A stretch of DNA of 64,000 nucleotides from Desulfosporosinus acididurans (lineage in GTDB: Bacteria > Bacillota > Desulfitobacteriia > Desulfitobacteriales > Desulfitobacteriaceae), in assembly GCF_001029285.1 (NCBI RefSeq), contig NZ_LDZY01000008.1, positions 1 through 64,000 on the forward strand, in the 5' to 3' direction. Position numbers and translations under genes: made by a program. Below, piece after piece: positions 1-64,000 of the stretch (position 1 is its first letter; the number at the start of each line of letters is the position of its first letter). Below the pieces are notes generated by a model. The model was not told the DNA's origin and ran no database searches. It was given only the letters and a program-made list of their open reading frames with translations.

Positions 1-412
<412 letters not shown>

Positions 413-530
413 AAAAAGATACAAAGCAAAGGGAACGTGGCTCAAATGGTTCCGAGAAGACGAAGCTAGAAAAAGACTCTATGTAGTTTTGAGAGAACAG
501 AGTTCGAAAAGGACAACTGAATCTCAGAGA

Positions 531-647
531 TCTGGTGATCATGCCGGAGGGGTTCCACCCGTTTCCATACCGAACACGGAAGTTAAGACCTCCAGGGCCG
601 ATAATACTTGGGGCGCAGGCTCCTGGGAAAGTAGGTCATCGCCAGGT
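531..647 (+). rRNA. 5S ribosomal RNA
   Basis: A 117-base stretch carries conserved 5S features: a start of TCTGGTGATCATG, the loop sequence CCATACCGAACACGGAAGTTAAG, read in two parts near 565-587, and an end CATCGCCAGGT that pairs with the start. Its position ~118 bases after the 23S end and directly before a terminator fits the end of an rRNA operon. Confidence 0.96.
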
Positions 648-657
648 AAAACAAGCA

Positions 658-690
658 ACAGACTGCCATAATGGTAGTCTGTTTGTGTTT
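658..690 (+). terminator. rRNA operon terminator
   Basis: A 10-bp stem (ACAGACTGCC at 658-667 with GGTAGTCTGT at 673-682, one G-T pair) has a 5-base loop and is followed by a T-rich tail. It lies 10 bases after the 5S gene. Confidence 0.85.
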
Positions 691-717
691 CATGAAAGAA
701 GTGAAAGATATTGGGTC

Positions 718-840
718 CCACACTGCAGGAGAAGGCGTCACTGGATGCAGTGTGGCGAAAAGCTCGTACTTCGCCACGAAGTGAATCTCTAGGGTTGGTG
801 GCTCGGCGAAACCCTCCACCGGAGGCTTTCGTGCTTTTTG
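718..840 (+). other. Structured RNA candidate, copy A (leader of the DUF457 gene)
   Basis: This stretch holds several stems. CCACACTGCA (718-727) pairs with TGCAGTGTGG (746-755). GTGGCGAA (752-759) pairs with TTCGCCAC (770-777) and shares four bases with the first stem, so the two exclude each other. A third option pairs GCCAC (773-777) with GTGGC (798-802), enclosing AAGT and a 4-bp AATC/GGTT stem. Last comes an 11-bp hairpin (807-831, one mismatch, loop ACC) followed by TGCTTTTTG, which looks like an intrinsic terminator. The 773-831 part has a homologue with matching stems at 1615-1674. The family is not recognised. It could be a cis-regulatory leader or the RNA scaffold of an IS200/IS605-type element. 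Confidence 0.5.
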
Positions 841-884
841 TATACACTGAGAGAAAACCAAAAAACTCTATAATATGAAAGGCG

Positions 885-1571
885 ATGATTAGACAGATTA
901 TGATGGGCAAAACGCATATCGCCATTGGTTTGGCAGCTGCAACATTCACAGCGCCTATGCTAAGATGGCCAGGGCTTGATAACGGTTTACTAACTTTTGC
1001 CGTATCTGCTGGAGCAGTGGTGTTAGGAAGTCTCGCGCCGGACCTCGATCAACCAGGAAGTACTGCGACCAAAGAAATTGCAGGCCCCTTTGGAAAGAGT
1101 CGAATTGCGGCAATGCTGGGAGGTGCGGCCGCAATCTATATCAGCGATAAAATCAATCTTAAGTTCAACGGCTATGATTTTCGTCTAGCCATCATGGTAA
1201 TCGGGATTATTCTATTGATCATGGCTTTTATAAAACATCGTGGCATAACCCATTCACTGATTGGAATAATTGCCGCTTGGTATGCATTTAACACATTGCA
1301 AGGGCTAACCATTTACAAGCACTATATAGGCATACCCATAGTTGAGCCTTTTATGGTTGGATACATAGTCCATATTGCAGCAGATTTCTTTTCCGGCGGA
1401 ATAGCACCTTTGTATCCCTTCGTTAAAAAAAGAATCAAGTTCCCAGTCTCCATTAAAACCGGTGGAATTTTAGACAAGTTGCTGATCCGATATCTGGCGC
1501 TTTTCCTGGCGATTGTCAGGATGTTGAATATGTCCAATAAGCTTATGGCTTTCGTTGTTAGAAAGGGGTGA
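885..1571 (+). CDS. DUF457/YdjM-type metal-dependent hydrolase-like membrane protein
   Basis: This 228-residue membrane protein belongs to the DUF457 (YdjM) group. Visible family motifs are GKTH near the start, LGSLAPDLDQPGS around residues 48-60, KHRGITHS around 117-124 and HIAADFF around 163-169. The His/Asp residues suggest a metal site at the membrane. Several hydrophobic segments are present. E. coli YdjM is an SOS-linked inner-membrane protein, but the reaction is unknown. The start is uncertain. ATG 885 has GAAAGG only two bases upstream, while ATG 900 and 903 give the family-like start MGKTH but are too far from it. The gene lies alone, between the two copies of the RNA-like motif. 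Confidence 0.8.
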   Translation: MIRQIMMGKTHIAIGLAAATFTAPMLRWPGLDNGLLTFAVSAGAVVLGSLAPDLDQPGSTATKEIAGPFGKSRIAAMLGGAAAIYISDKINLKFNGYDFRLAIMVIGIILLIMAFIKHRGITHSLIGIIAAWYAFNTLQGLTIYKHYIGIPIVEPFMVGYIVHIAADFFSGGIAPLYPFVKKRIKFPVSIKTGGILDKLLIRYLALFLAIVRMLNMSNKLMAFVVRKG

Positions 1572-1596
1572 TCTGTGGGTCCTTCGTTAACTTCAG

Positions 1597-1674
1597 GTGG
1601 TAGAGTCATCCTTCGCCGCTAAGTATTCCTATTGGGAAAGGCGGCTCGGCAATAATGTCCACTGGACATTATTG
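1597..1674 (+). other. Structured RNA candidate, copy B
   Basis: This is the second copy of the fold seen at 752-831. GTGG (1597-1600) is followed by CTTCGCC. GCCGC (1615-1619) pairs with GCGGC (1641-1645) around AAGT and a TTCC/GGAA stem-loop. The segment ends with TCGGC and a perfect 11-bp hairpin (1650-1674, loop ACT). Stem sequences differ from copy A but pairing, loop sizes and the AAGT and TCGGC elements are kept. Unlike copy A there is no T-run after the last hairpin. Instead an IS605-end-like repeat begins eight bases later. Confidence 0.5.
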
Positions 1675-1678
1675 TATC

Positions 1679-1718
1679 TGAAGCCCCGATGTTTAGTTTT
1701 AGCTGAAACGAGTTCACT
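1679..1718 (+). repeat. Dispersed repeat family 2, copy at 1.7 kb
   Basis: The core is GAAGCCCCGATG ... AGCTGAAACGAGTTCACTT, with a degenerate hairpin (TTTAG...AGCTGAAA). A close match lies at 37599-37637 and a partial one at 63011-63039. The layout, a G/C-rich start, a hairpin and a TTCAC end, resembles the right end of IS200/IS605-family elements. No transposase is next to it. Confidence 0.5.
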
Positions 1719-1780
1719 TTAAAAAGCCTTTGTTTCCGAGAAAAAATATGAGATGATATAGACCGAAGGTGGGTGATTTA

Positions 1781-1966
1781 ATGGAAGACATTGAGGGCAT
1801 TGGGGAACCGGATAAAACTGTCTCCGATCGTTTGGCTATCGACAGTTATTTTGTTACTGTAAATGAGTCTGGAAGGTTAAAAAAGATATGGACGTGGATT
1901 GCTATAACTTCCTTTTTGATAGGTACGAGTATGTCAATTATAAGCTTTCTTCAGAAGATAAGATAA
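1781..1966 (+). CDS. Small single-pass membrane protein, unknown function
   Basis: This is a 61-residue protein with an acidic N-terminal half (MEDIEGIGEPDK) and one hydrophobic segment near residues 35-55 (WIAITSFLIGTSMSIISF). It ends in a short basic tail. ATG 1781 was chosen because GAAGGTGGG lies about seven bases upstream. An upstream GTG at 1769 would fall inside that ribosome binding site. A strong terminator follows, so it looks like a one-gene unit. No family is recognised. Confidence 0.6.
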   Translation: MEDIEGIGEPDKTVSDRLAIDSYFVTVNESGRLKKIWTWIAITSFLIGTSMSIISFLQKIR

Positions 1967-2002
1967 CTATTAAATAATAGTTTTTGCGATGAGCATAAAT
2001 AT

Positions 2003-2066
2003 AAAACAGCAGCCTTAAAGAACTGTTCCCAAGGGGAGCGTGTCTTAGAGGCTGCTGTTTTATTGT
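2003..2066 (+). terminator. Intrinsic terminator
   Basis: AAAACAGCAGCCT (2003-2015) pairs with AGGCTGCTGTTTT (2049-2061), with an inner GTTCCC...GGGGAGC element in the loop, and the T-rich sequence TATTGTTCTT follows. It ends the small gene before it. Confidence 0.85.
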
Positions 2067-2264
2067 TCTTAGTAGACAATTTTATTTAAAAAACGAAATA
2101 AAAGTAATGTTTTGCCCTACAAAATGAGCCAAATATTTCCAGTTGTTTGGTATATAGTAATACATAGGATGGATATCGCATAAAGATTAAATTGTGTTGA
2201 TATTTAACAGAGATTTAAATCTTTTATCCTTTAAAAAATACAAATGTTAAGGAAGTCATAAATC

Positions 2265-4575
2265 ATGGTTATAATTGAAAACCCCAAAGGCAGTCGAATT
2301 GGTCGAATTATTAAGTATTGCTTATTTGCTCTGTTAACTTTGACCATCATAGTATCAAGTGTTCTTGGAGTCCTATATGTGGTATATAAACCTGCTATAG
2401 ATTTAGCCAAGGAACAGGCAATTATTAAAGTAAGAAATATAGACCAGCTAACCTTTAAGAGAGCTGGCAGCACCTTAATATTGGATAAGGACAATAAGCC
2501 AATTGCCAAGTTAGGCTTAAGCGGTTATAACTATGTAGACCTAACCGATGTATCTAATTATGTACCTCAAGGGTATATCGCGGTTGAAGATAAGAATTTC
2601 TTTACGGAAGGAGCTTTAGATTATAAAGAAACGATAAAGGCCGGTATATTGTACTTGCTGAACAGAGGTAAAGCAACAGTAGGTGGTTCGACGATCACTC
2701 AGCAAGTTGCCAAAAATGTGTTGCTTACACAAGAAAGAACGGTTTCGCGCAAGTTAACTGAAATATTCATAGCGTTCGACTTGACAAAACGATATACGAA
2801 AGAGCAAATCATGGAGTTCTATATTAACAATTGTTACTATGGTGAAGGGTGCTATGGAATAGAAAGTGCTGCTCGGTACTTTTTCTCAAAACCCGCTTCT
2901 AAGCTAACTTTGGCAGAAGCAGCAACTCTTTGTGGAATGTCTAATAATCCTTCGCTGTTTAACCCTGTTACTAATCCGAAAAAGGCGACACAACGAAGAA
3001 ATATAGTCCTCAATGTCATGCTGGAACAAGGAAAAATATCACAAGCTGAGTATGATGAAGCAAAGGATAGTAAGTTAACTCTCACAATTCACAAACCCGT
3101 AGCAACACCTGAAAATTATATGACAAGCTACGCTATTGATTGTACAGTGAGGGCGTTGATGGAACAAGATGGCTTCCAATTTAATTATTCATTTAAGACA
3201 GACGATGAAAGAAATAATTATGAGTCTGAATATAAAGAAATTTACTCCCGGTATGATAAACGAGTCCGCAGCGGTGGGTACACAATTCACACCTCGCTTG
3301 ATCCTGCCAAACAATCCCTATTGCAATCATCTCTGGATAATGGCCTGCAGGATTTTACGGATATCAATCCTGCAAATAATAAATTCAGTATGCAAGGGGC
3401 AGCGGTTTCAATTGATAATAAAACGGGTTATGTAGCAGCAATTGTAGGAGGGAGAGGCGATCAGGATGTGTATAATCGGGCCTTTCTGAGTTATCGGCAA
3501 CCGGGTTCATCAATTAAACCGTTACTGGATTATGCTCCTGCCTTCGAATTAGGTTATCATCCTCTGTCTCGGATAACTGATCAATATATTCCTAATGGTC
3601 CGTGCAACGAAGAAAACCGATACTATGGGCCTGTAAGTATTCGATTGGCAACGGAAATGTCTCTTAATACCGTTGCTTACCAGGTATTGGCAAAAATAAA
3701 ACCTCAAACGGGGTTGGCCTATTTAGAGGCGATGAGGTATGCGGGGCTTCTATACTTTAGCGAACGGCGGAAGGTATGTTCAGCCTAGTTGTGTCACAAA
3801 GATTGACAATCTGGGGCAAACGATTTATAAAAACAGCCGAGAAGTGAAAACGATTTATTCACCGGAATCTGCCTATATGATGACAGATATTCTTAAAGGA
3901 GTTATCAGTTCGAACTATGGCACTGGGCACAATTTAAAAATTGATGGCCAAATAGTTGCCGGGAAAACTGGTACTACGGAAAACAGTAAAGATGGATGGT
4001 TCTGCGGTTATTCATCATACTATACAACCGTTGTATGGTGCGGGTATGATATCCCCAAGGAAGTTGACAATTTGTTCGGCTCTACCTATCCTGGACACAT
4101 TTGGTTGAACTATATGACCAAGATACATGAAGGTCTCCCCAAAGCAGATTTTCTCCAACCACAGGGAATTGTTTTTAAAACTATTGATTGGCGGGGTAAT
4201 CCTACCGACTTTGACACAGGAACTCAAGATATGTTTTCTAAAACTTGTTTAGAGAAGGGTTTAGGGGGGCAGATCGGCGTGAACGCGTCGCAGTCTGCAA
4301 AAGACGGTTCAAATATAACCAATCGAGTAATAACTCCCAAAGAGAATCAAATTCCCCAACCAATGGACCAGGAGACAAAAGCTGAACAAGATGCCGACGC
4401 TGCTCTAGCAGTCCTGGAATCATTAACACCTCAAAGCTCAGCAGAGAATAGGGATGCTGTTTTTTTAGATGCTCAAAATAAGATAGGAAAAATAAAGGAT
4501 AAGGATAGACGTTCTTCCTATCTAGATAGAATAAGTGGTGTGCAGAGAGTATTGGGTATTGAGGGTTCATATTAA
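2265..4575 (+). pseudogene. Class A penicillin-binding protein (PBP1a type), broken by a frameshifting deletion
   Basis: This is a bifunctional peptidoglycan synthase. Residues 15-40 form the membrane anchor. The GT51 transglycosylase follows (VEDKNFF with the catalytic Glu, GGSTITQQ, RKLTEIF). The transpeptidase has its Ser motif GSSIKP and SLN motif in the first frame. KTGTT and the whole C-terminal part lie in another frame, which opens near 3739. The first frame stops at 3786-3788, after YLEAMRYAGLLYFS; the second reads RGFYTLANGGRY. Family members have roughly 25-30 residues between these blocks (the TPLEMA region), and these are absent here, so the cause is a deletion, not a single-base slip. 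The first frame alone would leave a transglycosylase without a complete transpeptidase. Confidence 0.85.
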
Positions 4576-4625
4576 CCAAAGAGTTGATAATTTACCGCTT
4601 AATGTCTTAAAAAGTTTTTTGGTAT

Positions 4626-4646
4626 GACGCTGGATAAGCGTCTTTC
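4626..4646 (+). terminator. Weak intrinsic terminator
   Basis: GACGCT (4626-4631) pairs with AGCGTC (4637-4642) around GGATA, and TTTCTC follows. It is short but well placed, ~50 bases after the PBP stop. Confidence 0.5.
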
Positions 4647-4935
4647 TCATTCTCCAAGAGAATATTAACATGATTAGAGTCAGTAATTTGTGCATTTTGC
4701 ATAAATTTTCGTGCCATAAGGCACTATTTAAAGGTTTTATATCCGAGTATTATATACTTATTTAAGAAGTAAGCAGACCATGCCAATTGTAATTGCTTTT
4801 CGGAACTATAATCAACCTAATCCTTTTGCTCAAATTCGGATGTTAAGGAGATTCGTTGCTTATGAGGAGAAGATAGTAAAGACTATGGAAAATTGGAAAT
4901 TTTCGAGCTTAAGTAAAATTAATGAGGTGATTAGT

Positions 4936-5343
4936 ATGGCAATCGGTTTTAAAATTGACTTTCTGTCCTATCAGGCCAAACATCGCGATTTGTTCCATTC
5001 ATTTTGCTCTACCATTAGCTACTATCTTGAACCTAGAGGTTGGGGAACAGAATTTCCATATTTACTAATCCACTTCTATAATGGAAAGCTTGATTGGGTT
5101 GACGTACCGAAGCTGATAGGTGAGCTTAAAGATATACGTGAAAGATTGAAGTACATAGAAACAACAGATATTATTTTAGATATTGAAGATTTAAGTGAAA
5201 GAGGATCGCTGAGGAAAAGAGAATGCAGTAATTACTCCAATTTAGCGAATTGTTTTCTTGTAAATGATGGCCGGAATTTATTTGATGTTTTGTTAAAGAC
5301 TCTGGAAAATTCATTAATTGAAACTGATAAAGAGATTGCTTAA
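4936..5343 (+). CDS. Imm70-like immunity protein (orphan)
   Basis: This 135-residue cytoplasmic protein resembles the Imm70 family of polymorphic-toxin immunity proteins. The opening GFKIDFLSYQ, the block FHSFCSTISYYLE, then GWGTEFPYLL, KLIGELKDIRERL, DIEDL and NDGRNLFDVLL follow the family order as I recall it. ATG 4936 is preferred because GAGGTG lies six bases upstream. An in-frame ATG at 4780 would add 52 residues unlike the family and lacks a good ribosome binding site. No toxin gene is next to it, so it may protect against toxins of neighbouring strains, or its partner was lost. Confidence 0.65.
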   Translation: MAIGFKIDFLSYQAKHRDLFHSFCSTISYYLEPRGWGTEFPYLLIHFYNGKLDWVDVPKLIGELKDIRERLKYIETTDIILDIEDLSERGSLRKRECSNYSNLANCFLVNDGRNLFDVLLKTLENSLIETDKEIA

Positions 5344-5368
5344 GAAACCCCTCCTTTGTTATCCAAAC

Positions 5369-5408
5369 TTAAGACCCCCACTTCTTCAAGTGGGGGTGGT
5401 TCTCATTT
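5369..5408 (+). repeat. Dispersed hairpin repeat family 1, copy 1 (also a likely bidirectional terminator)
   Basis: A 9-bp stem (CCCCCACTT 5375-5383 with AAGTGGGGG 5388-5396, loop CTTC) is preceded by AAGA and followed by TGGTTCTCATTT. The same unit recurs at 11115-11162 (inverted), 14704-14750 and 62924-62968. It sits between two convergent genes and may serve as their terminator. The form resembles an IS200/IS605 end hairpin. Confidence 0.65.
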
Positions 5409-5789
5409 GTTCAATGAAAACAGGAGAATTTTGTTAACGTTTAACCCATAAATCTCTACTTTAGATAAAAAATTGTTTTCGGCTAACATTTTCCGAGAAA
5501 TGTTTTCAGCTAGTTGTTTGCCTTCTGTATCAGGGTAGATATATGTCAGAATTGTAACAGTTTCTCCGTCGACTTGGATATCTTTAATTAAGGGATACCA
5601 AGAAGCTGAGGAATATGTATGTTTAATAGTTTCTTTGGCAGTGGCAGAAGATATCCTACTAGATGACCCTCTTGTGAGAATGGTGTGCGTAGAAAGTAGG
5701 CCTAAAAGCAAAATGCCTATTATAAATAGTATTAAAACTACCTTCTGGATACCTATGGGCTTAGAATACCAGGTTTCTATACTCTTCAT
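5403..5789 (-). CDS. Hypothetical membrane-anchored protein
   Basis: This 128-residue protein has one transmembrane helix near residues 16-37 (VVLILFIIGILLLGLL) and a probably extracytoplasmic C-terminal domain of ~90 residues containing TVTILTYIYPDTEGKQLAENI. The upstream sequence GGGGTAAG fits a ribosome binding site for ATG 5789. It converges on the Imm70-like gene across the hairpin repeat. No family is recognised. Confidence 0.65.
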   Translation of the reverse strand: MKSIETWYSKPIGIQKVVLILFIIGILLLGLLSTHTILTRGSSSRISSATAKETIKHTYSSASWYPLIKDIQVDGETVTILTYIYPDTEGKQLAENISRKMLAENNFLSKVEIYGLNVNKILLFSLNK

Positions 5790-6386
5790 AAGATCTTACC
5801 CCAATTTCTGCCATTTAAAACAAAAAGCTGCTTTATCCTTAGAATAATTGCTTTTTTGTTAGACGACGGTCCGGAAGCTTGGCGACCATCAGCATTACCT
5901 GGAAGGTCCATAGCTTTGCGCCCTTAATTTTCACTAAGTTTGCTTTTGTCACAATATAAGGGGCTGAATAGATTTCGAATAATCTCGAAATAAAGCATTT
6001 GAAAGAAAATAATGGCGATACTTTTACAATAAGTATAGACAATATACGGGTTAAGTCCTAATGGTAATTGTGATCAATTATAGACGGTATAGGTCATTTA
6101 GCCAAATCAATGGGCCTATAGTCCCATTTGCAGATTCTAGCTCAATTTTGTTCGAAATTTGGATGTAATTTTGAGTAATGCTCACCGAAATGGGAAAAGC
6201 ATAAACGGTGGGGTGGTATTGGAAAGGGGCGTAGACCAAAATGGTTTCTACGCCCTTTCAAATGGTGAAGCACGGGCAAAGACAATGATGAATTGTGAAT
6301 AGTAATTTCTAATACATTACATATAATATTTATATTTTTGAGCTTCTCAGAATTTGTTAAGCTAAAAAGGATTGATTTGGAATCGC
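5790..6386. other. Gene-poor stretch
   Basis: About 600 AT-rich bases lie between the membrane protein and the YeiH-type gene. Apart from the hairpin at 6222-6261 no supported gene was found. Minus-strand open frames at 5839-6042 and 6142-6396 have no family resemblance. Confidence 0.5.
6222..6261 (-). terminator. Hairpin downstream of the yeiH-like gene
   Basis: GGGGCGTAGACCA pairs with TGGTTTCTACGCCC around AAA, giving ~12 pairs with one interruption. On the minus strand it is followed by CTTTCC, a weak T tract. It lies ~125 bases after the yeiH-like stop, so it may end that transcript. Confidence 0.5.
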
Positions 6387-7403
6387 CTAAAACCAAAGTG
6401 TAAAATATGAGAAGGCTGAAAGGACAATTGATGCAATAAGCATGGCCAAAACCGGCCGCAAGGCCCGGCTGCGTAAATTGGATAAATGAACATTGAGGCC
6501 CAGGCCTACCATGGCGGCAGCTAATAAAAACGGACCAATGTCGTTTGAAATTACGGATAAAATATGTTTAGGGATAGGAAAATAGGTACCGATAATACTT
6601 GTAATGAGAAATCCAAGTAAAAACCAGGGAAATGGCGCTTTTTTGGCAGTCTCCTGACCATTTTTACGTGTCCAAAGGGAAAGAATAAGACTTAGAGGAA
6701 TGAGTAAGAAAACTCGACCCAGCTTGGCTAATAAGCCAATCGTTAAGGCTGTTGGTCCTGCCGTTGCCGCAGCCGCAGCAACATGACCAATCTCGTGTAA
6801 ACTAATTCCGCTCCAAATGCCAAATTGAACTGCTGTAATTGGGAGTATGGGGCGAATCAAAGTGTAGCCAATCGCGAACAGAGTGCCTACTAAGGCGATA
6901 ATACCTGCTCCGAGGGCTGTATCCTCATCATCGGCGTTAACAATCGGAGAAACGGCAGCAATAGCAGCAGCACCACATACACCTGTACCGATGCCTAAAA
7001 GAAGGGAGAGCATCTTTTCTCCTTTAAAAAGTTTGGCAAAAAGCAATGTCACACTGATTGCAACAATGATGCTTAAGGTGTCATGAATTAGCAGCAGGCC
7101 TCCTTGGTTTAAAACAATATCAATGTTGAGCTTAAAACCATAAAGAATAATTGCAAAACGAAGGATCTTATGGGCAGAAAATTGTATTCCGGTGCGGATA
7201 TCTTCCGGATAACCGAAAACGTTGCGATACAAAACTGCAATCAAGATTGAGGTGAGCATAGCTCCTATCTTGTCAAATAATGGTAAATCAGAGGCGATTG
7301 TGCCGATCCCTGCAATAACAAAGGTAAACAAAATACCCCCGTACAATTTGAAAAAATTAGATTTTTGTAAAGTGACCGCTGGAATTTCGATGTTATGAGA
7401 CAT
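6387..7403 (-). CDS. YeiH/UPF0324-family putative sulfate exporter
   Basis: This 338-residue protein has about ten hydrophobic segments and belongs to the YeiH (UPF0324, 'putative sulfate exporter') family. Features seen are RFAIILYGFKL, GIGTGVCGAAAIAA and the conserved GISLHEIGHVAAAA with two His residues in the middle of the membrane domain. Transport of sulfate or related sulfur anions is a family-level assumption, not shown by sequence. A LysR regulator is transcribed divergently from the same 190-base intergenic region, as with yeiE next to yeiH in enterobacteria, so regulation by it is likely. Confidence 0.85.
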   Translation of the reverse strand: MSHNIEIPAVTLQKSNFFKLYGGILFTFVIAGIGTIASDLPLFDKIGAMLTSILIAVLYRNVFGYPEDIRTGIQFSAHKILRFAIILYGFKLNIDIVLNQGGLLLIHDTLSIIVAISVTLLFAKLFKGEKMLSLLLGIGTGVCGAAAIAAVSPIVNADDEDTALGAGIIALVGTLFAIGYTLIRPILPITAVQFGIWSGISLHEIGHVAAAAATAGPTALTIGLLAKLGRVFLLIPLSLILSLWTRKNGQETAKKAPFPWFLLGFLITSIIGTYFPIPKHILSVISNDIGPFLLAAAMVGLGLNVHLSNLRSRALRPVLAMLIASIVLSAFSYFTLWF

Positions 7404-7504
7404 TTTTTCAACCCTTCCATGACATACAAAATTTCCTGAAAGCTTTTTAACCCATTGTTCCGGAACAGGTTCATTGTTAAAGACCTTGATTTCAGGTTTC
7501 TGAA

Positions 7505-7529
7505 CTTAAATATAAAGGCTGTATTTAAG
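7505..7529. promoter_or_regulatory. Candidate LysR operator between yeiH-like and lysR genes
   Basis: CTTAAATA (7505-7512) and TATTTAAG (7522-7529) form a perfect 8-bp inverted repeat separated by nine bases. It lies in the divergent intergenic region, 65 bases before the LysR start. Size and place fit a LysR-type site, but binding is inferred. Confidence 0.45.
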
Positions 7530-7593
7530 ACTTACAATCTAGATGTCTAATGTTAAGCATATGGTTATTTAATAGTTAAGGAGGTTAAGAGTC

Positions 7594-8487
7594 TTGATTA
7601 CGGAATCTCTAAAAGTATTTGTGACAGTTATCGAGCAAAATAGTTTTTCTCGCGCTGCTGAAGAGCTGTTTTTATCCCAGCCAAGCGTCAGTCTCCACAT
7701 CCGCAACTTGGAAAATGAGTTCGGTGCCAAACTTCTGCATCGCTCTTCAAGGCGTTTAAGTCTTACTCCGGCCGGAGAAGCCTTATTCCGGCATGCCCGA
7801 GAGATTCTCAGTCATTATGATCAGGCAAAAAGTGAAATTAATGATCTTCGCCATGTCGTCACAGGAGCTTTGAAAATTGGCGCAAGTTTTACAATCGGTG
7901 AATATGTCTTGCCCCGTTTTTTAGCTGAAGTTTCGGAAAATTACCCAAACGTTGAGGTATCAGTAACAATTGCTAATACAGAGGAAATTGCTCAGTTGCT
8001 CCACCAAAACCAACTGGACATTGGGATTGTTGAAGGTCAAGTGAGCCTTCCCGGCATTGAAGAGGAACCATTTATGCATGATGATATGCTTTTGATTGTT
8101 CCTAACGGGCATCCTTTAAGCAAGCTTAGCAAAGTTACCCCTGAAGATCTTCAAGATCAGGTTTGGATTTTAAGAGAGTCTGGTTCAGGAACGCGTTCTT
8201 TCAGCGATGATCTTTTAAAGTCCTTAGGAGTTAAAATAAATCGTTCTTTTGTCTTCAGCAGCAATGAGGGAGTTAAAGAAGCGGTGATTAATGGTCTTGG
8301 GATCACGATTGTATCTCGTCTTGTTGTTCACAAAGAAATAGCGGCTAAGGTAATTAAGACAGTACCGATTAAGACAAAAGAAAAGCTCCAGTTTTCTCGC
8401 AAATTAAGCATTTTGCATAGCCAAGAACCGGCAAGTTCTAAAGCAGTTGGGGAATTTCTGGAGAAATTAAGATTATTTGAATTGTAG
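7594..8487 (+). CDS. LysR-family transcriptional regulator (YeiE/CysL-like)
   Basis: This 297-residue LysR regulator has an N-terminal winged HTH (residues 1-60: FSRAAEELFLSQPSVSLHIRNLE, read as the classic LysR helix-turn-helix) and a C-terminal substrate-binding domain starting near residue 90 (GALKIGASFTIGEYVLP). That domain contains ILRESGSGTR, typical of the CysL/YeiE/CbbR-like branch that often governs sulfur metabolism. TTG 7594 is the start, with AAGGAGGTT seven bases upstream. It is divergent from the yeiH-like gene and probably controls it and itself. The effector is unknown. Confidence 0.85.
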   Translation: MITESLKVFVTVIEQNSFSRAAEELFLSQPSVSLHIRNLENEFGAKLLHRSSRRLSLTPAGEALFRHAREILSHYDQAKSEINDLRHVVTGALKIGASFTIGEYVLPRFLAEVSENYPNVEVSVTIANTEEIAQLLHQNQLDIGIVEGQVSLPGIEEEPFMHDDMLLIVPNGHPLSKLSKVTPEDLQDQVWILRESGSGTRSFSDDLLKSLGVKINRSFVFSSNEGVKEAVINGLGITIVSRLVVHKEIAAKVIKTVPIKTKEKLQFSRKLSILHSQEPASSKAVGEFLEKLRLFEL

Positions 8488-8579
8488 TTATACCTTATAT
8501 TATTTGTTTCTTTATATAAATGGCGCTAAAATATTTAGGTATAATAACTTAAACATCTGAAAGGAACAACTAACAACTT

Positions 8580-9785
8580 ATGACGATGTGGAAACGTAAC
8601 TTAATTATCTGTTGGTTCGGCTCCTTCGCCACGATGGCTGGCATGAACCTTGTAATTCCTTTTCTTCCCGTTTACATCCAACAATTGGGTGTACATAATA
8701 TTGCCAGCGTTGAACAGTGGTCCGGTGTTGCTTTTGGGGCAACAGCTCTATCCGCCGCTATTGTCTCACCGCTTTGGGGAAAACTGGCCGATATACATGG
8801 CCGCAAGATGATGTTGTTAAGAGCAAGTCTGGGGATGGCTGTAATTATGGTTTTAATCGGATTTGTTCATAATGTTTATGAACTTGTGGGCCTTCGCCTT
8901 TTAATGGGTGCCATATCTGGTTATGTACCGGCAGCGATAACCCTTGTTTCTTCTCAAACTCCCAAAGAACGTGCTGGTTGGGCCTTGGGTACTCTTACTT
9001 CCGGCTCGGTCGGAGGCTCCTTGATCGGTCCTCTTGTCGGTGGTACTTTATCTGAACTCATCGGTTTGCGTCATGTTTTTTATGTCACCGGGGGATTTTT
9101 GTTTTTGGCCTTTCTAATCGCTCTGCTGTTTATTCAAGAAGACTTTGTACCGAACAATTCGGCTCGGTTGTCCGGTCAAGAATTTTGGAGGACTATTGAC
9201 AAGCCTAAAGTACTGATAGCAATGTTTATAACCTCGTTTATGCTTCAATTAGCCAGTATGTCAATTGAACCTATTGTTACCATTTACGTCAAGCTTCTAA
9301 TGAATAACGCTAATCATATAGCAATTATTTCTGGAGCAGTCGTTTCTGCTGTGGGATTGGCTAATGTGCTGATTGCTCCCCTCCTGGGCAAGTTATCGGA
9401 CAGGGTAGGGCCATATTCAGTGTTATTTGTCTGCCTCCTTGGGGCAGCTGTAATTATAATTCCTCAAGCATACGTCCGAAATGCCTGGCAGCTTATTATT
9501 TTACGTTTCATGATGGGAGTGGCAACCGCTGGTTTTTTGCCATCAATTAATTCACTTCTGAAAAGTAACATTCCGGAGACAATTTCAGGCAGAATATTTG
9601 GGTATAATAATGCAGCTCAAAATTTAGGTAACGTAGTTGGCCCTGTATTAGGGGGGCAGATGGCAGCCTTCTGGGGTTTCCATTATGTGTTCTTTTCCAC
9701 AAGTATATTACTTCTCATCAATGCTTTTTGGGTTTACAGAACGAGTAAAGGGCAATATGAAGCATCTCCGAATTGCTCGGGCTAA
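8580..9785 (+). CDS. MFS transporter, drug:H+ antiporter type (12 TM)
   Basis: This 401-residue major facilitator has about 12 membrane segments in two halves. The first half shows GKLADIHGRKMMLL, the MFS loop 2-3 signature, repeated in the second half as GKLSDRVGP. LRLLMGAISGYVPAA and the glycine-rich GSVGGSLIGPLVGG match antiporter motif C of DHA1 pumps (MdtG/TetA-like). Substrate is not predictable. AAGGA lies 14 bases before ATG 8580, so ATG 8586 is an alternative start. Confidence 0.85.
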   Translation: MTMWKRNLIICWFGSFATMAGMNLVIPFLPVYIQQLGVHNIASVEQWSGVAFGATALSAAIVSPLWGKLADIHGRKMMLLRASLGMAVIMVLIGFVHNVYELVGLRLLMGAISGYVPAAITLVSSQTPKERAGWALGTLTSGSVGGSLIGPLVGGTLSELIGLRHVFYVTGGFLFLAFLIALLFIQEDFVPNNSARLSGQEFWRTIDKPKVLIAMFITSFMLQLASMSIEPIVTIYVKLLMNNANHIAIISGAVVSAVGLANVLIAPLLGKLSDRVGPYSVLFVCLLGAAVIIIPQAYVRNAWQLIILRFMMGVATAGFLPSINSLLKSNIPETISGRIFGYNNAAQNLGNVVGPVLGGQMAAFWGFHYVFFSTSILLLINAFWVYRTSKGQYEASPNCSG

Positions 9786-9826
9786 CAGTATTTCGTTCAC
9801 AGGAACCTTAGAAAGGAAGGCTTCAA

Positions 9827-10633
9827 ATGTCAGAGAACGTAAAGCTTAATGCCGACAGATTTTTGGGATTTGCTGATATTTATAGCAACTCTCGTCCCAA
9901 AAGTCCTGAAAAAGTAAAAGAAATTTTATTAAACTATTTAGGACGCAATCCATTGTTGGTTATTGATTTGGGATGCGGTACAGGTCTCTCTACAGCAATC
10001 TGGAGCGATGTAAGTCGCCGGGTCATAGGAATAGAGCCTAGCATGGATATGCAAAGGATAGCTAAAGAGAAACTTGCTGATCTTGGCAATGTTAAATTCA
10101 TTTCTGCTTTTTCCAACGATACAGGATTGGATAATAATTGTGCAGATATCATTACTTGTTCTCAGTCATTTCACTGGATGAACCCTCAACAAACATTGAA
10201 GGAAGTATCGAGGCTGCTGACGAAAGGCGGCGTTTTTGCAGTTTATGATTATGATTGGCCGCCGGTCTGTAACTGGGAAGCTGAGTTGGCATACAGCCTA
10301 CTCCTTGAAAAGGTCACGGAAATTGAGTCTAACCATCCAAACATTAAAGATAGTTTTGTGAGGTGGAACAAAGACAAACATCTTACAAACATAAAAAATA
10401 GTCAAGAATTTCGTTATGTAAGAGAGATCGTATTTTCAAATTACGAAAACTGTAATGCTCATAGATTAATTGAGCTTGCCTTAAGCCAAGGAGGGTTACA
10501 AGCTATTCTGAAGAGAGATAAAGATGAGATTAACTCATACTTAATACGGTTTCAGGAGAAAATATTAGAGATCTACGGTAATACTGAGTTTAACATTGAC
10601 TTCTGTTACCGCTTGCGCATAGGCATCAAATAA
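9827..10633 (+). CDS. Class I SAM-dependent methyltransferase
   Basis: This 268-residue soluble protein has a Rossmann-type methyltransferase fold at residues 35-145. The SAM motif I is VIDLGCGTGLST, the acidic end of strand 2 is GIEPS, and motif III includes TCSQSFHWMNP, a stretch typical of UbiE/Methyltransf_11 small-molecule enzymes. AGAAAGGAAGG lies upstream of ATG 9827. It follows the MFS gene by 41 bases and may be co-transcribed. The substrate is unknown. Confidence 0.85.
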   Translation: MSENVKLNADRFLGFADIYSNSRPKSPEKVKEILLNYLGRNPLLVIDLGCGTGLSTAIWSDVSRRVIGIEPSMDMQRIAKEKLADLGNVKFISAFSNDTGLDNNCADIITCSQSFHWMNPQQTLKEVSRLLTKGGVFAVYDYDWPPVCNWEAELAYSLLLEKVTEIESNHPNIKDSFVRWNKDKHLTNIKNSQEFRYVREIVFSNYENCNAHRLIELALSQGGLQAILKRDKDEINSYLIRFQEKILEIYGNTEFNIDFCYRLRIGIK

Positions 10634-10776
10634 CAAGACTCATTATTTTAAATCTAAGACCGGTTTGGGAGCTTGAATGATATCCAAAACAATTAAATTC
10701 TAATTCGAGGAAGTTATTTAAACTCAAACTATGCTTATCAGTAATTCGTTGAGATGAACACATAACAGAAAATATA

Positions 10777-10827
10777 AAAGGCACGGTGTATTAATCTGAT
10801 TTATTAATACGCCGTGCCTTTTATACA
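10777..10827 (+). terminator. Strong symmetric terminator
   Basis: AAAAGGCACGGTGTATTAA (10777-10795) pairs with TTAATACGCCGTGCCTTTT (ending near 10822), with one mismatch and A/T runs on both sides. It ends the methyltransferase transcript. Confidence 0.88.
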
Positions 10828-10953
10828 AAAACTTTTTCTAGCACAAGATACAAATTGTGACAAATTATACAGTATATCTATGTTATACTACACATAAAGA
10901 ATTTTTTAATGCAATTATTACGTTTTTAATAATTAAATAGATAATTGGGAAGT

Positions 10954-11045
10954 TTTGAAGCATGTATTGTATAATTTGGGCGCTTTATACATGTGGAACG
11001 AGTAGCGCAACCGGCCTGGTTTTTAAGTAAACCAGGTTTTTTATT
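10954..11045 (+). promoter_or_regulatory. Promoter and attenuator-like leader
   Basis: A possible promoter has TTGGGA (10945-10950) 19 bases before TATAAT (10970-10975). The leader forms GCGCT/AGCGC around 10981-11009. CCTGGTTT then pairs with AAACCAGG (about 11016-11037, loop TTAAGT), followed by TTTTTTATTT, an intrinsic terminator. AACC just before could pair with GGTT inside the terminator's left arm, giving an alternative fold. The terminator stands directly before the ribosome binding site of the next small frame, so attenuation is plausible. No known riboswitch class was recognised. Confidence 0.45.
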
Positions 11046-11060
11046 TGGGGAGGAATGATT

Positions 11061-11189
11061 TTGAAAAAAGTCAAGAAACAGGTTAATAGATATATTATTT
11101 TGAACTATCTCCACCAAAGCACGGTATGGGAACCACCCCCATTTGAAGAAGTTGGAGTCTTACGATTGGATAAAAATCGAGTCCTTTGA
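11061..11189 (+). CDS. Possible small basic protein, 3' end overlapped by hairpin repeat
   Basis: A 42-residue frame starts at TTG 11061 with GGGGAGG seven bases upstream and reads MKKVKKQVNRYIILNYLHQS before entering hairpin repeat family 1 (11115-11162). After that the sequence (TVWEPPPFEEVGVL) is repeat-derived. It may be a small gene whose original 3' end was replaced by the repeat. It ends 13 bases before the kinase start, so it could also act as a leader frame for the kinase. Confidence 0.35.
   Translation: MKKVKKQVNRYIILNYLHQSTVWEPPPFEEVGVLRLDKNRVL
11115..11162 (-). repeat. Dispersed hairpin repeat family 1, copy 2 (inverted)
   Basis: Read on the minus strand it runs AAGACTCCAACTTCTTC, then AAATGGGGGTGGTTCCC, then ATACCGTGCTTT. 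It matches the copies at 14704 and 62924 over ~45 bases, including the flank after the hairpin, so the repeat is more than a stem-loop. Confidence 0.65.
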
Positions 11190-11202
11190 TATTGAGGGAG
11201 TA

Positions 11203-12435
11203 ATGATGAAAGAAAGAAAATATGTGTTTATAGGATTAAGCATTGGATTCATTCTATTTTTGTTTGATCGATGGCTGGATTCCCATAATCACTCTTTGAG
11301 AATTTCTTGGTTATGGATAATATTAGGCTGGATTAGCGGCAGCCTTTTTATACGGATACATAATGAGCGCAGGAAAAAAGAAGAGACTATAAAAGAGGAT
11401 CATCAACGTATGCTTGATTTGTTAAACAGTCTCCCAGGAATAGTAATTGTTGTGGGAGAAAATTATGAAGTACACTTTGTCAATCGCAATTATCTTTTGG
11501 AATTTGGTGATAAAAGAGGCAAGTTTTGCTACGCCATGCTTAAAAGGAATAGCCCATGTGAGAATTGCAGAATAAACGAAGCGTTCTGTACTGGGCGGCC
11601 CATAAAGGATGAAGAGATTTTTTATAATAATAAAATTTATGAAGTTAAAATTCAACCGTTTGTTGATGTGAACGGAACACGGCTTGTTATTAAAACTCTT
11701 TATGATATAACGGAGCGAAAAAAGGCTGAGCAGGAATTGACACGCTTGCATTTAGAAATGGTCAATCTGGAACGTTTTAATTTAGTTGGTCAAATGGCAG
11801 CAGGGATAACCCATGAAATCAGAAATCCAATTACTACGGTACGGGGTTTTCTCCAGCTGCTCGGCTCCAAGCCAGAGTTTCAATTACAAGGAGATACCTT
11901 TATGCTCATGATTAATGAACTGGACCGTGCGAACAAAATTATTTCGGATTTCCTATCCCTTTCACGTAATTCTCCCAAAGAACAAGATTACCTAAATATC
12001 AATGAGATTTTAAGACGCTTGTATCCTTTACTTGAAGCAGATTCTCTTACTCAGGATAAACAAATAAAGTTCCTAGTCGGGGATACACCTAAGATCTTGC
12101 TTAATCCGGATGAAATGTCGCAGCTAGTGCTTAATTTGTGTCGTAACGGGTTAGAGGCTATGCAAGCGGGGGGAACTTTGTGTATTTCTACCTATGTCGA
12201 GAATAGTCAGGTGGTATTATGTATAGTGGATGAAGGGGGCGGCATTCCAATAGAATACTTAGACAATATTGGAACACCGTTTTTTACTACTAAACAGAAT
12301 GGAACGGGATTAGGATTGAGTATTTGTTACGATATTGCCAGTCGTCATAGTGCGACAATCAACTTCAAGAGTAATCCTGGAGGAACAGCGTTTTATGTTC
12401 GTTTTCCAATATATAGTGCAAAAATGACTAGTTAA
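11203..12435 (+). CDS. PAS-domain sensor histidine kinase with a cysteine-rich PAS
   Basis: This 410-residue membrane kinase has two N-terminal hydrophobic segments (residues ~7-20 and 33-50), a coiled linker, then a PAS domain (~70-170). The PAS carries four cysteines (C109, C119, C122, C129). A HisKA domain follows, with His204 in GITHEIRNP. The HATPase has N box NLCRNGLEAM, DEGGGI and GTGLGLS. ATG 11203 is chosen for GAGGGAG upstream; an in-frame start at 11143 would translate the hairpin repeat. It resembles KinA-E type sporulation kinases. No response regulator is adjacent. The Cys cluster could bind a metal or sense redox, which is inference. Confidence 0.85.
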   Translation: MMKERKYVFIGLSIGFILFLFDRWLDSHNHSLRISWLWIILGWISGSLFIRIHNERRKKEETIKEDHQRMLDLLNSLPGIVIVVGENYEVHFVNRNYLLEFGDKRGKFCYAMLKRNSPCENCRINEAFCTGRPIKDEEIFYNNKIYEVKIQPFVDVNGTRLVIKTLYDITERKKAEQELTRLHLEMVNLERFNLVGQMAAGITHEIRNPITTVRGFLQLLGSKPEFQLQGDTFMLMINELDRANKIISDFLSLSRNSPKEQDYLNINEILRRLYPLLEADSLTQDKQIKFLVGDTPKILLNPDEMSQLVLNLCRNGLEAMQAGGTLCISTYVENSQVVLCIVDEGGGIPIEYLDNIGTPFFTTKQNGTGLGLSICYDIASRHSATINFKSNPGGTAFYVRFPIYSAKMTS

Positions 12436-13375
12436 AATAAGGAAAAATTTGCGTAAAGTATAGACTTATACATAACAAAAGTCCAAACATTGTATTGGTT
12501 TGAGCTGTATAGCGAACTGCGGGCATCATTTGGGAGGGCCGATTTTTGTCGATAAAACCTTTCGTTGCTTGTACGGCTTTGGGAATGCTTAAGAAGACAA
12601 TCAGAAGCCAAGGGTTGACCAACCCTCTAATAACTAATCCCATGACCCAAAGATAAGCAGCGGCGAACATAGCTCCGAGTACGAAAACGGCATGCTCATG
12701 CCCAAGTAAAATAGCCATTGTTTTTCGTCCTGAATCCTTATCCCCATCAAGATCGCGAATATTGTTGGCCATATTAATTGCACCGACTAAAATACCGGTC
12801 GGTATGGAAACGAGGATACTTTTCTCGTTGACATATCCTGTTTGGATGAAGAACGATATAAGAATAAAGAAACTTCCCATTAGTAGGCCGGCAAAAATTT
12901 CGCCTAGGGGAGTATAGGCTATAGGTAACGGCCCTCCGGTATATAAATAGCCAATCAGCATTCCCACAAGTCCGATTAAGGCTAACCACCAACTGCTGTG
13001 AACACAAATGTAAATGCCAAATAATATTGAAACGCCGTAGCATCCCAAGGCGAGCCGCAGAACAGTTTGGGGGCGGAATCCTTCCCGGACAATTGCTCCG
13101 CCGATGCCGATAGAATCTATCGTATCCAGGCCGCGTTTAAAATCATAATATTCATTAAACAAGTTTGTGGCTATTTGGATGAGCAGGCAGCTTATGAGCA
13201 TGGCCCCAAAAAGGAGTTTATGCCAAGGGGTATAACCTAGGGATAAGGACGTGCCGATAAATACGGGAATAAAGGATGCAGTTAAAGTGTGAGGACGAGT
13301 AATTTTCCATAAAACTTTTAGTTTTCCCGGCTTTTCGGGGGTTGAATATGGCATAGTATTAGGCAGAGTATTCAT
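12428..13375 (-). CDS. menA: 1,4-dihydroxy-2-naphthoate polyprenyltransferase (MenA)
   Basis: MenA attaches the polyprenyl chain to dihydroxynaphthoate, making demethylmenaquinone in the membrane. This 315-residue protein shows the UbiA-family prenyl-diphosphate motif NLFNEYYDFKRGLD, the second motif NNIRDLDGDKDSGRKT and about nine membrane segments. The start is ATG 13375, with GAAAGGA six bases upstream; ATG 13390 lies too close to that site. The 3' end overlaps the convergent kinase by eight bases. It supplies the quinone that the Nuo complex in this window would reduce. Confidence 0.93.
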   Translation of the reverse strand: MNTLPNTMPYSTPEKPGKLKVLWKITRPHTLTASFIPVFIGTSLSLGYTPWHKLLFGAMLISCLLIQIATNLFNEYYDFKRGLDTIDSIGIGGAIVREGFRPQTVLRLALGCYGVSILFGIYICVHSSWWLALIGLVGMLIGYLYTGGPLPIAYTPLGEIFAGLLMGSFFILISFFIQTGYVNEKSILVSIPTGILVGAINMANNIRDLDGDKDSGRKTMAILLGHEHAVFVLGAMFAAAYLWVMGLVIRGLVNPWLLIVFLSIPKAVQATKGFIDKNRPSQMMPAVRYTAQTNTMFGLLLCISLYFTQIFPYFN

Positions 13376-13538
13376 ATCTTTTCCTTTCATGTGAAACTTC
13401 TGAGATCGTTTCTAAATAATCTTAGTTTAGCGGATGGCGTGGTGATTCCACGAGTTCACTCAATATGATTATAGCACTGGAAAACTAGTTATGAGATATT
13501 TAACGGGCAGCATGCTTTGAATTTTTGTTTCTGCGTTC

Positions 13539-13594
13539 TTATTGACATATGTTCAAAATGAAGTATAATTGACAAAAAAGGCATATGTCAATAA
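13539..13594 (+). promoter_or_regulatory. Promoter framed by a 13-bp inverted repeat (operator pair)
   Basis: A sigma-A type promoter, TTGACA (13542-13547), 16 bases, TATAAT (13564-13569), is enclosed by TTATTGACATATG (13539-13551) and its exact inverse CATATGTCAATAA (13582-13594). The left arm covers the -35 box and the right arm the start region. Each arm resembles a half or whole of the palindrome TTGACATATGTCAA. AGGAAGGAGGT follows at 13596-13606. The pattern suggests repression at two sites, controlling the downstream NifX-like and ferredoxin genes before the TnpB relic was inserted. Confidence 0.6.
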
Positions 13595-13653
13595 CAGGAA
13601 GGAGGTAATACGAATACCGGTTAAAAATGCCTCACCTGATAGGCGTGAGTCCA

Positions 13654-13870
13654 TCATTTGGTATGGCCGGCAACTCTATGTATTTGCTGCATACAGACCA
13701 GGTTCATGGCTTCCACTACTTCTTGCCTTAGGCCATCCGTAGATACTTTGGCTCTTCTACATATACTTCTTGGAACTCCCCATATTTGTAGTTGCTCAAG
13801 ATGTTCTTTGCTCCGTGAATATCACGCGTTCTCGATATTCACAAGTACAAATGTAATTACTAGCGGAGGT
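13654..13870 (-). pseudogene. TnpB (IS200/IS605 family) C-terminal relic
   Basis: On the minus strand one frame (13838 down to 13728) reads SRTRDIHGAKNILSNYKYG, matching the end of TnpB RNA-guided nucleases, where D-R-D-(x)2-A-x-NIL follows the zinc ribbon. Just upstream another frame gives C-T-C-E-Y, a possible zinc-ribbon rest. After a stop, the -1/+1 frame reads GLRQEVVEAMN. The gene is cut at its 5' side and frameshifted, and the first residue of the conserved DRD is changed to T. A hairpin CTCAC...GTGAG around 13631-13650 may be the element's right end. It separates a promoter/RBS from the NifX-like gene. Confidence 0.6.
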
Positions 13871-13975
13871 TTAATAATCTAGGGGCGGCGATTTATCTCA
13901 CCGCAATAAGATCAATTAGCATTACATTGATTTGGAAGCGAGTCTTGTATTTGGCAAATAAGGGGGAATTCTTAA

Positions 13976-14332
13976 GTGAAAATTGCAGTTGCCAGTGATA
14001 ATGGTATGGTTGCTGAGCATTTTGGCCATTGTCATAGTTTCAGTATTTTTTCTGTGGAAAATAATCAAATTGTTAACATCGAATCATTAATAAGCCCTGG
14101 ACATAAGCCCAGCTTTTTACCCAACTTTTTAAATGACTTAGGGGTAGAAGTTATTGTTTCGGGCGGTATGGGCGGCGGCGCAATAGAAATATTTAATGAA
14201 AAGGGAATTCGAGTAATAACAGGCGCCATGGGACATGCCAAAGTCGTTGCTGAACAGTATCTGCAAGGTACTCTCAAAACTAACGGTGCTGTTTGTAATG
14301 AACATCTGCTTCATAACGAATGTGGTCATTAA
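13976..14332 (+). CDS. NifX/NifB-like dinitrogenase cofactor-domain protein (MTH1175 type)
   Basis: This 118-residue protein consists of one Nitro_FeMo-Co domain. It has MKIAVASDNGMVAEHFGHC at the start, VEVIVSGGMGGGA in the middle and GIRVITGA after it. The C-terminal tail has CNEHLLHNECGH, able to bind metal. Such stand-alone proteins bind Fe-S or Mo-Fe cluster precursors, but most are not tied to nitrogenase, and no nif genes are nearby. GTG 13976 follows AAGGGGGAA. It pairs with the ferredoxin gene 86 bases downstream. Confidence 0.85.
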   Translation: MKIAVASDNGMVAEHFGHCHSFSIFSVENNQIVNIESLISPGHKPSFLPNFLNDLGVEVIVSGGMGGGAIEIFNEKGIRVITGAMGHAKVVAEQYLQGTLKTNGAVCNEHLLHNECGH

Positions 14333-14418
14333 GATTTGAAAAAAAGCGCCAATTCTAATATAGTACTAATTAGTAAATGTTTTTTTCTACTCAAGAGAAA
14401 AATTAAGGAGGTTATAGT

Positions 14419-14610
14419 ATGATCGTTGAAGTAAATCAAGAGGACTGTATGGGTTGTGAATCCTGTCCTGCCTTTTGCCCAGAGGTATTTAGGATGACGA
14501 ATGACGGATTAGCAGAAGTTTATGCAACTCCAGTCCCTAGCGAATGTGAGGAAGCTGCTAGAGAAGCCGTTCAGGGTTGTCCTGCCCACTGTATTTCCAT
14601 TGAAGAGTAG
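14419..14610 (+). CDS. Ferredoxin, single [4Fe-4S]
   Basis: This 63-residue acidic ferredoxin has cluster ligands in DCMGCESCPAFCPEVF (C10, C13, C16, with C20 extra) and QGCPAHCI (C54, C58). This fits a one-cluster ferredoxin whose second site has become a structural disulfide or been lost, as in Bacillus and Moorella type proteins. AAGGAGGT is seven bases before ATG 14419. It could serve the NifX-like protein next to it, or be a general electron carrier. Confidence 0.9.
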   Translation: MIVEVNQEDCMGCESCPAFCPEVFRMTNDGLAEVYATPVPSECEEAAREAVQGCPAHCISIEE

Positions 14611-14640
14611 TATATATGAGTATCTAAGTATATAGGGAAA

Positions 14641-14696
14641 AAGGAAAGCTGTAGAGAGGGTGTGAATCATCCATCAATACAGCTTTCCTTTTTATT
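14641..14696 (+). terminator. Intrinsic terminator after ferredoxin
   Basis: AAGGAAAGCTGTA (14641-14653) pairs with TACAGCTTTCCTT (14678-14690) and is followed by TTTATTT. Confidence 0.88.
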
Positions 14697-14703
14697 TAGT
14701 TTT

Positions 14704-14750
14704 CAAGACTCCGACTTCTATAAGTGGGAGTGGTTCCTATACCTTGTTTC
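14704..14750 (+). repeat. Dispersed hairpin repeat family 1, copy 3
   Basis: AAGACTCCGACTTCTATA, then AGTGGGAGTGGTTCC, then TATACCTTGTTTC. It has the same order and flanks as the copies at 11115 and 62924. It lies right after the ferredoxin terminator. Confidence 0.65.
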
Positions 14751-14846
14751 AGGGGGGTATAGATTTTTGTCCAGAAACAAGTAAAAATTTGGTGAGATCC
14801 ATAGCGATATTTGTTGTGAAATGTCATATTGAATAGTTTTATAGTA

Positions 14847-14875
14847 TTGACAAGGGAAATAATGAAGAATATTAT
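14847..14875 (+). promoter_or_regulatory. Sigma-A type promoter of the che cluster
   Basis: TTGACA (14847-14852), 17-base spacer, TATTAT (14870-14875). The ~150-base leader that follows contains AGTGATCACT and a 9-bp hairpin AATTAACTC/GAGTTAATT (14919-14940) that may be regulatory. Confidence 0.6.
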
Positions 14876-15031
14876 GTAAATCATAAAAGAGGTAAGAGAG
14901 TGATCACTTACCATGATAAATTAACTCTTAGGAGTTAATTCTACTTCGATTATGCACATTCATGAGCGGGATTGCGGGCCGATAATAAGTTCTCTTATGT
15001 AAAATACAAGTGATACAGGGAGGTGAATTTA

Positions 15032-17116
15032 GTGACCAATGAGCGGATTAATGAACCTATGTTAGAATTGTTTATATTTGAGACAACACAATTAGTTGAA
15101 CAACTTGAACAAATATTAATAACCACAGAGAAAAACGCAAGCTTTACAACTGAACAAATCAATGAGATCTTCCGGATAATGCATACGATTAAAGGCTCGT
15201 CTGCCATGATGCTTTTTAATAACATCGCAGCCTTGGCACATGCTCTGGAAGATCTGTTTTTTTTCCTTAGAGAAGAAAAACCTCAAGGGGTAAATTTCTC
15301 GGAAATTATTGATCTGGTTTTCAATGGTTTAGACTTTATTAATGTAGAACTTTTGAAGCTTACGAATGGGGATGAGGTGGATGGTGAGGCCTCGCGTCTT
15401 ATCGAACAACTGCATGGATACTTACTTTCATTAAAAGGCGATCAGCTGGTTCAAGAAAATCTCCAGTCAGAATCGGATTCCTTTATACCTCAACAATTCT
15501 ATATAAGTAAAAGTAAACAATCTGGAATTGAAGGTCAGTTTGAAAATGCTTTTCAAGCCACGATTTATTTCGAAGAAAACTGTGGCATGGAGAATCTTAG
15601 AGCTTTTGGTGTTGTTAATGAGTTAGAGGGACAACTCGAAGAGTTCTATCATTTACCGCAAAACATTGAAGATGATGAATCAATTCCGGAAATTCTAACA
15701 GAGGGCTTCAGGCTTTTTATTAAAACAAATCATTCTGATGAGGAAGTCCGAGATTTACTCCAGCAAACTATGTTCCTAAAAGAACTAACTCTCAAAGGAA
15801 TTGATGATCTGGAAACAGCTTTTTGCCCCTTCAGAAATGAGCTTACACCGACTGAACTTCGGGGGGGGAATTCTTTGAACTCCCTGATGACATTAGACCA
15901 AGCGGAGAGAGACCCTACTAAAGGAAAACCAGCAGCAAGTGCTCAAAATCATCAATCCATCATTAATGTAAGTGTAGCAAAATTGGATAAACTCATGGAC
16001 CTTGTTGGCGAGATGGTTATTGCCGAGGCCATGGTAACCCAAAATCCGGATCTTAAGGGACTTGATTTACAAAACTTCCAAAAGGCCGCGCGACAATTGA
16101 ACAAAATTACAACTGAGCTTCAGGATATTGTGATGTCTGTTCGCATGGTTCCCCTAGCCGGCACTTTTCAAAAGATGAATCGTACTGTTCGGGATATGTG
16201 CAAGAAATTGAATAAGGAAGTCTCTCTTAAATTGATTGGGGAAGAAACCGAGGTTGATAAAAATATTATTGAGCATATTGCTGATCCATTAATGCACCTG
16301 ATAAGGAATTCCATCGACCATGGTATTGAAGAACCACATATTCGTGAGGCAAAAGGAAAATCGCGGTCGGGAACTATAGTATTGGAAGCTAAAAATGCCG
16401 GCAGTGACGTTCTCGTGTCAATACGGGATGATGGACAAGGATTTAATAAAGAAAAGATTCTCGCCAAAGCTTTTAAACATAACTTGTTGCCCCCAAATTT
16501 CGAGGAGTTATCAAATAAAGAGATTTATCAATTGATCTTTCTGCCTGGTTTCTCAACCAATGAATCTGTAACAGAATTTTCCGGGCGTGGTGTCGGTATG
16601 GATGTTGTTTCCAGCAATATTTCCGCAGTGGGAGGATCGGTTACCGCAGACAGTATCCCTGAAGAGGGCGCGACGATAACTTTGAAAATTCCCCTTACTT
16701 TAGCGATTATTGATGGGATGACCGTCAAAGTAGGTAATGCCCGTTATACCATACCCACTATTTCTGTTAAAGAATCTTTCAAGCCTAAGTTATCAGATAT
16801 CATAGTTGACCCCGACCAGCGAGAGATGCTTATGGTACGCGGCCATTGTTACCCCGTACTCAGGCTCCATCAGTTTTATCGTGTAAAGACGGAGATAATA
16901 GAGCTAATAAAAGGCATGATCGTTATGGTGGAGCAGGAAGGAAAGACCTTGTGCCTTTTTGTAGATGAACTTGTAGGTCAACAGCAAGTTGTTGTTAAAG
17001 CTTTACCAACCTATATCAAGACCTTGAAGGAGATTCCGGGGCTTGCGGGATGTACATTGTTAGGCGATGGCAGTATCAGTTTAATTTTAGATATTCCGGG
17101 ACTTATTTCCTATTAA
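15032..17116 (+). CDS. cheA: Chemotaxis histidine kinase CheA
   Basis: This 694-residue CheA takes signals from receptors and phosphorylates the response regulator. Domain order: Hpt at ~1-105 with His51 in RIMHTIKGSS; a long middle region where the regulator-binding domain lies; the dimerisation helices near residue 310-370 (SVAKLDKLMDLVGEMV); a HATPase with N box HLIRNSIDHGIE, DDGQGF and GRGVGMDVV; and a C-terminal CheW-like domain. GTG 15032 is chosen for GGGAGGT seven bases upstream; GTG 15023 lies inside that site. It is the first gene of a che operon with cheW and a receptor. Confidence 0.95.
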   Translation: MTNERINEPMLELFIFETTQLVEQLEQILITTEKNASFTTEQINEIFRIMHTIKGSSAMMLFNNIAALAHALEDLFFFLREEKPQGVNFSEIIDLVFNGLDFINVELLKLTNGDEVDGEASRLIEQLHGYLLSLKGDQLVQENLQSESDSFIPQQFYISKSKQSGIEGQFENAFQATIYFEENCGMENLRAFGVVNELEGQLEEFYHLPQNIEDDESIPEILTEGFRLFIKTNHSDEEVRDLLQQTMFLKELTLKGIDDLETAFCPFRNELTPTELRGGNSLNSLMTLDQAERDPTKGKPAASAQNHQSIINVSVAKLDKLMDLVGEMVIAEAMVTQNPDLKGLDLQNFQKAARQLNKITTELQDIVMSVRMVPLAGTFQKMNRTVRDMCKKLNKEVSLKLIGEETEVDKNIIEHIADPLMHLIRNSIDHGIEEPHIREAKGKSRSGTIVLEAKNAGSDVLVSIRDDGQGFNKEKILAKAFKHNLLPPNFEELSNKEIYQLIFLPGFSTNESVTEFSGRGVGMDVVSSNISAVGGSVTADSIPEEGATITLKIPLTLAIIDGMTVKVGNARYTIPTISVKESFKPKLSDIIVDPDQREMLMVRGHCYPVLRLHQFYRVKTEIIELIKGMIVMVEQEGKTLCLFVDELVGQQQVVVKALPTYIKTLKEIPGLAGCTLLGDGSISLILDIPGLISY

Positions 17117-17163
17117 ATAAAGGGGGGAAATTACATAAATCAAAGAAACAGAAAGGAGCGTCT

Positions 17164-17652
17164 ATGGTGGCCGAAATAGATCAAGAGTTTCTTGAGGAAG
17201 AAGACACCCAAAAGGGGAAATTTCTAACCTTTTTGTTGGGAAACGAATTTTACGGCATTGAAATCAAATTTGTCACTGAAATCATCGGTTTTCAACCGAT
17301 CACGGAAGTCCCAGACCTTCCGGATTATATCAAAGGTATTATAAATTTAAGGGGTAAGATTATTCCAGTCATGGATGTTCGCTTGCGTTTTAGGAAACCT
17401 TTTCGTGAGTATAATGATCGGACCTGTGTTATTGTGGTGGATGTTCTGGAAGTTTCTGTTGGTCTTATTGTCGATAGTGTTTCCGAAGTGATATCAATCT
17501 CCAAAGGAGAAATAGTTGATCCTCCTAATCTTGGCAAAGGCGGGAGCGGATACATTAAAGGTATTGGTAAAGTGGGCAGTGAGGTCAAGCTCCTCTTGGA
17601 TTGTGATAAACTGCTCAATGAGAAAGATCTTGAGAGTTTAGAAAATATGTGA
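17164..17652 (+). CDS. cheW: Chemotaxis coupling protein CheW
   Basis: This 162-residue adaptor links receptor and CheA. The single CheW domain spans residues ~20-155, with [12 protein letters not shown], the conserved [18 protein letters not shown] (18 residues), [11 protein letters not shown] and [10 protein letters not shown]. An acidic N-terminus, [10 protein letters not shown], precedes it. ATG 17164 has AGAAAGGAG five bases upstream. It lies 47 bases after cheA and just before the receptor gene, so it is part of the same unit. Confidence 0.94.
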
Positions 17653-17672
17653 CCTTGAGGAGGGACTGTCCC

Positions 17673-20201
17673 ATGAAGTGGTTCTTGAATATGAAGATAA
17701 GTGTCAAGCTTCTAGTTTCTTTTATTATAGTTGCCCTGCTATCCGGCGTTGTTGGTCTTGTCGGCATTATCAATTTGAAAAAATCGGATACTCAATATTC
17801 CAGTCTCTATACGAATTATGGTGTATCTTTGAGCTATTTATCCAATATTGCAGAGGGTTTTCAACGTATGAGAGTCAATTTGCGAGATCTTATGGTCGAT
17901 ACAAATCAAGGCAATAAGCAAAACTATATTAATAGTATTAAAACTTTAGAAAAAAACGTTCAGGATAATATGAACATTTATGAAAAAAACATTAGTACCT
18001 CAGAGGACCGGGCTCTTTTCAGTCAACTTCAGGAGGCCTGGAATAAGTTATTACCGGTTGTTGATAAAGAAATAGCCTTAGCTTCATCTCAACAAGAGCA
18101 ACAAGCTTATATTATTTCAACCAGTGAGGGGACTCAAGTTACCCAATTGGTTGATGATGCCATAAACAAAGTGATTAATCAAAATATTACAACCGGAAAT
18201 CGATTATCTAACCAATATGGACAAAACGCTGAAAGCACAATCAATCTTATGATCGGTATTATTGTTTTCTGTATGTTCATGGCTGTAGTTCTTGGAATTG
18301 TTCTTTCCCGTATTATTAGTAAGCCTATAAGAAGACTTGCTGAAGGAGCTGAGAAGATTGCTCTTGGGGAGATAGACCTGAAATTTGAAGCGAAGACTAG
18401 GGATGAACTTGGGATACTTGAAAAGTCTTTTGGGAAAATGATCGATAGTATCCGCACCCAGGCCGAGACGGCCGATAAAATCGCGGCGGGTGATCTTAAT
18501 GTACAGGTTCCAGTTCGTTCTGATAAGGATGTGCTCTCGAAAAGTTTAGAGCAAGTTGTGCATACTCTGCGAAACTTTCTTGATGAGATGGGTCATATGT
18601 CCAAAGAACATGATCTTGGCGACATTGATATCTTTGTCCCCGCGGAAAACTTTCAAGGTGCCTATAGAACTATGGCACAGGGCGTTAACGATATGGTTAA
18701 GGGACATCTTAGCGTCAAGAAGAAAGCAATGGCCTGTATTTCAGAGTTTGCTAAAGGCAACTTTAACGCAGAACTTGAAAAGTTCCCCGGAAAGAAAGCA
18801 TTCATTAACGAAAACATCGAAGCCCTTCGCCATAATCTAAAGGAAGTTAGTTCGGAAATTGGCATATTAATTGGGGCTTCTAAGGAAGGACGTTTAGCTG
18901 AACGGGCAAATGCTAAGCTATTCAAGGGGGATTGGGCTGATCTGGTCCAAGGCCTGAATGGCCTAATCGATGCTATTCTTGAACCGATCCAAGAAGCTGC
19001 TGGCGTACTTGATGAAATGGCCAAAGGAAATTTGCGGGTCAACGTTAAAGGAAATTATCAGGGGGATCATGCAAAAATCAAACAGGCCCTGAATGAAACT
19101 ATAAGTACCTTGGACTCTTATGTTAGTGAGATATCAGATGCTCTTACACAGATGGCTAATGGTAATCTCGATGTGGAAATCAGTAAGGACTACAGGGGAG
19201 ACTTTTCTGAAATCAAAAAGTCCTTAAATAACATTATTCAATCCCTCAACGACGTTTTTAGTGATATTAATAATGCTTCAACTCAAGTTGCAGCAGGTTC
19301 CAGCCAGGTTTCCGACTCTGCTCAATCTCTTTCTCAGGGTTCAACAGAGCAAGCCAGTGCCATTGAAGAATTGACTGCTTCTCTCGAGGAAATTGCCTCG
19401 CAGACGAAACTTAATGCTTCAAATGCCGATAAGGCTAACGGACTAGCCTTCGCTGCCAAAGACGATGCAATTGAAGGCAATAATCAGATGAAGGAAATGC
19501 TTAAAGCAATGGATGTTATCAATGAAGCTTCCGGCAATATTTCCAAGATTATTAAAGTAATTGATGAAATTGCCTTCCAGACCAATACCTTAGCCCTTAA
19601 TGCCGCAGTTGAAGCTGCGCGGGCCGGACAGCATGGCAAAGGTTTCGCGGTAGTAGCAGAGGAAGTTCGCAATCTTGCCACTCGCAGCGCAAATGCCGCT
19701 AAAGAAACGACACTTCTAATTGAAGGTTCAATTAAGAAGGTTGAAGGCGGAACGAAGATTGCTAATGACACTGCTGCAGCCTTAAGTAAGATTGTAGACG
19801 GTGTTGCTGAAGCTGCTGAGCTTGTCGGGGAAATTGCAAATGCATCTAACGAGCAAGCCTTAGGAATTAATCAGATTAACCAGGGAATTCAACAAGTTTC
19901 AGCTGTAGTTCAAACGAACTCTGCTACTTCTGAGGAAAGCGCGGCTGCCAGCGAGGAATTGTCGAGTCAAGCAGAGCTTTTGAGAGAACAAGTAAGCCGC
20001 TTTAAGCTCAAAAAGACTCGATATGCTTCTATGATCAAAAGTTTTGATGAGCTCAATCCCGAAGTTATTAAGATGCTCGAGAGCATGAAGCAAAGAAAAA
20101 GAGGAACTGAGAATTCAATGGATCAAGGCTATGGTGAAGCTGCCGCTGCGAGACATAATCCTAAAATTACTTTAAGCGATAGTGAGTTTGGCAAGTATTA
20201 A
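17673..20201 (+). CDS. Methyl-accepting chemotaxis protein with poly-HAMP array
   Basis: This 842-residue receptor has TM1 (residues ~9-30), a ~155-residue extracytoplasmic helical sensor (4HB_MCP type), TM2 (~186-206) and a canonical HAMP. At least three more HAMP-like repeats follow (each with a GNL/GDL element: [27 protein letters not shown]). The signalling tip contains [18 protein letters not shown] and [13 protein letters not shown]. There is no C-terminal CheR-binding pentapeptide. ATG 17673 follows GAGGAGGG; an in-frame ATG at 17649 overlaps cheW and lacks a site. The stacked HAMPs suggest signal processing between membrane and tip. The ligand is unknown. Confidence 0.93.
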
Positions 20202-20217
20202 TCAACTAACTTAAATG

Positions 20218-20240
20218 AGAGAGCCTTCGGGCTCTTCTCA
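20218..20240 (+). terminator. Short terminator-like hairpin after the receptor
   Basis: AGAGCC (20220-20225), loop TTCG, GGCTCT (20230-20235) and TCTCA follow the receptor stop. The UUCG tetraloop is stable but the T tract is poor. Confidence 0.5.
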
Positions 20241-20345
20241 AGTCTTTTGCCCAAACCAGACAGGGGGCTGCATCAGCCGAAGCTTGATCATGAAAGTGGA
20301 TAATGGAGAAATTAATGTTGTTTCACAGTCCATTATGATTTAATC

Positions 20346-20374
20346 TTGAGATCGGAATGAGGTATTATTATAAT
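20346..20374 (+). promoter_or_regulatory. Sigma-A type promoter of the CheY-like gene
   Basis: TTGAGA (20346-20351), exactly 17 bases, TATAAT (20369-20374), 33 bases before the start codon. The regulator gene therefore seems to have its own promoter, apart from cheA-cheW-mcp. Confidence 0.7.
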
Positions 20375-20406
20375 AAGTCATTTTCATGAAGGAGGAAAAT
20401 TAATTT

Positions 20407-20814
20407 ATGAATATACTTATCGCTGAGGACGATATGCCTAGCCGTAAATTTCTGTCAAAGTTTCTTTCCCAGTACGGCGACGTTGATATGGTTGTGGATG
20501 GCTTAGAAGCGTTAGATGCCTACCTAATTTCAATTAAAGAGAATAATTCTTATGATCTTATCTGCCTGGATATCATGATGCCCAAAGTCGATGGGGTAAG
20601 GGTACTTAAGGCAATCAGAGATTATGAGGCCAAACGGGGTGTCCCTCAAGATAAAAGGGTTAAGGTAATAATGACAACAGCCTTGGAAGGAACTGATTTC
20701 GTTAAAAATTCCTTTGAGCTCGGATGCGAGGCATACGCAGCGAAGCCCATTGATACTCAAAAACTTTTGGAAGTCCTTGAAAAGCTCGGCCTGCTTGAAT
20801 TCCCTTCGCAATGA
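20407..20814 (+). CDS. CheY-like single-domain response regulator
   Basis: This 135-residue receiver domain has no output domain. The acidic pocket is EDD (7-9), the phosphorylated residue Asp55 in LDIMMPKVDG, a Thr at ~91 (MTTAL) and Lys113 in AAKPID. AAGGAGGAAAATT precedes ATG 20407. It sits 200 bases after the receptor gene, so it is probably the CheA target and may act on the flagellar switch or, with the aspartate-rich loop SIKENNSYD, on another partner. It is less like true CheY than like stand-alone RR proteins of sensory clusters. Confidence 0.88.
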   Translation: MNILIAEDDMPSRKFLSKFLSQYGDVDMVVDGLEALDAYLISIKENNSYDLICLDIMMPKVDGVRVLKAIRDYEAKRGVPQDKRVKVIMTTALEGTDFVKNSFELGCEAYAAKPIDTQKLLEVLEKLGLLEFPSQ

Positions 20815-21078
20815 GTGTCAATTAATAATATTAATCATAAAGATAGCGATTGGCTATAGACTTTGGGCTTTGAGAATGTTATTCGTTACACAAGATCAAG
20901 GGCAGTAAGGTGTTAATAAAGGATAAGTTAGCTAATTAGGGTTAGGAATGTGAATGTAATAACTATCTCATAAGTAATAATTCAATAGGCCGCACTAATC
21001 TCCTAGCTATTTAAAAGTTATCTTTAGAGAATTGGTATTTCAAGATCTTGAATTAAAGTTATAAAGGAGGCGTTTTAT

Positions 21079-21240
21079 ATGTTCGCTTGGATTTCGATGA
21101 TAATGTTAGCTATTTTTCTTGGGGCCTGCGCTGTAGTAATTGCTGCTTCTTGTTATCACCTTTCGAAACTGATTCACAAGCGTTTCAGTAAGCGCGATTA
21201 TTTGATTAAGCCTCATCAATTAAAGCCTAGTCATGGATAA
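21079..21240 (+). CDS. Small membrane protein (53 aa)
   Basis: This 53-residue protein has one long hydrophobic helix (residues ~4-27, MIMLAIFLGACAVVIAA) with two cysteines, then a basic tail (KLIHKRFSKRDYLIKPHQLK). AAAGGAGG is eight bases upstream of ATG 21079, and a strong terminator lies 30 bases after the stop, so expression is likely. No family is recognised. Confidence 0.6.
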   Translation: MFAWISMIMLAIFLGACAVVIAASCYHLSKLIHKRFSKRDYLIKPHQLKPSHG

Positions 21241-21271
21241 GAACCCTGGGGGAATTTATAAAAGTTAAGTC

Positions 21272-21312
21272 AAAAGGGACTACCACTATCAAAAGTGGTG
21301 GTCCCTTTTAAA
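21272..21312. terminator. Bidirectional terminator
   Basis: AAAAGGGACTACCACT (21272-21287) pairs with AGTGGTGGTCCCTTTT (21294-21309) around ATCAAA, with one mismatch. It serves the small membrane gene and the convergent cysteine-rich gene, whose stop codon lies in its right arm. Confidence 0.85.
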
Positions 21313-21898
21313 ATAACCTAAAATCTTCAATTGGTATTTCCTTCGTAAAAGTTTCTGTTGGCGGATCAATTCTATTAACTCCCGATATCATAGCTTTAAT
21401 GGTTGGAGAGCATTCCTTAATAAAGTTATCTAATCTTGAACTGCTCATTCCATCTTCATAATTCAGTTTGCTATTTAAATCATTGTTCAAATTATATTCT
21501 TTGCTTGAAAAGTATTCATCAAATCTCGCTTCGATTTGCGGCGGCCCAAATTTAGCTGCTTCTCGGCAAACATATAAACGGCATAGTGGTGTCGCGGCGT
21601 CTTTGGGTAACATACAGCCTGTATTACTTGCAAAGGGACAATGATTAAAACCGGATTTCATTTCGACCATTATTCCGTTATAACCTTCGATTATTTGTCC
21701 TTTACTTAAGATTAGGGTATAGATATCAGGATAATTTAGATATAAAAACACTAAATCGAAAAGACAAAATTCTGGTTCATAAGAACAACAACCTAATTTT
21801 TTCGGATCATTGGCAGCATTTCGGCAGCAAACTGAACAGAGATTGGTACAGATACTTGGGCGTAAAGGATCATTAATAATTTTAAATTCTGCTAACAT
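21308..21898 (-). CDS. Cysteine-rich protein, YkgJ-like iron/zinc-binding candidate
   Basis: This 196-residue protein carries a dense cysteine set in two groups: CTNLCSVCCRNAANDPKKLG, followed by CCSYEPEFC, then CPFASNTGCMLP and CRLYVCRE. The spacing recalls the YkgJ/UPF0153 cysteine-cluster proteins, which bind Zn or an Fe-S cluster, but the match is partial. ATG 21898 is chosen because GAGAGAGGG lies upstream on the minus strand; an earlier ATG at 21961 lacks a site. It converges on the 53-residue membrane gene. Confidence 0.6.
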   Translation of the reverse strand: MLAEFKIINDPLRPSICTNLCSVCCRNAANDPKKLGCCSYEPEFCLFDLVFLYLNYPDIYTLILSKGQIIEGYNGIMVEMKSGFNHCPFASNTGCMLPKDAATPLCRLYVCREAAKFGPPQIEARFDEYFSSKEYNLNNDLNSKLNYEDGMSSSRLDNFIKECSPTIKAMISGVNRIDPPTETFTKEIPIEDFRLF

Positions 21899-22153
21899 TC
21901 TAAATCCCTCTCTCAAATCCTTTATTGTTGAGTTCTTAATAACTTGATTAAAACAGATCAATTATACTTTTAACGTGACAGGGCATCTTAATGGTACTAT
22001 GATTATATAAAAATGGAGTATTTTCTAATATCAAGTCTAAAAAGTGTGACTAGTTTAACAAAATGATTAAGGCTTGTAAAGCAGGAAAATGATAATACTA
22101 ACATGATAATACGAAATTGTTAGATAGCCAACGTGAGTTAATTTAAGGAAATC

Positions 22154-23029
22154 GTGCAAAGAAAAGAGGATGGGCAAGTGCATTTTGAAACGAGATATTT
22201 TTCTAAATCGGATGAAGATTTGGCAGCTCATTGGTTATTATTTCGGGAGAACAAAATTGTTACCCTTAATGACAAGCTGCAATTTACACCGTCAGAAATT
22301 AAGACCTATAAATTTGAAGAAAATTTAATTCGCTGCCAACAAATTGAAGGATTAAATGGGCATTTGCTTAATGTTGCGGAGCTGAGTCAGGAGACAATTG
22401 TACCGGGGGAGATGACATGTGTAAATCTAAGGCAGTTACTGGGTAAAGTCCCGGATGAATTATTTTTTTTGGCGGGAAAAGCTTCCCAACTATTGTTCTG
22501 GGACAGTACCCATCAATTCTGCAGCCGGTGCGGAGGTCAAACAGAGAATAAGTACGATGAAAGGGCTAAAATTTGTCCTGCATGTGGTCTTGTCAATTAT
22601 CCACGGATTTCCCCCGCAATTATTGTAGCGATTATCAAAGGGCATGACATTTTACTGGCCAAGGGGAGCCGTTTTCAAGGCGGTTTCTATAGTGTTTTGG
22701 CAGGGTTTGTGGAGCCGGGGGAAACCTTTGAGGAGTGTGTGCAACGGGAAGTCGGGGAAGAAGTCGGCATTAAGGTCAAAAATATCAAGTATTTTGGCAG
22801 TCAGCCTTGGCCCTTCCCCGATTCATTAATGGTGGGTTTTACTGCTGAATATGCGAGTGGGGATATAAACATTGATAATAAAGAAATCATCGATGCCGGC
22901 TGGTTTACTTCGGAAAGCCTGCCTCTAATACCAAAGGCGGGAAGCATAGCCCGGCGATTAATTGATTGGTTTGTTGAAAGTCAAGATAAACTGGAAAAAC
23001 CAATTGGCGATATTAAAGAACATCTGTAG
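22154..23029 (+). CDS. nudC: NAD+ diphosphatase (NudC)
   Basis: NudC hydrolyses NAD(H) to NMN(H) and AMP, and removes NAD caps from RNA. This 291-residue enzyme has an N-terminal domain, a zinc ribbon (CSRCGG ... CPACG, residues ~122-142) and a Nudix domain. The Nudix box reads GFVEPGETFEECVQREVGEE, and the NAD-specific SQPWPFPDS lies ~17 residues after it. GTG 22154 has AAGGAAAT upstream. A small membrane protein gene follows 14 bases later. Confidence 0.92.
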   Translation: MQRKEDGQVHFETRYFSKSDEDLAAHWLLFRENKIVTLNDKLQFTPSEIKTYKFEENLIRCQQIEGLNGHLLNVAELSQETIVPGEMTCVNLRQLLGKVPDELFFLAGKASQLLFWDSTHQFCSRCGGQTENKYDERAKICPACGLVNYPRISPAIIVAIIKGHDILLAKGSRFQGGFYSVLAGFVEPGETFEECVQREVGEEVGIKVKNIKYFGSQPWPFPDSLMVGFTAEYASGDINIDNKEIIDAGWFTSESLPLIPKAGSIARRLIDWFVESQDKLEKPIGDIKEHL

Positions 23030-23043
23030 TTTGGGGGATGACG

Positions 23044-23367
23044 ATGACGGCAAATATAATCCTGATGATAGCAGCTATAGTTATTGGCGTACTTATAGTT
23101 GTTAAATTTATACGTTTTATCGTTAGAGGAATAGTATTGCTGGCAGTATTAGCTTCGATCATATTTTTGCTTCTGAATATGACCCAGGGAACGCCAGCGA
23201 AAAACCTTACAACAACCAAATTACAAACCACAGTGCAGAGCGGACTGGGTAACATTACTCAAAAACTTAAAACGATTAACTACAAGCAAGCTCAAACAAA
23301 TTTCCAAAATGCTCTAACTCAAAGCATAGATTATGGCAAACAAGCATTGGCAAAAATTAGTCACTGA
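23044..23367 (+). CDS. Hypothetical membrane protein (107 aa)
   Basis: The N-terminal half contains two adjacent hydrophobic helices (residues ~3-20 and 26-46). The C-terminal half is soluble, rich in Gln, Asn and Thr (TTTKLQTTVQSGLGNITQ), and has an amphipathic look. ATG 23044 is preferred because the GGGGG site ends directly against ATG 23038. It is likely co-transcribed with nudC. No family is recognised. Confidence 0.65.
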   Translation: MTANIILMIAAIVIGVLIVVKFIRFIVRGIVLLAVLASIIFLLLNMTQGTPAKNLTTTKLQTTVQSGLGNITQKLKTINYKQAQTNFQNALTQSIDYGKQALAKISH

Positions 23368-23487
23368 GTTATTCACCCTCCTATCGCAAAGAGAAGCAAA
23401 GGCAAAATTGCTCAATCACCATCTTTCTGCGTCATTATAAAGCAGGGTCTAGTTCGCATCTGCTGAAAGAATAGGTGAAAAAGAAAA

Positions 23488-23512
23488 GGCCTAGGCGCTT
23501 TGCACCTAGGCC
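23488..23512 (-). terminator. Terminator for the 38-aa membrane gene
   Basis: GGCCTAGG (23488-23495) and CCTAGGCC (23505-23512) form an 8-bp stem. On the minus strand it is followed by TTTTCTTTTTC. It lies seven bases beyond the small minus-strand gene. Confidence 0.75.
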
Positions 23513-23519
23513 GAACCGC

Positions 23520-23636
23520 CTAAAAATGGAAAGGTTGGGGTGGAACATGAGGTCTTAATAGTTTGCGTAACACCCATAGTTCCCAGATGATTATTGACAA
23601 CAGGACAATTATAATAATCAATGCCGTTATAATCAT
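23520..23636 (-). CDS. Very small membrane protein (38 aa)
   Basis: On the minus strand AAAGGAGTGAACCGT precedes ATG 23636, and the frame runs MIITALIIIIVLLSIIIWEL, then WVLRKLLRPHVPPQPFHF. That is one hydrophobic helix, a basic turn and a proline-rich tail. A good ribosome binding site upstream and a terminator directly downstream support expression. Form and size recall small sporulation or stress membrane peptides, but no family is recognised. Confidence 0.6.
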   Translation of the reverse strand: MIITALIIIIVLLSIIIWELWVLRKLLRPHVPPQPFHF

Positions 23637-23782
23637 ACGGTTCACTCCTTTATTTTGTGCTAATCTTAAGTGCGAGAGGATTCCTAATACATGCTATTCA
23701 GCATGTCCAGCAGATGTTCATAACTTTGAAAATTTGCATAAAAAAGCTCGAGAAATTCTGTAAAATTCTTGATGATTTGCGG

Positions 23783-23811
23783 TTGACAAATACTAACAAA
23801 ATGAGTATGAT
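23783..23811 (+). promoter_or_regulatory. Promoter of the trp operon
   Basis: TTGACA (23783-23788), 17 bases, TATGAT (23806-23811). It starts the T-box leader. Confidence 0.8.
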
Positions 23812-23819
23812 ACATAGTA

Positions 23820-24110
23820 ATTAAATAACTCACCCTAAACCGTTGAAGTGGAGATAAAAACAAATCGTGCACTTCCAGAGAGCCGGAGTTGCTGTGAACC
23901 GGCAGAACGCAGATTGTTAAATGGACCACGGAGGGCGCGACGAAAGGCATTGCCGAGTATTTCGCGACGTGGAGGCATACGTCAGTTGCCAGGAATATGA
24001 TGGTATTCTGTTAAGCGTGCGGAATTTTTTTCCGTGAAGCAAGGTGGCACCGCGGGTATTGTATTGAATTCAACCCGTCCTTGACTATATAGTCATTGGA
24101 CGGGTTTTTT
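23820..24110 (+). promoter_or_regulatory. T-box leader (tRNA-Trp sensing) of the trp operon
   Basis: The T-box sequence AAGGTGGCACCGCGG is at 24041-24055. Stem I has AGAGAGCCGGAGTTGCTGTG and a paired CCGGC. The likely specifier is TGG at 23922-23924 in AAATGGACCAC, which codes for Trp and matches the operon. A terminator (AACCCGTCC 24072-24080 with GGACGGGTT 24098-24106, then T6) closes the leader. Uncharged tRNA-Trp should favour the antiterminator and let trpE be transcribed. Confidence 0.92.
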
Positions 24111-24172
24111 GACGTTTAAAGACAAGGTCCTCCCGTCCATGAACGAAGCGCGCATGTTCAAAGGAGGTAATT

Positions 24173-25642
24173 ATGTACAGACCAAGCTTAGATGAAGCCA
24201 GAGAAATTGCAGCAGATTACAACCTGATTCCCATTAGCCGTGAAATATACTCGGATCTCAGGACTCCCATCGAAGTGCTGAAAATCCTGAAAGGCGTCAG
24301 CAGTCACTGCTTTTTGCTGGAAAGTCTTCAGAGTGCCGAAACGTGGGGACGTTACACCTTTTTAGGTTTTGATCCCAAACTGGAAGTAACTTGTACGAAC
24401 GGAACGATCACTACCAAATCATTATCGAAAAACAGTTCTCAGACCACGAAACACCCTCGAGACTATATTCAACAGATCCTTGACGACAATAAAAGCCCTC
24501 GGTTTGAGTACCTGCCGCCTTTTACCGGCGGCTTGGTAGGGTATTTTTCTTATGATTATATCAAATACAATGAACCTTCTCTCAAACTGGATGCGGAAGA
24601 TCAGGAAGGCTTTAAAGACGTAGATTTAATGCTCTTTGACAAGGTTATTGCTTTTGATAACTTGAAACAAAAAATTATTCTTATCGCCAATGTAAGAACT
24701 GATGAACTTTCTTCCAATTATAGTAAGGCAGTCAAGGAAATTGAAACTATGGCGGATCTCATTAAACACGGGGTTTATCGAGAAACTCAACCCGGTAAAG
24801 TCACTTCCGAATTTCGCCCGTTGTTTAAGGAAAACGAATATTGCCAAATGGTAAACAAAGGCAAGCATTATATCCATGAAGGGGATATCTTTCAAGTCGT
24901 GCTCTCAAACCGTTTTGAAGCAGATTTTGCAGGCAGTCTTCTTAATGCCTATCGTGTGCTGAGAACCTTAAACCCATCTCCTTATATGTTTTATATCTCC
25001 AGCAATGATCTGGAAATCGCCGGCGCTTCTCCGGAAACCTTAGTTAAACTTCAAAATAGGACACTCTTCACGTTTCCTTTGGCAGGAACTAAACCAAGAG
25101 GGAAAAACGGCGAGGAGGACTTTCAGAACGAAAGGGATTTGCTCTCCGATCCTAAAGAATTGGCCGAGCATAATATGCTGGTAGATTTGGGCAGAAATGA
25201 CTTGGGTAGAATCAGCAAATTTGGCACCGTTAGGGTTGAAAAATACCTGTCGATTGAGCGCTTCTCACATGTTATGCACCTCGGATCGACGGTAAAAGGG
25301 GAAATAAGAGCGGATAAAAAGGCTTTAGACGCAGTTGATGCCGTACTGCCGGCTGGTACGCTTTCCGGGGCCCCTAAAATAAGAGCTTGTGAGATTATCA
25401 ATGAACTTGAAAATAACAAGCGCGGCATTTACGGGGGAGCCATTGGCTATATCGATTTTACCGGCAACTTAGATACTTGTATTGCCATTCGTATTGTCTT
25501 TAAAAAGAACGGCAAGATCTTTGTCCGTTCTGGAGCAGGTATTGTTGCCGACAGTGTGCCGGAAAAGGAATATCAAGAATGCCTCAACAAAGCTCAAGCT
25601 GTCATGAAAGCTCTGAAAATGTCTGAGGAGGTTATCGACTGA
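24173..25642 (+). CDS. trpE: Anthranilate synthase component I
   Basis: TrpE makes anthranilate from chorismate with ammonia supplied by TrpG. This 489-residue protein has the N-terminal regulatory domain (LLESLQSAETWGRYTFLG, with the Ser-bearing LLES feedback element) and the chorismate-binding domain. That domain shows FQVVLSNRF, PSPYMFY, GASPE, FPLAGTKPRG and GAGIVADS. AAAGGAGGT lies before ATG 24173. It is the first gene of trpEGDCFBA. The stop shares one base with the trpG start, suggesting translational coupling. Confidence 0.97.
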   Translation: MYRPSLDEAREIAADYNLIPISREIYSDLRTPIEVLKILKGVSSHCFLLESLQSAETWGRYTFLGFDPKLEVTCTNGTITTKSLSKNSSQTTKHPRDYIQQILDDNKSPRFEYLPPFTGGLVGYFSYDYIKYNEPSLKLDAEDQEGFKDVDLMLFDKVIAFDNLKQKIILIANVRTDELSSNYSKAVKEIETMADLIKHGVYRETQPGKVTSEFRPLFKENEYCQMVNKGKHYIHEGDIFQVVLSNRFEADFAGSLLNAYRVLRTLNPSPYMFYISSNDLEIAGASPETLVKLQNRTLFTFPLAGTKPRGKNGEEDFQNERDLLSDPKELAEHNMLVDLGRNDLGRISKFGTVRVEKYLSIERFSHVMHLGSTVKGEIRADKKALDAVDAVLPAGTLSGAPKIRACEIINELENNKRGIYGGAIGYIDFTGNLDTCIAIRIVFKKNGKIFVRSGAGIVADSVPEKEYQECLNKAQAVMKALKMSEEVID

Positions 25643-26244
25643 TGATTCTCTTAATCGATAATTATGATAGTTTTTCCTATAACCTCTATCAACTTATTGG
25701 CTCCATCAATCCTGATATTAAAGTCATTCGCAACGATGAACTAAGCGTATCGGAAATCGAGGCTTTGGAACCGGAAGCAATTATTCTCTCTCCTGGGCCG
25801 GGTAAACCGGCGGATGCCGGAGTATGTGTTGAGAGTTCCAGATATTTCGCAGGCAAAATCCCTGTCTTTGGGGTTTGCCTGGGCCATCAGTCGATTTGTG
25901 AAGCCTTCGGGGCCACAGTGTCCTATGCGCGCGAGCTAATGCACGGCAAACAATCGACAATAAAAATAGATACAGATTGTTCGCTTTTCCAAGGCTTGCC
26001 GGAAACGATCGCAGGAGCGCGCTATCATTCGCTAGCCGCTCTGGAAGAAACCATTCCCAAGGAACTAAAGGTTATTGCCCGAACGGATGACGGGGAAATA
26101 ATGGCCGTTAAACACAAGGATTACAAGGTCTATGGCGTTCAGTTTCATCCGGAATCGATCCTGACACCACAGGGGAAAACCATTATGGAAAATTTTTTGA
26201 GGGGGAGTAAGCATGATAACCGAAGCAATATACAAAGTCATTAA
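25642..26244 (+). CDS. trpG: Anthranilate synthase glutamine amidotransferase
   Basis: This 200-residue class I glutaminase supplies ammonia to TrpE. Visible are the N-terminal DNYDSFSYNLYQ, the oxyanion loop SPGPGKP, catalytic Cys in GVCLGHQ and the His-Glu pair in VQFHPES. It overlaps the trpE stop by one base and trpD by 32 bases; the long 3' overlap adds a few tail residues (SKHDNRSNIQSH). It could also serve folate synthesis as PabA, which cannot be judged here. Confidence 0.95.
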   Translation: MILLIDNYDSFSYNLYQLIGSINPDIKVIRNDELSVSEIEALEPEAIILSPGPGKPADAGVCVESSRYFAGKIPVFGVCLGHQSICEAFGATVSYARELMHGKQSTIKIDTDCSLFQGLPETIAGARYHSLAALEETIPKELKVIARTDDGEIMAVKHKDYKVYGVQFHPESILTPQGKTIMENFLRGSKHDNRSNIQSH

Positions 26245-27235
26245 AGGTCAAGACCTGGACTTTGAGACGGCCAAGACGGTTATGGGGGAAATGATGGATG
26301 GGAGCGCTACCCATGCCCAGATGGGCGCTTTCCTTGCCGCCCTGAGGATGAAGGGCGAAAGTATTGATGAAATTACCGCCAGTGCCCAGGCCATGCGTGA
26401 AAAAGCCCTGCACCTTGATCAGGTTCACGATGTTATGGATATTGTAGGCACAGGCGGCGATGAGGTGGGGACCTTTAATATTTCGACAACGACATCCTTT
26501 GTTGTGGCTGCTGCGGGAGTCCCTGTAGCTAAACATGGCAACCGCAGTGTGTCCAGTAAAAGCGGAGCAGCCGATGTCTTAGAAAAGTTGGGTATTAATA
26601 TCGCTATTTCCGCCGAGCAGAGCCGCAAAATTTTAGAAACTATTAATTTGTGTTTTATGTTTGCTCAAACCTACCATAGCTCAATGAAACACTGTGCTCC
26701 TGTACGGCGTGAGATGGGTGTCCGCACAATCTTCAATATCCTTGGCCCACTTGCCAACCCTGCCGGGGCAAAGCGGCAGTTAATGGGTGTCTATGACGAG
26801 AAACTTATAGAACCATTAGCAAGGGTACTTTCCAATCTCGGGGTTAAGCGCGGCATGGTGGTTCATGGTTGTGATGGTTTGGATGAAGCAACGCTTACAA
26901 CGAGGACAAAGGTCTGTGAAATAGAAGATGGGGATCTTAAAAGTTATTATCTGGACCCTACGGAATTAGGATTTAATTATTGTAATTTGGAGGAGCTTAT
27001 TGGGGGGGATGCTGAAGAGAATGCTAAGATAACCCTCAGTATCTTAGACGGTTCCGAGCGGGGAGCCAAACGTGATGTTGTCGTTCTCAATGCCGCTCTT
27101 TGTTTGTACTTGGCTGACAAGGCAGCGACGATTCCGGAGGCTGTTCCTCTTGCCCAAGACCTTATCGACAGCGGCGCAGCTCTCAGTAAGCTTAAAGAAT
27201 TTGCCAGACTTTCCAACGAGGTGCTGGGACATTGA
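26213..27235 (+). CDS. trpD: Anthranilate phosphoribosyltransferase
   Basis: TrpD transfers phosphoribose from PRPP to anthranilate. This 340-residue enzyme shows the PRPP loop GTGGDEVGTFNIST, KHGNRSVSSKSGAADVLE and HCAPVRREMGVRTIFN, NILGPLANP. The start ATG 26213 lies inside the trpG end, with GAGGGGGAG upstream. The stop TGA overlaps the TTG start of trpC (TTGA). Confidence 0.96.
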   Translation: MITEAIYKVIKGQDLDFETAKTVMGEMMDGSATHAQMGAFLAALRMKGESIDEITASAQAMREKALHLDQVHDVMDIVGTGGDEVGTFNISTTTSFVVAAAGVPVAKHGNRSVSSKSGAADVLEKLGINIAISAEQSRKILETINLCFMFAQTYHSSMKHCAPVRREMGVRTIFNILGPLANPAGAKRQLMGVYDEKLIEPLARVLSNLGVKRGMVVHGCDGLDEATLTTRTKVCEIEDGDLKSYYLDPTELGFNYCNLEELIGGDAEENAKITLSILDGSERGAKRDVVVLNAALCLYLADKAATIPEAVPLAQDLIDSGAALSKLKEFARLSNEVLGH

Positions 27236-28014
27236 TTTTAGAAAAAATAGCGCAGCGAACCGTTGAGCGAGTCGCTGAACTGAAACGAGTAAAAGCGGCA
27301 GCACAGGTTGTTTCTGAAGCTAAGGCTCTAGATCCCAATACAGGCTTTCCCTTTGAAGAGGCTCTCAGAGCTGAGGGGCTATCCTTTATCTGTGAGGTAA
27401 AAAGGGCATCACCGTCTAAGGGGATTATTGCTCAAGATTTTCCTTATCTACAAATAGCTAAGGACTATGAGTCGGCAGGCGCCGCAGCGATTTCTGTACT
27501 CACGGAGCCCGATTGGTTTCAAGGCCAAGACCGCTACCTCACGGAGATCCGCCAAGAAGTAAAGCTTCCCCTTCTGCGCAAGGATTTTATTGTGGACAGC
27601 TATCAAATATACGAAGCGAAGATCATTGGGGCCTCTGCTATCCTGCTCATTTGCGCCTTGTTGGCTACGGATACTCTCAAAAACTATCTGGAAATTGCTC
27701 ATAGTTTGGGTTTAAGTGCCCTTGTAGAAGCCCATACCGCAGAGGAGGTCAGCTCGGCTTTAAAGGCTGGGGCCAGAGTGATCGGAGTCAATAACCGTAA
27801 CCTGAAAACCTTTGAGGTTGATCTTACTACCAGCATCAGACTGCGCGCCTTAGTCCCCAAGAACATCCTCTTTGTCTCGGAAAGCGGCATTAAATCGCCG
27901 GAGGATGTGGCTGTCTTAAAGGCCAATAAGACCGACGCTGTTCTGATCGGAGAAACCTTGATGCGCAGCCGGCATAAAAGAGAAGAGCTTGCCTTGCTGC
28001 GGGGGGATAATTAA
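27232..28014 (+). CDS. trpC: Indole-3-glycerol-phosphate synthase
   Basis: TrpC closes the indole ring from CdRP. This 260-residue TIM barrel has the catalytic EVKRASPSKG, LLRKDFIVD, the EAHTAEE strand and GVNNRNLKTFEVD, then SESGI. It is not fused to TrpF. The start is TTG 27232, which overlaps the trpD stop in TTGA, with GAGGTG upstream. Confidence 0.96.
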   Translation: MILEKIAQRTVERVAELKRVKAAAQVVSEAKALDPNTGFPFEEALRAEGLSFICEVKRASPSKGIIAQDFPYLQIAKDYESAGAAAISVLTEPDWFQGQDRYLTEIRQEVKLPLLRKDFIVDSYQIYEAKIIGASAILLICALLATDTLKNYLEIAHSLGLSALVEAHTAEEVSSALKAGARVIGVNNRNLKTFEVDLTTSIRLRALVPKNILFVSESGIKSPEDVAVLKANKTDAVLIGETLMRSRHKREELALLRGDN

Positions 28015-28017
28015 GCT

Positions 28018-28614
28018 ATGAAAATTAAAATCTGCGGACTCTTTCAAAATTGTGACATTGACTTTGTCAATGAGGCTAAGCCTGATTTTATCGGTTTTGT
28101 TTTTGCCAAGAGCCGCCGCCAGGTATCTATGGAATGGGCAAAGGCCATGCGGTCGAACTTAAGTCCGGAAATCACGCCTGTGGGTGTCTTTGTTAACGAA
28201 TCGTTAACCAAGATCGCTAATCTTTTGAATGATAATATTATTGAAATGGCTCAGCTCCATGGGAACGAAGGTGAAACCTATATCCGAGAACTAAAAACTT
28301 TGACTGCTAAACCGATAATTAAGGCGGTTCAGGTGAAAGTACACGCCGATATTGAGGCGATGCAGGACAGCGAGGCCGACTTTTTACTCCTTGATCAGGG
28401 AGCGGGCGGGACCGGTCAGACCTTTGATTGGAGTTTGGTCGGAGAAGTGAAAAAACCCTTTTTTCTGGCCGGGGGCCTGAAGGCAGATAATATTGAGCAG
28501 GCAATTAGGGCAGCAAAGCCCTTTGCCGTTGATCTCAGCAGCGGAGTGGAGACAGATGGGAAGAAAGACAAGGCCAAAATTCTAGAAATAGTTAGGAGAA
28601 TGCGATATGAGTAA
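28018..28614 (+). CDS. trpF: Phosphoribosylanthranilate isomerase
   Basis: TrpF converts PRA to CdRP. This 198-residue TIM barrel begins KIKICGL with the catalytic Cys and has [40 protein letters not shown] with the catalytic Asp, and LAGGL and DLSSGVE phosphate-binding loops. It starts three bases after trpC and overlaps trpB by eight. Confidence 0.95.
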
Positions 28615-29791
28615 AGGCAGATACGGCATTCACGGGGGGCAATACATCCCGGAAATTCTGATGAATGAAATCATCAACCTGGAAAAAGCTTACGAACACT
28701 TTAAGAATGACCCCGAGTTTAAAGCAGAGCTTAAAAAGCTTCTGAATGAGTATGCGGGAAGACCTTCGCTGCTCTATTATGCCGAGAAGATGAGCAAAGA
28801 CTTAGGGGGCGCCAAGATCTATTTAAAGCGTGAAGACTTAAATCATACCGGTTCTCATAAAATCAACAACGTTTTAGGGCAGGCTTTGATGGCTCAGAAA
28901 ATGGGCAAGACACGCGTTATTGCCGAAACAGGGGCCGGACAGCACGGTGTTGCCACTGCTACGGCGGCAGCCCTGCTTGGCTTAGAGTGTGAGATTTTTA
29001 TGGGTAAGGAAGATACGGACAGGCAAGCGCTTAACGTTTACCGGATGGAGCTGTTGGGAGCTAAGGTTCATGCGGTAACCAGCGGTACTATGACGCTAAA
29101 GGACGCCGTAAACGAAACAATGCGTGAGTGGACCGCCCGTGTTCATGATACTCATTATGTTTTAGGGTCTGTGATGGGTCCTCATCCCTTCCCCATGATC
29201 GTTCGTGATTTTCAAAGCGTGATCAGTGAGGAAGCCAGAGAGCAGATTCTGGAACTTGAAGGCAAACTTCCCGATGTGGTGCTTGCTTGTGTCGGCGGCG
29301 GCAGTAATGCGATGGGGATGTTCTACAATTTCATCGCTGACACAGGTGTTAAATTGATCGGCTGTGAAGCGGCAGGACACGGAATTGATACTGAGAAGCA
29401 TGCTGCTACCATTGCCAAAGGAAAATTAGGGGTTTTCCACGGCATGAAGTCTTACTTCTGTCAGGATAAATATGGGCAAATTGCCCCGGTCTATTCGATT
29501 TCCGCCGGCCTCGATTATCCTGGGATAGGGCCGGAACATGCCAATCTTCATGATTCAGGCAGGGCAGAATATGTCCCTATTACTGATGACGAGGCCGTAG
29601 AAGCTTTTGAGTATCTGGCCAGAACAGAAGGAATTATTTGCGCGATTGAAAGTGCCCATGCCGTGGCTCAGGCTAAGAAAATTGCCGGCAATCTAAGTAA
29701 GGATCAAATCATCATCATCTGTTTGTCAGGGCGAGGAGATAAAGATGTTGCCGCGATAGCGCGCTACAAGGGGGTAAGTATCTATGAGTAA
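28607..29791 (+). CDS. trpB: Tryptophan synthase beta subunit
   Basis: TrpB condenses indole with serine using PLP. This 394-residue enzyme has the PLP lysine in [21 protein letters not shown], the phosphate loop [14 protein letters not shown] and the C-terminal CLSGRGDKD. These features and the length fit the TrpB1 type that pairs with TrpA. ATG 28607 lies inside the trpF end and its stop overlaps trpA by eight bases. Confidence 0.97.
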
Positions 29792-30563
29792 TATTGCTGA
29801 GGCCTTTAAAAACGGGAAAGCCTTCATCGGATTTGTCACTGGCGGAGATCCTACTTTAGAGAAGAGTGAAGAGTTTATTTTGGCAATGGTTCAGGGCGGT
29901 GCTGATTTAGTGGAAATCGGTATTCCTTTTTCTGATCCCATTGCTGAGGGACCGGTTATTCAAGAAGCGAACATCCGGGCTCTTGCAGCTGGAGCAACCG
30001 TGGACAAAATTTTTGACCTGGTGGTTTCTGTCCGTCAAAAGACTGAGGTGCCTCTCGTTTTTCTAACGTATTTAAACCCTGTCTTTAACTATGGTTACTC
30101 TCGCTTTTTTCAACGCTGTGCTGAGGCAGGGGTTGACGGCATCATTATCCCTGATCTGCCTTATGAAGAAAAAGGTGAGCTGACTGAAACTGCCGCCGGC
30201 TTTGGAGTTGACGTAATTTCCTTGATTGCCCCCACGTCGGAACAACGCATTAAACAGATTGCCGCGGAGGCGACAGGTTTTATTTATGTGGTCTCTTCCA
30301 TGGGTGTCACGGGCATGAGAAGTGAAATTAAAACAGACTTGCGCTCAATTATTGGGGTCATCAGGGAAGCAAGCTCTGTTCCCACGGCGGTTGGTTTTGG
30401 CATCAATACGCCGAAACAGGCCGAAGAACTTGCCGAAATTACAGATGGCGTGATTGTGGGCAGTGCGATTGTCAAAATTGTTGAGAAGTACGGGGAAGAG
30501 GCCGGCCCTTATATTTATGACTATGTTCAGAGTATGAAAAACGCTGTGAGAGATATCGTTTAA
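29784..30563 (+). CDS. trpA: Tryptophan synthase alpha subunit
   Basis: TrpA cleaves indole-3-glycerol phosphate and passes indole to TrpB. This 259-residue TIM barrel has IGFVTGGDP, the catalytic Glu in [34 protein letters not shown] and VGFGIN. At the place of the second catalytic acid (Asp60 in Salmonella, motif ADGP) this protein has Glu (AEGP). This conservative change may be normal in its lineage. It is the last gene of the trp operon, followed by a terminator. Confidence 0.96.
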
Positions 30564-30608
30564 TTGAGATATATTTGTTCTGGTAACCAAAATAACGGCA
30601 AAAAAATG

Positions 30609-30636
30609 AAAACAGCTCGAAAGGGCTGTTTTTTCT
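30609..30636 (+). terminator. trp operon terminator
   Basis: AAAACAGCTC (30609-30618), GAAA loop, GGGCTGTTTT (30623-30632) and further T's, 45 bases after the trpA stop. Confidence 0.88.
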
Positions 30637-30674
30637 AGTCATGTACGAAAGTATTACGTTCGGTTGTATACGTT

Positions 30675-30721
30675 CCTCTGGCATCAGTGCAAACTAGCCT
30701 GACGCCTTCGCCAGAGGCTAG
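30675..30721. other. Nested inverted repeats in the trpA-MFS gap
   Basis: CCTCTGGC (30675-30682) pairs with GCCAGAGG (30710-30717), while CTAGCCT (30694-30700) pairs with AGGCTAG (30715-30721), and the two options overlap. There is no T tract. The rest of the 360-base gap between trpA and the MFS gene shows nothing clear. Confidence 0.35.
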
Positions 30722-30924
30722 CAAATTGTTCTTATAAAATATAATAATCCCTGTTTAAATTGGTAGGAGTTTTCAGAAGTTTGTTGAAACTCTATTTATT
30801 AGGCACCAATTTGAAGCTGATTTTACGTATCTGTCAGAGCATAATTTCGTTGCTGGTTTGCATTAATATTTTTCGCTGGAGCTGCATAATGCTTCATAGT
30901 TAAAAATATTCGGGGGGATTATGT

Positions 30925-32313
30925 ATGGAAGAAAATCAATCAATTGTAAAGCTGACTATGGTTATCGTCATGATAACCTCCTTTATCACCCCATTTATGA
31001 GTAATGCGATAAATCTTGGTATTCCCCAGATTGCTTTGGAATATGGAGTTGATCAATCTTGGCTGAACTGGGTAGTAACCAGCTACTTGTTGGCCACGGC
31101 AGCCTTTTTATTACCCTTTGGCCGTTTAGCTGATATTGTCGGCCGCAAAAAGATTTTTATCCTGGGAATGATTGCTTTTGCTGTAACATCGTTGGGCTGC
31201 GGATTGGCTTTTTCCTTTCCAGTTTTAATTATATTTAGGGTTTTCCAAGGAATTGCCAGTGCTATGATTTTTGGTACTTCAATGGCCATCCTAACATCTG
31301 TCGTCCCGGCAAAAGATCGGGGAAAGGCAATGGGGTTAAGTGCGGCAGCCACCTATATCGGCCTCTCCTTAGGTCCCGTCTTGGGAGGATTCATCTGCAG
31401 CACCATCAGCTGGCGCGGGATATTTCTTTTAAATTTTGTGATTTCTCTAGTAATTCTTAGTTTGACTTTGGCCAGACTATCAGGGGAATGGATTGGAGCA
31501 GATCAGGAAAACTTGGATAAATGGGGGAGTATTCTGTGGATACTTGGCATCTTGCTTTTCCTTTACGGATTATCTGATATTACCGCGGGATACAATTATA
31601 TGATTGCCTTTGCCTGCGGGCTTCTGCTTTTGGCTGCCTTTGTAATCTATGAAAATAAACTATCATATCCTCTTCTGCCTATGAGCTTGTTTCTCAGCAA
31701 TCGTTCCTTTACCTTTTCCAACCTTGCGGCCCTTATTAACTATAGCGCGACGTTTGCTTTGGTTTACTTAATGTCAATATATCTGCAAAATGTCCAAAAT
31801 ATTGAAATCTCACAGTCAGGTTTAATTCTTTTGTCGCAGCCTATTATTATGGCTCTTCTTTCTCCTTTGGCTGGTCGTTTATCGGATAAAATCAATTCTC
31901 AGATCCTCGCTTCTTTAGGTATGGGTATAACAACCTTAGGCTTGTTTTTATTTGTTTTTTTGCTTAAGAATACGTCTGTTTTGCTTATTGTTCTTAATCT
32001 GGCCTTCATTGGACTCGGATTTGCCTTCTTTTCCTCTCCTAATACTAATGCGGTCATGAGCTCGGTTGAACGGCCCCTTTATGGAGTGGCCTCCTCAGCT
32101 CTGGGAACTATGAGATTGCTGGGGCAAACATTAAGTATGACCATAGTGGCCTTAATTACTTCCTTAGACATGAAGGATATGACTCTTGATTCCCCGTATT
32201 ACGTGACAAGCTTTCTGAAAAGCTCAAAAACTAGCTTCATTGTCTTTAGCTTTCTTTGTTTGATCGGAACCTTTGCCTCCTTAGCAAGAGGAAAAAGGAT
32301 AAACTCCCCTTGA
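30925..32313 (+). CDS. MFS transporter, DHA2 (EmrB/QacA) type
   Basis: This 462-residue transporter has about 14 membrane segments. Typical DHA2 features are the early INLGIPQIALEYGVDQSWLN region (the family has ALP-I at this place), YLLATAAFLLPFGRLADIVGRKK, RVFQGIASAM and GPVLGGF, the antiporter motif C. It may export drugs or metabolites. CGGGGGGATT lies upstream of ATG 30925. A membrane-anchored protein gene follows 77 bases later. Confidence 0.87.
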   Translation: MEENQSIVKLTMVIVMITSFITPFMSNAINLGIPQIALEYGVDQSWLNWVVTSYLLATAAFLLPFGRLADIVGRKKIFILGMIAFAVTSLGCGLAFSFPVLIIFRVFQGIASAMIFGTSMAILTSVVPAKDRGKAMGLSAAATYIGLSLGPVLGGFICSTISWRGIFLLNFVISLVILSLTLARLSGEWIGADQENLDKWGSILWILGILLFLYGLSDITAGYNYMIAFACGLLLLAAFVIYENKLSYPLLPMSLFLSNRSFTFSNLAALINYSATFALVYLMSIYLQNVQNIEISQSGLILLSQPIIMALLSPLAGRLSDKINSQILASLGMGITTLGLFLFVFLLKNTSVLLIVLNLAFIGLGFAFFSSPNTNAVMSSVERPLYGVASSALGTMRLLGQTLSMTIVALITSLDMKDMTLDSPYYVTSFLKSSKTSFIVFSFLCLIGTFASLARGKRINSP

Positions 32314-32390
32314 GTAATTCTTAATGTCTAGGAATAAGGCAAGCTGAAGTTACATATTAGTAGGTAAGAACTCCGCCAGGGGGGCATGTT

Positions 32391-33053
32391 ATGAAGAAAA
32401 GGGGATTATGGTTTCTCATTGGTATCAGTATCGTGTTGTTGGGGGGTATCATAGGATGGCTTAATTGGCCGCCAGACCCTACTAAGCTGGTAACACACGG
32501 CTTGGAAAAGTTAAATGCAGCGACCTCTTTTCGCTACAGTTTGACCCAGCATCAATGGGTTGAAGGAAAAGATCGGGTTCTTGCCCGAGTGCAGGGGGAA
32601 AAAACCGGAGGAAACACCAGGATTTTAGGAGAATTGACGGGAAGCGAAGTTGAGCTGATCAAAATCGGAAACTCAACGTTCAGCAAAGATCCCATTAGCA
32701 AAAAGTGGATTAAATTTGCTGATGGGCAGGCTGCAGAAGAAGTCTTTCTGGCGGAGCTCGACCCCCTATCTTCATTACAAATGAAAGAACTTGGTGAGGT
32801 GGTGCTTAGCGGTCAAGGGAAGGTCAACGAACAAAAAGTTTGGGTTTGCCAGTTAAAGCCCAGTGTGCAAAATAAAATGATGGAGGAATTTTGGACCGAT
32901 TTCCAGTACACACTTTATATTCGAAAGTCGGATAAAACGTTGGTAAAAGCGACAATCGAAGCCAAAAATAAAGCCAAATCTGACCCGATGACAATGACAC
33001 TTGAGTTTTGGGATATTGGAAAGAAGATAACGATACAGGCCCCTACTATATAA
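32391..33053 (+). CDS. Membrane-anchored extracytoplasmic protein, unknown function
   Basis: This 220-residue protein has an N-terminal signal anchor (residues ~5-24, no lipobox Cys) and an extracytoplasmic domain rich in beta strands (FRYSLTQHQWVEGKDRVLAR, VWVCQLKP, LVKATIEAKN, MTMTLEFWDIG). The layout recalls LolA/LppX-like lipid or substrate-binding barrels, but no motif confirms this. AGGGGGGCATGTT precedes ATG 32391. A terminator follows. Confidence 0.7.
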   Translation: MKKRGLWFLIGISIVLLGGIIGWLNWPPDPTKLVTHGLEKLNAATSFRYSLTQHQWVEGKDRVLARVQGEKTGGNTRILGELTGSEVELIKIGNSTFSKDPISKKWIKFADGQAAEEVFLAELDPLSSLQMKELGEVVLSGQGKVNEQKVWVCQLKPSVQNKMMEEFWTDFQYTLYIRKSDKTLVKATIEAKNKAKSDPMTMTLEFWDIGKKITIQAPTI

Positions 33054-33092
33054 AGAACGATAAAAATAAGGTTTAGAAAGAGTCGACGACAT

Positions 33093-33132
33093 AAGCCAGG
33101 AACACTAAAGGTTGTTCCTGGCTTATTATTTT
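33093..33132 (+). terminator. Intrinsic terminator
   Basis: AAGCCAGGAACA (33093-33104) pairs with TGTTCCTGGCTT (33113-33124), followed by ATTATTTTATTT. Confidence 0.85.
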
Positions 33133-33134
33133 AT

Positions 33135-33163
33135 TTGCAGAAATGACAAGCCTCTGGTATAGT
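33135..33163 (+). promoter_or_regulatory. Promoter of hpt-guaA
   Basis: TTGCAG (33135-33140), 17 bases, TATAGT (33158-33163), 45 bases before the GTG start of hpt. No guanine riboswitch was seen here. Confidence 0.6.
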
Positions 33164-33207
33164 TTTTAAATAAGTTTTAATTGATTTTTTGTATGGAGGG
33201 GTCCATT

Positions 33208-33750
33208 GTGGAAGAATATATCGCAAAGGTATTGATTTCCAAGGAGGGATTAGCAAAACGCGTTGCCGAATTGGGAGCACAGATTACTCGGGATTATGAA
33301 GGCAAAAATCTTTTAGTGTTAGGAATCTTGAAAGGAGCCGTCCCTTTTATGGCGGATCTTATTCGTGAGATCAAGCTGCCATTGGCTTATGACTTTATGG
33401 CCTTGTCGAGCTACGGTGTGTCAACAAAATCTTCAGGAGTCGTCAGGATTCTTAAAGATTTGGAACGTAGTGTGGATGACGTTCATATTTTGGTGGTCGA
33501 AGATATTGTCGATACCGGATTAACCCTGAAGTACTTGAAGGAAAATCTTAAAGCTCGTAACCCTTTGAGTGTTAAGGTAGTTACCCTGCTTGATAAGGCT
33601 GCCCGCCGGCAGGTGGAAGTAGTTCCTGATTATAACGGGTTTGCTATTCCAGATGAATTTGTTGTAGGCTACGGTTTGGATTTTAATGAAGAATATCGGA
33701 ATTTGCCCTACGTTGGAGTTCTGAAACAAGAAGCTTACGAAGTTAATTAA
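33208..33750 (+). CDS. hpt: Hypoxanthine phosphoribosyltransferase
   Basis: Hpt salvages hypoxanthine (and often guanine) with PRPP to IMP or GMP. This 180-residue enzyme has [13 protein letters not shown], the [10 protein letters not shown] loop, PRPP motif [12 protein letters not shown], the ring-stacking/base-binding block [22 protein letters not shown] 33208 is chosen for GGAGGGG upstream and because it gives the usual family length. It is 23 bases before guaA, so both lie in one purine unit. Confidence 0.95.
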
Positions 33751-33773
33751 CAAGGAAATGGTGATGAAATAAC

Positions 33774-35306
33774 GTGACAAAGGAAGTCGTATTAGTTCTG
33801 GATTTTGGAGGACAATACAATCAGCTCATTGCAAGGCGAGTACGTGAAGCTCATGTTTATTCTGAGATGATTTCTTATAAAACGTCTATCGAGGACATAA
33901 AGGCCCGGCAGCCTAAAGGTATTATCTTTTCTGGAGGGCCTGCCAGTGTTAATCAGCCGAATGCTCCAAAAGTGAACCCTGAAATTTATAACTTGGGAAT
34001 TCCTATCCTGGGGATTTGCTACGGGATGCAGCTTATGGCCCTGCAATTGGGGGGGACTGTCGAACGTCCTGTAGCCAGTGAGTACGGTAAAGCCATGCTT
34101 ACTGTGGACAAAGCAAACGAGTTATGGGCCGGTTTAGGCGGAGAGCGTCCTTGCTGGATGAGCCATGGCGATTCTATTAAGTCATTGCCTGAAGGTTTTG
34201 AGATTGCTGCCCATACTGGCCATACACCGATCGCAGCAATGATGGATTCTGCACGCCATTTTTATGGCGTTCAATTTCATCCCGAAGTTAAACACACTCC
34301 TGACGGTCAGAAAATGCTTGAGCAATTTTTGTTTGATGTCTGTCACTGTGCCGGGGATTGGACAATGGAGTCATTCATTGAACTGCAAGTGGCTGAGATC
34401 AGGGCAAAGGTCGGGAAAGGGCGTGTCCTTTGCGCCTTGAGCGGCGGTGTTGATTCTTCAGTAGCGGCTGCTTTAGTTCATAAAGCTGTAGGTGACCAAT
34501 TGACCTGCGTTTTTGTCGATCATGGTTTTATGCGTAAGAACGAAGCGGAACAAGTTCGAAAAGTTTTTACGGAGCAGTTTCAGCTTAATTTAGTATTTGT
34601 GGATGCTCGCGAGCGATTTATGGCCAAGCTTGAAGGAGTATCTGAGCCCGAGGTTAAACGTAAAACGATCGGCAACGAGTTCATAAGAGTATTTGAAGTA
34701 GAAGCTGCGAAACTCGGTCAAGTCGACTTTTTGGTTCAGGGGACGCTCTATCCGGACATTGTCGAGAGCGGCACGGAGACAGCGGAAACTATCAAGAGTC
34801 ATCATAATGTCGGCGGTCTGCCGGAGGACATGCAGTTTAAGCTGGTTGAACCGCTGCGCATGTTATTTAAAGACGAAGTGCGCGAATTAGGGACAGAATT
34901 GGGCATGAGTGAAGAAATCGTTTGGCGCCAGCCTTTCCCGGGACCTGGTCTGGCAATCCGTATTCTCGGTGAGGTAACCCGCGAGAAATTGGATATTCTG
35001 CGAGAAGCGGATGCCATTATTATCGAGGAAATTCGTCGTTCAGGCTTATATCGGGATTTGTGGCAAAGCTTCGCAGTCCTTCCCTCCATCAAAAGCGTTG
35101 GCGTAATGGGAGATGGCCGAACTTATGAATATCCAATTATCCTGAGAGCAGTGACGAGTGAAGACGCCATGACCGCTGATTGGGCCAGACTGCCCTATGA
35201 CCTTCTCCACAACATCTCCTCACGGGTTGTTAATGAAGTCCGCGGGGTAAATCGCGTCGTTTATGATATTACCTCGAAGCCGCCTGGTACCATTGAGTGG
35301 GAATAA
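33774..35306 (+). CDS. guaA: GMP synthase (glutamine-hydrolysing)
   Basis: GuaA turns XMP into GMP using ATP and glutamine. This 510-residue protein has the class I glutaminase domain (Cys in GICYGMQ, VQFHPEV), the ATP pyrophosphatase P-loop [20 protein letters not shown], and the C-terminal dimerisation domain ending in [11 protein letters not shown] 33774 is the start; the upstream site is weak. It uses IMP-derived XMP; guaB is not in the window. Confidence 0.97.
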
Positions 35307-35340
35307 TGCTCGTGGATTTACAGTCGCAATTATAGAAATA

Positions 35341-35377
35341 GGCACTCGGCCGTTTATTGCTGGGTGCTTATTTTTCT
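35341..35377 (+). terminator. guaA terminator
   Basis: GCACTCGG (35342-35349) pairs with CTGGGTGC (35360-35367), with G-T pairs, followed by TTATTTTTCTG. Confidence 0.65.
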
Positions 35378-35414
35378 GTGTTGACGTTTAATAAATTCCA
35401 CAGTTTGGTTTCAT

Positions 35415-35930
35415 TCACTTCATAGCACTGACTGGGATTCTGAAATAAATGATAATGCTCACTCCGATTACTGTTGCAAGTCCCCATGCCCAAGGCGGAT
35501 GTTTATAATGAACCCACATTAAAGGGAACATACAAGAATTGAAAATAATAGACCAGGCGATGTTCCAGCCATGACTATATTTAAAGTAACCGAAAAAGCC
35601 TAAAATTAATTCAAGTACAGAAAAATATAGAATCCAAAAGATAATGTAACAAACTCGTTTTAAATAGATTTCCCTTTCGGGATAATTGGCTAAATATATT
35701 AATCCTGAGAGAGGAAGGACAAAAAGGCAAAAAATTAGTTCATTAAAAGTAATCTTTTCTCCGGGAGACGTTAATTCCCAAAGAGGATAATTATAGGTTA
35801 TAAATAAAGCAATTAAATTACCTATCAACCAAAACTCAATTGTGGAGTAGTAATTTTTCCAATCTTTGAAATTGTTAAATTTATAGGCCGCCAAAATATA
35901 AATTATACCTATAAATAAACGTAATAGCAT
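35415..35930 (-). CDS. CBO0543-like integral membrane protein
   Basis: This 171-residue protein has about five membrane helices. The block NNFKDWKNYYSTIEFWLIGN followed by TYNYPLWEL resembles the CBO0543 family of Firmicute membrane proteins (function unknown). ATG 35930 is chosen because GGAGG lies seven bases upstream on the minus strand; the in-frame ATG at 35975 has no site. It stands alone and converges on guaA. Confidence 0.6.
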   Translation of the reverse strand: MLLRLFIGIIYILAAYKFNNFKDWKNYYSTIEFWLIGNLIALFITYNYPLWELTSPGEKITFNELIFCLFVLPLSGLIYLANYPEREIYLKRVCYIIFWILYFSVLELILGFFGYFKYSHGWNIAWSIIFNSCMFPLMWVHYKHPPWAWGLATVIGVSIIIYFRIPVSAMK

Positions 35931-36052
35931 TAAGACCTCCAAAGAGAGTAATAATTTTCCGAATATTATTTGCAAATACTCCGCATTTATTCTCCCTTGG
36001 CTTAATGAACTTGGTTAAAGTCATTTATGAAATGATTCGAAAGAACAAAAAG

Positions 36053-36078
36053 AAAGACGCCCGTCAAGGCGTCTTTTA
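36053..36078. terminator. Terminator (both strands usable)
   Basis: AAAGACGCC (36053-36061) pairs with GGCGTCTTT (36068-36076). On the minus strand it is followed by TTTCTTTTT, so it ends the 52-residue zinc-ribbon gene. Confidence 0.78.
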
Positions 36079-36109
36079 GCTTGTATAATGATTGATGAAA
36101 AAAAGAGAT

Positions 36110-36268
36110 TTAGTAATCTCTGAAAATATTATAGGGAAATTCGGAGTTATCGTGTCCGCTTACTGGATTTTGAGAACCACAAGAAGGACATTCCCAACCT
36201 CCGCCATTGAAACTAAAATTTGTTGACTTCTTGCACTTTCTGCAATAGGCAGCTACTGTGCGAGTCAT
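36110..36268 (-). CDS. Small zinc-ribbon protein (52 aa)
   Basis: This 52-residue protein has two CxxC pairs, YCRKCKKS and ECPSCGSQ, 18 residues apart, forming one zinc ribbon, followed by a short tail (FPYNIFRDY). On the minus strand GAGGGGGC precedes ATG 36268; a longer frame to 36349 has no such site. It may bind nucleic acid or protein, but the function is unknown. A terminator lies 30 bases downstream. Confidence 0.7.
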   Translation of the reverse strand: MTRTVAAYCRKCKKSTNFSFNGGGWECPSCGSQNPVSGHDNSEFPYNIFRDY

Positions 36269-36488
36269 TTTAAAGCCCCCTCTACATAGAACAATGCTAA
36301 ACGTTACTCTATCCATAAAATCTAATCTTAAACATTTTTTCATCTTCATAAAATCTTTAACTCTTCGTCACAATCTCCTTAGAAGTTCGATGTATGCTAT
36401 ATCAAGGTTGATAGGACCGGACAGAATTTTGTAAAACATAAACCACGCTGAAAAGAAAAACTTGATTGAATAGGGGGATATTAAGTTT

Positions 36489-37073
36489 ATGCAGAAACGA
36501 TTCCTAGTCCAAAAAGCTTGGAAAAAACCATCACTATTAATTGGGGCCTTACTTTTGGCCACTCTGATTGGAGTGAGCGGCTGCGGTTCAACTACTGCAA
36601 GTTCGTCAAATTCTGATCAGTCAACGACGCAGTCCCAATCAACTCAAGGCCAAACAAGTCAAGGTCAAGCTACTCAAACGAAGAGAACGATTAATCCTGC
36701 TCAACAGGCCGCTATGGAAATTCGCCGTTTAGAAAATAGCCAACAGAACCCATTAACGAGTGACCAGAAGACTAAACTTAAACCCATTCTGCAAGAATTG
36801 ATTAAGACTACGAGTCCAAGTCAAGATTTTTTACAGCAGCAAGCTGATGCTATCAATGCTGTATTTACAGATCAACAAAAAACCGAACTAAAATCGGCTC
36901 CGCAAAGACCTTCTAAAGGGAGCAATCAAAACACAAATAGTCAAAGCCAAACTCAAAATAACCAAAGCGGTAATACTAATGGATCGAATTCCCAACGCAG
37001 AGCCGGCGGGCAGCGAGGTACATTTAATCCACAGCAATTTTATCAACAAGTTTTAGATTCTTTGAATAAGTAG
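36489..37073 (+). CDS. Low-complexity lipoprotein
   Basis: This 194-residue precursor has a basic N-terminus, a hydrophobic core (LLIGALLLATLIGVSGC) and a lipobox VSGC that places the lipid on Cys32. The mature part begins with a Ser/Gln/Thr-rich linker and has a helical core with QQNPLTSDQKTKLKPILQEL and FLQQQADAINAVFTDQQK. This two-helix pattern resembles Spy/CpxP-like periplasmic proteins. A second Gln/Asn/Ser-rich stretch and a short helix end it. TAGGGGGAT lies upstream. The function is unknown. Confidence 0.8.
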   Translation: MQKRFLVQKAWKKPSLLIGALLLATLIGVSGCGSTTASSSNSDQSTTQSQSTQGQTSQGQATQTKRTINPAQQAAMEIRRLENSQQNPLTSDQKTKLKPILQELIKTTSPSQDFLQQQADAINAVFTDQQKTELKSAPQRPSKGSNQNTNSQSQTQNNQSGNTNGSNSQRRAGGQRGTFNPQQFYQQVLDSLNK

Positions 37074-37099
37074 TAATTTAATAACCTTCTCGCTGAAAT

Positions 37100-37150
37100 A
37101 TGCTCCTTTATAGCAGGTAACCATTCCTACTGCAAAGGAGCATTGGTTTT
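37100..37150 (+). terminator. Lipoprotein gene terminator
   Basis: ATGCTCCTTT (37100-37109) pairs with AAAGGAGCAT (37134-37143), with an inner GCAGG stem-loop, and TGGTTTTG follows. Confidence 0.75.
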
Positions 37151-37298
37151 GTACTAAACATGTAACCATTAGTTGGCAAGTAACAGATTAAGCTATTCGT
37201 TCGACAGGAATTTACCTAATATTGGATAATTTATTCTTGCCATTTCAGCAAATTAACAATACAATTCTTATTGAAAAGACTTTTCGGGAGGAATCCGA

Positions 37299-37469
37299 GT
37301 GGAAAAGAAACTTTTGAAAAGAATTGAGGTTTTACGCAGAAGGCTCAACAAATTTGGTCTCAATCGGGAATTAATCGATAACGAAGTTGTCGAGGTTAGT
37401 CAACAATTAGATAGATTGTTGAACCAATACCAAAGGATTACTTCTGTGGAACAGCTTAGTTTTTGGTAA
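37299..37469 (+). CDS. Spo0E-like aspartyl-phosphate phosphatase
   Basis: This 56-residue helical protein contains VSQQLDRLLNQYQ, matching the Spo0E family signature SQxLDxLL-x-Y. Family members dephosphorylate Spo0A~P and so delay sporulation. The N-terminal helix is basic (EKKLLKRIEVLRRRL). GTG 37299 has GGGAGGA five bases upstream, and a terminator follows at 37536. It is a single-gene unit. Confidence 0.75.
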   Translation: MEKKLLKRIEVLRRRLNKFGLNRELIDNEVVEVSQQLDRLLNQYQRITSVEQLSFW

Positions 37470-37535
37470 ATACATAGTTATAGTCATAATTATAGTCGAA
37501 TATTAGTCTAAATATAGTATTATAGTTTAAAGTTG

Positions 37536-37566
37536 AGCCGTCATTTTTTGATGGCTTTTTGTTTTG
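37536..37566 (+). terminator. Terminator of the Spo0E-like gene
   Basis: AGCCGTCA (37536-37543) pairs with TGATGGCT (37549-37556) and is followed by TTTTTGTTTT. Confidence 0.8.
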
Positions 37567-37598
37567 ACCTAATTTTTATGGCCATTGATCCAGTTTTT

Positions 37599-37637
37599 AA
37601 GACCCGATGTTCAGCTTCAGCTGAACGAGTTCACTTG
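37599..37637 (+). repeat. Dispersed repeat family 2, copy at 37.6 kb
   Basis: AAGACCCGATGTTCAGCT, TC, AGCTGAACGAGTTCACTT. Here the hairpin (GTTCAGCT/AGCTGAAC) is perfect, unlike the degenerate copy at 1679. It lies between the Spo0E-like and exonuclease genes. Confidence 0.55.
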
Positions 37638-37754
37638 CGATCTATGGTACTTGGTTCGCAGAATAAGATTTAACTTTTGCAGATTTGGAAAGATTACATG
37701 AGTGCGTTTATGGCAAGGAGGGATTATAATAGAGTTATAGTGCAGGAGGGGCGT

Positions 37755-38570
37755 ATGAATTACATTGTTTTTGATTTGGAATTTAATATGTTTTTTCGCT
37801 TTAAAGAGGGAGATTTAGCAAACCCTGCTTTAAAAAATGAAATTATACAGATTGGTGCCCTAAAATTGAACGATCAATTAGAGAAAATTGATGAGTTTAA
37901 CTTATTAATCAAGCCCTTTGTTTATAAACGATTAAATCCTTATGTCAAGAGAAAAACAAACATAAACACAAGCAAAATTATTCCCAGAAAGCTCTTTATG
38001 GAAGCCATGGAAAGTTTTGAAGTCTGGGTCGGAACTGAAGCCGTCTTATGCTCTTGGGGGCAGGATGATATCTTGGGATTACGAGAAAATTGCTCCTTTT
38101 TTGGTTTCGATGCAAAATTTTTTAATAAGTATATAGACATACAAAAAGTCTATATGAAGTTTGAAGGTTTGCACCAACAGCCGAGTCTGGAGAGGGCTGT
38201 GGACGACTTGGAAATCGAAAAGACATTGCCTTTTCATGATGCATTTAGTGATGCTGCCTACACAGTGGATATTTTCAGAAAGGTTTATGATTTTTCTCAA
38301 GATGCTATTATTAATTGGGAAAAGGTACAGCAGGAAAATGAAGCAAAGGTTAATGAATTAAAAGGCTTACTAAGTCAAACAGTCATTTACTGTCCTGAAT
38401 GTGGAAATATCGTGGAAAAAATCAAAGAATCCAGTAAATCTAAAAAGTATTTTGCTCATGGCTTTTGTCATCAATGCAAAATTCCCATAAAACATGTTGC
38501 CAGGATTATAAATAGTGATGGAGAATTTAAAATAAGTTGTAAAGATAGTGTTTATACAAGAGATAGTTAA
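37755..38570 (+). CDS. DEDD-family 3'-5' exonuclease with C-terminal zinc ribbon
   Basis: This 271-residue protein has an RNase T/DnaQ-like domain. Exo I is IVFDLEFN with NEIIQIG after it, exo II includes CSWGQDD, and exo III is FHDAFSDA, giving the Asp-Glu-Asp-Asp set with His. It is closest to KapD/ERI-1 type exonucleases. Residues ~210-270 add a zinc ribbon (CPECG ... CHQC), which could guide binding to RNA or DNA. ATG 37755 follows GCAGGAGGGG. A longer frame from 37677 has no support. Substrate unknown. Confidence 0.83.
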   Translation: MNYIVFDLEFNMFFRFKEGDLANPALKNEIIQIGALKLNDQLEKIDEFNLLIKPFVYKRLNPYVKRKTNINTSKIIPRKLFMEAMESFEVWVGTEAVLCSWGQDDILGLRENCSFFGFDAKFFNKYIDIQKVYMKFEGLHQQPSLERAVDDLEIEKTLPFHDAFSDAAYTVDIFRKVYDFSQDAIINWEKVQQENEAKVNELKGLLSQTVIYCPECGNIVEKIKESSKSKKYFAHGFCHQCKIPIKHVARIINSDGEFKISCKDSVYTRDS

Positions 38571-38596
38571 TAAGGGTATAAACCTTAAGATTAGAT

Positions 38597-38636
38597 GCGG
38601 CTGTAACTGACTTTTAAAGTCGTCACAGCCTTTTTG
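38597..38636 (+). terminator. Terminator after the exonuclease gene
   Basis: GGCTGT (38599-38604) pairs with ACAGCC (38625-38630) around an inner GACTTTTAAAGTC stem, and TTTTTGCTTT follows. Confidence 0.8.
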
Positions 38637-38672
38637 CTTTCATATTGAAGTCTAGTTTGCGATTCACGCTTA

Positions 38673-38716
38673 TAATTCGAACGTTATAAACAAATAGTTA
38701 AATAATGTTCGAAATT
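38673..38716 (+). promoter_or_regulatory. Candidate PurBox pair (PurR operator)
   Basis: TAATTCGAACGTTA (38673-38686) and, inverted, AATAATGTTCGAAA (38701-38714) carry CGAAC (38678-38682) and GTTCG (38707-38711), 24 bases apart. This resembles the two opposed PurBoxes that PurR binds before the B. subtilis pur operon. They lie directly upstream of the promoter. No purR gene is in the window, so the regulator is inferred. Confidence 0.5.
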
Positions 38717-38720
38717 GTTA

Positions 38721-38749
38721 TTGACCTTTATACTTCCTTCTTGTACAAT
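38721..38749 (+). promoter_or_regulatory. Promoter of the pur operon
   Basis: TTGACC (38721-38726), 17 bases, TACAAT (38744-38749), ~20 bases before the riboswitch aptamer. Confidence 0.75.
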
Positions 38750-38768
38750 GAACGTAACAAATTCATAC

Positions 38769-38981
38769 GAGTTCATATAATAGCGGAGATATGGTCCGCG
38801 AGTTTCTACCAGACTGCCGTAAATGGTCTGACTATGAGCGAAAGTGTACCTAGGGCAAGATTGTCCGAGTGGTACAGATTTGATTGCCGGATCAAATTAC
38901 ACCGAAGGGATAAAAGCCCAGGCGGGTAGGTTTCACTCTTTCTTTTTAAGAGGAAATTTACTCGTCTGGGCTTTGATTTTT
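38769..38981 (+). promoter_or_regulatory. Guanine riboswitch with terminator, pur operon leader
   Basis: The aptamer (38769-38841) has TTCATATAAT, P2 GCGGA/TCCGC around GATATGG, GTTTCTACC, P3 CAGAC/GTCTG around TGCCGTAAAT, and GACTATGAG. The C in GACTATG is the specificity base of guanine, not adenine, sensors. The terminator is AAAGCCCAGGCG (38913-38924) with CGTCTGGGCTTT (38963-38974), then GATTTTT. Binding of guanine or hypoxanthine should stop transcription before purE. Confidence 0.95.
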
Positions 38982-39000
38982 ATGGAAGTGAGGGATTTCT

Positions 39001-39498
39001 TTGAATCTGATCGGAGTCATTATGGGAAGTGATTCAGACTACAAGGTAATGGAAGATGCGCTTAAAATCCTAAGGCAATTTGAGGTGGGCTTTGAAGTGA
39101 AGATTTCTTCGGCTCATAGAACATTAGAACGAACCCTTGATTGGGTCAAAGCTTTTGAGAATCAAGGAGGGAAACTCATTATTGCGGGTGCTGGGTTGGC
39201 GGCTCATTTACCTGGAGTGATTGCCGGTTCAACCACTTTACCCGTGATTGGAGTCCCTATGAACAGCGGACCCTTGAATGGTGTCGACGCTCTCTACGCC
39301 ATTGTTCAGATGCCTCCCGGAATACCGGTTGCCACTGTTGGAATTGGTGCTGCCCGAAACGCGGCTTTGCTCGCAGTTCAAATATTAGCAACAGAAAATA
39401 GTGTGTTACGAACAAAGATTAAGGACTACCGGGCGAAGATGGCAGCGGATATTGCCGCCAAGGATGAGGCTTTGCAAAAGAAATTAAGCGAAGGTTGA
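39001..39498 (+). CDS. purE: 5-(carboxyamino)imidazole ribonucleotide mutase
   Basis: PurE moves the carboxyl group in step 6 of IMP synthesis. This 165-residue protein has GSDSD near the start, SSAHRTLERT with the active-site His, GAGLAAHLPGV, GVPMNSG and PPGIPVATVGI. TTG 39001 has GAGGGA seven bases upstream. It is the first gene of the pur operon, 20 bases after the riboswitch terminator. No purK follows, so the partner enzyme is elsewhere or PurE is of the type that does not need it. Confidence 0.95.
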   Translation: MNLIGVIMGSDSDYKVMEDALKILRQFEVGFEVKISSAHRTLERTLDWVKAFENQGGKLIIAGAGLAAHLPGVIAGSTTLPVIGVPMNSGPLNGVDALYAIVQMPPGIPVATVGIGAARNAALLAVQILATENSVLRTKIKDYRAKMAADIAAKDEALQKKLSEG

Positions 39499-39526
39499 AG
39501 TAGAGAAATAGAAAGGAGATTCCACT

Positions 39527-40822
39527 TTGATTGACCGATATACACTTCCTGAAATGGGAGAAATTTGGACAGACGAACACCGACTTTCTCTGTGGTTAAA
39601 AATCGAAATTGCCGCCTGTGAGGGTTGGGCAAAGCTTGGTAAGATCCCTAATGAAGCCGTTGGGGTAATTCGAGCAAAGGCATCCTTCTCTTGGGAACGG
39701 GTTCAAGCGTTGGAAGAAGTGACCCAACATGATGTTTTGGCGTTTTTAACCAATGTGGCTGAGAACGTAGGCGATGAAGCCAAGTACATTCATCTGGGTT
39801 TAACCTCATCCGATATTCTCGATACGGCTTTATCCCTGCAGATGGTTGAAGCCACGGACTTGCTGCTATCTAAGATGGAGGCCTTGGAGACAGTTCTCCG
39901 CCGCAGAGCAATCGAACACCGGGACACTCTGATGATGGGACGAACACATGGAATTCATGCTGAGCCCATTACCTTAGGCTTGAAGTTTGCACTTTGGTAT
40001 GATGAAATCCGGCGTCAAAAAAACCGCTTGAATATCGCTCGTGAAGAAGTTCGCGTTGGGAAAATTTCGGGTGCTGTTGGGACCTTTGCCAATGTGGATC
40101 CACAAGTTGAAGCCCATGTCTGCGAAACGCTCAATTTAAAACCTGCCTTGATTTCCACACAGATTCTTCAGCGTGACCGCCATGCTTTCTACATGACGAC
40201 TCTGGCGGGGATTGCCAGTTCCCTTGACAAGATGGCTACCGAGATTCGTAACTTACAGAGAACGGACGTTCATGAGGTTGAGGAAGCCTTCGGCAAGGGC
40301 CAAAAAGGATCGTCAGCCATGCCGCATAAAAAGAACCCCATTACTCCGGAACGGATCTGTGGGATGGCCAGAGTTGTGCGGGCAAATGCTCAAGTGGCCC
40401 TGGAAAATGTCGCCTTGTGGCATGAACGGGATATTTCCCATTCTTCAGCAGAACGAATGATTTTGCCGGACAGTACACTAGCCCTTTATTACATGCTTCA
40501 TAAAATGGTTCAGTTAATCGATCGTTTGCAAGTCTTTCCTGAGCAGATGAAAATCAATATTGATAAAGGATTGGGATTGATTTTTTCTCAAAGGGTTATG
40601 CTGGCCTTAGTAGAAAAAGGAGTTAGCCGTGAAAATGCCTACGCAATGGTTCAGCGCAATGCTCTTGAAGCTTGGAACACGAAGGAACAATTTGAGAATT
40701 TAGTCAACAGAGACATAAGCATCAGGGAATATTTGCGTGAGGAAGAGATTAACAACTTATTTGACTATGATTATCATACTAAGCATGTTAGTGATATTTT
40801 TGCACGCTTAGGGCTTGTTTAG
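39527..40822 (+). CDS. purB: Adenylosuccinate lyase
   Basis: PurB splits SAICAR and adenylosuccinate, releasing fumarate. This 431-residue member of the fumarase superfamily has HLGLTSSDILDTA, GRTHGIHAEP, the flexible signature loop GSSAMPHKKNP and ERMILPDST. TTG 39527 is the start, with AGAAAGGAGA upstream. It is 28 bases after purE. Confidence 0.97.
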   Translation: MIDRYTLPEMGEIWTDEHRLSLWLKIEIAACEGWAKLGKIPNEAVGVIRAKASFSWERVQALEEVTQHDVLAFLTNVAENVGDEAKYIHLGLTSSDILDTALSLQMVEATDLLLSKMEALETVLRRRAIEHRDTLMMGRTHGIHAEPITLGLKFALWYDEIRRQKNRLNIAREEVRVGKISGAVGTFANVDPQVEAHVCETLNLKPALISTQILQRDRHAFYMTTLAGIASSLDKMATEIRNLQRTDVHEVEEAFGKGQKGSSAMPHKKNPITPERICGMARVVRANAQVALENVALWHERDISHSSAERMILPDSTLALYYMLHKMVQLIDRLQVFPEQMKINIDKGLGLIFSQRVMLALVEKGVSRENAYAMVQRNALEAWNTKEQFENLVNRDISIREYLREEEINNLFDYDYHTKHVSDIFARLGLV

Positions 40823-40926
40823 AAAGAGAAATAAATTTGGATCTTGATTAAAGAAATTACAGTCAGAGATAGTATCAGTTAGAGTTGACTTATGGTCAGC
40901 TAAAAAATTGAAATGAGGTAACAACA

Positions 40927-41646
40927 ATGGAAAAGTTAGCACTGAAATATGAGGGAAAAGCTAAGAAAGTCTATGAAACGGATGAAAAGGATTATTTTTG
41001 GGTGGCGTATAAAGATGATGCCACAGCGTTCAATGGTGAAAAAAAGGGACAGATTGCGGATAAAGGAGAGGTTAACAACCAGCTCTCAGCTCTTTTCTTT
41101 GCGGAAATTGAAAAAGCAGGAATTCCCACTCACTTCGTTCGCCTGCTTGGGCAGCGGGATATGCTCGTACGACGTTTGGAAATGGTTCCCCTCGAAGTTG
41201 TTGTCCGCAATATTGTAGCGGGAAGTTTGTCAAAACGTCTCGGAGTGGAAGAGGGATTTGTCCTCTCTCAACCTGTTGTCGAATTATATTATAAAGATGA
41301 CGCTTTGGGGGATCCGATGGTCAATGAATCTCATGTTGCGGCTATGGGATGGGCAAAGCTGGAGGTTGCCAGGGAGATTCAGACCTGGGGGCTGAAGATC
41401 AACGAAATATTGCGTAATATTCTCGTTAAAGCAGGCATTGATCTGATTGATTTTAAATTGGAATTTGGTATAAGCAACGGGCAGCTCTTTTTAGGCGATG
41501 AGATATCTCCGGATACCTGTCGATATTGGGACATCAAAACTCGAGAAAAGCTGGATAAGGATCGTTTCCGTCGCGACCTTGGGCAAGTTGAAGAGGCCTA
41601 CCAAGAAGTCTTCCGCAGGGTTAAAGAGGTCCTGGCATCCGTTTAA
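40927..41646 (+). CDS. purC: SAICAR synthase
   Basis: PurC joins CAIR and aspartate with ATP. This 239-residue enzyme has [12 protein letters not shown] at the start, [36 protein letters not shown] and [17 protein letters not shown] precedes ATG 40927. The 144-base gap to purF includes a GTTAAC...GTTAAC repeat and AAAGCCT/AGGCTTT arms, which may form a partial terminator within the operon. Confidence 0.97.
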
Positions 41647-41790
41647 GAGAAATTTTCAAAGCCTAAAAGGTTACGACAAAGGTATTCTGCTTGTTGAGGA
41701 GGGCGGCGAAGAGCCTGTTAATCCAGTTAACCTATAGTTAACGAGTTTGAGGCTTTTCGTCTTGTCTCACTAATTAAAGGGGGGACAGAA

Positions 41791-43191
41791 TTGTTTGACT
41801 TTAGCCTAGACAAACCGCATGAGGAATGCGGGGTCTTTGGAATTTATGCGCCCAATCAAGAAGTGGCTCGTTTAACTTATTATGGACTTTATGCTTTGCA
41901 GCATCGCGGGCAGGAAAGCGCCGGTATTGCCGTCTCCGATGGGCGTGCAATCGAAGTTCATAAAGGAATGGGCCTTGTCTCGGAAGTGTTTTCTAACCAT
42001 ATTATTAAGAATTTGCACGGAAAGATGGCCATTGGACATGTTCGCTACTCAACTACAGGCTCCAGTTTGCTGGCCAATGCCCAGCCCCTCGTCGTTCATT
42101 ATCAAAAGGGCATGATGGCTTTAGCTCACAATGGAAATTTAACGAATGCCACGGAATTGCGGGAAGAATTAGGCCTGAATGGAGCCGTCTTTCAGACAAC
42201 GACAGATAGTGAAGTCATTATCAACCTGATTACGCGCTATCGCCGGGAATCTCTGGAGGATGCTCTTGTCAAAACTATGATGGATTTGCGGGGGGCTTAT
42301 GCGGTAGTCATTTTAGCAGAGGATAAACTTTTTGGTTTAAGAGATCCTCATGGAGTCCGGCCTCTTTGTATTGGGAAGAAAGGTGAACGATATTGCCTGG
42401 CGTCAGAAAGTTGTGCTCTTGATACCGTCGGCGCCGAATTTGTTCGGGATTTAGAACCCGGTGAAATTGTTGTTATTGATGAAAATGGGCTGCACTCCCG
42501 CCCGGGATTAAGGAAAAACAGAAGTTCTTCTTGTGCCTTTGAATATATCTATTTTGCACGTCCGGACAGTACCATCGATCAGATTAATGTCTCGGAAAGC
42601 CGCTTGAAAATGGGAATTGAATTAGCTCATGAATGTCCAATAGATGCAGACCTTGTCATTGCTGTCCCGGATTCAGGAACAGCTTCAGCTCTGGGATATG
42701 CCACAACTTTAGGCTTACCCTTTGGTGAAGGCTTGATAAAAAACCGTTATGTCGGAAGAACTTTTATTCAACCGACTCAGGAAATGAGAGAAGTGGGCGT
42801 TCGCTTGAAGCTGAACGCAAATGCGAGCGTCCTTAAAGATAAACGAATTGTTATGATTGATGATTCCATTGTCCGTGGTACTACAAGTTCAAAATTAGTG
42901 GCGATGGTGAGAAAAGCAGGGGCTAAAGAAGTTCACTTTCTGATAAGTTCGCCTCCTGTGGCCTATCCGTGTTATTATGGAATAGACACAGCTGAACGGG
43001 AAAAGCTGATCGCCAATCGTCTGGATATGGAAGGAATTCGCAAGTTTGTTGGAGCTGATTCGCTGCATTATATTTCAGAAGAAGGTTTGTTGCGGGCCCT
43101 CGGTACAGAAAATGTTTGCCTGGCCTGTTTTAATGGTTCTTACCCTATTCCTGTTTCAGACTTGAACCGCGGAAAGAATTCCTGCGGCTAA
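41791..43191 (+). CDS. purF: Amidophosphoribosyltransferase
   Basis: PurF starts the pathway, making phosphoribosylamine from PRPP and glutamine. This 466-residue precursor has a 12-residue propeptide before the nucleophile Cys13 (ECGVFGIY). PRPP motif [13 protein letters not shown] is present. Cysteines in [16 protein letters not shown] and [10 protein letters not shown] match the [4Fe-4S] ligands of the Bacillus-type, oxygen-sensitive enzyme. TTG 41791 follows AAGGGGGGA. Confidence 0.97.
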
Positions 43192-43222
43192 CATTTTGGG
43201 CGAAAAGTTAGGAGGAATTAAT

Positions 43223-44236
43223 GTGGGATACTCTTACCGTGACGCTGGTGTTGATATACAAGCCGGTAATGATGCAGTTGAACGAATTAAACCGGCAGTA
43301 GCCCGAACGCTCCGTCCGGAAGTATTAGGCGGACTTGGAGGATTTGGGGGACTCTTTAAATTAGATCTAAAGAAGTATCCGGATCCGGTTTTGGTTTCCG
43401 GAACGGATGGCGTTGGGACAAAGCTCCGACTTGCCTTCCAGATGAACCGGCATGATACTATTGGGCAAGACGCTGTGGCTATGTGTGTTAATGATATTTT
43501 GGTTCAAGGTGCGGAGCCGTTGTTCTTTCTCGATTATCTTGCCGTTGGCAAAGTTAATCCGGAAAGAGTCGCTGAAATTGTCGGTGGTGTTGCCCGGGGT
43601 TGCGAAATGGCCGGTTGTGCCTTAATCGGAGGAGAAACGGCAGAAATGCCAGGTTTCTATGCTGAGAATGAGTATGATATTGCCGGATTCTCCGTCGGGG
43701 TAGTCAACCGTGATCAACTGATTGATGGGTCGAGCATTGAAGCAGGGGATGTTCTTATTGGTCTGCCTTCCACTGGATTGCACAGCAATGGGTATTCCTT
43801 AGCTCGTAAATTGTTTGAGAACTATTCTTTAGAGGAGGTTCTGCCGGAATTAGGAGAACCTTTGGGAGAAACTCTGCTGAAACCCACTCGAATTTACGTT
43901 AAGACTATTCTGCCGCTCCTTGCAAAACAGAAAATTAAGGGTATGGTTCATATTACAGGGGGAGGACTTACGGAGAATATCCCCCGTATCTTGCCTTCAG
44001 GACTGGGGGTTCAGATTGATCCGACATCTTGGAAACGGCCGGCTGTTTTTGATTTACTTCAACGTTTAGGGGATGTTGCTTGGCCCGAGATGTATCGGAC
44101 GTTTAACATGGGTATAGGATTTGTCATTATTGTCAGTGCGGAAGATGAAGAATCAATACGTCAGCAGCTCAAGGAGATGGGTGAATTGCATCATGTCATA
44201 GGACGTGTTGCCGATGGAGTAGGTGTCACCTATTGA
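43223..44236 (+). CDS. purM: Phosphoribosylformylglycinamidine cyclo-ligase
   Basis: PurM closes the imidazole ring to AIR with ATP. This 337-residue enzyme has [58 protein letters not shown] and [16 protein letters not shown] 43223 is chosen because AGGAGG lies seven bases upstream; a TTG at 43196 is upstream of that site. Its stop overlaps the purN TTG start (TTGA). Confidence 0.96.
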
Positions 44237-44850
44237 GAACTGCAGTGTTAGCTTCTGGAAGAGGAAGCAACTTTAAAGCGTTGCTTGAGGCCTCGAAAAA
44301 AGAAGGCTTACCGATTGAAATAGTTGCTGTTGGTTCCGATCAGCCGAGAGCTGCTGTCCTTGGCTTGGCTAAGGAATTTGGGATTCCAACTCAGGTCTTT
44401 TCGATCAAGGACTATCCCCATCGTCAAGCCCAAGAAGAGGAGCTCTTGATTTGGATGAGGAAACATCGAGTTGAACTTCTTCTTTTAGCAGGCTATATGC
44501 GGGTTTTGGGATCAGAGTTTATTCAACAGGCCAATTTTCCAATTCTGAATATTCATCCATCTCTCCTTCCGTCGTTCCCTGGGCTTCATGCCCAGCGTCA
44601 AGCTGTGGAATATGGCGTCAAAGTGAGCGGCTGTACGGTTCATTTTGTCGATGAAGGTTTAGATAGCGGACCAATTATTTTACAGGAGGCCGTGCCTGTC
44701 TTAGCGGCAGATACAGAGGATAGTTTATCTCAGAGAATTTTAGAAGCAGAACATCGTCTTTACCCTAAAGCCGTACGGCTCTTAGTTTCTGGAAGTGTTA
44801 AACGGGTGGGACGTCGAGTTCAAATATTGCAACAGGAGGGTTTAGGATGA
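44233..44850 (+). CDS. purN: Phosphoribosylglycinamide formyltransferase
   Basis: PurN formylates GAR using 10-formyl-THF. This 205-residue enzyme has SGRGSNF, the folate-site LAGYMRVL, the catalytic [12 protein letters not shown] with Asn and His, and [16 protein letters not shown] with the Asp. The start is TTG 44233 in the TTGA overlap with purM. The stop overlaps purH by four bases. Confidence 0.96.
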
Positions 44851-46391
44851 AGCGAAGAGCCATTATCAGCGTTTCAGACAAGACGGGAATTGTCACTTTT
44901 GCTCAAGGACTTGTTGAGCTGGGATTTGAACTTATATCGACAGGGGGAACTTTCAAAGTTCTTGATGAAGCCAATATTCCCGTGAAATATGTCAGTGAGG
45001 TCACAGGATTTCCGGAAGTATTAGGCGGACGGGTTAAAACTCTCCATCCGCTGATTCATGGTGGAATTCTGGCTCGGGATATTGTGGAACACCGCCAGCA
45101 GATGGAGCAAAATGGTATAGGGTTTATTGATTTGGTGGTCGTGAATTTATATCCGTTTCGGGAGACAATCTCCAAGCCGGGAGTGAGCTTTGAGGAAGCT
45201 ATCGAAAACATTGATGTGGGAGGACCGACCATGGTTCGGGCCGCTGCTAAAAATCATGGCAGGGTTACAGTACTGGTCAATCCTAAATCCTATGAAGAAG
45301 TCTTAAATGTCCTGCGTGAAACGGGGACCGTTTCCGCCGGTATGCGCAAACGATTAGCAGCGGAGGCTTTCGCCCATACAGCAGAATATGATCGTTTAAT
45401 TGCGGGTTATTTAGAACGACAGCTTGAACCAGTCGGCGGTTTTCCCAGGACGCTGCGTCTAACTGCCCAAAAGGTTCAAGAACTAAGATATGGTGAAAAT
45501 CCTCAGCAAAAGGCCGCTTTTTATATTAATTCTGAGGCCGCCTTAGGCAGTTTGGCAAGAGGGAAACAACTTCAGGGAAAAGAACTTTCCTATAACAATT
45601 GGGTAGATATGGAGGCTGCGTGGAAACTTGCACGTGAGTTTGATTCGTGTGCTGCAGCCATCATTAAGCACACCAATCCCTGCGGAGCGGCTTTAGGAAA
45701 TACGCCCCTGGAAGCTTACAAAAGCGCTTTGGCTTCAGATCCCGTTTCGGCCTACGGCGGGATTATTGCTTTAAACCGAGTAGTTGACGGCCCTACTGCT
45801 GAGGCAATTAAGGAGTGTTTCTATGAGGTGGTTGTGGCGCCGGATTTTAGTCCGGAGTCTCAGGACATTTTAAGTTCCAAGAAAAATCTTCGGCTCTTTG
45901 CAGTTGGCAGAGGCGAGAATGACCGAGTGACTCCTCGCTTGATGCTGAAAAGCGTTGACGGCGGCTATCTCGTTCAAGAGGTTGACCGAGGAACTACTCC
46001 CATTGATGAATGGGAATTTATCACTGAGCAGAAACCAACTGAAAACGATTTAAAGGCCCTTGATTTTGCTTGGCGTGTTGTTAAACATGTTAAATCAAAC
46101 GCCATCGTTGTAACTGATCATCGCCAAACATTAGGTGTTGGTGCCGGCCAAATGAATCGTGTTGGATCAGTAAAGATTGCCGTTGAACAAGCCGGTGAAA
46201 AAACTAAAGGAGCATATTTGGCTTCTGATGCCTTTTTCCCTTTTCCTGATTCGATTGAATCTGCCGCTCAAGCAGGAATTCGAGCAATTATTCAGCCGGG
46301 TGGATCTATCCATGATCCCGAAGTGATTGAGGCTGCTAATCGTTTAAACATTATCATGGTCTTTACGCATCGCAGACATTTTCAACATTAA
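44847..46391 (+). CDS. purH: AICAR transformylase / IMP cyclohydrolase
   Basis: PurH performs the last two steps to IMP. In this 514-residue bifunctional enzyme the N-terminal cyclohydrolase has SVSDKTGI, GGRVKTLHP and NLYPF. The C-terminal transformylase has LRYGENPQQKA, the Lys-His pair in IKHTNPCG and SDAFFPFPDS. ATG 44847 overlaps the purN end, with CAGGAGG upstream. Confidence 0.97.
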   Translation: MKRRAIISVSDKTGIVTFAQGLVELGFELISTGGTFKVLDEANIPVKYVSEVTGFPEVLGGRVKTLHPLIHGGILARDIVEHRQQMEQNGIGFIDLVVVNLYPFRETISKPGVSFEEAIENIDVGGPTMVRAAAKNHGRVTVLVNPKSYEEVLNVLRETGTVSAGMRKRLAAEAFAHTAEYDRLIAGYLERQLEPVGGFPRTLRLTAQKVQELRYGENPQQKAAFYINSEAALGSLARGKQLQGKELSYNNWVDMEAAWKLAREFDSCAAAIIKHTNPCGAALGNTPLEAYKSALASDPVSAYGGIIALNRVVDGPTAEAIKECFYEVVVAPDFSPESQDILSSKKNLRLFAVGRGENDRVTPRLMLKSVDGGYLVQEVDRGTTPIDEWEFITEQKPTENDLKALDFAWRVVKHVKSNAIVVTDHRQTLGVGAGQMNRVGSVKIAVEQAGEKTKGAYLASDAFFPFPDSIESAAQAGIRAIIQPGGSIHDPEVIEAANRLNIIMVFTHRRHFQH

Positions 46392-46427
46392 TTTTCAGGA
46401 AGGGAACTTTTGAGAGCGGGTGAAAAT

Positions 46428-47690
46428 ATGAATAAACTTCGAGTATTAGTCATAGGCAGCGGTGGGCGGGAACATGCCCTTGCCTGGAAACTCTTGCAAA
46501 GCCCGGTGTTGGAACGTCTCTATGTTGCACCCGGAAATGCCGGAACTGAACCTTGGAATATCCCTATTTCGGCCCAAGATATTTCAGGTCTGGTGGAGTT
46601 CGCTTTAAAAGAAGATATTGATCTGACTCTGGTTGGCCCTGAAGATCCGCTGAGCTTAGGAATCGTAGATGCTTTCCAAGAGGCCGGACTGCGAATTTTT
46701 GGGCCTGCCAAGGCCGCCGCTCGATTAGAGGGAAGTAAATCCTTCGCGAAAATGATTATGGAACGCGCTGAAATTCCAACGGCTAAGTGGGAAGTCTTTG
46801 AAAAGGCAGATCAGGCCAAAGCCTACATTAAGGACCTTGGAGCCCCTTGTGTTCTCAAAGCGGACGGTTTAGCGGCAGGAAAAGGTGTCATCGTGGCGCT
46901 GGATTTAGATACTGCGCTTCAGGCTGTTGATGAAATCATGGACGGCAATTTTGGAGCAGCAGGGAAAAAACTTTTAGTTGAAGAGTTTCTTGAAGGGCAA
47001 GAAGTTAGCCTGCTCTGTTTTACGGACGGAACTACAGCCCGCTCGATGGTTCCCGTACAGGATCATAAGCGTGCTTTAGATGGTGACGAAGGCCTTAATA
47101 CCGGAGGTATGGGAACATACAGTCCTCCTCCAATTTGGACACCCGAGCTTGAAAGATCGGTAATGCGGGATCTCGTCAATCCGACGCTGAAGGTTATGGC
47201 TGAATTAGGAACTCCGTTTCAAGGAGTCCTTTTCCTGGGACTAATGCTTACGAAACAAGGGCCAAAGCTTCTGGAATATAATGTTCGTTTCGGTGATCCG
47301 GAAACCCAGGTGGTAATGAAGCGCTTGAAGAGCGATCTTTTACCGATATTATGGGCTTGCACTGAAGGCAGGTTGCCGGAAGCCGATTTGGAGTGGAAAA
47401 ACGAAGCTGCAGTTTGTGTTGTGATGGCTGCGCCCGGTTATCCTGCAAAGTATCCGAAAGGAATCCCGATTCACCTGCCGGAGACAAGGGACGAGGATTC
47501 AGTAATTTTTCATGCCGGTACCAAAATGAAAGATGGACTGCTTGAAAGCAGCGGCGGTCGGGTGTTAGGCGTTACTGCCTCAGGGAAAACTCTGCAGGAG
47601 GCTCGCGATAAGGCTTACGCCCTTGTGAAAAACGTTGATTTTCCTAAGGCGCATTATCGGCGGGATATTGGTGTCAAAGGTCTGAATTGA
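46428..47690 (+). CDS. purD: Phosphoribosylamine-glycine ligase
   Basis: PurD joins phosphoribosylamine and glycine with ATP. This 420-residue ATP-grasp enzyme starts LRVLVIGSGGREHALAW and shows VLKADGLAAGKGV, EGQEVSLLCF, the signature GGMGTYSP and YNVRFGDPETQ. ATG 46428 has GCGGGTGA upstream. TTG 46410, 5 bases after AGGAAGGGAA, is a real alternative that adds six residues. It is the last pur gene here; purL, purQ, purS and purK are not in the window. Confidence 0.96.
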   Translation: MNKLRVLVIGSGGREHALAWKLLQSPVLERLYVAPGNAGTEPWNIPISAQDISGLVEFALKEDIDLTLVGPEDPLSLGIVDAFQEAGLRIFGPAKAAARLEGSKSFAKMIMERAEIPTAKWEVFEKADQAKAYIKDLGAPCVLKADGLAAGKGVIVALDLDTALQAVDEIMDGNFGAAGKKLLVEEFLEGQEVSLLCFTDGTTARSMVPVQDHKRALDGDEGLNTGGMGTYSPPPIWTPELERSVMRDLVNPTLKVMAELGTPFQGVLFLGLMLTKQGPKLLEYNVRFGDPETQVVMKRLKSDLLPILWACTEGRLPEADLEWKNEAAVCVVMAAPGYPAKYPKGIPIHLPETRDEDSVIFHAGTKMKDGLLESSGGRVLGVTASGKTLQEARDKAYALVKNVDFPKAHYRRDIGVKGLN

Positions 47691-47767
47691 GCTGGAGATT
47701 TGAGTGACCACTAAGAGTCTCCCCCCATATAATAATGGCAAGGTTCGATAAAAAGGGGGGGATGAAG

Positions 47768-48322
47768 GTGTTTCATTATCGAAAGCATTTGTTTTATCCG
47801 GTACATGTTGAACGGTCAGATCCCGGGTTTGCTAGACTCTTGCTGGAACATTATGCCGGACGAAATAGTGAACTCACATCATCGATTCAGTATTTAAATC
47901 AGCGTTCGAACATGCCAAATAGGTATGTTCGAGATTTACTGGGATTAATAGCAGCGGAAGAATTAGGACATATGGAATTGATTGCTGCAGCCATTAGCAA
48001 GTTAGGAGGGGCGCCGCTTACTTGTGTGAATTCTCAAGGTGCTCCCTGGGTTTTAAATTATATTGATCAAAATGCTGACTATATTACTATGCTGCAGGTA
48101 GATATTCAGTCAGAAACGAGGGCTGCCCTTCTTTATCAACAACATCTGGAATCAACGACAGATCCTAATATGAAAAAAATGATCAACTTTTTAATTACTC
48201 GCGAAGGAGTACATAAACGTTTGCTCCAAAAAGCACTGCTGTTAATCCGAGAAAACGGGTCTTCGGAAGAACAAAATGAATTGATTTATGATTACAAGAT
48301 GAGCTTGCAGGTTTTAGAATAA
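47768..48322 (+). CDS. cotJC: Spore coat protein CotJC / manganese-catalase-like
   Basis: This 184-residue ferritin-like protein has the metal-binding helices of the CotJC/manganese catalase family: ELTSSIQYLNQ, GLIAAEELGHMELIA, SETRAALLYQQHL and REGVHKRLLQKAL. Two Glu and two His residues are in place for a dimanganese site. CotJC is part of the spore coat. GTG 47768 gives the family-like start MFHYRKHLFYPV, with GGGGG six bases upstream; ATG 47762 is too close to that site. A deleted copy lies at 58530-58625. Confidence 0.88.
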   Translation: MFHYRKHLFYPVHVERSDPGFARLLLEHYAGRNSELTSSIQYLNQRSNMPNRYVRDLLGLIAAEELGHMELIAAAISKLGGAPLTCVNSQGAPWVLNYIDQNADYITMLQVDIQSETRAALLYQQHLESTTDPNMKKMINFLITREGVHKRLLQKALLLIRENGSSEEQNELIYDYKMSLQVLE

Positions 48323-48335
48323 TGAGATACCGGTA

Positions 48336-48384
48336 AAAAGAGTCATAGAGACTTCGTGGATGAAGTCTCTATGACTCTTTTAGT
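48336..48384 (+). terminator. cotJC terminator
   Basis: AAAAGAGTCATAGAGACTT (48336-48354) pairs with GAAGTCTCTATGACTCTTTT (48362-48381), a very long perfect stem with T's after it. Confidence 0.88.
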
Positions 48385-48430
48385 CTATATTAGTCTATAT
48401 TGGTTTATATTAGTCTCTATTAGTCCCTAA
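48381..48430 (+). repeat. 10-bp tandem repeat, five units
   Basis: Five units follow without gaps: TAGTCTATAT, TAGTCTATAT, TGGTTTATAT, TAGTCTCTAT and TAGTCCCTAA. Two are identical and the others differ at one to three places. The array starts inside the cotJC terminator's T tract and stands ~320 bases before nuoA. A 10-bp period places all units on one face of the helix. Confidence 0.75.
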
Positions 48431-48478
48431 ACCCATATTAGACAGTTTTCCCCTTACTTTGCGGGAAAGTTATGAGAT

Positions 48479-48525
48479 GATTGGGTTAAGCCTTTCCTGA
48501 CATGGGGTCCCATGTCAGGCCAATC
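48479..48525. promoter_or_regulatory. 24-bp palindrome upstream of nuoA
   Basis: CCTGACATGGG (48496-48506) and CCCATGTCAGG (48509-48519) are perfect inverse copies around GT. Outside them GATTGG (48479-48484) pairs with CCAATC (48520-48525). No T tract follows. It may be a protein-binding site or a structured element; which one is not known. Confidence 0.45.
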
Positions 48526-48638
48526 CTTGGGTAATATCTCACTAATTTCTTAAGAATAATCTCTTTAATGCAAGAACAAATAAAATAAAACGGAAAGGAG
48601 ATAATTTACATTTCTAAAATTGTGTCTTGATAAAGGGA

Positions 48639-48668
48639 TTTCGTGATATAGGTCTTTTGTGATATGGG
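48639..48668 (+). promoter_or_regulatory. Direct repeat in the nuo upstream region
   Basis: TTCGTGATATAGG (48640-48652) and TTTGTGATATGGG (48656-48668) share GTGATAT at a 16-base period, about 90 bases before nuoA. This could be a tandem regulator site. It is only a pattern, with no known regulator. Confidence 0.35.
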
Positions 48669-48752
48669 CATTTTAGCCATGTACTGTAAAATAATAACAA
48701 TATAGGAGAAATATAGTGAGATTTTCCAGAGTACAAATAAGGAGGGAAGGAA

Positions 48753-49109
48753 ATGATAGATAATTTTGCTGCGGTAGGATTGTTGCTTGCGTTTGCAATA
48801 GGTTTGCCTATCGTTGTCATGGCTGTTGTTCATCTCTTGGCACCCCATAAGCCGCATAAGGAAAAGTTAACAACCTATGAATGCGGCAATGAGCCAATTG
48901 GCAGGGCGTGGATTGGATTCAAGAGCAACTACTTTCTTTATGCTATTGTCTTTACCGCCTTCGATGTAGAAACGATTTTTTTGTATCCTTGGGCATTGAC
49001 GTTCCGTAAATTAGGAACCTTTGCTTTTGTTGAAATGTTTATCTTTATGATCATTCTCATAGTCGGTTTTTGGTACGCTTGGAAAGAAGGTGCATTGGAG
49101 TGGATGTAA
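48753..49109 (+). CDS. nuoA: NADH-quinone oxidoreductase-like complex, subunit A
   Basis: NuoA is a small membrane subunit at the junction of the peripheral and membrane arms of complex I. The 118-residue protein has three helices and the loop signature [13 protein letters not shown] with the quinone-access Cys, then [12 protein letters not shown]-like [28 protein letters not shown] precedes ATG 48753. It is the first gene of an eleven-gene operon A-B-C-D-H-I-J-K-L-M-N. Confidence 0.95.
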
Positions 49110-49621
49110 GGAGAGAGAAAGAACTGCGTGATGCTGAGGCTGCGGCTGAGAAGAATATTCTGCTTACCAGTGTCGAGAAGTTTTTGAACTGGGGTCGAGT
49201 TCATTCCTTCTGGCCTTGCTCTTTCGGTCTGGCTTGTTGTGCTATTGAGATGGCATCATCGGGAGATCCTCGTTATGACTTATCACGTTTCGGCTATGAG
49301 GTGTTTCAGGCGTCACCGAGACAAGCAGATTTAATGATTGTGGCAGGAACTTTGACACGGAAAATGGCCCCTATTGCTCGTCGTATCTATGATCAAATGC
49401 CGGAGCCCAAATGGGTCATTGCCATGGGCAATTGTGCCTGCTCAGGGGGGCCGTTTGCAGATTCTTACGCTGTGGTGCCGGGGGCGGATAGTATTGTTCC
49501 GATCGATGTCTATATTCCTGGCTGCCCACCAAGACCGGAATCCTTGATGTTTGGGATGCTGCATCTTAAACAGAAAATACAAAATCCTGCTAAGGCGAGG
49601 TTAATTAAGCATGTTAAATGA
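49100..49621 (+). CDS. nuoB: Complex I subunit B
   Basis: NuoB carries the terminal [4Fe-4S] cluster N2 that reduces quinone. In this 173-residue protein ligands are the Cys pair in [17 protein letters not shown] and [11 protein letters not shown] 49100 overlaps the nuoA end by ten bases and has AGAAGG upstream; an earlier TTG would translate more of the overlap. It follows the usual order to nuoC, which it overlaps by 11 bases. Confidence 0.95.
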
Positions 49622-50099
49622 AATTTTGCGAGTGCGAGTATCCGAATTGGCAGATAAGGTTACTGGACAAGTTGAAGAGAGCCTTGGCGTACTCGAATTA
49701 ACTATTAATTATCCATATGTGCTGGAAGTTTTGACGTGTGTTAAGAATTTCCCGGATGTCCCGTGTGATTTTTTGCATGATCTAGCCGGAATGGATCTGG
49801 AGGATCACTTTGAGGTTGTCTACCAATTATCCAGCCTGCGCGGTCCACAGCGTTTACGTATTATAGCTACAGTTGAACGGGAAAATCCCGTGATTGACTC
49901 GGCTACTCCCCTTTGGAAGGGGGCAGACTTTTTAGAGCGTGAAGCCTTTGATATGTTCGGCATTCAATTCAGAGGGCATCCTAATTTGAAACGTATCTAT
50001 ATGTGGGACGATTTTGAAGGATATCCATTGCGCAAAGATTATGTTATAGACAGTCATGAACGACGTGCGATGATGCGAGTAAGAAAAGAAGGGGAATAG
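49611..50099 (+). CDS. nuoC: Complex I subunit C
   Basis: NuoC is a structural subunit of the peripheral arm. The 162-residue protein ends with the family signature, [17 protein letters not shown] then [20 protein letters not shown]. It is separate from nuoD, unlike the fused NuoCD of E. coli. ATG 49611 overlaps nuoB. Confidence 0.94.
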
Positions 50100-50110
50100 G
50101 TGGGGGAACA

Positions 50111-51214
50111 ATGATAATTGATGGAACTCAAGAGTATTCTGTGAACATGGGCCCCCAACACCCAAGTACGCATGGTGTGTTTCGAATGGTGGTCCATTTG
50201 GATGGAGAAGTTGTTACTAATGTAGAACCTAAAATTGGATATCTCCATCGTGGCTTGGAAAAAATGGCGGAAAGTCGTACTTATAATCAGTTTGTTCCCT
50301 ACACTGACCGTCTGGATTATCTGGCAGGTCCGCATAATAGTTTGGGTTACGTCCAAGCCGTTGAAAAATTGATGGGTATAGAAGTCCCCGAACGTGCAGA
50401 ATATCTCCGCGTTATATTTGCGGAATTGGGGAGGGTTGCCAGTCACTTGTTTATGATTGCAAGTGGGTCTTTGGATATTTGTGGCTGGACTCCTTGGAGT
50501 TATTGTACCCGTGATCGCGAGCGTATTCTCGATTTATTTGAAATGACTGCGGGTAATCGTATGACTCTAAATTATTTCCGAATTGGTGGAGTCAGCCATG
50601 ATGTTCCGGACGAATTTATGCCTGCACTTAAGAGCTTTCTCGATGACATGCCTGAAATGATTGAGGAGTATTATGGTATCTTTTTCGGTAATGAAATTGC
50701 GCAGTCACGCATGAAAAGTGTGGGTATTCTCCCGAAAGAATTGGCAGAAAATCTACTCATCACGGGAGCGAATCTACGAGCTTCCGGAGTACAGTATGAT
50801 GTACGTAAAGCCGAACCTTATGGCATATACAATAGGTTTAATTTCAATGTCCCAGTGTTGTATGGCTGCGATACCTATGATCGACACTTTATTCGACTTC
50901 TCGAGATTCAAGAGAGCAGGAAAATTCTTCAACAGGCCCTGAGAGACATCCCGGAAGGGCCTGTTGTGGCAAAGGTACCAAAGGTGATTAAACCACAAGT
51001 CGGCAAAGTTTATCATCGAGTTGAGAATCCAAAGGGAGAGATGGGTTGGTATATAGTCAGTAATGGGACGACGAAGCCAGCCCGGGTACGTATACGGACC
51101 GGAGCATTTGTTAACGTTCAAATGCTCCCAGCTATAGTGACCGGCTGGAAGATTCAAGACCTTGTGACTATTTTCGCTTCCATGGATCTTGTGTTAGGAG
51201 AAGTGGATAAATAG
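50111..51214 (+). CDS. nuoD: Complex I subunit D
   Basis: NuoD forms the quinone site with NuoB and descends from the large subunit of NiFe hydrogenases. The 367-residue protein has MGPQHPSTHGVFR with the quinone-binding His, then EPKIGYLHRGLEKMAE, DRLDYLAGPHNS and the C-terminal DLVLGEVDK. The hydrogenase Cys ligands are absent, as expected. It starts 12 bases after nuoC with GGTGGGGG upstream. Confidence 0.96.
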   Translation: MIIDGTQEYSVNMGPQHPSTHGVFRMVVHLDGEVVTNVEPKIGYLHRGLEKMAESRTYNQFVPYTDRLDYLAGPHNSLGYVQAVEKLMGIEVPERAEYLRVIFAELGRVASHLFMIASGSLDICGWTPWSYCTRDRERILDLFEMTAGNRMTLNYFRIGGVSHDVPDEFMPALKSFLDDMPEMIEEYYGIFFGNEIAQSRMKSVGILPKELAENLLITGANLRASGVQYDVRKAEPYGIYNRFNFNVPVLYGCDTYDRHFIRLLEIQESRKILQQALRDIPEGPVVAKVPKVIKPQVGKVYHRVENPKGEMGWYIVSNGTTKPARVRIRTGAFVNVQMLPAIVTGWKIQDLVTIFASMDLVLGEVDK

Positions 51215-51239
51215 ATATTTGCAATGAAGGGAGAAGAAG

Positions 51240-52295
51240 ATGGACGCTTTAAACAATGTGTTTGTGAATATAGCGGCCTACATCCGTGGACTATTTGCGG
51301 ATTCTCATTCTTTAAGTGCTGATTTAACGATTAATATTATAGTATTTCTCATGCTCTTTTTGATTATGGTAGTCGCTGCTTTATTTCTCAGTCTTGTTGA
51401 ACGCAAATTTGCCCACTGGGTATCACAAAGATCAGGTCCCAATCGTCTCGGGCCACACGGATGGTTTCAATTTATTGCCGATGCGGTGAAAATGTTGGGT
51501 AAGGAAGATATTTACCCAGCAAATGTAGATCTTTTTCTTTTTAAGATTGCTCCAATGATGCTCGTAGGGATTACGTTAATGGCATTCGGTGTTATTCCCT
51601 TCGGTAAGGGAATGGTGGCCATTAATCTTGACTTAGGTATATTCTACTTTTTGGCAGTTTCCTCAATTTCAACGTTGGCACTTTTGATGGCCGGGTGGGC
51701 ATCAAATAATAAATTTTCTCTACTCGGCGGGTTCCGAGCTGTAGCTCAAATGATAAGTTATGAAATACCTTTGCTCTTTTCTTTGCTCGGTGTCATCATG
51801 ATTACTCAGACCTTCAACCTTTCTTCGATTATTGAGGCTCAGAAAACCATTCCCTTCATATTCCTGCAGCCGTTGGCCTTCTTGATTTATTTAATAGCCG
51901 GTATAGCTGAAACTAACAGGGCTCCGTTTGATCAAGTTCAAGGGGAGCAGGAGATTGTAGCCGGACCTTTTACGGAGTATTCCGGACTTAGGTGGGGGCT
52001 GTTTATGCTTGCTGAATACGGCAACGTGGTCGCAACATCTGCCATTGCAGTTTCGATGTTTTTGGGTGGTTGGTACGGCCCGGGATTTCTGCCTGGATGG
52101 TTGTGGTTTATTCTTAAGATCTGGCTCGTAATTTTCATAATGATGTGGGTCCGTTGGACCTTTGTCCGGATGAGAGTCGATCATCTTATGCATTTTGCAT
52201 GGAAGATCTTGCTTCCTTTATCGCTGGCAAACATCTTTTTAACAGGTCTGGGTATTTATATTTACCAGCTATTCATTCCGCGGATAGGAGGGTGA
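51240..52295 (+). CDS. nuoH: Complex I subunit H
   Basis: NuoH is the membrane subunit that holds the start of the proton path and part of the quinone channel. The 351-residue protein has about eight helices, the loop [24 protein letters not shown], read in two parts, and [19 protein letters not shown] with the conserved acids. AAGGGAGAAGA precedes ATG 51240. Confidence 0.96.
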
Positions 52296-52299
52296 AGAA

Positions 52300-52713
52300 G
52301 TGTTTGGTAATGGTTTAATAAAGGGCTTGCGCATTACGCTTAAACGTTTCTATGGACCTAATCTTACAGAGTATTATCCTGAAGTAAAGCCTAACCTTCC
52401 TCCCCGTACACGGAGTTCCATGGCTCTAGAACCTGAGAAGTGTATTTCTTGTGGGCTTTGCGTAAATATTTGTCCGAATCAAGTCATCAATCTAACGAGC
52501 GAAAAGGATGGAAACAATAAGAGAGTATTAAAGACTTACCATATGAACATTGGTCGCTGCCTTCTTTGTGGGTTATGTACGCAAAGCTGCCCGACTGGTG
52601 CTCTTAGACTCTCCCAAGAGTTTGAAAATGCGGTCTACCATCGTGAAGAATTACTATGGGACATGATTGCGCGGTCCAAGCGATCGAACAAGCCAAGTGG
52701 AGAGGAGGGGTAA
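52300..52713 (+). CDS. nuoI: Complex I subunit I, 2[4Fe-4S]
   Basis: NuoI carries clusters N6a and N6b. The 137-residue protein has two ferredoxin motifs, CISCGLCVNICPNQV and CLLCGLCTQSCPTGA. Without NuoEFG, this subunit is the likely place where a ferredoxin-type donor docks. GTG 52300 has GGAGGGTGAAGA upstream. Confidence 0.95.
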   Translation: MFGNGLIKGLRITLKRFYGPNLTEYYPEVKPNLPPRTRSSMALEPEKCISCGLCVNICPNQVINLTSEKDGNNKRVLKTYHMNIGRCLLCGLCTQSCPTGALRLSQEFENAVYHREELLWDMIARSKRSNKPSGEEG

Positions 52714-52715
52714 AC

Positions 52716-53219
52716 GTGGGCACTATCGTTTTCTTTATCTTTGCTATCTTGGCAATAGCTGCAGCTTCGGGGGTTGTCACTTCCAGGAATATCGTTCATA
52801 GCGCATTCTATCTGGCACTTTCCTTTTCGGGAGTAGCCGTGCTTTATGTCCTGATGAACGCAGATTTTCTCGCAGCTGTTCAATTGCTCGTTTATACCGG
52901 TGCCGTATCGATTATGGTCGTTTTTGCAGTGATGCTGACTCTGCGCGGAGAGGTCAGTGACAGTAATCCGGAGAACCGCAAATGGGGATGGGGAGCCTTT
53001 ATTTCTGTACTGCTCTTCGCGGTGATCGCCCTAGTGGTTCTTACGAATTCGGACTGGCGTGTATTACCGTCGGCTTGGACCAGCGGCGGTTCAGCCGAGG
53101 ATATGTCACTCCTGCTGCTTTCACAGTTTATGATTCCCTTTGAGGCTGCTGCGGTATTGCTGACTGTGGCTTTAGCCGGAGCTGTAATTTTGGCGAAGGG
53201 AGTGAAGGAAAACCAATGA
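52716..53219 (+). CDS. nuoJ: Complex I subunit J
   Basis: NuoJ is a membrane subunit with five helices. The 167-residue protein has [19 protein letters not shown], the pi-bulge helix region [22 protein letters not shown] (read in parts) and a C-terminal helix. GTG 52716 is chosen because GGAGGGG lies seven bases upstream; longer frames overlap nuoI. Confidence 0.93.
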
Positions 53220-53560
53220 ATTTAGGTAATTTAAGTGTTGGACTTTCAACCTATCTTTTAGTAGGAGCGATGTTGTTTTGCCTTGGACTTTACGGCGTCT
53301 TTGCTAAGAGGAACATTATCGCCATACTCATGTCCCTTGAGCTGATGCTCAATGCAGTTAACATCAATTTTGTGGCCTTTAACCGGTTTCTATGGAATCA
53401 AAAAATTGATATTCACTACATCTTAACAGGAAATGTAGCTGCACTTTTCGTCATTGTGGTGGCTGCAGCAGAAATTGCAGTGGGCCTGGCCCTCGTGATT
53501 ACAATTTATCGTAATCGTCAGTCAACAAATGTTGATGAATTTAATTGGTTGAAGTGGTAA
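53216..53560 (+). CDS. nuoK: Complex I subunit K
   Basis: NuoK is a three-helix membrane subunit with conserved Glu residues in the proton path: [14 protein letters not shown] and [12 protein letters not shown]. The 114-residue protein is slightly longer than the usual ~100, with a C-terminal tail ([14 protein letters not shown]). It overlaps nuoJ by four bases (ATGA). Confidence 0.94.
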
Positions 53561-53581
53561 GAGAGACTATGGAGAAGGTAG

Positions 53582-55525
53582 GTGTTCAAGGAAATGCATG
53601 ATCTCTTTCAGTGGGCATGGTTAATTCCCGCTTTGCCCTTCCTGTCGTTTCTACTCATCGCCTTTGTCACGAAACGATCCAAAGGACTGTCTTCCACGGT
53701 GTCAATCCTTGCGATCCTAACTGCATTGGGTTTAGCTATCGCAATTGGTTTAGGCATTATTCAGTCTGGGGCTGAACTAGTGGAACATCCGGTGATTGTC
53801 AGCGCGAACTGGCTAAATATTTGGGGGTTGAAGATCGATATTGGTACGGTTGTTGATCCTTTGAGTGGGATGATGTTGTTTGTCGTTGCCTTAGTGGCTT
53901 CTATGGTGCAGATCTATTCCTTAGGATACATGCAAGGAGATAAGGGTTGGTCACGTTACTATGCGTATCAGTCACTGTTCGCGTTCTCGATGCTGGGCAT
54001 GGTACTAGCGACAAACTTGTTGCAGCTCTTCATTTTCTGGGAACTTGTTGGTCTTTGTTCCTATTTGTTGATTGGATTCTGGTATTTCAAAGTTTCGGCC
54101 CGTGAAGCTGCTAAGAAGGCCTTTATCACAACACGCGTCGGAGACTTTGGCTTGCTTCTCGGAATTTTATTCTTATATAACAAATTTGAAACTCTTGATT
54201 TTACAGCTCTGTCCGCTGCCTTGAGCACGAATCTGCAAAACGTTGCGGTGGTTGGGACTGTGGGTTATGTGACCGTTATGGCCTTTCTGATTTTTATGGG
54301 ACCTATGGGAAAATCAGGACAGTTTCCCTTACACGTTTGGTTGCCTGATGCCATGGAGGGGCCGACGCCGGTCAGTGCGCTGATCCATGCGGCAACCATG
54401 GTTGTTGCTGGGGTTTATCTGGTTGCTAAGATGTATTTCTTATTTGAGGCTTCCCCCGTTGCGCTGCAATTTGTAGCCGGAATTGGTGCTTTTACAGCGA
54501 TCTTTGCGGCTTCGATTGCCATTGCCCAGGATGATATTAAGAGAATCTTGGCGTATTCAACCTTAAGTCAATTAGGGTATATGGTCTTTGCTCTCGGAGT
54601 AGGCGCTTATTCAGCGTCGTTGTTCCATCTTATGACCCATGCTTTCTTCAAAGCCTTAATGTTCCTGGGTGCCGGTTCAGTCATCCATGCTCTGCATGAA
54701 AAGCAGAACATTTGGGACATGGGTGGATTGTGGAGGAAAATGCCGATTACCGGTACGACCTTCTTTATTGGTGTTTTAGCGATCTCAGGCGTTCCGCCGT
54801 TTGCTGGGTTCTGGTCAAAAGACGAGATTTTGGCGGGAGCTTTTCAAAATGGGCATCCGATTATTTATGCGGTTGGACTGTTTACCGCGTTTTTAACCGC
54901 TTTTTATATGAGCCGGCTGTTCTTTGTGGCTTTTATGGGACCGGAGAAACCGCAAAATCATCCCCATGAATCTCCTTTAAGCATGACCATCCCCCTTGTT
55001 ATTCTGGCTTGTTTCAGTGCTATAGGTGGTTTGGCAGCATTGCCGGAACATAACTTTTCCTTCTTTATTCATTTTGGTGAATTTGAGCCTGAAGCTATGA
55101 ACTGGGGATTGGCAGGAATTTCGGTTGTTGCCGGTCTGCTGGGAATTGGGTTTGCCTACTATATCTATGTCAAAGAAGCAATTAAGGCAGAGAGTATTGC
55201 AGCCCGCTTCCCGATCGTCTATAGAATTCTTAACAACAAATACTATATTGATGAAGTGTATCTCTGGTTGATTCATCACATCATGGATGGGCTCGGTAAA
55301 GTTCTTTATTTTATCGACATTTATATTGTTGATGGAATTATCAACGGGATCGCTTTATTGACACGTGGGAGTGCGAAGGTATTGCGCAGGACGGGCACGG
55401 GGCAGCTTCAAACGTATGCTATGGTGTTCTTTTTCGCAGTTGTTGTCATTTTCATGGTCTTCGCATTTGGGGAAGGTCAGCTTTCATCCCTTAACCCCTT
55501 AGCGATGCTAGGAGGTGTGAAATAA
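53582..55525 (+). CDS. nuoL: Complex I subunit L (antiporter-like)
   Basis: NuoL is the distal proton-pumping subunit with a long lateral helix. The 647-residue protein shows VDPLSGMMLFVV, FFWELVGLCSYLLIGFW-like FIFWELVGLCSYLLIGFW, GKSGQFPLHVWLPDAMEGPTPVSALIHAATMV in family order, LAYSTLSQLGYM and PPFAGFWSKDEIL. The lysines and Glu of the channel are in place. GTG 53582 has GGAG seven bases upstream; ATG 53594 is an alternative. Confidence 0.96.
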   Translation: MFKEMHDLFQWAWLIPALPFLSFLLIAFVTKRSKGLSSTVSILAILTALGLAIAIGLGIIQSGAELVEHPVIVSANWLNIWGLKIDIGTVVDPLSGMMLFVVALVASMVQIYSLGYMQGDKGWSRYYAYQSLFAFSMLGMVLATNLLQLFIFWELVGLCSYLLIGFWYFKVSAREAAKKAFITTRVGDFGLLLGILFLYNKFETLDFTALSAALSTNLQNVAVVGTVGYVTVMAFLIFMGPMGKSGQFPLHVWLPDAMEGPTPVSALIHAATMVVAGVYLVAKMYFLFEASPVALQFVAGIGAFTAIFAASIAIAQDDIKRILAYSTLSQLGYMVFALGVGAYSASLFHLMTHAFFKALMFLGAGSVIHALHEKQNIWDMGGLWRKMPITGTTFFIGVLAISGVPPFAGFWSKDEILAGAFQNGHPIIYAVGLFTAFLTAFYMSRLFFVAFMGPEKPQNHPHESPLSMTIPLVILACFSAIGGLAALPEHNFSFFIHFGEFEPEAMNWGLAGISVVAGLLGIGFAYYIYVKEAIKAESIAARFPIVYRILNNKYYIDEVYLWLIHHIMDGLGKVLYFIDIYIVDGIINGIALLTRGSAKVLRRTGTGQLQTYAMVFFFAVVVIFMVFAFGEGQLSSLNPLAMLGGVK

Positions 55526-57069
55526 TGTCATCTGCGCTGCCATCAGGGGGATCATTTTTACTCCCTTTCATTTTAGGTGCACCATTATTAGCTATGTTCG
55601 TTATCGTTTTCATGCCTAAAGACGAAACAAAAATGATTAAAATTATTGCTGCGATGGGTACCTTCGTGGCCATGGCACTTTCACTTTTTGCGTTCTTCGC
55701 CTATGATCGGTCGTTAGGTGGAATGCAGTTTACCCTTACGATCCCTTGGGTTCCGGACCTTGGCGTTAATTTGGCCTTTGGCGTCGATGGGTTGAGTTTA
55801 CCCATGCTTCTCTTAACAAATTTAATTGGGTTCTCATCAATCTATGCTTCTTGGAATATGGAGAATCGAGCCAAGGAATTCTTTGTCTTGCTGCTTATTC
55901 TTATTACCGGTGTCATGGGAACATTTATTGCTCGTGACTTGTTCATCTTCTTCCTCTTTTACGAGATTGTGGTCATTCCAATCTATATCATGGTTATCAT
56001 TTGGGGAAGTACCAAACGCGTTTCCAAGGAATACGCCGGGATGAAACTGACCATTTACCTCCTCATCGGATCAGCATTTTTACTCGTAGGGATGGTTGCT
56101 CTTTATTTAGCCGCTGCGAAACAAGGCAATCCAACCTTTATGTTTGATCAGTTGGCGGCGAGGCAAAATTTGTACAGCGCTCCATTTCAAAAGGCTGCGT
56201 TTGGGCTCATGCTTTTTGGTTTTGGATCACTGATTTCAATGTTTCCTTTCCACTCCTGGTCACCCGATGGATACGCCGGAGCTCCAACCGCTGTTAGCAT
56301 GATTCACGCAGGGGTTTTAAAGAAAATCGGTGGTTACGGGTTAATTCGACTTGGTGTCTATGTCCTTCCTCTTGGCGCGAAATATTGGGCGCCTGTAATA
56401 GCGGCTCTGGCAATTGCCAACGTCCTCTATGCTGCCTTTATCGCTTTGGCTCAGAAGGATCTCAAATATGTTATTGGATATTCTTCAGTAAGCCATATGG
56501 GGTACGTACTGATCGCAATTGCTGCCTTAAATCCGACGTCGATCAATGGTGCGGTTGCTATGATGTTTGCCCATGGTGTGATGTCTGCTTTAATCTTCTC
56601 AATGATCGGGTTCATTTATGAGAAAACTCATACTCGTAATATCCCTGATTTAGGCGGATTAGCCCATCAAATGCCGCGCCTTGCTATTGGGTTTATTATT
56701 GGAGGTATGGCTTCTCTGGGATTACCAAGTACAGTTAATTTTATCTCGGAATTTACCATTTTCATGGGAAGTATAAGGGTTCTACCAGTACAAGCAATCC
56801 TGGGTATTGCTGGGATTATCTTTACGGCGGTTTATACGTTGAGAATCATTGCCAATGTTATGTTCGGACCACGCCGCCCGGAGTGGGATCAGCTTAAAGA
56901 CATCCGCGGTCCTGAATTGGTTCCGTTAATTGTCTTGGGATTGGTCATTTTTGCCGCGGGGATTTTCCCGAACATTTTATTTGGCTTAGTTAATTCTGGT
57001 GTTACCTCTTCAGGCCTTCAGAAGGTTCTTGAGACGGTGAGTCAGGCGAAGATGGGGGGGCTGTTCTAA
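55525..57069 (+). CDS. nuoM: Complex I subunit M (antiporter-like)
   Basis: NuoM is the middle pumping subunit. The 514-residue protein has FGVDGLSLPMLLLT, LFYEIVVIPIYIMVIIWG with the channel Glu, FPFHSWSPDGYAGAPTAVSM, IGYSSVSHMGYVL and GLPSTVNFISEF. Its ATG shares one base with the nuoL stop (TAATG). Confidence 0.96.
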   Translation: MSSALPSGGSFLLPFILGAPLLAMFVIVFMPKDETKMIKIIAAMGTFVAMALSLFAFFAYDRSLGGMQFTLTIPWVPDLGVNLAFGVDGLSLPMLLLTNLIGFSSIYASWNMENRAKEFFVLLLILITGVMGTFIARDLFIFFLFYEIVVIPIYIMVIIWGSTKRVSKEYAGMKLTIYLLIGSAFLLVGMVALYLAAAKQGNPTFMFDQLAARQNLYSAPFQKAAFGLMLFGFGSLISMFPFHSWSPDGYAGAPTAVSMIHAGVLKKIGGYGLIRLGVYVLPLGAKYWAPVIAALAIANVLYAAFIALAQKDLKYVIGYSSVSHMGYVLIAIAALNPTSINGAVAMMFAHGVMSALIFSMIGFIYEKTHTRNIPDLGGLAHQMPRLAIGFIIGGMASLGLPSTVNFISEFTIFMGSIRVLPVQAILGIAGIIFTAVYTLRIIANVMFGPRRPEWDQLKDIRGPELVPLIVLGLVIFAAGIFPNILFGLVNSGVTSSGLQKVLETVSQAKMGGLF

Positions 57070-58514
57070 TGGCAGATTTCAATATCGCTGCAGTACTCAC
57101 ACCCGAAGTTGCGCTTGCCGCAATGGCCTTGATTCTCTTGGCCATTGGCCTCCTGATTCCACCCAGTGCGCGAAAAGGCATGATGCCACTCACTGCTTTC
57201 TCGCTGATTGGCGTCCTCAGTTATACTCTTTACGACTTTTTCTATAACCCAAAAACCTCATTTTTAAACGGTCTTTACTGGCATGATCAATTTGCGGTTT
57301 ATTTTAAAATTCTTTTCTTAGCAGCGGCGTTGTTGGTTGTACTCTCGTCTGGAGGGTATATCCAGAAAATACCCAAATACCGTGGGGAATTTTACTCACT
57401 GATTCTAACGGCGACATTGGGTATGATGCTTATGGCTGGTGCCGGTGAATTCATCGCGATGTATATCGGCCTGGAATTAATGACGATATCGTTCTATATC
57501 CTCGTAGCCTACTTGTCTGATAATCCTCGCTCGTCCGAAGCGGGTATTAAGTATCTCGTGTTGGGTGCGACATCATCAGCAATCTTGCTGTATGGTATCA
57601 GCCTGATTTACGGGCTGACCGGATCGACTCAGTTTTCCGAGGTCGCCAGCGGAATCGGCGCAACATTTTCGCCCGCCTCATTTCTGGCGACGGTCTTTAT
57701 TTTAGCGGGATTGGGCTTTAAGATTTCCCTTGTGCCTTTTCACTTCTGGGCTCCGGATATCTATGAAGGTGCACCAACTCCCGTTACAGCCTTTTTGGCA
57801 ATTGCTTCGAAGGCCGCTGCCTTTGCGGCTCTGATTCGAGTGTATCTCTTAACGATGAACAGTCAAGCCTTTTCAGCAACTGGTCAAACCTTGTTAGTTG
57901 TATTAGCTTCGCTCACGATGATTCTGGGTAACTTAATGGCAATTCCTCAAACCAATATTAAGCGGCTTCTTGCCTATTCTAGTGTTGCTCAAGCGGGATA
58001 TTTAATGGTAGGCATCATCGCAGAGAGTGCCGCAGGAGTTAGAGGTGTTTTGTTCTATGCTATGATTTATGTCTTTGCAAATATGGGCGCCTTTGCGGTT
58101 GCAACTCATGTCTCTGAAAAACAAGGCAGTGATGAGATTAGGGACTTTGCCGGTTTGGCGAGACGCTCACCTTTGGCAGCAGTGGTTATGACAGCGTCCT
58201 TACTGTCCTTAGCTGGGATTCCGCCTCTTGCGGGATTTGTAGGGAAGTTTTATCTTTTCTCAGCGGTTATGGGTAAAGGATATACTGCCATTGCCTACAT
58301 CGGTTTTGTAATGAGCATGGTGTCCGTGTATTATTATCTTTTGGTCGTCAAAGTTATGTTCCTCGGCGAGGGAGAGGACTTGCCAGATGTTCCTGTTCAC
58401 GGGGCTACAAAGTTCACTATGCTATTTTCTTTTATCATCACGATAGCGATTGGACTATATCCGACCCCGTTGGCTCAAATGGCAATTGCTGCGGCTCAAA
58501 GTTTAGTCCCATAA
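57069..58514 (+). CDS. nuoN: Complex I subunit N (antiporter-like)
   Basis: NuoN is the third antiporter-like subunit. The 481-residue protein has YIGLELMTISFYILVAY, the GIKYLVLGATSSAILLYG region, VPFHFWAPDIYEGAPTPVTAFLA, LLAYSSVAQAGYLMVG and GIPPLAGFVGKFYLF. It joins nuoM through TAATG. The operon ends here, with a terminator at 58641 beyond the cotJC fragment. Confidence 0.96.
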   Translation: MADFNIAAVLTPEVALAAMALILLAIGLLIPPSARKGMMPLTAFSLIGVLSYTLYDFFYNPKTSFLNGLYWHDQFAVYFKILFLAAALLVVLSSGGYIQKIPKYRGEFYSLILTATLGMMLMAGAGEFIAMYIGLELMTISFYILVAYLSDNPRSSEAGIKYLVLGATSSAILLYGISLIYGLTGSTQFSEVASGIGATFSPASFLATVFILAGLGFKISLVPFHFWAPDIYEGAPTPVTAFLAIASKAAAFAALIRVYLLTMNSQAFSATGQTLLVVLASLTMILGNLMAIPQTNIKRLLAYSSVAQAGYLMVGIIAESAAGVRGVLFYAMIYVFANMGAFAVATHVSEKQGSDEIRDFAGLARRSPLAAVVMTASLLSLAGIPPLAGFVGKFYLFSAVMGKGYTAIAYIGFVMSMVSVYYYLLVVKVMFLGEGEDLPDVPVHGATKFTMLFSFIITIAIGLYPTPLAQMAIAAAQSLVP

Positions 58515-58529
58515 TCATTGTAAAAGATA

Positions 58530-58625
58530 GCGAAATATCATTGTCGATTCAGTACTTAAATCATCGCTCGAAGATGCAAATTGGTATGTTCAAGATTACA
58601 AGATGAGCTTGTATGTTCTGGAATA
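58530..58625 (+). pseudogene. cotJC fragment with internal deletion
   Basis: Bases 58543-58594 match cotJC 47881-47934 (CGATTCAGTACTTAAATC, TATGTTCAAGAT), and 58592-58625 match the cotJC 3' end (GATTACAAGATGAGCTTG, then T/CTGGAATAG for TAGAATAA). About 350 bases between are missing, joined at a short shared GAT. The frame is also lost. It lies 16 bases after nuoN, so cotJC sequence flanks the nuo operon on both sides. Confidence 0.8.
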
Positions 58626-58640
58626 GGCGGCCCGGCTTTT

Positions 58641-58686
58641 AAGACTCAGGCACTTCGCAGTTGAAGTGCCTAAGTCTTTATTTATA
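58641..58686 (+). terminator. nuo operon terminator
   Basis: AGACTCAGGCACTTC (58641-58655) pairs with GAAGTGCCTAAGTCT (58663-58677), one mismatch, then TTATTTATAG. It is the first terminator after nuoN. Confidence 0.82.
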
Positions 58687-58947
58687 GAATAGAAAAAACT
58701 CAAGTTCAAAACTCAGAGGGGTTCATTTAGATGGTTTATGGAGAATCTATAAAAACTGGATTATCCAGGTTTCTGCCTCATGCTTAGCGTTCTAGAACTG
58801 AATTTTAAAGGAATTTCAATGCCATTTGTATAATTATATAAATTTATTTTAAACTTAATTTTATCTCGCATAAGTGGCCTCTTCCAATGGTAGGGAAGCT
58901 AGTATTTTTACTAGTCAAATTTTATGTTTCAAGGAACTGGGGGTATC
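58687..58947. other. AT-rich gap before the WYL genes
   Basis: No gene is seen. CTAGTA-TTTT-TACTAG (58899-58914) is a short palindrome, and TATAAT at 58829-58834 could be a -10 box without a clear -35. Confidence 0.4.
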
Positions 58948-60150
58948 TTGCTCTTGGATAAGTTAAAACGGCAAAAGGATATAATCAGACATATTGCCCT
59001 GGAACCATGGCTTTTTACAAGTTCGAGTTTGGCCAAGAAACTTGGAGTTAACCTGATTACCATTCATCGAGATCTGGAAGATTTAAGGGATAATGGCTAT
59101 ATCTTTAAGCAGAACCAAGCAGGGGCTCACTATTTGGAGACGGGGGGATGGAACGGGGTGCCTCCGGTTAATAAAACAACTCTCCGGCAAATGGAAATCT
59201 TACGACTTTTAACGGCAAACCCTAAAGGATTAACGCTTACTGAACTTTATCAGAGATTTAATCGCCAAGACGAAGAAGAAGTCAGCAGCAAGACCTTGGA
59301 ACGAGCTGTAAAAGATTTGGAGAAGAGGAACCTCGTTAAGCGTGAAAATGAAGCTCACATGGTCTATTCAGAGTCTATGCTTCTCCCTCTTCAGCTTTCA
59401 GAGAAGGAAAGGATTCTTCTCTTTGAGGCTTTACAACTGGAACGTGCCTTAGCTCCTATCTCTGAAGAAATGGAGTCTCTTGAAGCTAAACTCAAACTTC
59501 GCATAGGGGATACAACAAAGGCCCGGGAAACTTTATTTGTTCATGGCAGGACTCCCAACCAGGATATTCACCGGAGTAAATACTGTATGGAACTTGAGGA
59601 TGCTGCACGATGCGGGAACAGTGTCACGATCCTTTATCGCAAAGAAGAGGAACCTGCTCGTGAAATTAGGTTAAATCCTTTGGGGATTGTATATTACTGG
59701 GTATTGGACAATTGGTATCTCATAGCGCAAGATGAAAAAAGTCAAAGGATAAAAACGTATCAAATAAACCGCATCTTGGATGTGGAGAGGCTTGAAGATG
59801 CCTTTTCACCGGTGGAAGGATTTAACTTACAAGAATGGTTTCAGTGCTCTTGGGGAGTTTATCGGGATCATCATCCTAGATTTGTGAAGATTCGATTCTA
59901 TGATTATTATTCAACGTTAAATCGAGTTAGAATGGAAGTTGCTCAACGCCAAACCTGTCAATTAATTGAGGAAGAGGGAAGTCTCTTGCTGGTTGATCAG
60001 GTTGAAGGGTTGGATGAATTGGCTGTATGGCTGCGCGGGTTCGGTGCGGGTGCAGAAGTACTTGAGCCCCTTGAGCTTAGGGATAAGCTTAAAGATCAGT
60101 TTACCCAGCTTTTGCGTTTGTATGGAGGTAATTCGGATGGACATGATTGA
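58948..60150 (+). CDS. WYL-domain transcriptional regulator (first of pair)
   Basis: This 400-residue regulator has an N-terminal DeoR-type HTH (LAKKLGVNLITIHRDLEDLR), a second winged-helix-like region (LRQMEILRLLTANPKGLTLTEL), a WYL domain (residues ~215-300: LNPLGIVYYWVLDNWYLIAQ, YQINRIL) and a WCX-like C-terminus. The WYL triad itself is WYLIA. TTG 58948 or 58954 fit the site GGGGG; ATG 58924 has none. Ligand and targets are unknown. WYL proteins often sense nucleic-acid or nucleotide signals. Confidence 0.82.
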   Translation: MLLDKLKRQKDIIRHIALEPWLFTSSSLAKKLGVNLITIHRDLEDLRDNGYIFKQNQAGAHYLETGGWNGVPPVNKTTLRQMEILRLLTANPKGLTLTELYQRFNRQDEEEVSSKTLERAVKDLEKRNLVKRENEAHMVYSESMLLPLQLSEKERILLFEALQLERALAPISEEMESLEAKLKLRIGDTTKARETLFVHGRTPNQDIHRSKYCMELEDAARCGNSVTILYRKEEEPAREIRLNPLGIVYYWVLDNWYLIAQDEKSQRIKTYQINRILDVERLEDAFSPVEGFNLQEWFQCSWGVYRDHHPRFVKIRFYDYYSTLNRVRMEVAQRQTCQLIEEEGSLLLVDQVEGLDELAVWLRGFGAGAEVLEPLELRDKLKDQFTQLLRLYGGNSDGHD

Positions 60151-61099
60151 ACGTCTTGAGAAGATAATGGCTTTGATCGAGGCCCATCCGGAGGGACTAA
60201 CGGGAAAAGCTCTATCGGAAGCCTGCGGCGTTCCTTGGGGGACTATGAAGCAAGATTTGAGGGCCTTGCTTCTTTCACCAGAGCATTCAATTCCCTTGTA
60301 TACGGATCATGATGAGAGCAATGATGAGAGTGGAGAAGATTTGCTGAATCCAGATGTTAAGTGGTTTATGGGAACAGCAGAGAAACAATTTACTCCGGTA
60401 CACCTCAACGTTAGAGAAGCCTTAGGCGTTTTGAGAGTTTTAGAAGTTCTTCAGGAAGAAAACTCCTTAAAAGAAAGCCTCAAACAGAAAATTCTATCGG
60501 GCTTCGATCTGGGTACTGAAGAGACTTATCGCTATATTAAAGGGGATTATACTCCTTTAGAACCTATTAAGGGTGAAATTTTCGCCTCTATCGAGAAGGC
60601 AGTTCAGACAAACCGAAAATTAAACATTATTTTTAAAGGCCGGTCTATAACCGTGGACCCTTTGGGAATTGTTTACTATTCTCGGTTGAGAAAATGGTAT
60701 TTTGTTGCGCGGCAGGGAGACACCATCAAAAATTATAATCTGAATAATATCATAGAGGTCAGTGAAACGGATCAAGCCTATACCTATCCGGAAGGCTTTT
60801 CCCTAAAGACGTGGTTTGGTCCTCGCTGGGGAGTGGAATATGGTGAGTTGATTCGGGTCAAAGTACGATTTCTGAATCGTTCGCAAACTTTGGCCAAAGT
60901 GCGCAAAGACGTTGCCCACCGTAAGAGCAAGCTGACTCCTATGGACGATGGCTCTTTAATTTTCGAAGATATGATCATCGGCGTTAATGAATTTATTAAC
61001 TGGATCCTTGGCTTCGGATCAGCGGCCGAGATTTTGGAGCCCAATGAACTGCGTAAATTAATTCTTGATCAGATTTGTAAGACATTAGAGAATTACTAA
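60137..61099 (+). CDS. WYL-domain transcriptional regulator (second of pair)
   Basis: This 320-residue protein has an N-terminal HTH (LTGKALSEACGVPWGTMKQDL), a WYL domain (VDPLGIVYYSRLRKWYFVAR, YNLNNIIEV) and the same C-terminal layout as its neighbour (GFGSAAEILEPNELR against GFGAGAEVLEPLELR). ATG 60137 has TGGAGGTAA upstream and overlaps the previous gene by 14 bases. The two probably form a heteromeric pair, like PafBC in actinobacteria. Confidence 0.83.
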   Translation: MDMIERLEKIMALIEAHPEGLTGKALSEACGVPWGTMKQDLRALLLSPEHSIPLYTDHDESNDESGEDLLNPDVKWFMGTAEKQFTPVHLNVREALGVLRVLEVLQEENSLKESLKQKILSGFDLGTEETYRYIKGDYTPLEPIKGEIFASIEKAVQTNRKLNIIFKGRSITVDPLGIVYYSRLRKWYFVARQGDTIKNYNLNNIIEVSETDQAYTYPEGFSLKTWFGPRWGVEYGELIRVKVRFLNRSQTLAKVRKDVAHRKSKLTPMDDGSLIFEDMIIGVNEFINWILGFGSAAEILEPNELRKLILDQICKTLENY

Positions 61100-61170
61100 G
61101 CAACAATTTCGTGTCCTAGTCCTCTGGTACAATTGATATAACAAGGACTGCAATAGAGAGGATGAATTTA

Positions 61171-62103
61171 ATGCTGAAAGAATGCAAGAATGGGGAGCGG
61201 TTTGCAGGAACTGTTCTAGTAAATGAGTGGAAAGAGGTTCCCTTTCGCCAAAAGTCTGGCGCTTTTCTCACGTTAACTTGCCAAGACCGTTCGGGTATTT
61301 TGCAGGGAAAGATGTGGGAATATCCCCCTCAGGTCCTTGGTTGGCTAAAAGAAGGCCATGATATCTTTAATATCCGAGGGGTAGCCTCTGAATATCGAGG
61401 TACTCTTGATTTATCCATCGAAGAGATTCAGCTGATTCCCAAGGAAGAGATTGATTTAACCACCTTGCTGCCAAGTTCACCTGTTTCCGAGAAGGAGCTA
61501 GAAAGCCGTTTGCAAACTCTCCAGACTAAAATTCATAGTCCATTTCTCCAGATGCTCCTAAACCATTTTTTGGAACATCCTCAATGGGGCCAAGCCTATC
61601 GGCAAGCCCCTGCAGCGGTGAAAATCCATCAAGCTTATCTGCGGGGCCTTTGGGAGCATAGTGTGAGAGTTGCGGAATTAGCGGAGGGGATTGCGGGACA
61701 TTTTCCAAGTATTAATCAAGATTTAATTATTACGGGCGCACTTTTGCATGATGTCGGAAAAATCGGGGAGTATTCCTATGAGCGGGGCATTAAATTTACG
61801 ACAGAAGGAAGGCTCCTAGGCCATATTATTCTGGGCTTGGAGCTTATTTCCACGGAAATTTCCAAGATCCCGGAGTTTCCTCAAGAACTGCGTTCTAAAA
61901 TTCTTCATATAGTGTCCAGTCATCATGGAAAATACGAATGGCAGTCGCCGAAGCGGCCCAAGATCATGGAAGCTTTAGTTATCCACTATGCCGATATTAT
62001 GGATGCAGAACTTTACCAGTTTGAACAGGCCAGAAATGACCATCCTGGGGATGAATGGTCCCCGTATATCCCTAGTATGGAACGTTACCTCTATTTAAAA
62101 TAA
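61171..62103 (+). CDS. YhaM-like 3'-5' exoribonuclease (OB fold + HD)
   Basis: This 310-residue protein has an N-terminal OB-fold nucleic-acid domain (FLTLTCQDRSGILQGKMW), then an HD domain with LWEHSVRVAELAEGI, LLHDVGKIGEYSY, GHIILG and SSHHGKYEW. This order matches the YhaM family, which trims RNA 3' ends. ATG 61171 is preferred: GAGAGG is nine bases upstream and too close to ATG 61162. It follows the WYL pair by 71 bases and may be their functional partner. Confidence 0.87.
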   Translation: MLKECKNGERFAGTVLVNEWKEVPFRQKSGAFLTLTCQDRSGILQGKMWEYPPQVLGWLKEGHDIFNIRGVASEYRGTLDLSIEEIQLIPKEEIDLTTLLPSSPVSEKELESRLQTLQTKIHSPFLQMLLNHFLEHPQWGQAYRQAPAAVKIHQAYLRGLWEHSVRVAELAEGIAGHFPSINQDLIITGALLHDVGKIGEYSYERGIKFTTEGRLLGHIILGLELISTEISKIPEFPQELRSKILHIVSSHHGKYEWQSPKRPKIMEALVIHYADIMDAELYQFEQARNDHPGDEWSPYIPSMERYLYLK

Positions 62104-62808
62104 TCAAGATTTTCTTGCTTGATATTCCCAGAAATGATTAGCTACCAGACGCAGGCAAAACGGATGATTTCCCCAGGCGGCAAAGTCATCAAGAGAAATC
62201 ATTAAGGCATAAGCTTGACGACATATACGGAGCAGAGGGTAATCTTTGGCGATGTAAGCGAGAAGAGAAAGAATGGCCTCACAGCGCTCAGGATGGAATA
62301 AATTTTGAATGTAACGTCGGCTGTGTCTGGACAGGTTAAATCTTGCTAAATCGGCGGCTAAAGGTCTGATTTCATCAAGAGAAAAGGATATGACTTCAAA
62401 TTGTGGCAAATCTGCCAAGACGTCCGCAGCTTGCAAAAAATGAATTAGATTTTCTTGGATTTCACGGGGCGGAAAAGAAAATATTCCTGGAGTTTCAGCG
62501 AGAATGCGAATACGCTGCAAATTGGATTTTAATAAGGTATTGCTGGTAAACAGACAAGGAAAGTAGATAGACAGATAATGGACCAGTGTTGATATTAATT
62601 CGTTGCCTTGACAAGCTTGTTGTTCCCAATAGGGTAAAAGCCTGCAAACTTCATCTGTCAGAGATTGCTCAGGGCAGTCAAAGATTTGATTTAAGAGTTG
62701 GTATTCAATGATCGTTCTCAGAGTTTTACAAGTCGGATTTGCAAGCAGAACTCGCCGGAATTCAGGGTGGACGGCAATAGAGGAAAGTTTATTTTCTGGG
62801 CGATTCAT
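62104..62808 (-). CDS. Hypothetical soluble protein
   Basis: This 234-residue, helix-rich soluble protein has no recognised motif. Cysteines are scattered and no membrane segments are seen. Stretches such as EFRRVLLANPTCKTLRTIIE and FHPERCEAILSLLAYIAKDY suggest repeated helices. On the minus strand GGGAGGCTC precedes ATG 62808. Its stop codon abuts the convergent YhaM-like gene with no gap. Confidence 0.65.
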   Translation of the reverse strand: MNRPENKLSSIAVHPEFRRVLLANPTCKTLRTIIEYQLLNQIFDCPEQSLTDEVCRLLPYWEQQACQGNELISTLVHYLSIYFPCLFTSNTLLKSNLQRIRILAETPGIFSFPPREIQENLIHFLQAADVLADLPQFEVISFSLDEIRPLAADLARFNLSRHSRRYIQNLFHPERCEAILSLLAYIAKDYPLLRICRQAYALMISLDDFAAWGNHPFCLRLVANHFWEYQARKS

Positions 62809-62923
62809 TAAATGAGCCTCCCTTGATAATCAAATATCTTAGAAGAAAAAAGATAACCTGCTAATGTAGTATATGTATTTAACCTGGTTCTATCCTTTCT
62901 AACCAACCATTCTATTTAGTGCC

Positions 62924-62968
62924 GCGCTCCCACTTCTACGAGCGGGAGTGGTTCCCATACCTTGCTTT
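62924..62968 (+). repeat. Dispersed hairpin repeat family 1, copy 4
   Basis: CGCTCCCACTTCTACG, then AGCGGGAGTGGTTCCC, then ATACCTTGCTTT. The stem is CGCTCCCACT... with AGCGGGAGTG, altered from the other copies, but the flank GGTTCCCATACC is the same as in copy 2. Confidence 0.62.
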
Positions 62969-63010
62969 GGCGGGGGTAGAATATATTCTTCAGCGCGATC
63001 GCATTTGTTA

Positions 63011-63039
63011 TGGGTTCAGCTATAGCTGAACAGGTTCAG
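63011..63039 (+). repeat. Dispersed repeat family 2, partial copy
   Basis: GTTCAGCT (63014-63021), AT, AGCTGAAC (63024-63031), then AGGTTCAG. The hairpin core matches the copy at 37.6 kb. It lies 45 bases after family 1 copy 4, the only place where both types are side by side, possibly the two ends of one collapsed element. Confidence 0.4.
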
Positions 63040-63076
63040 AATAGAGATGGACTTAAACTGAAAACGAGAGGTGGAA

Positions 63077-63844
63077 ATGATGATAAACCAAAATTTTAGG
63101 GCAGACTTTGAAATTCACTTTCATGAAGTCAATCCTCAAGAAGAGGCTGCCCCTCTGACAATACTTCATTTTTTAGAGGACACAGCTATAGCCCATTCCC
63201 AAGCTGTAGGTTTTGGGGTGAGACAATTAAAAGAAGAAGGCTTGGCCTGGATTCTAAACCGCTGGCATCTTCAAATGGATCATTACCCTAAGTTAGGTGA
63301 AACAGTTGCTATTGAGACATGGCCTTCAAAGTTCGAACGATTTTATGCAACAAGGGAGTTTTTTATAAGAGATTCCAAACAAAGTGTTATTGGCAGAGCC
63401 TCCTCCCTATGGATATTTTACAATATCTTAACGAAACGTCCCTTAAGAGTGCGTCCGGAATTTCAAGAAGCTTACGGATTGAATTTAGCCAGAGCTATTG
63501 AAAATCCTTTTACTTCTCTTGAGAGCTCACTCGACGGCAATGGGAAAGAGGTTGCTTTTTCAGTTCGCAGGAGTGATATTGATACCAATGGACATGTCAA
63601 TAACGCCAATTATCTCCAATGGATTCTGGAGGCTGTTCCTGATCATATTTATCAAGATTGTTATCTTTCTTCATTAGAAATACAGTATAAGAAAGAAACG
63701 ACCTATGGATCAAAGATACGATCATGTTGTAAATGCGATCCTGCAGGACCATTAAACTATCTAGGCAATCACATCATACTTGGAGAGGAATCGGGTCTGG
63801 AACTTGCTTTGGCTAAAACGGTCTGGGAATCTAAGCCTAAATAA
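63077..63844 (+). CDS. Acyl-ACP thioesterase
   Basis: This 255-residue double hotdog enzyme hydrolyses acyl-ACP to free fatty acid. Residues ~10-130 form the first hotdog (LEDTAIAHSQAVGFG, LAWILNRWHLQMDHYP, ATREFFI) and ~155-250 the second, with the catalytic block RRSDIDTNGHVNNANYLQW (Asp, Asn, His). This matches bacterial FatA/FatB-like thioesterases. AGAGGTGG precedes ATG 63077 and ATG 63080. It is a single gene, downstream of the repeat pair. Confidence 0.87.
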   Translation: MMINQNFRADFEIHFHEVNPQEEAAPLTILHFLEDTAIAHSQAVGFGVRQLKEEGLAWILNRWHLQMDHYPKLGETVAIETWPSKFERFYATREFFIRDSKQSVIGRASSLWIFYNILTKRPLRVRPEFQEAYGLNLARAIENPFTSLESSLDGNGKEVAFSVRRSDIDTNGHVNNANYLQWILEAVPDHIYQDCYLSSLEIQYKKETTYGSKIRSCCKCDPAGPLNYLGNHIILGEESGLELALAKTVWESKPK

Positions 63845-64000
63845 GATTGAAACGAAAGATTATCTGATATAATTGCTTCTAGTTATAATAACATATAAAT
63901 TTGTAAAATGTGTCACTCTGTTAAATCTAACATTAGAGTTTAAAATTAAATTTAAACATTTATAATTAGCATTTTTAAAAGTGGACTAAGTAATCTATCG
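63845..64000. other. AT-rich tail of the window
   Basis: No gene, repeat or clear terminator is seen in the last 156 bases. Confidence 0.5.

Follow-up and report, generated by a model that had tools for sequence, protein, structure and literature searches.

Layout of the locus

The window analysed here, a stretch of 64 000 nt from Desulfosporosinus acididurans, begins with the end of an rRNA operon, in which the 3' end of the 23S rRNA gene is followed by an intact 5S rRNA gene, a first repeat (copy A), a YdjM/DUF457 gene and a second repeat (copy B). Both copies had been singled out in an original prediction as homologous structured RNAs on either side of the DUF457 gene, and the coordinates and layout given there agree with our folds. 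The following features were assigned:

531–647, + strand: intact 5S rRNA gene at the operon end (Rfam RF00001, 96.6 bits; sister operons)
718–755, + strand: hairpin H1 (CCACACTGCA/TGCAGTGTGG) of the 5S-pseudogene insertion (fold; kept in 12 sister operon copies)
756–840, + strand: enclosing stem H2 of copy A, 756–763 CGAAAAGC pairing with 833–840 GCTTTTTG, core in the apical loop
767–832, + strand: core module of copy A, P1 773–777/798–802, J TCGG 803–806, P3 807–831 (model R1, 80.2 bits)
885–1571: YdjM/DUF457 gene (PF04307)
about 1575–1717, + strand: IS200/IS605-type miniature element of copy B, left end lost (positions 40–183 of the 184-bp consensus)
1591–1683, + strand: enclosing stem P0 of copy B, CTTCAG 1591–1596/CTGAAG 1678–1683, holding the core
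1609–1677, + strand: core module of copy B, ATCC start at 1608, P1 1615–1619/1641–1645, P2 1626–1629/1635–1638, P3 1650–1674 (model R1, 97.7 bits, E 5e-20)
1691–1717, + strand: right-end hairpin and terminal GAGTTCAC (1710–1717) of the element of copy B
5359–5406, + strand: related element, left-end hairpin remnant
11105–11174, − strand: related element, left-end part
14691–14762, + strand: related element, left-end part
37586–37634, + strand: 49-bp derivative of the outer element of copy B, LE and RE only, without core
62927–63038, + strand: degenerate element of a second type, with an AGCGC variant of the core

Two further observations concern the window itself. A penicillin-binding/transglycosylase ORF running from 2265 ends at 3788, and an ORF in an overlapping frame (3739–4575) carries on from this point (3781–3788), so that the gene looks frameshifted. 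A long imperfect inverted repeat with 30-nt arms and a 3-nt loop surrounds a TAAAACAGCAGCC motif at 2001–2063 and is probably a terminator. Searching genome contigs with the DUF457 (YdjM) protein yielded no relatives; those obtained by a pattern search belong chiefly to Desulfosporosinus, and also to Acididesulfobacillus, Peptococcaceae CEB3 and Bacillota MAGs.

A common core module with covarying stems

Copies A and B contain a core of about 65–70 bp with the plan ATCC – (TWC) – hairpin P1 – (T)TCGG – hairpin P3 (25 nt) – CGT. Conserved motifs are the TCGG junction, AAGTATTC in the loop of P1 and the ACY loop of P3. The 4-bp stem P2 of the original prediction is present, although weaker than claimed: it does not keep one register in the two copies. 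No family had been recognised for the two copies, and none of the 4227 Rfam models matched at A or B, either at the gathering threshold or with E up to 10. The proposed search with a covariance model built from copies A and B (R1) returned further homologues in which the pairing is kept: about 100 full-length matches in the genome of origin, and matches in 38 of 61 relatives. As had been suggested, A and B are homologues whose stems differ by compensatory changes, and their fold covaries across the relatives. By itself, copy B (1615–1674) folds far below its dinucleotide shuffles in energy (z −4.6), while the RNA fold of copy A alone is not clearly better than shuffles (z −1.3). It is the relatives that give the fold its significance.

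For the analysis of pairing, cores were extracted by sequence anchors blind to pairing. The number of P3 pairs was distributed with two strong peaks over the 220 candidates, from which we kept the 165 with at least 8 of 11 Watson–Crick pairs in P3. As many as 10–11 of the 11 P3 pairs are Watson–Crick in 159 of these 165 cores; 8 G-T stand against 13 A-C, which means no wobble preference. In a non-redundant set of 31 cores, 317 of the 341 P3 cells are Watson–Crick, where shuffling gave 260 on average and 273 at most; two-sided changes occur at 6 of the 11 pairs. The percentage of paired cells is raised by the 8-of-11 filter, the compensatory changes are not. G-T (2) and A-C (3) are equally rare among these 341 cells. 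For P1 the larger set gave 12 G-T and 6 A-C in 710 cells, which is still low.

One explanation for such a pattern is a functional structured RNA, riboswitch-like or belonging to an sRNA family, which transposition would have dispersed and selection maintained at the RNA level. The conserved TCGG, AAGTATTC and ACY motifs, the covariation over many genera and the stable predicted RNA fold of copy B are in line with it. However, structural RNAs are usually rich in G-U pairs, and P3 is virtually devoid of them; in addition, many copies are truncated or nested, and the Rfam search was negative. Covariation is not by itself proof that an RNA is functional, as mobile DNA palindromes can show it too, and the scarcity of G-T pairs may help to separate the two.

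Copy B lies within an IS200/IS605-type element

The region of copy B has at least 40 sisters with 93–99% identity in the genome of origin. The alignment of 40 copies gave a consensus of about 184 bp with sharp ends that runs CC...GAGTTCAC: the left end is TTTATCC followed by a 10-bp hairpin, and the right end is a hairpin followed by GAGTTCAC(T). Imperfect hairpins lie subterminally at both ends and the right terminus is fixed. Empty sites were found in genome G008 for three loci, L031 (TTCTTAT^TGTCC), L037 (TTTGT^TAATT) and L043 (TTTTTAT^TTCC), showing insertion directly 3' of a fixed target (TTAT/TTGAT or TTTGT) without duplication. Insertion after a short target without duplication is the behaviour of IS200/IS605 elements, and we class the outer element as a new MITE of the IS200/IS605 type. 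The link of copy B to an IS605-like end, drawn in the original prediction, held, given the insertion of the outer element after TTAT/TTGAT with no duplication and its terminal GAGTTCAC. It resembles known IS200/IS605-derived MITEs and PATEs in the hairpin near each end, in the insertion 3' of TTAT/TTGAT without target duplication and in the conserved TTCAC of the right end of the 184-bp element. Unlike them, it carries an unrelated structured core in an internal hairpin, and our search found no autonomous partner that shares its ends.

Mobility was assessed by presence and absence, which for the outer MITE means orthologous empty sites and for the core means filled versus core-free hairpins in different copies. 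The empty P0 hairpin of the MITE reads CTTCGGTGGGGG-TAGAGT-CCCCCACCGAAG, and the core is found in its right arm, reversed in its left arm, or in both arms. Inversion was rejected as the origin of the two orientations: the P0 loop (TAGAGT/TAGACT) is unflipped in the reversed class, and from its constant orientation it follows that two symmetric half-sites are used. The core was also observed within at least three more outer repeat families (L133, L138, L253, L260, L265 and L273; L139, L148, L249 and L252; L151 and L155).

These ends had raised the possibility that the core is the omegaRNA scaffold of an IS605/IS607 TnpB system, left behind as solo copies. The IS200/IS605-type insertion and the subterminal hairpins of the outer element fit this explanation, but the core occurs in either orientation, and some copies lie far from any IS605 end, namely in 5S inserts and other repeats. 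Moreover, no core was present at any of the 10 PF07282 (TnpB) or 5 PF01797 (TnpA) loci of the genome of origin, and the IS605-type tnpA/tnpB elements there have ends different from those of the outer element. We regard a TnpB scaffold, which the original prediction had offered, as hardly credible.

Copy A lies in remnants of 5S rRNA genes

About 12 near-identical sisters of the copy A region exist in the genome of origin, mostly at contig ends together with rRNA operon sequence. In sister operons the intact 5S gene is trailed by one or more 5S copies, which inserts have split into pieces 1–33, 37–57 and 61–117. Each insert consists of hairpin H1 and hairpin H2. A bare H2 reads CGAAAGGC-TCATCC-GCCTTTCG, whereas a filled H2 holds the core in the same loop, and we counted 28 core-filled and 34 core-free H2 contexts. 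In the window the 5S insert was retained and the flanking 5S pieces are gone; comparison with the sister operons places copy A in or beside the fragments of a 5S gene that follow an intact one. Copy A is thus a core within a hairpin insert, and the insert lies in what is left of a duplicated 5S rRNA gene. The T-run at its end, pointed out in the original prediction, is no terminator but the 3' arm of the enclosing stem CGAAAAGC/GCTTTTTG, for which the sister copies have GCTTTTCG.

Interrupted 5S pseudogenes behind an intact 5S gene are already known in D. orientis and D. youngiae (Stepanov & Fox 2021, PMC7812874), and the setting of copy A is alike. The accessible part of that paper treats these cases as pseudogene insertions and makes no tie to a dispersed, self-nesting repeat family.

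Model R1 detected no inserts made of the core in 23S or 16S rRNA genes in 10 rRNA-operon stretches. Three inserts of about 130–220 nt each, folding into long hairpins, were seen in a 23S rRNA gene of Acididesulfobacillus (G032, L350:2395-3799); as core modules they were rejected, being unrelated long hairpins. In two other rRNA operons (L345 and L346, from G016 and G003) the first matched position of the 23S is 566 in the model or 358–397 in the query, so that the 5' part of the 23S is missing or set apart by a large stretch.

Cores are nested within cores

In the relatives the tip of P3 frequently contains a further core. We collected 23 balanced nested arrays, mostly from draft genomes or MAGs, of depth 2 (17 arrays), 3 (four), 4 (one) and 7 (one, L288). 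Their arms match in last-in-first-out order in 54 of 57 cases; where arm types are mixed (13 arrays), 34 of 37 matched compared to 19.8 expected with the right arms shuffled. The left nested junction is ATCC in 48 of 49 cases. Most right junctions have CGT or CGTC with ACT/ACC after it, misread hairpins having been set aside in this count. Cores are hosted in palindrome arms or tips, comprising the P0 of the MITE, the H2 of 5S inserts, other repeats and their own P3 tip.

A serious rival for the growth of the arrays is recombination between palindromes, in which replication template switching or gene conversion would produce the nested arrays and spread the core without a transposase. The palindromes are near-perfect and lack wobble asymmetry, and successive levels are near copies in L274 and in the array of depth 7. 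Core junctions in general are slightly ragged at both sides (left ATCC/TCC/CC, right CGT or CGTC), which one would not expect from a precise transposase and which counts against a mobile core. On the other hand, adjacent levels often differ in module type (the 13 mixed arrays), and cores sit in such unrelated hosts as the MITE, the 5S inserts and other repeats. We consider this process rather unlikely as the explanation of both nesting and spread.

Distribution and gene context

A wider sample gave R1 matches in 28 of the 30 genomes taken from the genus and in 12 of 16 from elsewhere in the family. Of 28 genomes outside the family but within the order two matched, and of 9 outside the order but within the class none did. 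The core is therefore family-restricted, being present in most family genomes sampled and almost nowhere beyond. No core pattern was found in viral contigs. In a genome of another genus of the same family (G031), seventeen core copies share the top score, which suggests recent spread.

Within 864 kb surveyed, 36 of 41 elements are intergenic. Their orientation to neighbouring genes is balanced (16 co-directional, 14 opposite) and the median distance is about 100–120 bp on both sides. The matches lie at unrelated intergenic sites, neither in front of one gene class with a common downstream gene nor beside tnpB, as the original prediction would have had it. Both copies in the window are dispersed multi-copy repeats, so that a pair flanking a single DUF457 gene dissolves; the repeat on the DUF457 side is merely one of many, and the balanced orientation is at odds with a cis-regulatory RNA in front of that gene. 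The lack of orientation bias, together with the lack of wobble asymmetry, speaks against selection as RNA, and a functional RNA without strand bias or common downstream gene is in our view improbable.

Search for a mobilising enzyme

We examined 15 TnpA/TnpB loci of the genome of origin and 28 Y1 loci of relatives and found no enzyme moving the outer MITE or the self-nesting core. In particular, neither the 5 Y1 loci of the genome of origin nor the 28 of relatives include an autonomous TnpA (Y1) element with the ends of the outer element, and no transposase with core or outer ends was present in the loci examined, which counts against a mobile core, as does genome G003 with core repeats and zero PF01797 genes. 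Only one own TnpA/TnpB locus (C6:174.7k) matches the ends of the outer element, with an RE-like stretch by a degenerate IS605 fragment. At this place (L070:1230-1900, G000:C6, about 174.7 kb) the start of a tnpA is fused to the end of a tnpB, beside the RE and the left-end hairpin of the repeat family. At one of the relatives' 28 Y1 loci (L404) an element with a core lies close by, but it was rejected as autonomous partner, since the ends of this element do not enclose the Y1 gene. Long LE–RE pairs were likewise rejected as chance neighbours.

REP/BIME/REPIN and BOX-type modular repeats are high-copy, intergenic and palindromic, and possibly moved in trans. If the core consisted of REP/BIME units moved by a RAYT-like Y1 transposase, a candidate would exist in a 266-aa RAYT-like Y1 protein of the genome of origin (L069, G000:C20:24634-24966), with similar long ones in many relatives. 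However, this gene is bordered by another repeat, GGACCGTCCC..CTGACAC, with no core at the locus; own Y1 flanks have this GGACCGTCCC-type repeat, and G003 manages without any PF01797 gene. Such a system is very improbable here. REPINs have been described as high-copy intergenic palindromic repeats that are possibly moved in trans (PMC3116915). The core differs from REP, BIME, REPIN and BOX repeats in that no shared sequence was recognised, in its three-way junction and in its insertion into hairpin arms as well as tips; no RAYT link was found for it in comparison with REP/BIME/REPIN.

A proposed mobile palindromic module

Almost no G-T in the pairing and no orientation bias favour a mobile palindromic module at the DNA level over a riboswitch or a TnpB omegaRNA, and copies A and B are probably two insertions of one such small module acting as DNA. 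The core would insert where an arm or a loop of a hairpin palindrome contains CC, swapping 2–3 target bases for ATCC...CGT(C) without target duplication. Its targets would be the P0 of a separate IS200/IS605-type MITE for copy B and, for copy A, the H2 of an element already seated in broken 5S rRNA genes; insertion at the tip of its own P3 would give nested arrays. From this we infer that the core itself may move at the DNA level, probably as a folded single strand, on which an enzyme provided in trans, of the HUH (Y1) type or another, could act. A host function for the core is neither needed nor seen.

More tentatively, the core could be a mobile element of a new kind: a DNA module of about 70 bp with a three-way junction, which targets hairpins including the tip of another copy of itself, grows inward into ordered, tree-like palindromes and is moved by an enzyme or a DNA process. 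We give this reading somewhat less than an even chance. In its description it resembles the mitochondrial double-hairpin elements and the GC clusters of yeast, which are small, mobile and also found in rRNA genes, with an unknown mechanism, the double-hairpin elements of Allomyces inserting without target duplication (PMC2800124, PMC4478555). The likeness lies in small mobile double hairpins and in rRNA-gene sites; these elements are organellar, and the accessible parts of the two accounts do not describe ordered last-in-first-out self-nesting. Searching the literature for palindromes inserted into one another, or for repeats of Desulfosporosinus, returned no description, with subscription journals thinly covered, so that absence is unproven; a self-nesting hairpin module appears not to have been described previously.

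The core is probably a small mobile hairpin of DNA, specific to the family, that inserts into other hairpins and its own tip (up to seven deep), into remnants of transposons and into interrupted 5S rRNA genes; among bacterial repeats such behaviour is unusual. If the proposed mode of insertion is true, it would explain how the peculiar inserts in the 5S rRNA remnants of Desulfosporosinus arose, would provide a bacterial counterpart to the long-puzzling mitochondrial double-hairpin elements, and would offer a natural, testable system for palindromes that are targeted by, and grow through, the insertion of palindromes.
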